From assembly GCA_013817135.1 (NCBI GenBank), contig JACDDF010000012.1, positions 1 through 14,297 of the forward strand: a stretch of 14,297 nucleotides of DNA, written 5' to 3'. Positions within the stretch are counted from its first letter, which is position 1, and the number at the start of each line of letters is the position of its first letter. Of the stretch, positions 1 through 14,297 are shown piece after piece. Below the pieces are notes generated by a model. The model ran no database searches and was not told where the DNA came from. It saw only the letters and a list, made by a program, of their open reading frames with translations. The translations under genes were made by a program, and so were the position numbers. Source of the stretch: Nitrospirales bacterium (GTDB lineage Bacteria; Nitrospirota; Nitrospiria; Nitrospirales; UBA8639).

Positions 1-1594
1 TTTTCAGAACACGAGCCAGAGTCATGCCATCCATGCCCGGCATTTCCATATCGAGGATGGCCAGATCAAATGGTCGTCCCTTCTGTGCGGCGGATTGCAG
101 GAGGGCGAGACCTTTCGCCGGGGTGGAGGCCGTGCTGACTTCCATGCCCCAATCGGTGGCATAGTGGGTGATGAGGTCAAGGTTTGCGGAATGATCGTCC
201 ACGCAACACAGGCGCAATCCTTTCAGTGGGATATGACGATGAGAGATGGCCGGAGGATTCGGTTGTTTGGAAAATTCTGTGGTGAACCAAACCGTGCTGC
301 CCTTGGCGAGGTGACTATCCAAGCCGATGGTCCCGCCCATGAGCTCAACCAATTGTTTGCAGATGGCCAGTCCGAGACCGGTGCCTCCGAACCGTCGTGT
401 TGTCGAACTATCGGCTTGCGAAAACGGCTGGAATAATTGAGCGAGTTTTTCGACTGGAACGCCGATTCCCGTATCACGTACCTCAACTCTGATAGTGGCA
501 TGAGTCTCGGTTTCAATAAGGAGAGACACCTCCACCACGACCTCGCCTCTCTGAGTAAATTTAATCGCATTGCTGATGAGATTGAGTACTATTTGCCGGA
601 ATCGTCCAGGATCCCCTCGTAGAGCCGTGGGGACGTGGGCAGAGACAAGACCCAGGAGTTCGAGTTTTTTCCTGCCAGCCAGTTCCCCCAGCAATTCCAA
701 CGTGTCCTCAATGGCTATGCGGAGATCGAAATCAATCACTTCTAGATCAAGTTTGCCGGCCTCGATCTTTGAGAAATCCAGGATGTCATTAATGATCGTC
801 AGTAAGGCCTCACCTGAACTCCGAACTGTTTCCGCAAATTGCTTTTGTTGAGGAGTCAATGTGGTTTCTAGCAACAGGCCGGTCATGCCGATGATGCCAT
901 TCATCGGCGTGCGAATTTCATGGCTCATGGTTGCCAAAAATTCACTTTTGGCTTTGGTGGTCATCTCCGCTGCGTCTTTGGCTTTTCGTAAGTGGTCTTC
1001 GGCTGATTTTTGAAGGGTGATATCTCGCGTGAACGCGTAAAAAAATACGGTTCCGTCTTGCTCAATAGGAATGATGGTCAGTTCGAGGGGAAATTCCCTG
1101 CCATCACGATGGAGTGCGGAAATTTCGGTTCGTTGATTCAGGACTTTACCGATTCTGGTGCTCATATATCGCTTGAGGCCTTGCTGGTGGGCTTCTCGAT
1201 ACTGAAGGGGAATAATCATCTCGCCCAGTTGTTTCCCGAGAATGTCTTCCTTTGTCCACCCAAACAACCTCGCGGCTTGTGGATTCCAGGCGATGACCTG
1301 ACCGTCTGCATTCATGCCGATAATGCCATCGAGGCTGTGTGCGATAATGTTTTGGGTCTGATCCTCCATGCCTTTGATGCGGCGTTCACTGGTCTGGCGA
1401 AGGTTTTCGTAGAGCTGTTGCATTTCTTGGGAAGACAGCGCCAGGGATCGTTCCAAGAGCTCCCGGCCCTGGTCAGCTTCTGTGTAGGCTTGGCTGACCC
1501 GTTCCCATAGGTGGGTCCAGACTCCAGCTGGAGGGGGCTGAGTGGGGTCGATGAGCCCCAGCCGTTTGAGTTGACGTTTCAACAGTGGATGCAT
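1..1594 (-). CDS. Hybrid sensor histidine kinase (PAS-HisKA-HATPase-REC), 3' end outside window
   Basis: The frame is open from an ATG at 1594 to the left edge: 531 codons with no stop, so the C-terminus is missing. I see no membrane segment, so it is probably cytoplasmic. Residues 1-75 are a helical N-terminus beginning [14 protein letters not shown], a segment I recall from signalling proteins encoded beside FIST genes. A PAS domain follows at about 77-195 ([19 protein letters not shown], ending FTRDIT). HisKA has the H-box [15 protein letters not shown] with phosphoacceptor His225. HATPase_c has the N-box ([10 protein letters not shown], about 338-347), G1 DTGIGV (374-379) and G2 GTGLGLAI (404-411). 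A receiver starts near 459, with acidic pair Asp466-Asp467 and phosphoacceptor Asp515 in [14 protein letters not shown], so it looks active. GGAGG at 1606-1610, inside the end of the FIST gene, is its ribosome site. It lies 6 bases after that gene, so the two are likely co-transcribed. A second receiver or an HPt domain may lie beyond the edge. The family call is firm; the signal and output are unknown. Confidence 0.95.
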
Positions 1595-1600
1595 GAACCG

Positions 1601-2734
1601 TTATTCCTCCGAAATGGTGGTGATCGTCATGGTTTGATTATGAAGATTGCATGGCCCATTGGCATAGGGAGAGAGTTCCCCATACGAATAAAACCCGATT
1701 TGTTGCATGCCGGGAGGAAAGATCTCCAGTGTCGCTTCGATTTCTTCTTCCGCTCGCTCTCCAAGGATTAATCGACGACCGACGCAGGTGATCGCAATGG
1801 CTAAATTGTTGCCGGCATCGTGGATATTGGCCAGAAGAGCGGCTTGTGACGCGCCATCAATGAGACGGTCGAAGTTGGCGCGCATGAGTTGTGTCATAGA
1901 ATCTTGTGGGATGTCGCCGGCGAAGGTCATGGATTGATGGGTTTCGTCGACTCCGAGAATGGTGCGAACTAAATAATCTTCTCCAGCCACAGTGGATTTG
2001 ATGGCGAGCGGGAATAAGAGTGCGGTCGCGGGAAGCCCTGTTGCACGGTCGCCTAAATATTGCTTATAGAGTTCCAGCGCAGGCTTCCCATCGAGTTCGT
2101 ATAAAATATTTCCGACAGATTTGGTGACACGTCGTTCAGGCCCGAAAAAATCCCATCCACCTTTCGATCCATGTCCAAATCGGATATGGTCCCCGAAAAA
2201 ACCAACGGCGGAGATGACGCCTTCACGGGGTGTGCCGTCCTGAATGACCCATGTGTGTTGAAATCGGGATCCATCGCCCGCTAACCCGCCAGTGACCACG
2301 ACCGATTCCGGCAGGTGGGAATTGATGCCTCGTACGAGCTCACTTCCATTAACCTTCAACCCGTCCGAGAGGACCAGAATTCCTGACAGATCGGGACGCA
2401 GAAGCTCTTTGGTCAATTCCTGTCCAACGTGAAATGATTGTGACGGGTCGGCGATGGAGGAGGTGATTGGGCGCACAGTGGTCCACTCGAATTGCAGGAC
2501 GCCTCCGACAATACTGTCGTCCTTGATCTCATTACCAAATACCTCGCCTGAGGTCGAGCATCCAATGATGGGTGTACCGGTAAAGGTCTGGCAGAGGTCC
2601 TGAAGGCGTTCCGGGGCATTCAAAAACCCTGATCCTCCAAAGAGGATGACCAATGATTTTTGTGGATCGTCGACAAAGTCGGGCCGGGTGACTGATGGGC
2701 GAGAATTGTCGATATGAAATGTTTGGAGTTTCAT
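1601..2734 (-). CDS. FIST domain (FIST_N + FIST_C) sensory protein
   Basis: A 377-residue protein with no signal peptide or membrane segment. The N-terminal half has the FIST_N pattern: hydrophobic strand VILFGGSGF, then GTPIIGCSTSGEVFG (about 53-67). The C-terminal half ends with the FIST_C signature GFYSYGELSPY (347-357), then CNLHNQTMTITTISEE. FIST proteins are predicted cytoplasmic small-ligand sensors, with amino acids proposed as ligands, and often occur with histidine kinases or diguanylate cyclases. The gene directly downstream here is a hybrid kinase, so I infer that this protein senses a ligand for it or scaffolds it. I chose the ATG at 2734 because AAGGAAGG precedes it; an upstream in-frame TTG at 2752 would add six residues but has no clear ribosome site. 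It is separated from the pilus genes by 257 bases containing a possible promoter. The ligand cannot be read from sequence. Confidence 0.93.
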   Translation of the reverse strand: MKLQTFHIDNSRPSVTRPDFVDDPQKSLVILFGGSGFLNAPERLQDLCQTFTGTPIIGCSTSGEVFGNEIKDDSIVGGVLQFEWTTVRPITSSIADPSQSFHVGQELTKELLRPDLSGILVLSDGLKVNGSELVRGINSHLPESVVVTGGLAGDGSRFQHTWVIQDGTPREGVISAVGFFGDHIRFGHGSKGGWDFFGPERRVTKSVGNILYELDGKPALELYKQYLGDRATGLPATALLFPLAIKSTVAGEDYLVRTILGVDETHQSMTFAGDIPQDSMTQLMRANFDRLIDGASQAALLANIHDAGNNLAIAITCVGRRLILGERAEEEIEATLEIFPPGMQQIGFYSYGELSPYANGPCNLHNQTMTITTISEE

Positions 2735-2791
2735 GAAACCTTCCTTGGTCAAAATTGTGGCCTGAATGTTCTCTCCTGTCGGGTAGGTTGC

Positions 2792-2824
2792 AGAATACGA
2801 CCCATCGGTCTAATTGATTAGGCC
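2792..2824 (-). promoter_or_regulatory. Candidate promoter/operator for the FIST-kinase pair
   Basis: A near-palindrome lies at 2807-2824: arms GGTCTAAT and ATTAGGCC, one mismatch, 2-base centre. Just downstream on the minus strand, TATTCT (2792-2797) resembles a -10 box about 58 bases before the FIST ATG, which would put the dyad over the -35 position. No good -35 hexamer is visible, which could suit an activator-dependent promoter. This is pattern reading only. Confidence 0.25.
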
Positions 2825-2971
2825 TTTCCAACACGCCCCTGCTCATGGGTGTTTTCCTCAAATGTCGGCGTTTTCAAACATCAACTGTAGAAATGTGAAA
2901 AGACAGGGAGAATTAATACAGAGAACCCGGGTGTGCGGATGAATACGCCATAAAGGTTTCCACAACAATGA

Positions 2972-2986
2972 AGCCCCTCCTGGGCT
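2972..2986 (-). terminator. Weak hairpin after the TPR gene
   Basis: Six bases after the TAA of the TPR gene, the minus strand reads AGCCC-AGGAG-GGGCT, a 5-bp GC-rich stem with a 5-base loop, followed by the T-rich but interrupted stretch TCATTGTTGT. It sits where the pilus operon would be expected to end. The short stem and broken T tract make it weak at best, so read-through into the FIST gene is possible. The rest of 2735-2991 holds no gene I can support. Confidence 0.35.
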
Positions 2987-2991
2987 GACGG

Positions 2992-4407
2992 TTATTGTTC
3001 TCCCCGAAGACTTACATGGGTGCCTGTTGTGGAGGCCGGCGTTTTGGTTATGGACGTCAAGCTGGCAAACAATTTTTTCCTGATAGAAAAGAACTCCGGC
3101 TGGCCTTCTGTTAATTGTAAGAATCTACCAAAATATTGATTCGCTAACCGATTATTCCCCATTCGCTCATAAGCATAGCCCATATTCAAATGGATATGGG
3201 GCAGATCCGGTTGGAGTGCCTCGGCTTGACGAAGTTCATGCACTGCAAGTTGGAAACTTCCTTGTTGTTGCGCCACCAGCGCTCGTTGAATCCATAATTG
3301 TGGGACTTTGTCGTTGCGTGCGAGACCGCTCAAGAAATACTGATCGGCCTGCTCAAGCTGGCCTGCCCCCAAATATGCGGTTCCCATCCAAAACCATGGT
3401 TCCCAAGTGACGGGGGGATCATGGAACAGTGGGGAGAGCATAGCCTGAGCTTCTTCGTATTTCCCGGTTTGAATGAGTTCTTGGGCATGATGAAGCCAAT
3501 TGACCGGAGATCGTTGAGTCCGACCTGTGACCTGGGCATTCTCCCGAGACCCCTCAATTTTCAGAGAACGGGCTGTCGTGCTAACAGGGACAGAAGTCTC
3601 GTCAATCACAAGAGCCGTGGTGGTTGTGAGCTCATCCAGATTGATTTTTTCTTCTTCTAAATCGGCTTCTAACGTTAGGAGTGTGCCAGTCTCATTGACG
3701 GAGGCGGATTCGACAAGGTCCGAATCAGGTTGTTCTGTTTGGACAATGACCGTGACAGGAGAACTGGTCGCAATTTTCTTCGGAACGGTGCTCTGGTGTT
3801 TCGGAGATAGGTCTGTTGTTTTGGGTGGCGTGGAGAGGGACGTGGCGACGGTTTTCTGCTGAGGGTAATCGAATGTGGGGGTTATTAATTGTGGTGCAGG
3901 TGCGGAGGAGGCTGGAGTATTTCCCACGGATGATACGGGGGGAGTAGGTTCGAAAGCCAATGGGGAGGATGGTTCCATTGAAGACCCCTCTTGAGATGTG
4001 GGCGATTCCTCATCCGCTTCCTGGGCAGCTGATACTGAAAGATTCTCAACAGGGTCAGCAGTTGGTATCTGCGCGGCATCAGAAGATAGCGGCTCGACAG
4101 GCGGAGTCTCCACAAGCGAAGAGGAGTTCGAAAGAGCCACACGCTGACTGGGAAAAGGGGAGGCTTCCGTTGGCATGCCGAAATCCAGATGTAAGCCGAT
4201 CCAGTAGGTACCCAGACCTAGACTGCTTAATCCGATCGCCATGCCGATCCCGACCAACCAAACCTTTAATGGAGACGGTCGGTGGTGCCAACCCAGGTCT
4301 CTTCTCACTCTAGCTGGAAGGACAAGAGGTGTCTGATGAGGCGTCTCAGTCATTTCACTTTTGGTCTGGGTCTGAAGTCGTTGGAGGGTGTCTGCGATGA
4401 TACTCAT
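2992..4407 (-). CDS. MshN-like membrane-anchored TPR protein
   Basis: A 471-residue protein with three parts. A short cytoplasmic N-terminus begins MSIIADTLQRLQ, resembling the starts of MshN/GspB-type proteins. One membrane segment lies at about 48-72 (VWLVGIGMAIGLSSLGLG). A long linker, about 75-300, is rich in Pro, Ser, Thr and Glu and looks disordered. The C-terminus, about 302-440, has roughly four tetratricopeptide repeats (for example KYEEAQAMLSPLF, QLEQADQYFLSGLARN, IHLNMGYAYERMGNNRLANQY). TPRs should therefore be periplasmic, reached through a flexible stalk. It follows the ExeA/MshM-type ATPase by 25 bases, the position of mshN in the Vibrio msh locus, so a role in pilus or secretin assembly is inferred. 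The ATG at 4407 lacks a strong ribosome site, so translation may be coupled to the upstream gene. Orthology to MshN rests on architecture and position rather than on a motif. Confidence 0.85.
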   Translation of the reverse strand: MSIIADTLQRLQTQTKSEMTETPHQTPLVLPARVRRDLGWHHRPSPLKVWLVGIGMAIGLSSLGLGTYWIGLHLDFGMPTEASPFPSQRVALSNSSSLVETPPVEPLSSDAAQIPTADPVENLSVSAAQEADEESPTSQEGSSMEPSSPLAFEPTPPVSSVGNTPASSAPAPQLITPTFDYPQQKTVATSLSTPPKTTDLSPKHQSTVPKKIATSSPVTVIVQTEQPDSDLVESASVNETGTLLTLEADLEEEKINLDELTTTTALVIDETSVPVSTTARSLKIEGSRENAQVTGRTQRSPVNWLHHAQELIQTGKYEEAQAMLSPLFHDPPVTWEPWFWMGTAYLGAGQLEQADQYFLSGLARNDKVPQLWIQRALVAQQQGSFQLAVHELRQAEALQPDLPHIHLNMGYAYERMGNNRLANQYFGRFLQLTEGQPEFFSIRKKLFASLTSITKTPASTTGTHVSLRGEQ

Positions 4408-4432
4408 GGTCTGTTGAATTTCTGTGATGCTC

Positions 4433-5260
4433 TCACTTCGGGAGGAATTCTTTGGTGGCGCGCAAGATCATCAGGGGAGTCACAATATATCGGCCCTGGG
4501 CATAAGCCGCTAACAGGGCACGGTCGCACAGTTGATTGATGCGGCGTGGGACTCCACCACTCCAAGCATAAATGAGCCAGAGGACTCCTACGCCAAGTTG
4601 AAACCGGTGTCGGGCATCGGCAATATGCAGGCGATGTCGAATGTACGCACGAGTCTCCTTCCAGGTAAATGATTCAAGGCGATAGCGGACGCTAATCCGT
4701 TGCCGCAATGGTCGAAAGGCTCGAGTCGCCAGCTTTTGTTCCAACTCCGGTTGTCCAACCAGCAGGAGACACATCAACTTGTCTTTTTCGGTATCAAGGT
4801 TTGAGAGAAGTCGAAGACCTTCGAGGACTTTTCCACTGAGCCGGTGGGCTTCGTCAACCAACACAACGACCCGTTCTCCTTCCCCGGCCAGACGGAGCAA
4901 CAGCTTAGGCAATTCCCGTTGTAAGGCCCCAAGTGACTGATCCTCAGGCAGTGTCCCGGTTAAATCTTCGTAAATGGATGTGAGCAAATCGGCATAGGAC
5001 TGATCCGGATTCATGAGGTAAGCGAATCGGACCCCGGTCGGGGGATGGCGAAGCAGGTGCCGGCACAACAGGGTTTTGCCGAGACCCACTTCCCCCGTCA
5101 GCATAGTGAGACCGCCACTGGCAATGCCAAATCTGAGATGGTTCAGCGCTTCCAAATGATGGCTGCCGGGAAAAAAGAAGTCGGTATCGGGTGTGAGCCG
5201 AAACGGCGGTTCTGTAAATCCCAACTCTTGGTAACAGAGGCTAAGGTCGAGTGTCGTCAT
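4433..5260 (-). CDS. mshM: MshM/ExeA-type AAA ATPase
   Basis: A 275-residue soluble ATPase of the ExeA/GspA/MshM group. Near the N-terminus is the family hallmark YQELGFTEPPFRLTPDTDFFF (its Pro-Phe-x-Leu-Thr-Pro-Asp core at about 19-25), then HHLEALNHLRFGI. Walker A is GEVGLGKT (56-63); Walker B is VVVLVDEAHRL with Asp136-Glu137; a sensor Asn is at about 154 (LLSNLDTE); and LLLVGQPELEQKL precedes an Arg-rich segment (183-188) with likely Arg-finger residues. The C-terminal winged-helix-like part contains SGGVPRRINQLCDRALL. In known systems, ExeA with ExeB drives assembly or placement of the secretin through the cell wall; here no separate peptidoglycan-binding domain is visible, as in MshM. 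Its ATG overlaps the secretin stop (ATGA, 5257-5260), which fits translational coupling and a job with that secretin. Confidence 0.92.
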   Translation of the reverse strand: MTTLDLSLCYQELGFTEPPFRLTPDTDFFFPGSHHLEALNHLRFGIASGGLTMLTGEVGLGKTLLCRHLLRHPPTGVRFAYLMNPDQSYADLLTSIYEDLTGTLPEDQSLGALQRELPKLLLRLAGEGERVVVLVDEAHRLSGKVLEGLRLLSNLDTEKDKLMCLLLVGQPELEQKLATRAFRPLRQRISVRYRLESFTWKETRAYIRHRLHIADARHRFQLGVGVLWLIYAWSGGVPRRINQLCDRALLAAYAQGRYIVTPLMILRATKEFLPK

Positions 5261-6864
5261 GATGTAGACCGCACAATTTTTGGAGATAAAAAGATGACCA
5301 ATTCACTTTTTGTTTTGACAGTGTACGTCCCTTTAAACAGGCGGCCTAGGTAAGGAATGTCCCCCAGTATAGGAACTTTACGCTCAGTCTCCGAGGATTC
5401 TTCTTGGATGAGTCCCCCGATGATTACCATTTCCCCATCTTTGAGACGGACGAGGGCGGAAGATTGCTTGATATCCAAGACGGGCGCATTGGCGGTCTCT
5501 TGAGGGGAATCTACGATTTCACGGAGGCGAGAAATAATGGGGGTCACATCCAACATGATCCAGCCGTCTTCAGAAATTTGTGGTGTGACGGAAAGGACCA
5601 AGCCTACCGTGACGGATCGCACTTGCTCAGTGACAATATTGCCACTCCCGGCAGTTCCTTGAGCAACGGTTGAGGTGAAAAATGGTTGATCGGTGGCCAC
5701 TTTGATCAAGGCCGGTTGATTATTCATGGTGACCACCCGAGGTTGGGACACCACGCGAATTTCTCCTTGTTCTGCAAGAGCTTTCAGGACGCCATCGAAG
5801 CTTCCGTCTGCAAAGGAAATCGTGGTCGTGGCGGCCTTGGGGATAAATCCACCGAAGGGTGCCAAAATAATATTGGCCAATTCGAAATTACCCGACGTGC
5901 CATAAAAATTGATCTTGGTCCAATCAATCCCGAGGCTGTAACTGTCATTCAAATTCACTTCGTAGATTTTAACCTCAATTTCCACTTGTCGGTACAGGGC
6001 CTGGTGCACGGTTTTGAGAAAGTGGTCGATTTCATCGACTCGTTGATACCAATCGGTCACCTGAATCGTCCCTGAAAGTCGGTTGATGACCAATCGCCCA
6101 TCCTTCGACATGAGGGTCTGAATTTGTTTTTCCAGTTCTTCCCAAAATTTAATTTCATCCTGCTGGTTGACCGTGATTTGTCCGGTGTCTTGGGAGGAGG
6201 ACCCTGATCCTCCACCGGAACCGGAATTCATCTTCGCCCGGTTCTCTCCGGTTCCGCCCCGTACAAGACGGATGTAATCGATATTCAACATGATGGTTTT
6301 AAATTGCCTGACTTGAATCAGGTTCTTGTGGTGTTCCCAATAATAGCCATGGGCTTCCAAAATGGCCGACATCGCCTGTTCCAGGGGAAGATCATGAAAG
6401 GCTACGGTGATGGTGCCGGTAATTTCTGGCCCGGCCACAATATTTAAATGGTTGCTACGTGCAAACAACGCCAACGCGTCGATGACCGGCAGGTCTTGTG
6501 CACGAAAAGAATACAAGGGCCCCAAAGAAGTGGCAGGTGGCTGTGTCGGAGGTTTGGGGAGATCGCTGGTGAGCCACATGCGATCCTCTAGCGAAAATGT
6601 TGCCTGAGGGTTGTTCCCGGGTACTGCCGCCAAATCTAACCTCAGGGAAACGCTCTGTGAGGTGTGTGTGGTGATGGGATCTGCGCTTGGCCGGTCTGCA
6701 TCTTGATTGGCCATTGTGCACCCCCATAAACTGAAAATGCCGAATAGAACCAGGCTTTGAAAAACTCCTATGCTACATGTGATAGATGCTCCGTTTGCCG
6801 GTCGGCTGGAGAATGCGGAGATCTGAGGAGTCATTATTATGTTGTGTCGCATGGCGTCTTTCAT
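5257..6864 (-). CDS. mshL: MshL-type outer-membrane secretin
   Basis: A 535-residue secretin forming the outer-membrane ring. After a rather long N-region comes a hydrophobic segment ending LFGIFSLWGC, a lipobox-like site with Cys49; Trp at -2 is unusual for a lipobox. An STN/secretin N0-like domain lies at about 118-187 (YSFRAQDLPVIDALALFARS, then AILEAHGYYWE). A Gly/Ser-rich patch (213-224) precedes another N-domain (about 233-290). The secretin core runs from about 365 to the end: GEIRVVSQPRVVTMNNQPA, SVTVGLVLSVTPQI, and the signature VPILGDIPYLGRLF (497-510), closing with ELVIFLSPKIV. The size and the order MshK-MshL-MshM support the MSHA assignment over PilQ or GspD. The start is uncertain: ATG 6864 lies 16 bases after the previous stop without a good ribosome site, and in-frame ATGs at 6852 and 6834 are alternatives. 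Confidence 0.95.
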   Translation of the reverse strand: MKDAMRHNIIMTPQISAFSSRPANGASITCSIGVFQSLVLFGIFSLWGCTMANQDADRPSADPITTHTSQSVSLRLDLAAVPGNNPQATFSLEDRMWLTSDLPKPPTQPPATSLGPLYSFRAQDLPVIDALALFARSNHLNIVAGPEITGTITVAFHDLPLEQAMSAILEAHGYYWEHHKNLIQVRQFKTIMLNIDYIRLVRGGTGENRAKMNSGSGGGSGSSSQDTGQITVNQQDEIKFWEELEKQIQTLMSKDGRLVINRLSGTIQVTDWYQRVDEIDHFLKTVHQALYRQVEIEVKIYEVNLNDSYSLGIDWTKINFYGTSGNFELANIILAPFGGFIPKAATTTISFADGSFDGVLKALAEQGEIRVVSQPRVVTMNNQPALIKVATDQPFFTSTVAQGTAGSGNIVTEQVRSVTVGLVLSVTPQISEDGWIMLDVTPIISRLREIVDSPQETANAPVLDIKQSSALVRLKDGEMVIIGGLIQEESSETERKVPILGDIPYLGRLFKGTYTVKTKSELVIFLSPKIVRSTS

Positions 6865-6880
6865 AGAGTGGCGAGGAAAG

Positions 6881-7399
6881 TTATGACGTCGCTTTCTCGG
6901 GAAATGTTAACCATTGGGTTCTGCCCTGATGTCTTAACAACACCCCTTTAGGCTGAATGGACATGACCTGATGTCCGTTAATCATTTCTCCTTCATACAC
7001 CACGGTCCGGTTGATCACCGCGCTCCGTTGCTCACCTTCGACGGCAATGGCTTTAAGGGTGAACTCATTCTTAGTAAGTGGGGGTTCGCCTGTTTGGACC
7101 CCTGTCATCGACGGTGAGTCCGATGGAGCCTGAGAGGCGACCACAATGGGGGCAAAAGGATCACGACTGGAGTGTTCGATCCATAGACCGGCCTCATCGT
7201 CATGGGGTCGCCCCGCAGAAGTAGGGGGAGGGAGAGTTGGAGCAGAAAGCAGTCGATTCAGCCCCACCGAGATGATGCCGGGTGCATCGGATGCCGTATC
7301 CACGATATTCGCATACACCGCGAATCCTGCCAGAAGGCACAGACCAGTCGCGACCATGGGGTTTTTTAAAGCTCGACGGAATCGTTGGTTTTCATCCAT
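6881..7399 (-). CDS. MshK/PilP/GspC-like inner-membrane connector
   Basis: A 172-residue bitopic protein. One membrane segment lies at about 13-33 (NPMVATGLCLLAGFAVYANI), then a Pro-rich linker, then SRDPFAP (78-84) and a compact C-terminal domain (about 113-166: FTLKAIAVEGEQRSAVIN, VVYEGEMINGHQVMSIQPKG, VLLRHQGRTQWL). This layout matches the homology region of GspC and the PilP/MshK domain, which contact the periplasmic N-domains of the secretin. It lies directly before the secretin gene, as mshK does before mshL. Its start at 7399 overlaps the 3' end of the PilO/MshJ-like gene by 34 bases, read in another frame, which suggests tight translational coupling. The sequence is divergent, so the call rests on architecture plus position; I am confident of the role and less so of the exact family. 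Confidence 0.85.
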   Translation of the reverse strand: MDENQRFRRALKNPMVATGLCLLAGFAVYANIVDTASDAPGIISVGLNRLLSAPTLPPPTSAGRPHDDEAGLWIEHSSRDPFAPIVVASQAPSDSPSMTGVQTGEPPLTKNEFTLKAIAVEGEQRSAVINRTVVYEGEMINGHQVMSIQPKGVLLRHQGRTQWLTFPEKATS

Positions 7400-7953
7400 A
7401 CCGACAATCCAATGGTTAAGTGAGTTGCTTGTTGACCATCACCCATGACCGTCACATTCTGAATGTCGACTCTTGGTCCGGATCGGGTGAGGGCCTTCAT
7501 GAACTGAAGATAGGAACGATACGCATTGGGGGTTCCTTGCGAGTTGACTTGAATTTCTAACGGAACCCATGTCACCCCCTGGATTGGAGAGGCGGTGCGG
7601 TCTGTGTTCAGAATGCGATACTGGATGAGGAGATCCCTCTGTTTACCGTCGGCTTGCAGCCCTTGCGCCCATTGCGCCAAATGGGTGAAGTTGTGGAGTA
7701 AGCGTTGCTCAGCCTGTTGAAGATGAGCCTCAAGCGCATCCGGACGAGCCTGAAGATATTGAGAGCGAAGCTCCGCCACCTGCTGTTCGAAGCCGATCGT
7801 ATCTTGGGTCAGAGATTGGCGCTTTTGAATGGTGAAAAGTTTATCCAGGCTCACCCAGCCCACAATGGATAACGTTCCAATCAGAAGCACCACGAGTCCC
7901 GTGCTTTTGAGCTGTTGGGGATTGGGCCACTCATGGGGGCGGAGCCACTTCAT
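7366..7953 (-). CDS. MshJ/PilO-like inner-membrane protein
   Basis: A 195-residue protein with one membrane segment at about 17-37 (STGLVVLLIGTLSIVGWVSL), a helical, probably coiled-coil stretch at about 45-90 (FEQQVAELRSQYLQ, LEAHLQQAEQRLL), and a C-terminal alpha/beta domain (about 115-188: YRILNTDRTASPIQGVTWVP, ALTRSGPRVDIQNVTVMG). This is the PilO/GspM/MshJ plan, in which the periplasmic ferredoxin-like domain pairs with a PilN-type partner in the alignment complex linking platform to secretin. Its ATG overlaps the stop of the PilM-PilN-like gene (ATGA, 7950-7953), with AAGGGA upstream. It is the second of an I-J-K-L run. The function is inferred from layout and position; sequence alone would be a weak match. 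Confidence 0.87.
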   Translation of the reverse strand: MKWLRPHEWPNPQQLKSTGLVVLLIGTLSIVGWVSLDKLFTIQKRQSLTQDTIGFEQQVAELRSQYLQARPDALEAHLQQAEQRLLHNFTHLAQWAQGLQADGKQRDLLIQYRILNTDRTASPIQGVTWVPLEIQVNSQGTPNAYRSYLQFMKALTRSGPRVDIQNVTVMGDGQQATHLTIGLSVWMKTNDSVEL

Positions 7954-9431
7954 GACATGGTTCCCTTCAGGGTGAATCGATAGAGTGGCCGTTCATTGGT
8001 TGAGGTGGCGGTTTGGGACAAGAGTTGGTGTCGCCAATCCTCATGAAGGGACACATGATATGGTCCATCCGCCAGCTGTTGAACGAATTGATCCACCACA
8101 AACAAGGTGGCCGCAAGATTGGTAGAAGTGCTGCCGTCCAGCTCCACGTTCCATCCGTCCTGGGTTCGTTCGACAAAGGCTTTGCCCAAAATGACCTGGG
8201 TGGGGATGATGGATCCCAGATAGCTGAGGAACGGGCCTTCTAATTCCGGAGTGGTGGTTTCGCTCACGGATTGAGCCCATTGCCGTTTGGTGTCTAACAA
8301 CATGAGCCGACTTTCCCATTGCGCCTGATCCTGCTGGATGGCGGTGACTTGGTCGGTCATGGTCTGCATCGCTGTTTGATGTCTGGCCAAATAACCTTCG
8401 ATGACGCCGGTTGTTCCGACTCCGATAAGAATAAATGCTCCAAGCATGGCGACGAAAGCTTTGGTGAGGGTATTCCGTAGCGGGGCTTGGAGAACCTGCG
8501 TGGGCGTGAAATTGCTTGGCAGATTGACCGGAAGCATCGCACCGACCCACAGCCAGTAATTCCAGTCGGGCTTGATGGGGAATGGCACAAGGGGAGTGTT
8601 CACGTGAGGCTGTATTTCACCCGCCGTCAATCGTTCTTCATCATCCCAAAACCAGATGCAGGGGAACTTTAAATTTGTCTGTTGCGTGATGAACATAATC
8701 GTTCGATTGACCTCGGTTCCGACCCGCTCCCCAAGTGGAACCCAGTCTTGAGCGGGGAACAGCTGTCGGGTCCAGATCGGGGTTCCATCATCCTTTCCCG
8801 CGACAATAATGATTTTGCCTTCGAGCATGGTTATCAGGATCGAACCTTTTCCCGGTTCAACGGGCAATGTGCTGAGTTGACTCTCGGACAGAGAAGAAAG
8901 AGGAGCCAACTGACGAAGAGATAAGCCCAACTCTTGGCAGATGTGCACGATCGTATCGATATATTCTTGTGGCCATATATCAAGGTGAACATGTAATTTT
9001 CCTCGAGCTTCCAGGCCAATCCGATATCGCCATGCCGCCGGTCCTTCCCAAGGTTTTTCTTGTTGGACCTTTCGTTCAAGAAAGGGAAGGAGGTCGGTGA
9101 TGAGCATCGGAGGGATTTGAATGGTTCGCGTAGCAAGTCGCGGATGGTCAACGAGCATGGCGAGGTGCGTGCCGGGAAATTGGGTCTGGTGAATCGCTTC
9201 TTCCAATGCGTCCTGAAGGGTGTCTAGGGACACGAGCTGGCCCGGTCGTTCCCAACTCTGTCCAATGGTATTTTTCACGATCGATAAGGCTTTCAATCGA
9301 CCATTTGAAAGGCTGACGCTTAAAATCGTCTGTTTTTTCTTCAACAGAGTCTTCTGGAGGTTCGGAGGGATCTCCAGCATAGGTGTCTGAACGTCTGAAA
9401 ATGATGTGGGTGATTGAAGAGTGTCGATCAT
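7950..9431 (-). CDS. MshI / GspL-like protein (PilM-like domain joined to PilN-like domain)
   Basis: A 493-residue protein. Residues about 35-290 form a cytoplasmic PilM/GspL-type actin-like domain (ILSVSLSNGRLKALSIVKN, QIPPMLITDLLPFLERKV, GSILITMLEGKIIIVAGKDD). The usual acidic phosphate-binding motif of true PilM is not obvious, so ATP binding is doubtful. A stretch resembling the PilN cytoplasmic peptide (PVNLPSNFTP, 301-310) precedes one membrane segment (about 324-345), a coiled coil (346-385), and a periplasmic domain ending RPLYRFTLKG. MshI and GspL have this fused plan, while classical type IV pilus loci split it into pilM and pilN. I start at ATG 9431, 4 bases after the upstream pilin stop; the longer open frame to 9782 would overlap the pilin. 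The start has only a weak ribosome site, so translation probably continues from the pilin gene. Confidence 0.87.
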   Translation of the reverse strand: MIDTLQSPTSFSDVQTPMLEIPPNLQKTLLKKKQTILSVSLSNGRLKALSIVKNTIGQSWERPGQLVSLDTLQDALEEAIHQTQFPGTHLAMLVDHPRLATRTIQIPPMLITDLLPFLERKVQQEKPWEGPAAWRYRIGLEARGKLHVHLDIWPQEYIDTIVHICQELGLSLRQLAPLSSLSESQLSTLPVEPGKGSILITMLEGKIIIVAGKDDGTPIWTRQLFPAQDWVPLGERVGTEVNRTIMFITQQTNLKFPCIWFWDDEERLTAGEIQPHVNTPLVPFPIKPDWNYWLWVGAMLPVNLPSNFTPTQVLQAPLRNTLTKAFVAMLGAFILIGVGTTGVIEGYLARHQTAMQTMTDQVTAIQQDQAQWESRLMLLDTKRQWAQSVSETTTPELEGPFLSYLGSIIPTQVILGKAFVERTQDGWNVELDGSTSTNLAATLFVVDQFVQQLADGPYHVSLHEDWRHQLLSQTATSTNERPLYRFTLKGTMS

Positions 9432-9435
9432 CGTG

Positions 9436-10356
9436 TTAGGGGCTATAGCAACCGCTACTGTTGATTCGCCATTTGGATCCTGCCGCGCAGTCGGGGTCGA
9501 ATTGAAATCCGGCTTCGGTGGACAGGGTGAATTGTGTTTCTGGAACACTAAATGTATCCGCTTCGTCCAAACTAATCGCGGTTCCAGAGAGGTGATAGCG
9601 AATATGCGGCACAAGCGTGCCGCCACCGGATGCCGTCGGGCTCCCATCGATCGCGTAGCTGCCTCCGGCGCCATTGGCAGAAAGGCTGAGGAGATGAAAC
9701 AAATGGCCAACGTGCCCGCGGTGAATTTTAAGATCCGGCGTTCCGGTTTCATCGGTGCTCCACCAGGTCTCAAAATTGGCATCCGTAGTTATGGAGGGAT
9801 TCACATTTTGTGCGAGATGGGTAATGACCATAAACCGCGCATCTGCCAAGGCCGTCGTTGAGAGACCTGTGGAGTTGGTGAATCCACTGATGTTGGGTTG
9901 CACGAAATAATAGCGGAGGAATCCATTGGGATTCGTGGTGAGTTGCCCTAAAGCCATTGCAACATAATCCGGACTCAGCGCTGTAAGTGTGGCCGGAAAG
10001 GAATGGGTTTGCCGCACGTAGAGTTCAATTCCTCGGGCAATTGTCGCCAATTGCCCATCCTCCGAATCCCGCCTCACGGAAGCCAGTTGATTGATCACAT
10101 TTGGTGCGATGAAGCTGGCAAGAATGGCAATAATCGCCAGGACGCCAATCATTTCTACAAGCGTAAATCCGCTTGTGGATAGACATCGTGAAGCGTCAAT
10201 TAATGCGGATATCCTCCGGCCAATTATTTTAACTGTGTTCCGGTTCTTGCATTGAGTGGACCGGAGGGTTGTGCCCGGACGCCAGTCTGTCTCGAATGAG
10301 ATCGAGGCCGTATGGAGTCCTGTGGCCTGAGTAAGAAAGTCATTGCGTCTTGTCAT
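9436..10356 (-). CDS. Type IV prepilin-like protein with Glu5 (probable major pilin of this locus)
   Basis: The prepilin site is STSG/FTLVEMIGVLAIIAILASF: Gly63, Phe64 at +1, Glu68 at +5, followed by the hydrophobic N-terminal helix. The mature part is about 243 residues with a globular domain holding GFLRYYFVQP, FETWWSTDE, KIHRGHVGHLF, and a C-terminal loop closed by two cysteines 12 residues apart (FDPDC...SSGC). It is clearly a paralogue of the neighbouring gene at 10638-11441. Glu5 and the position at the head of the MshI-L genes suggest it is the filament subunit; abundance cannot be judged. The ATG at 10356 has AGGATCGG upstream but gives a 63-residue leader, far longer than the usual 5-30, and no in-frame ATG, GTG or TTG lies between it and the cleavage site. 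An ATT start near 10200 (GGAGG 12 bases upstream) or a one-base frameshift near 10172 would give a normal short leader. Confidence 0.88.
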   Translation of the reverse strand: MTRRNDFLTQATGLHTASISFETDWRPGTTLRSTQCKNRNTVKIIGRRISALIDASRCLSTSGFTLVEMIGVLAIIAILASFIAPNVINQLASVRRDSEDGQLATIARGIELYVRQTHSFPATLTALSPDYVAMALGQLTTNPNGFLRYYFVQPNISGFTNSTGLSTTALADARFMVITHLAQNVNPSITTDANFETWWSTDETGTPDLKIHRGHVGHLFHLLSLSANGAGGSYAIDGSPTASGGGTLVPHIRYHLSGTAISLDEADTFSVPETQFTLSTEAGFQFDPDCAAGSKWRINSSGCYSP

Positions 10357-10472
10357 GAATCCGATCCTGTCTTGGTCCTTCTTAGAGAGGCTTCTGCCTG
10401 GGGGGGTGTGTGAGTATTCTTCCCTCTATCGGGCATATCCCGCCTGGTAGTACACCAACCCTTCTTTCGGTT

Positions 10473-10510
10473 TTTGAAAAGCCAATCTTAATTTTCTTAA
10501 ACTTTTCAAA
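10473..10510. repeat. 9-bp perfect inverted repeat upstream of the Glu5 pilin
   Basis: TTTGAAAAG at 10473-10481 and CTTTTCAAA at 10502-10510 are perfect inverted copies around a 20-base AT-rich spacer that itself holds CTTAA twice around TTTT. It lies about 117-154 bases before the pilin ATG at 10356. It could be a paired protein-binding site or a long-loop hairpin; there is no T-run placing it as a terminator for a known gene. Confidence 0.5.
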
Positions 10511-10600
10511 TGGTTATGGGAGGTTTGCCAGAATCACAGGGGGCAGGAAGTTCACGCGGAAGTCAGGTTATGGAGGTGGGAAATGCAGTCATTCTTTTCA

Positions 10601-10624
10601 CGCTCCTGGAGCGAGAAGGTCTCG
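10601..10624 (-). repeat. Two abutting short hairpins after the Glu5-less pilin gene
   Basis: CGCTC-CTG-GAGCG (10601-10613) and CGAGA-AGG-TCTCG (10612-10624) are each 5-bp stems with 3-base loops, sharing two bases. They start 13 bases after the stop codon of the upstream gene on the minus strand. No T tract follows on either strand, so an intrinsic terminator is unlikely; an RNA processing or 3'-end protecting structure is possible. Confidence 0.35.
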
Positions 10625-10637
10625 ACGATGTTTTGGC

Positions 10638-11441
10638 TTAACAGGGCGGAGACAGAGGATTCCATCGTTTGTTGACGACGCACAAGGGATCGAACCAATA
10701 GCCGGTATTGGTGGTGAGGGCGAACTGCACGTCAGGGGTGTTGTAGCTATCGTCCTCGTCCAAACCGATTTCGGTGCCTATAAGATGAAAGCGGCCATGC
10801 GTGGGAAGAAGGGCGCCGTTGGAATGGGTTGGCTGGTGGTCAATAGAAAAACTTCCCCCATTTCCTTTGGGAATAAGGCTCACGGTATAAAAAAGATGGC
10901 TAATCGTCCCACGATGAATGGTGAGGGAAGGAGTCGTGCTTTCATTCGTGTTCCACCAGGTTTCAAAGGTGGCGGGAGTGGTGATGGCCGGGGCGGCATC
11001 TTGTGAGAGATTGGAAATGAGAAGAAAACGGGCATTGATGATTTCTGCGCCAGTCAGTCCAGTCGAGTTTTGGAATCCGGCTATCGAGGGGTGCACTGCA
11101 TAATAGCGGGGAAATCCTCGGGCATTTCGCGTCATTTGAGCTTGAGGCAATGGCACATTGTCAGGGGAGAGGATGAGTAACGAAGGGGGAAACGCGTTGT
11201 TTTGTCGAAGATACGAGATAATCCCCTTGGCGATTAACTGAAGGTCATGGGACTCACGGTCTTCACTATGCCGATCCCAGACTCTAACCATAGAGGGCGA
11301 CACGACAGTCAGCCCTATAGATATCATGGCCAACAAGCCGATGAGGACAATGAGGGTCATTCCGGCTTCCGGATCAAAGACAACCTGGTGGCGGGTGTGG
11401 GAACGTGAGGAGACGCCAGGGGAGTCCATGAGGCTTGTCAA
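10638..11441 (-). CDS. Prepilin-like protein lacking Glu5 (paralogue of the adjacent pilin)
   Basis: A 267-residue protein with a prepilin-like start: a 27-residue leader ending DPEAG, then MTLIVLIGLLAMISIGLTVV. Position +1 is Met28 and position +5 is Val32, not the usual Glu. In type II secretion, the pseudopilin without Glu5 is GspK, found at the filament tip; this protein shows no other GspK likeness. Its ectodomain instead matches the neighbouring pilin across its length: GFPRYYAVHPSIAGFQNSTGL, FETWWNTNE, LTIHRGTISHLF, and a C-terminal FDPLC...PPC loop with the same 12-residue spacing. I infer a tip, initiator or minor subunit of the same filament. The TTG at 11441 overlaps the GspF stop (TTGA) and has GGTGGA 6 bases upstream; ATG 11429, four codons in, has no ribosome site but is an alternative. 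Confidence 0.87.
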   Translation of the reverse strand: MTSLMDSPGVSSRSHTRHQVVFDPEAGMTLIVLIGLLAMISIGLTVVSPSMVRVWDRHSEDRESHDLQLIAKGIISYLRQNNAFPPSLLILSPDNVPLPQAQMTRNARGFPRYYAVHPSIAGFQNSTGLTGAEIINARFLLISNLSQDAAPAITTPATFETWWNTNESTTPSLTIHRGTISHLFYTVSLIPKGNGGSFSIDHQPTHSNGALLPTHGRFHLIGTEIGLDEDDSYNTPDVQFALTTNTGYWFDPLCVVNKRWNPLSPPC

Positions 11442-12649
11442 TGGATTCCACCCATTAAACTCATCATGGGCATAAAGAGGGCTAGCGCGACGATTCCCAC
11501 GATCCCGATTAATACAAGGGTGATCACGGGCTCGAGAATGCCAAAGACTTTTTTGATTCGTCGCGGAATTTCCCGATTATAATAATTTGCCACGTTCATC
11601 AGTGTGTTGGGTAAGGTCCCGGTGGCTTCTCCGACCGAGATCATTTGAATCACCATTGGCGGAAACACCGGATGACGGCTTAAGGATTCATTGATGGTGG
11701 AGCCTTCGGACACAGCGCGTTGCGTGTCCTGTAGCGCCCGTTCCATCACGGAATTGCCAACCAGGCCCTGGCACAGTTGCAGGCTTTGCAGAACAGGAAT
11801 GCCTGCCCGATACAAGACGGCAAAGTTTTGAACGAATTTTGATATGGTGAGCATCCGGATGAGTTCGCCCAGCACGGGGAGTTGTAAGATCATGCGGTCC
11901 CGCCAGTGAACAAATCCTGGCAGATATTTTCGGCCCACGACCCACACCATTGGGCCGAGCAGGAGGAATGCACTCCAGAGCCACCAGCTTCCGACGAAGA
12001 ATTCACTGAGGGTGATGACGATAATGGTGATAGTCGGGAGGGGCACATGCAGGCCTTCCAAGATAGGGACAAACCGTGGAATGACGAAGGTAAAGAGCAA
12101 GACCAGCAATCCCATTACGGCAACGATGACAATGCTCGGATAAATGGTGGCTTGACGCACATCTCCCCGGATTTGATCCAGCCAATCCAGATATCGTTCT
12201 AATTCTTTGAAGGTATCGGTCAAGGTGCCACTGTCTTCTCCGGCATGAACCAGATTGGTGATTTGCGGAGGGAAAGTTCTGGGGTGTTGCTTCATGGCAT
12301 CATGTAGGGTGTTTCCGGCTTCGACTTGTTGAAAGATCGCCTGTAAGGTCGCACGCAAATGAAGGTTGGGTGTCTCTATGGACAAACTTTTTAAGGCCTG
12401 CGTAAGGGGAATGCCGGCCTCAAGGAGTGTAAACATGTGTGTGGAGAATTCCATGAGATCGCGGGGCTTGACTCTCCCTCTTTTTTGAGTGGTCCGTGCG
12501 AGAGATTTCGGTTTGGATTCCAATGTGCGCACGAGCCAGAGCCCCAAGTCCTGGAGCTGGCGTTCCAGGTGGAAAAGGTCCGGCGCCGTCATCTCTCCCT
12601 CAACCGGCCTCCCATTGGCGTCGATGGCGCGGTACTGAAAATTAGCCAC
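11438..12649 (-). CDS. gspF: GspF/PilC/MshG-type inner-membrane platform protein
   Basis: A 403-residue polytopic protein with two T2SSF domains. It opens with FQYRAIDANGRPVEGEM, typical of the family. Domain 1 (about 66-190) has FSTHMFTLLEAGIPLTQALK and HAGEDSGTLTDTFKELERYL, followed by a membrane segment (IVIVAVMGLLVLLFTFVIP). A second hydrophobic region follows at about 210-240. Domain 2 (about 268-390) repeats the pattern with FVQNFAVLYRAGIPVLQSLQ and ISVGEATGTLPNTLMNVANY, and ends with a last membrane segment. The length is usual for the family. It is the platform on which the assembly ATPase acts. The GTG start at 12649 has GAGGG 8 bases upstream and overlaps the ATPase stop by 8 bases; the downstream pilin start overlaps its own stop. 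MshG is the likely counterpart by context. Confidence 0.96.
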   Translation of the reverse strand: MANFQYRAIDANGRPVEGEMTAPDLFHLERQLQDLGLWLVRTLESKPKSLARTTQKRGRVKPRDLMEFSTHMFTLLEAGIPLTQALKSLSIETPNLHLRATLQAIFQQVEAGNTLHDAMKQHPRTFPPQITNLVHAGEDSGTLTDTFKELERYLDWLDQIRGDVRQATIYPSIVIVAVMGLLVLLFTFVIPRFVPILEGLHVPLPTITIIVITLSEFFVGSWWLWSAFLLLGPMVWVVGRKYLPGFVHWRDRMILQLPVLGELIRMLTISKFVQNFAVLYRAGIPVLQSLQLCQGLVGNSVMERALQDTQRAVSEGSTINESLSRHPVFPPMVIQMISVGEATGTLPNTLMNVANYYNREIPRRIKKVFGILEPVITLVLIGIVGIVALALFMPMMSLMGGIH

Positions 12650-14297
12650 CGGTGACCCTCAACACTTCTTCGATGGTGGTGATTCCCTGAAGGGCTTTCA
12701 TGAGTCCGTCATCAAACATCGTTGGCATCCCATCTCTCCGGATGATGGCCCTAATACCTGCCATATCCGGTCCGTGCACGATAGGCCCATGGAGTTCCTC
12801 CGAAATCTGGATAATTTCGTAAATACCTTCTCGGCCTTTATACCCTGTCTGGCCACATGCGTGGCATCCTTTTCCTGTCCAGAGACTAGGGAGAACACCT
12901 TCCGGTAATTCTACTCGAAGATCGGCAAGGATGGTGGAGGCATCTGTCCGTTCAACCTTACATTCGGGACAAATACACCGAACGAGTCGTTGTCCAATAA
13001 TGGCGGTCAAGGCGGAGGCGAGGAGGAAGGCTTCCACACCCATGTCGATTAGACGAGGGATGGCTCCCAGCGCATCGTTGGTGTGAAGTGTGGAAAAAAC
13101 CAAATGTCCGGTTAAGGCCGCGCGCATGGCCAGATCGGCCGTTTCCTGATCACGGATTTCCCCAACAAGTATGACGTCAGGATCTTGCCGAAGGAGGGCA
13201 CGAAGCCCGGCCGCAAAGGTCATGCCGATGTCTGGATTGACCTGCGTTTGGCGAATAAGAGGCATCTGATATTCGATCGGGTCTTCCAGCGTAAACACAC
13301 TTTTTTCTTTCGCATCGACATGGCGGAGAGCCGTATATAAGGTCGTGGTCTTTCCACTCCCTGTGGGACCCGTCACGAGGATAATGCCATGGGGACGTTG
13401 GATCAGGGTTTGGACGCGCGATTGGTCGTTGGGTGTAAACCCCAAGGCCAGAAATTCTAACTTCAAGGCCCCTTTATCTAGGATTCGAAGGACAATACTT
13501 TCTCCGAAATTCGTTGGAAGGGTTGACACACGAAGATCAATCCGGCGAGTGCCTAAGGTAAACGGGATACGGCCGTCCTGGGGAGTTCGTTTTTCTGTGA
13601 GATCAAGATTGGCCATGAGTTTAAACCGCGCGGTAATAGGCGCTTGAAGCGGTTTCGGAATGAGAATTTCTTGTGTGAGTATGCCGTCAATGCGCATTCT
13701 GACCCGTAAATAGTACTCATCCGGCTCGACATGGATGTCGGTCACCCGTGATTGAATGGCGGCGGTAATGAGTTGGTTGCACAAGCGAATCATCGGCGCC
13801 ACCCGGCTTCCGTCTTCCCCGAGATCGGAGATCCCTTTGACCATTAATTCATCAAGCAGTTGTTTGATGGATTCCCGGTGCGCATAGTGCCGCTCGATCG
13901 CTTCGATCAGTTCTTGGGCAGGGGCCGTGTGGGTGTGCACATTGAGCCCGATGCGACTTTCGATGGTATCCACCGCGACAATATTCAACGGATCTGCCAT
14001 GGCCAGGTTCAACACATTCCCCTGTTTGCTAAGAGGGAGGACTTGAAACTGGGTGGCGATGTCGTAGGGGATGAGATTGACAATTTCCGGTGGGATGAAA
14101 ATAGTGGAGAGGTCGACTAAGTCGGTTTGGGTGCCCTCGGCCAGATAATGGGCCAGGACTTTTTCGGTGATGAACCCCAGGCCAATGAGCGTTTGGCCGA
14201 GCATCACGCCTTTTCTCTTTGTCTCTCGGACCGCCAGATCCAATTGCTCTTGAGTGATCCAGCCGTCTTGAAGGAGAGACGTTCCGAGGAGAGGCCG
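12642..14297 (-). CDS. gspE: GspE/PilB/MshE-type assembly ATPase, 5' end outside window
   Basis: The frame is open from the right edge to a TAA at 12642: 551 visible codons, so only a short N-terminus is missing. A TTG at 14243 is not the start, since homology continues upstream (RPLLGTSLLQDGWITQEQLD). Visible residues 1-60 are a T2SSE/MshEN-like N-terminal domain with two related LG...L...G.IT repeats. The N2 domain contains ITAAIQSRVTDIHVEPDEYY. The ATPase core has Walker A GPTGSGKT (310-317), an Asp box around Glu338-Asp339 (TLEDPIEYQ), Walker B VILVGEIRD (375-383) and the His box LTGHLVFSTLHTND. The zinc tetracysteine motif is CPEC (443-446) and CHAC (478-481). All catalytic elements look intact. 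It should power pilin polymerisation. No PilT-type retraction partner is in the window. MshE is likely by context; the repeats' usual c-di-GMP residues appear altered. Confidence 0.96.
   Translation of the reverse strand, partial: RPLLGTSLLQDGWITQEQLDLAVRETKRKGVMLGQTLIGLGFITEKVLAHYLAEGTQTDLVDLSTIFIPPEIVNLIPYDIATQFQVLPLSKQGNVLNLAMADPLNIVAVDTIESRIGLNVHTHTAPAQELIEAIERHYAHRESIKQLLDELMVKGISDLGEDGSRVAPMIRLCNQLITAAIQSRVTDIHVEPDEYYLRVRMRIDGILTQEILIPKPLQAPITARFKLMANLDLTEKRTPQDGRIPFTLGTRRIDLRVSTLPTNFGESIVLRILDKGALKLEFLALGFTPNDQSRVQTLIQRPHGIILVTGPTGSGKTTTLYTALRHVDAKEKSVFTLEDPIEYQMPLIRQTQVNPDIGMTFAAGLRALLRQDPDVILVGEIRDQETADLAMRAALTGHLVFSTLHTNDALGAIPRLIDMGVEAFLLASALTAIIGQRLVRCICPECKVERTDASTILADLRVELPEGVLPSLWTGKGCHACGQTGYKGREGIYEIIQISEELHGPIVHGPDMAGIRAIIRRDGMPTMFDDGLMKALQGITTIEEVLRVTGG

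Follow-up and report, generated by a model that had tools for sequence, protein, structure and literature searches.

Two paralogous pilin genes stand side by side in a pilus operon of a Nitrospirales bacterium, one encoding a protein with glutamate at mature position +5 (Glu5) and the other a protein with valine in its place (Val5), and the question raised by this locus is what part the Glu5-less protein could play in a filament. The window, that is, the whole stretch of 14,297 nucleotides analysed here, comes from a genome assembly of 645 contigs that is 84.57% complete. The operon lies on the minus strand and is transcribed in the order GspE, GspF, Val5 pilin, Glu5 pilin and then the MshI, J, K, L, M and N positions. 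An extension ATPase of the GspE/MshE type with an MshEN domain (12642..14297, running off the window; PF00437, 7.4e-130; PF05157, 5e-18) is followed by a platform protein of the GspF/MshG type (11438..12649; PF00482, 3.6e-57), the Val5 pilin (11441-10638; 267 aa from a TTG start, mature part of 240 aa at 11360-10641, +5 codon at 11348-11346) and the Glu5 pilin (10356-9436; 306 aa, mature part of 243 aa at 10167-9439, +5 codon at 10155-10153). The next gene, placed by gene order at the MshI position (7950..9782), has no family match and its true start probably lies well inside the open reading frame; the MshJ position (7366..7953), likewise assigned by gene order, gave no informative family match, and the gene at the MshK position, also by gene order (6881..7399), has a T2SSB-like C-terminal part (PF16537, 5.4e-6, below cut-off). 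An MshL-type secretin (5257..6864; TIGR02519, 239.7 bits against a cut-off of 250.2; PF00263, 3.4e-45), an AAA ATPase at the MshM position (4433..5260; PF13401, 7.5e-25) and a TPR protein placed by gene order at the MshN position (2992..4407) complete the series.

Given the MshEN domain on the ATPase and an MshL-type secretin that scores just under its cut-off, we describe the locus as MSHA-like and not as a certified MSH system. It shares with MSHA systems the MshEN ATPase, GspF-type platform, MshL-type secretin, AAA and TPR genes, and differs from them in the secretin score, in the lack of a recognised MshA and in the three pilin genes of its basic layout; its gene order also departs from what we take to be the Vibrio MSHA order. 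On the other side of the operon's end, positions 1-2752 of the window encode what we presume, by eye, to be a hybrid histidine kinase and a FIST-sensor-like protein, and counterparts of both genes also come after the operon in two related loci (L044, L046). Set against the mandatory MSH genes mshA, mshE, mshG, mshL and mshM, as these are given in the account of PMC6668835, the window clearly contains the E and F/G types, has the near-threshold MshL and an AAA protein in the M position, and yielded no identified MshA.

The two pilins are related throughout the pilin domain. They align over 242 residues with 46% identity and no gaps (E 3e-80 for that pairwise comparison), and in both a Gly-1 prepilin cleavage site precedes an unbroken hydrophobic helix. 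The sites read AG|MTLIVLIG in the upstream copy (Met+1, Val+5) and SG|FTLVEMIG in the downstream copy (Phe+1, Glu+5), so that the glutamate at +5 usual, although not universal, in type IV pilins is present downstream and absent upstream. The original prediction had proposed both this difference and a paralogy spanning the full ectodomains with five shared sequence blocks, and it was right on each count, all five blocks being found in the gapless alignment. A swap of the N-terminal helix alone was ruled out, the paralogy spanning helix and ectodomain. Of the pair, the Glu5 copy alone, at 22.3 bits, passes the Pfam N_methyl cut-off of 21.2 bits; the Val5 copy has no Pfam family match at E<=1, T2SSK (PF03934) and PilX_N included, and is matched weakly by the GspG model (E 0.089). 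A Foldseek search with the predicted model of the Glu5 copy (mean pLDDT 73.6) returned no matches at E<=0.001, a negative to which we attach no weight. The Glu5 copy has an unusually long prepilin leader of about 63 residues, its start codon being uncertain, and by eye the leader is similar in a neighbouring species (L086); a gap of about 280 bases before this gene makes a separate promoter possible.

We then asked how widely the difference at +5 is kept. Every locus contiguous from GspF to the MshI position (23 of 23, the window included) holds exactly one Glu5-less family member, accompanied by one Glu5 member in 17 and by two in the other six; eight loci cut by contig ends or otherwise broken were left uncounted (L035, L038, L041, L042, L050, L051, L056 and L058). 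The original prediction proposed to check whether the split is conserved in other genomes and counted loci with Glu5 in both copies, or with several interchangeable copies, against itself: the split is kept in all 23, each having at least one Glu5 member beside the Glu5-less one, and the six loci with two Glu5 copies depart from a simple pair while still carrying a single Glu5-less copy each. The relatives belong to marine Nitrospira and to other Nitrospirales. Of 48 genomes in the window's own family, 28 match the Val5 copy. In an order-wide draw, the Glu5 copy was matched at E<=0.001 by 155 of 196 genomes; among the matches listed, the strong ones (E below 1e-50) fall within that family, plus a single genome (G047) from another, and those listed for the remaining genomes span roughly the first 90 residues, with a few going further. 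Twenty of the 48 family genomes have no match to the pair, and 19 of these keep an MshL-type secretin. Six of the 19 secretin loci (L087-L092) showed no recognisable GspE, GspF, third pilin or pair member nearby, most having an AAA or TPR gene beside the secretin, and the secretin by itself is therefore uninformative about the pair. Two irregular cases were seen in draft genomes: in G015 a frameshift and a TAG interrupt the Glu5 copy (L035:1003-1915), through decay or assembly error, and in G004 two contigs (L038, L039) carry Glu5-less copies, one with Thr5 and one with Val5, possibly a strain mixture.

The residue at +5 follows the same division. In a set of 86 matching proteins, 75 have an N-terminus and 11 without one were dropped. 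Among the 70 that are nearer the Val5 copy, position +5 is A in 45, V in 17, T in three, I in two, G in two and P in one, and never Glu; the five nearer the Glu5 copy have Glu5 in four cases and Val5 in one (P0081), whose whole sequence matches the Glu5 copy marginally better than the Val5 copy (249 against 240 bits). For a wider alignment we used the best 120 of 213 proteins together with the loci and left out rows without an N-terminus or aligned over <200 residues, which gave 247 rows. Gly-1 is present in 246 of them, and the exception (P0200) was excluded from the residue counts and from the tree of all rows. The remaining 246 combine loci with database proteins; some are identical, which leaves 227 different sequences, and they divide into 98 non-Glu5 and 148 Glu5 rows. 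Residues 1-20 of the 98 contain no D, E, K, R, H, N or Q, and in 146 of the 148 Glu5 is the sole such residue in that stretch; a small or hydrophobic residue at +5 is found throughout the Glu5-less family. Positions 159, 218, 226 and 231 (Glu5-copy numbering) also differ near-completely between the groups, so the two copies differ at more than one place.

An ectodomain tree, which the original prediction had proposed as a check, parted the two kinds on one branch. In a maximum-likelihood tree of 85 rows chosen from the 247 and restricted to residues 31 onward, which excludes position 5, a single branch separates 40 Glu5 from 45 non-Glu5 rows (support 87/83; present in 85% of 200 bootstrap trees). 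FastTree with the 246 rows without their first 30 residues gave the same split with one change and a local support of 93, against a mean of 77 in shuffled labels. This support is good without being overwhelming, and long rows, L053 and L052 among them, are uncertain. Both trees are unrooted, and under a midpoint root of the 85-row tree it is the Glu5 rows, not the Glu5-less rows, that form the inner clade; to read the change as a loss of Glu5 and not a gain presupposes that Glu5 is ancestral, on the strength of its conservation in pilins generally, as described in PMC10191384 and PMC5207764. The Glu5-less copy is an old, conserved paralogue of the adjoining Glu5 pilin.

It is also under purifying selection. 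Simple Nei-Gojobori counting, with the window compared to seven related loci, gave dN/dS values of 0.17-0.30 (Val5 copy) and 0.09-0.22 (Glu5 copy). That the Val5 copy is a decaying, functionless duplicate, a reading to which its lack of a Pfam family match might lend something, is hardly credible with a dN/dS of about 0.2, no internal stop in any full-length Glu5-less genome match and one copy present in each of the 23 contiguous loci; dN/dS ruled out a pseudogene. Together with the extra modules found in relatives, purifying selection supports a kept and distinct role.

These modules are C-terminal. A long extension is present in 44 of the 98 Glu5-less rows and absent from 54, rows cut at a contig end, such as L056, being able to seem short; in the members examined it is a beta-sandwich, CBM96 or LamG-like module, and the predicted model of a long relative (P0018) places it after the pilin domain. 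The window's Val5 copy, 240 aa when mature, has no extra domain behind its pilin module, probably through loss. In one relative (L041:10280-10760) module-like sequence follows the stop codon of a short Glu5-less gene; it is spread over more than one frame, contains stops and seems decayed. We looked in six short-form loci for a switch in which a stop or frameshift conceals the module, and rejected this idea: the L041 remnant resembles decay, and the other five, the window included, have none. Large extensions are not confined to the Glu5-less copy, since the six loci with three family members (L052, L054, L055, L057, L059 and L060) each combine one short and one long Glu5 protein with a long Ala5 protein, the extensions of the two long ones seeming related by eye.

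Where, then, would such a protein sit? Glu5 neutralises the N-terminus of the subunit above, and a pilin without it is taken to be outermost, according to the accounts in PMC10191384, PMC9934059 and PMC7541494, which with that of PMC5207764 bear out the general rule behind the original prediction, namely that a pilin without Glu5 is the first or tip subunit. The TcpB Glu5Val variant, as reported in PMC5207764, still starts pili and gives no support to retraction, which its authors read as a failure to enter the growing filament; by the same logic the Val5 copy could be first and not later. We consider it probable, by this analogy, that the Val5 copy is the tip or initiator subunit of an MSHA-like type IV filament. 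Lacking Glu5, it would be unable to neutralise the N-terminal amine of a subunit above it, and for this reason would not be added to the filament body and would serve as the first subunit. The Glu5 paralogue would dock onto it, as a next-below adaptor or as the filament subunit, and other Glu5 pilins would then follow. In relatives the beta-sandwich or lectin-like module may be carried outward as a tip adhesin; in the window's lineage, where the module is absent, initiation or capping would be the remaining role. Several points weigh against this reading: more than half of the Glu5-less rows have no long extension, some Glu5 copies do have one, P0081 has Val5 despite its nearness to the Glu5 copy, a single loss of Glu5 is presumed on unrooted trees, either Glu5 pilin may be the major one, and a minor-type pilin set encoded elsewhere in the genome could do the priming.

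Two other placements of the Glu5-less protein draw on part of the same evidence. Insertion along the whole filament, giving a mixed polymer, would agree with a pilin domain similar in size and sequence to that of the Glu5 copy; we regard it as improbable, in that the large extensions of 44 of the 98 non-Glu5 rows are hard to fit along a filament passing a secretin and that, in the account of PMC5207764, major pilins in which Glu5 is replaced assemble less or not at all. Slightly less improbable, although still unlikely, is a pilin-like adhesin or regulator that stays in the membrane and, although processed, never enters a filament: the loss of Glu5 hinders the addition of a pilin below others (PMC5207764) and several non-Glu5 copies carry large extensions, yet the whole pilin domain is under purifying selection, one copy per operon is conserved, and the known Glu5-less pilins described in PMC7541494 and PMC9934059 are placed at the tip.

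The identity of the filament body bears on the tip or initiator reading as well. In relatives a third pilin is encoded upstream of GspE (HSQG|FTLVEMIG; 213 residues when mature, 14-residue leader), and its counterpart in the window's own genome lies near the end of another contig (C422; L079). We weighed, as a refinement compatible with the main reading, a two-part tip complex of minor pilins made of the Glu5-less protein and its Glu5 paralogue, with the third pilin as the body, in which case the Glu5-less copy would be outermost without having come from the filament subunit; the evidence leaves this about evenly balanced. The third pilin belongs to the same locus, has a short leader and is well conserved (dN/dS 0.06-0.14 over five loci), and in some relatives it is multicopy, with as many as six matches in a genome (in G102 a fragment is among the six) and tandem copies; among the six three-member loci, at least two copies stand upstream of GspE in five and within the cluster in five. 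The short Glu5 paralogue, by comparison, is single in the 23 contiguous loci. Against the refinement, the two Glu5 pilins, paralogue and third pilin, are about equal in their matches to the N-terminal part of the GspG and ComGC major-pilin models (GspG 5e-9 and 2e-8), and codon use marks neither as highly expressed: codon adaptation in Ca. N. allomarina, where we searched for a major pilin in this way, is 0.69 for the third pilin, 0.65 for the Glu5 and 0.62 for the Val5 copy, against 0.80 for the ribosomal set, values that do not separate the pilins and lie near those of the operon's other genes. The third pilin occurs in 27 of the 48 family genomes, 25 of them also having a pair member; three genomes have a pair member without a third-pilin match (G002, G015, G019) and two the third pilin alone (G026, G034), all but G026 being drafts <94% complete; these five genomes count against the refinement too. 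The third pilin is an equal or better candidate for the major pilin than the Glu5 paralogue. The original prediction that a duplication produced a tip subunit from the filament subunit itself therefore stands in part: paralogy, conserved split and distinct role agree with it, while the sibling is one of two candidates for the filament subunit, since the third Glu5 pilin of the locus may be the major one, and the direction of change is presumed, the trees being unrooted.

Other pilins of the genome were considered in turn. That none of the GspH, I, J and K set is seen, as had been claimed, holds for the window and not for the genome, another contig of which (L080) carries, by eye, four FimT-, PilV-, PilW- and PilX-type pilins. 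The same four minor-type pilins form a cluster in Ca. N. allomarina (L081; PilX_N 1.8e-6, PilV model 9e-6, below cut-off), the FimT and PilW types being named from weak matches and by eye and the adjoining prepilin peptidase by eye. This set could prime the filament in trans. A genome-wide search of the window's own genome with T2SSK gave one match, at 24.8 bits against a cut-off of 24.2, to a 722-aa open reading frame far from pilin size. Ca. N. allomarina also has a GspG-like subunit with Phe at +5 (L083:10165-10863, minus strand; NG|VTYLFVM). Its local identity to two Glu5 pilins from its own T2SS-like cluster is 27-28%, and it constitutes a second Glu5-less paralogue in that genome; among the best 120 of its 200 homologues, the 110 with an N-terminus comprise 109 with Phe5, one with Leu5 and none with Glu.

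The tip or initiator subunit proposed here resembles known systems in different respects. GspK/PilX-type tip pilins also lack Glu5 and are placed outermost, in the descriptions of PMC10191384, PMC9934059 and PMC7541494; unlike them, the Val5 copy matches neither T2SSK nor PilX_N and, rather than belonging to a separate minor-pilin class, is paralogous to the adjoining Glu5 pilin across its entire pilin domain. TcpB and CofB of T4b pili are, in the account of PMC5207764, initiating pilins whose pilin domain resembles that of the partner pilin, and in CofB additional C-terminal domains follow, the last of them a beta-sandwich, as in the long members here and not in the short window copy; however, both keep Glu5, which TcpB needs for retraction, whereas here its absence is the rule, as in TcpB Glu5Val. 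PilB and PilC of Streptococcus sanguinis, as presented in PMC8179133 and PMC9934059, join a pilin to a grafted adhesion or lectin-type module in the manner of our long members, but PilC keeps Glu5 and its Glu5-less partner PilA is small and has no module. The long members unite Glu5 absence and module on one protein, and the window copy lacks the module. Among the papers listed in a literature search on Nitrospira pilins, none describes this pair; the portion of PMC5012046 consulted mentions a regulator of pilin genes only, and Ca. Nitrospira neomarina DK is reported as an isolate in PMC10579370.

A fuller history can be offered tentatively. One duplication may have made a tip or initiator pilin from the subunit that it caps, with Glu5 lost once before the family spread and the polarity thereby fixed, one protein going first and the other following; the adhesive module would later have come and gone, uncoupling initiation from adhesion, and the Phe5 GspG-like subunit would seemingly represent a second origin. 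What Glu5 does has so far been deduced from structures and mutants (TcpB Glu5Val, for example), and here natural paralogues differing at Glu5 are retained next to each other in an operon whose basic layout includes three pilin genes, so that the rule that a pilin without Glu5 is the first subunit becomes testable on two closely related pilin domains. The pair suggests a route by which a tip subunit can arise out of a sibling pilin, independently of the separate H/I/J/K classes, and it makes the Glu5-less copy a candidate attachment factor for marine nitrite oxidisers.
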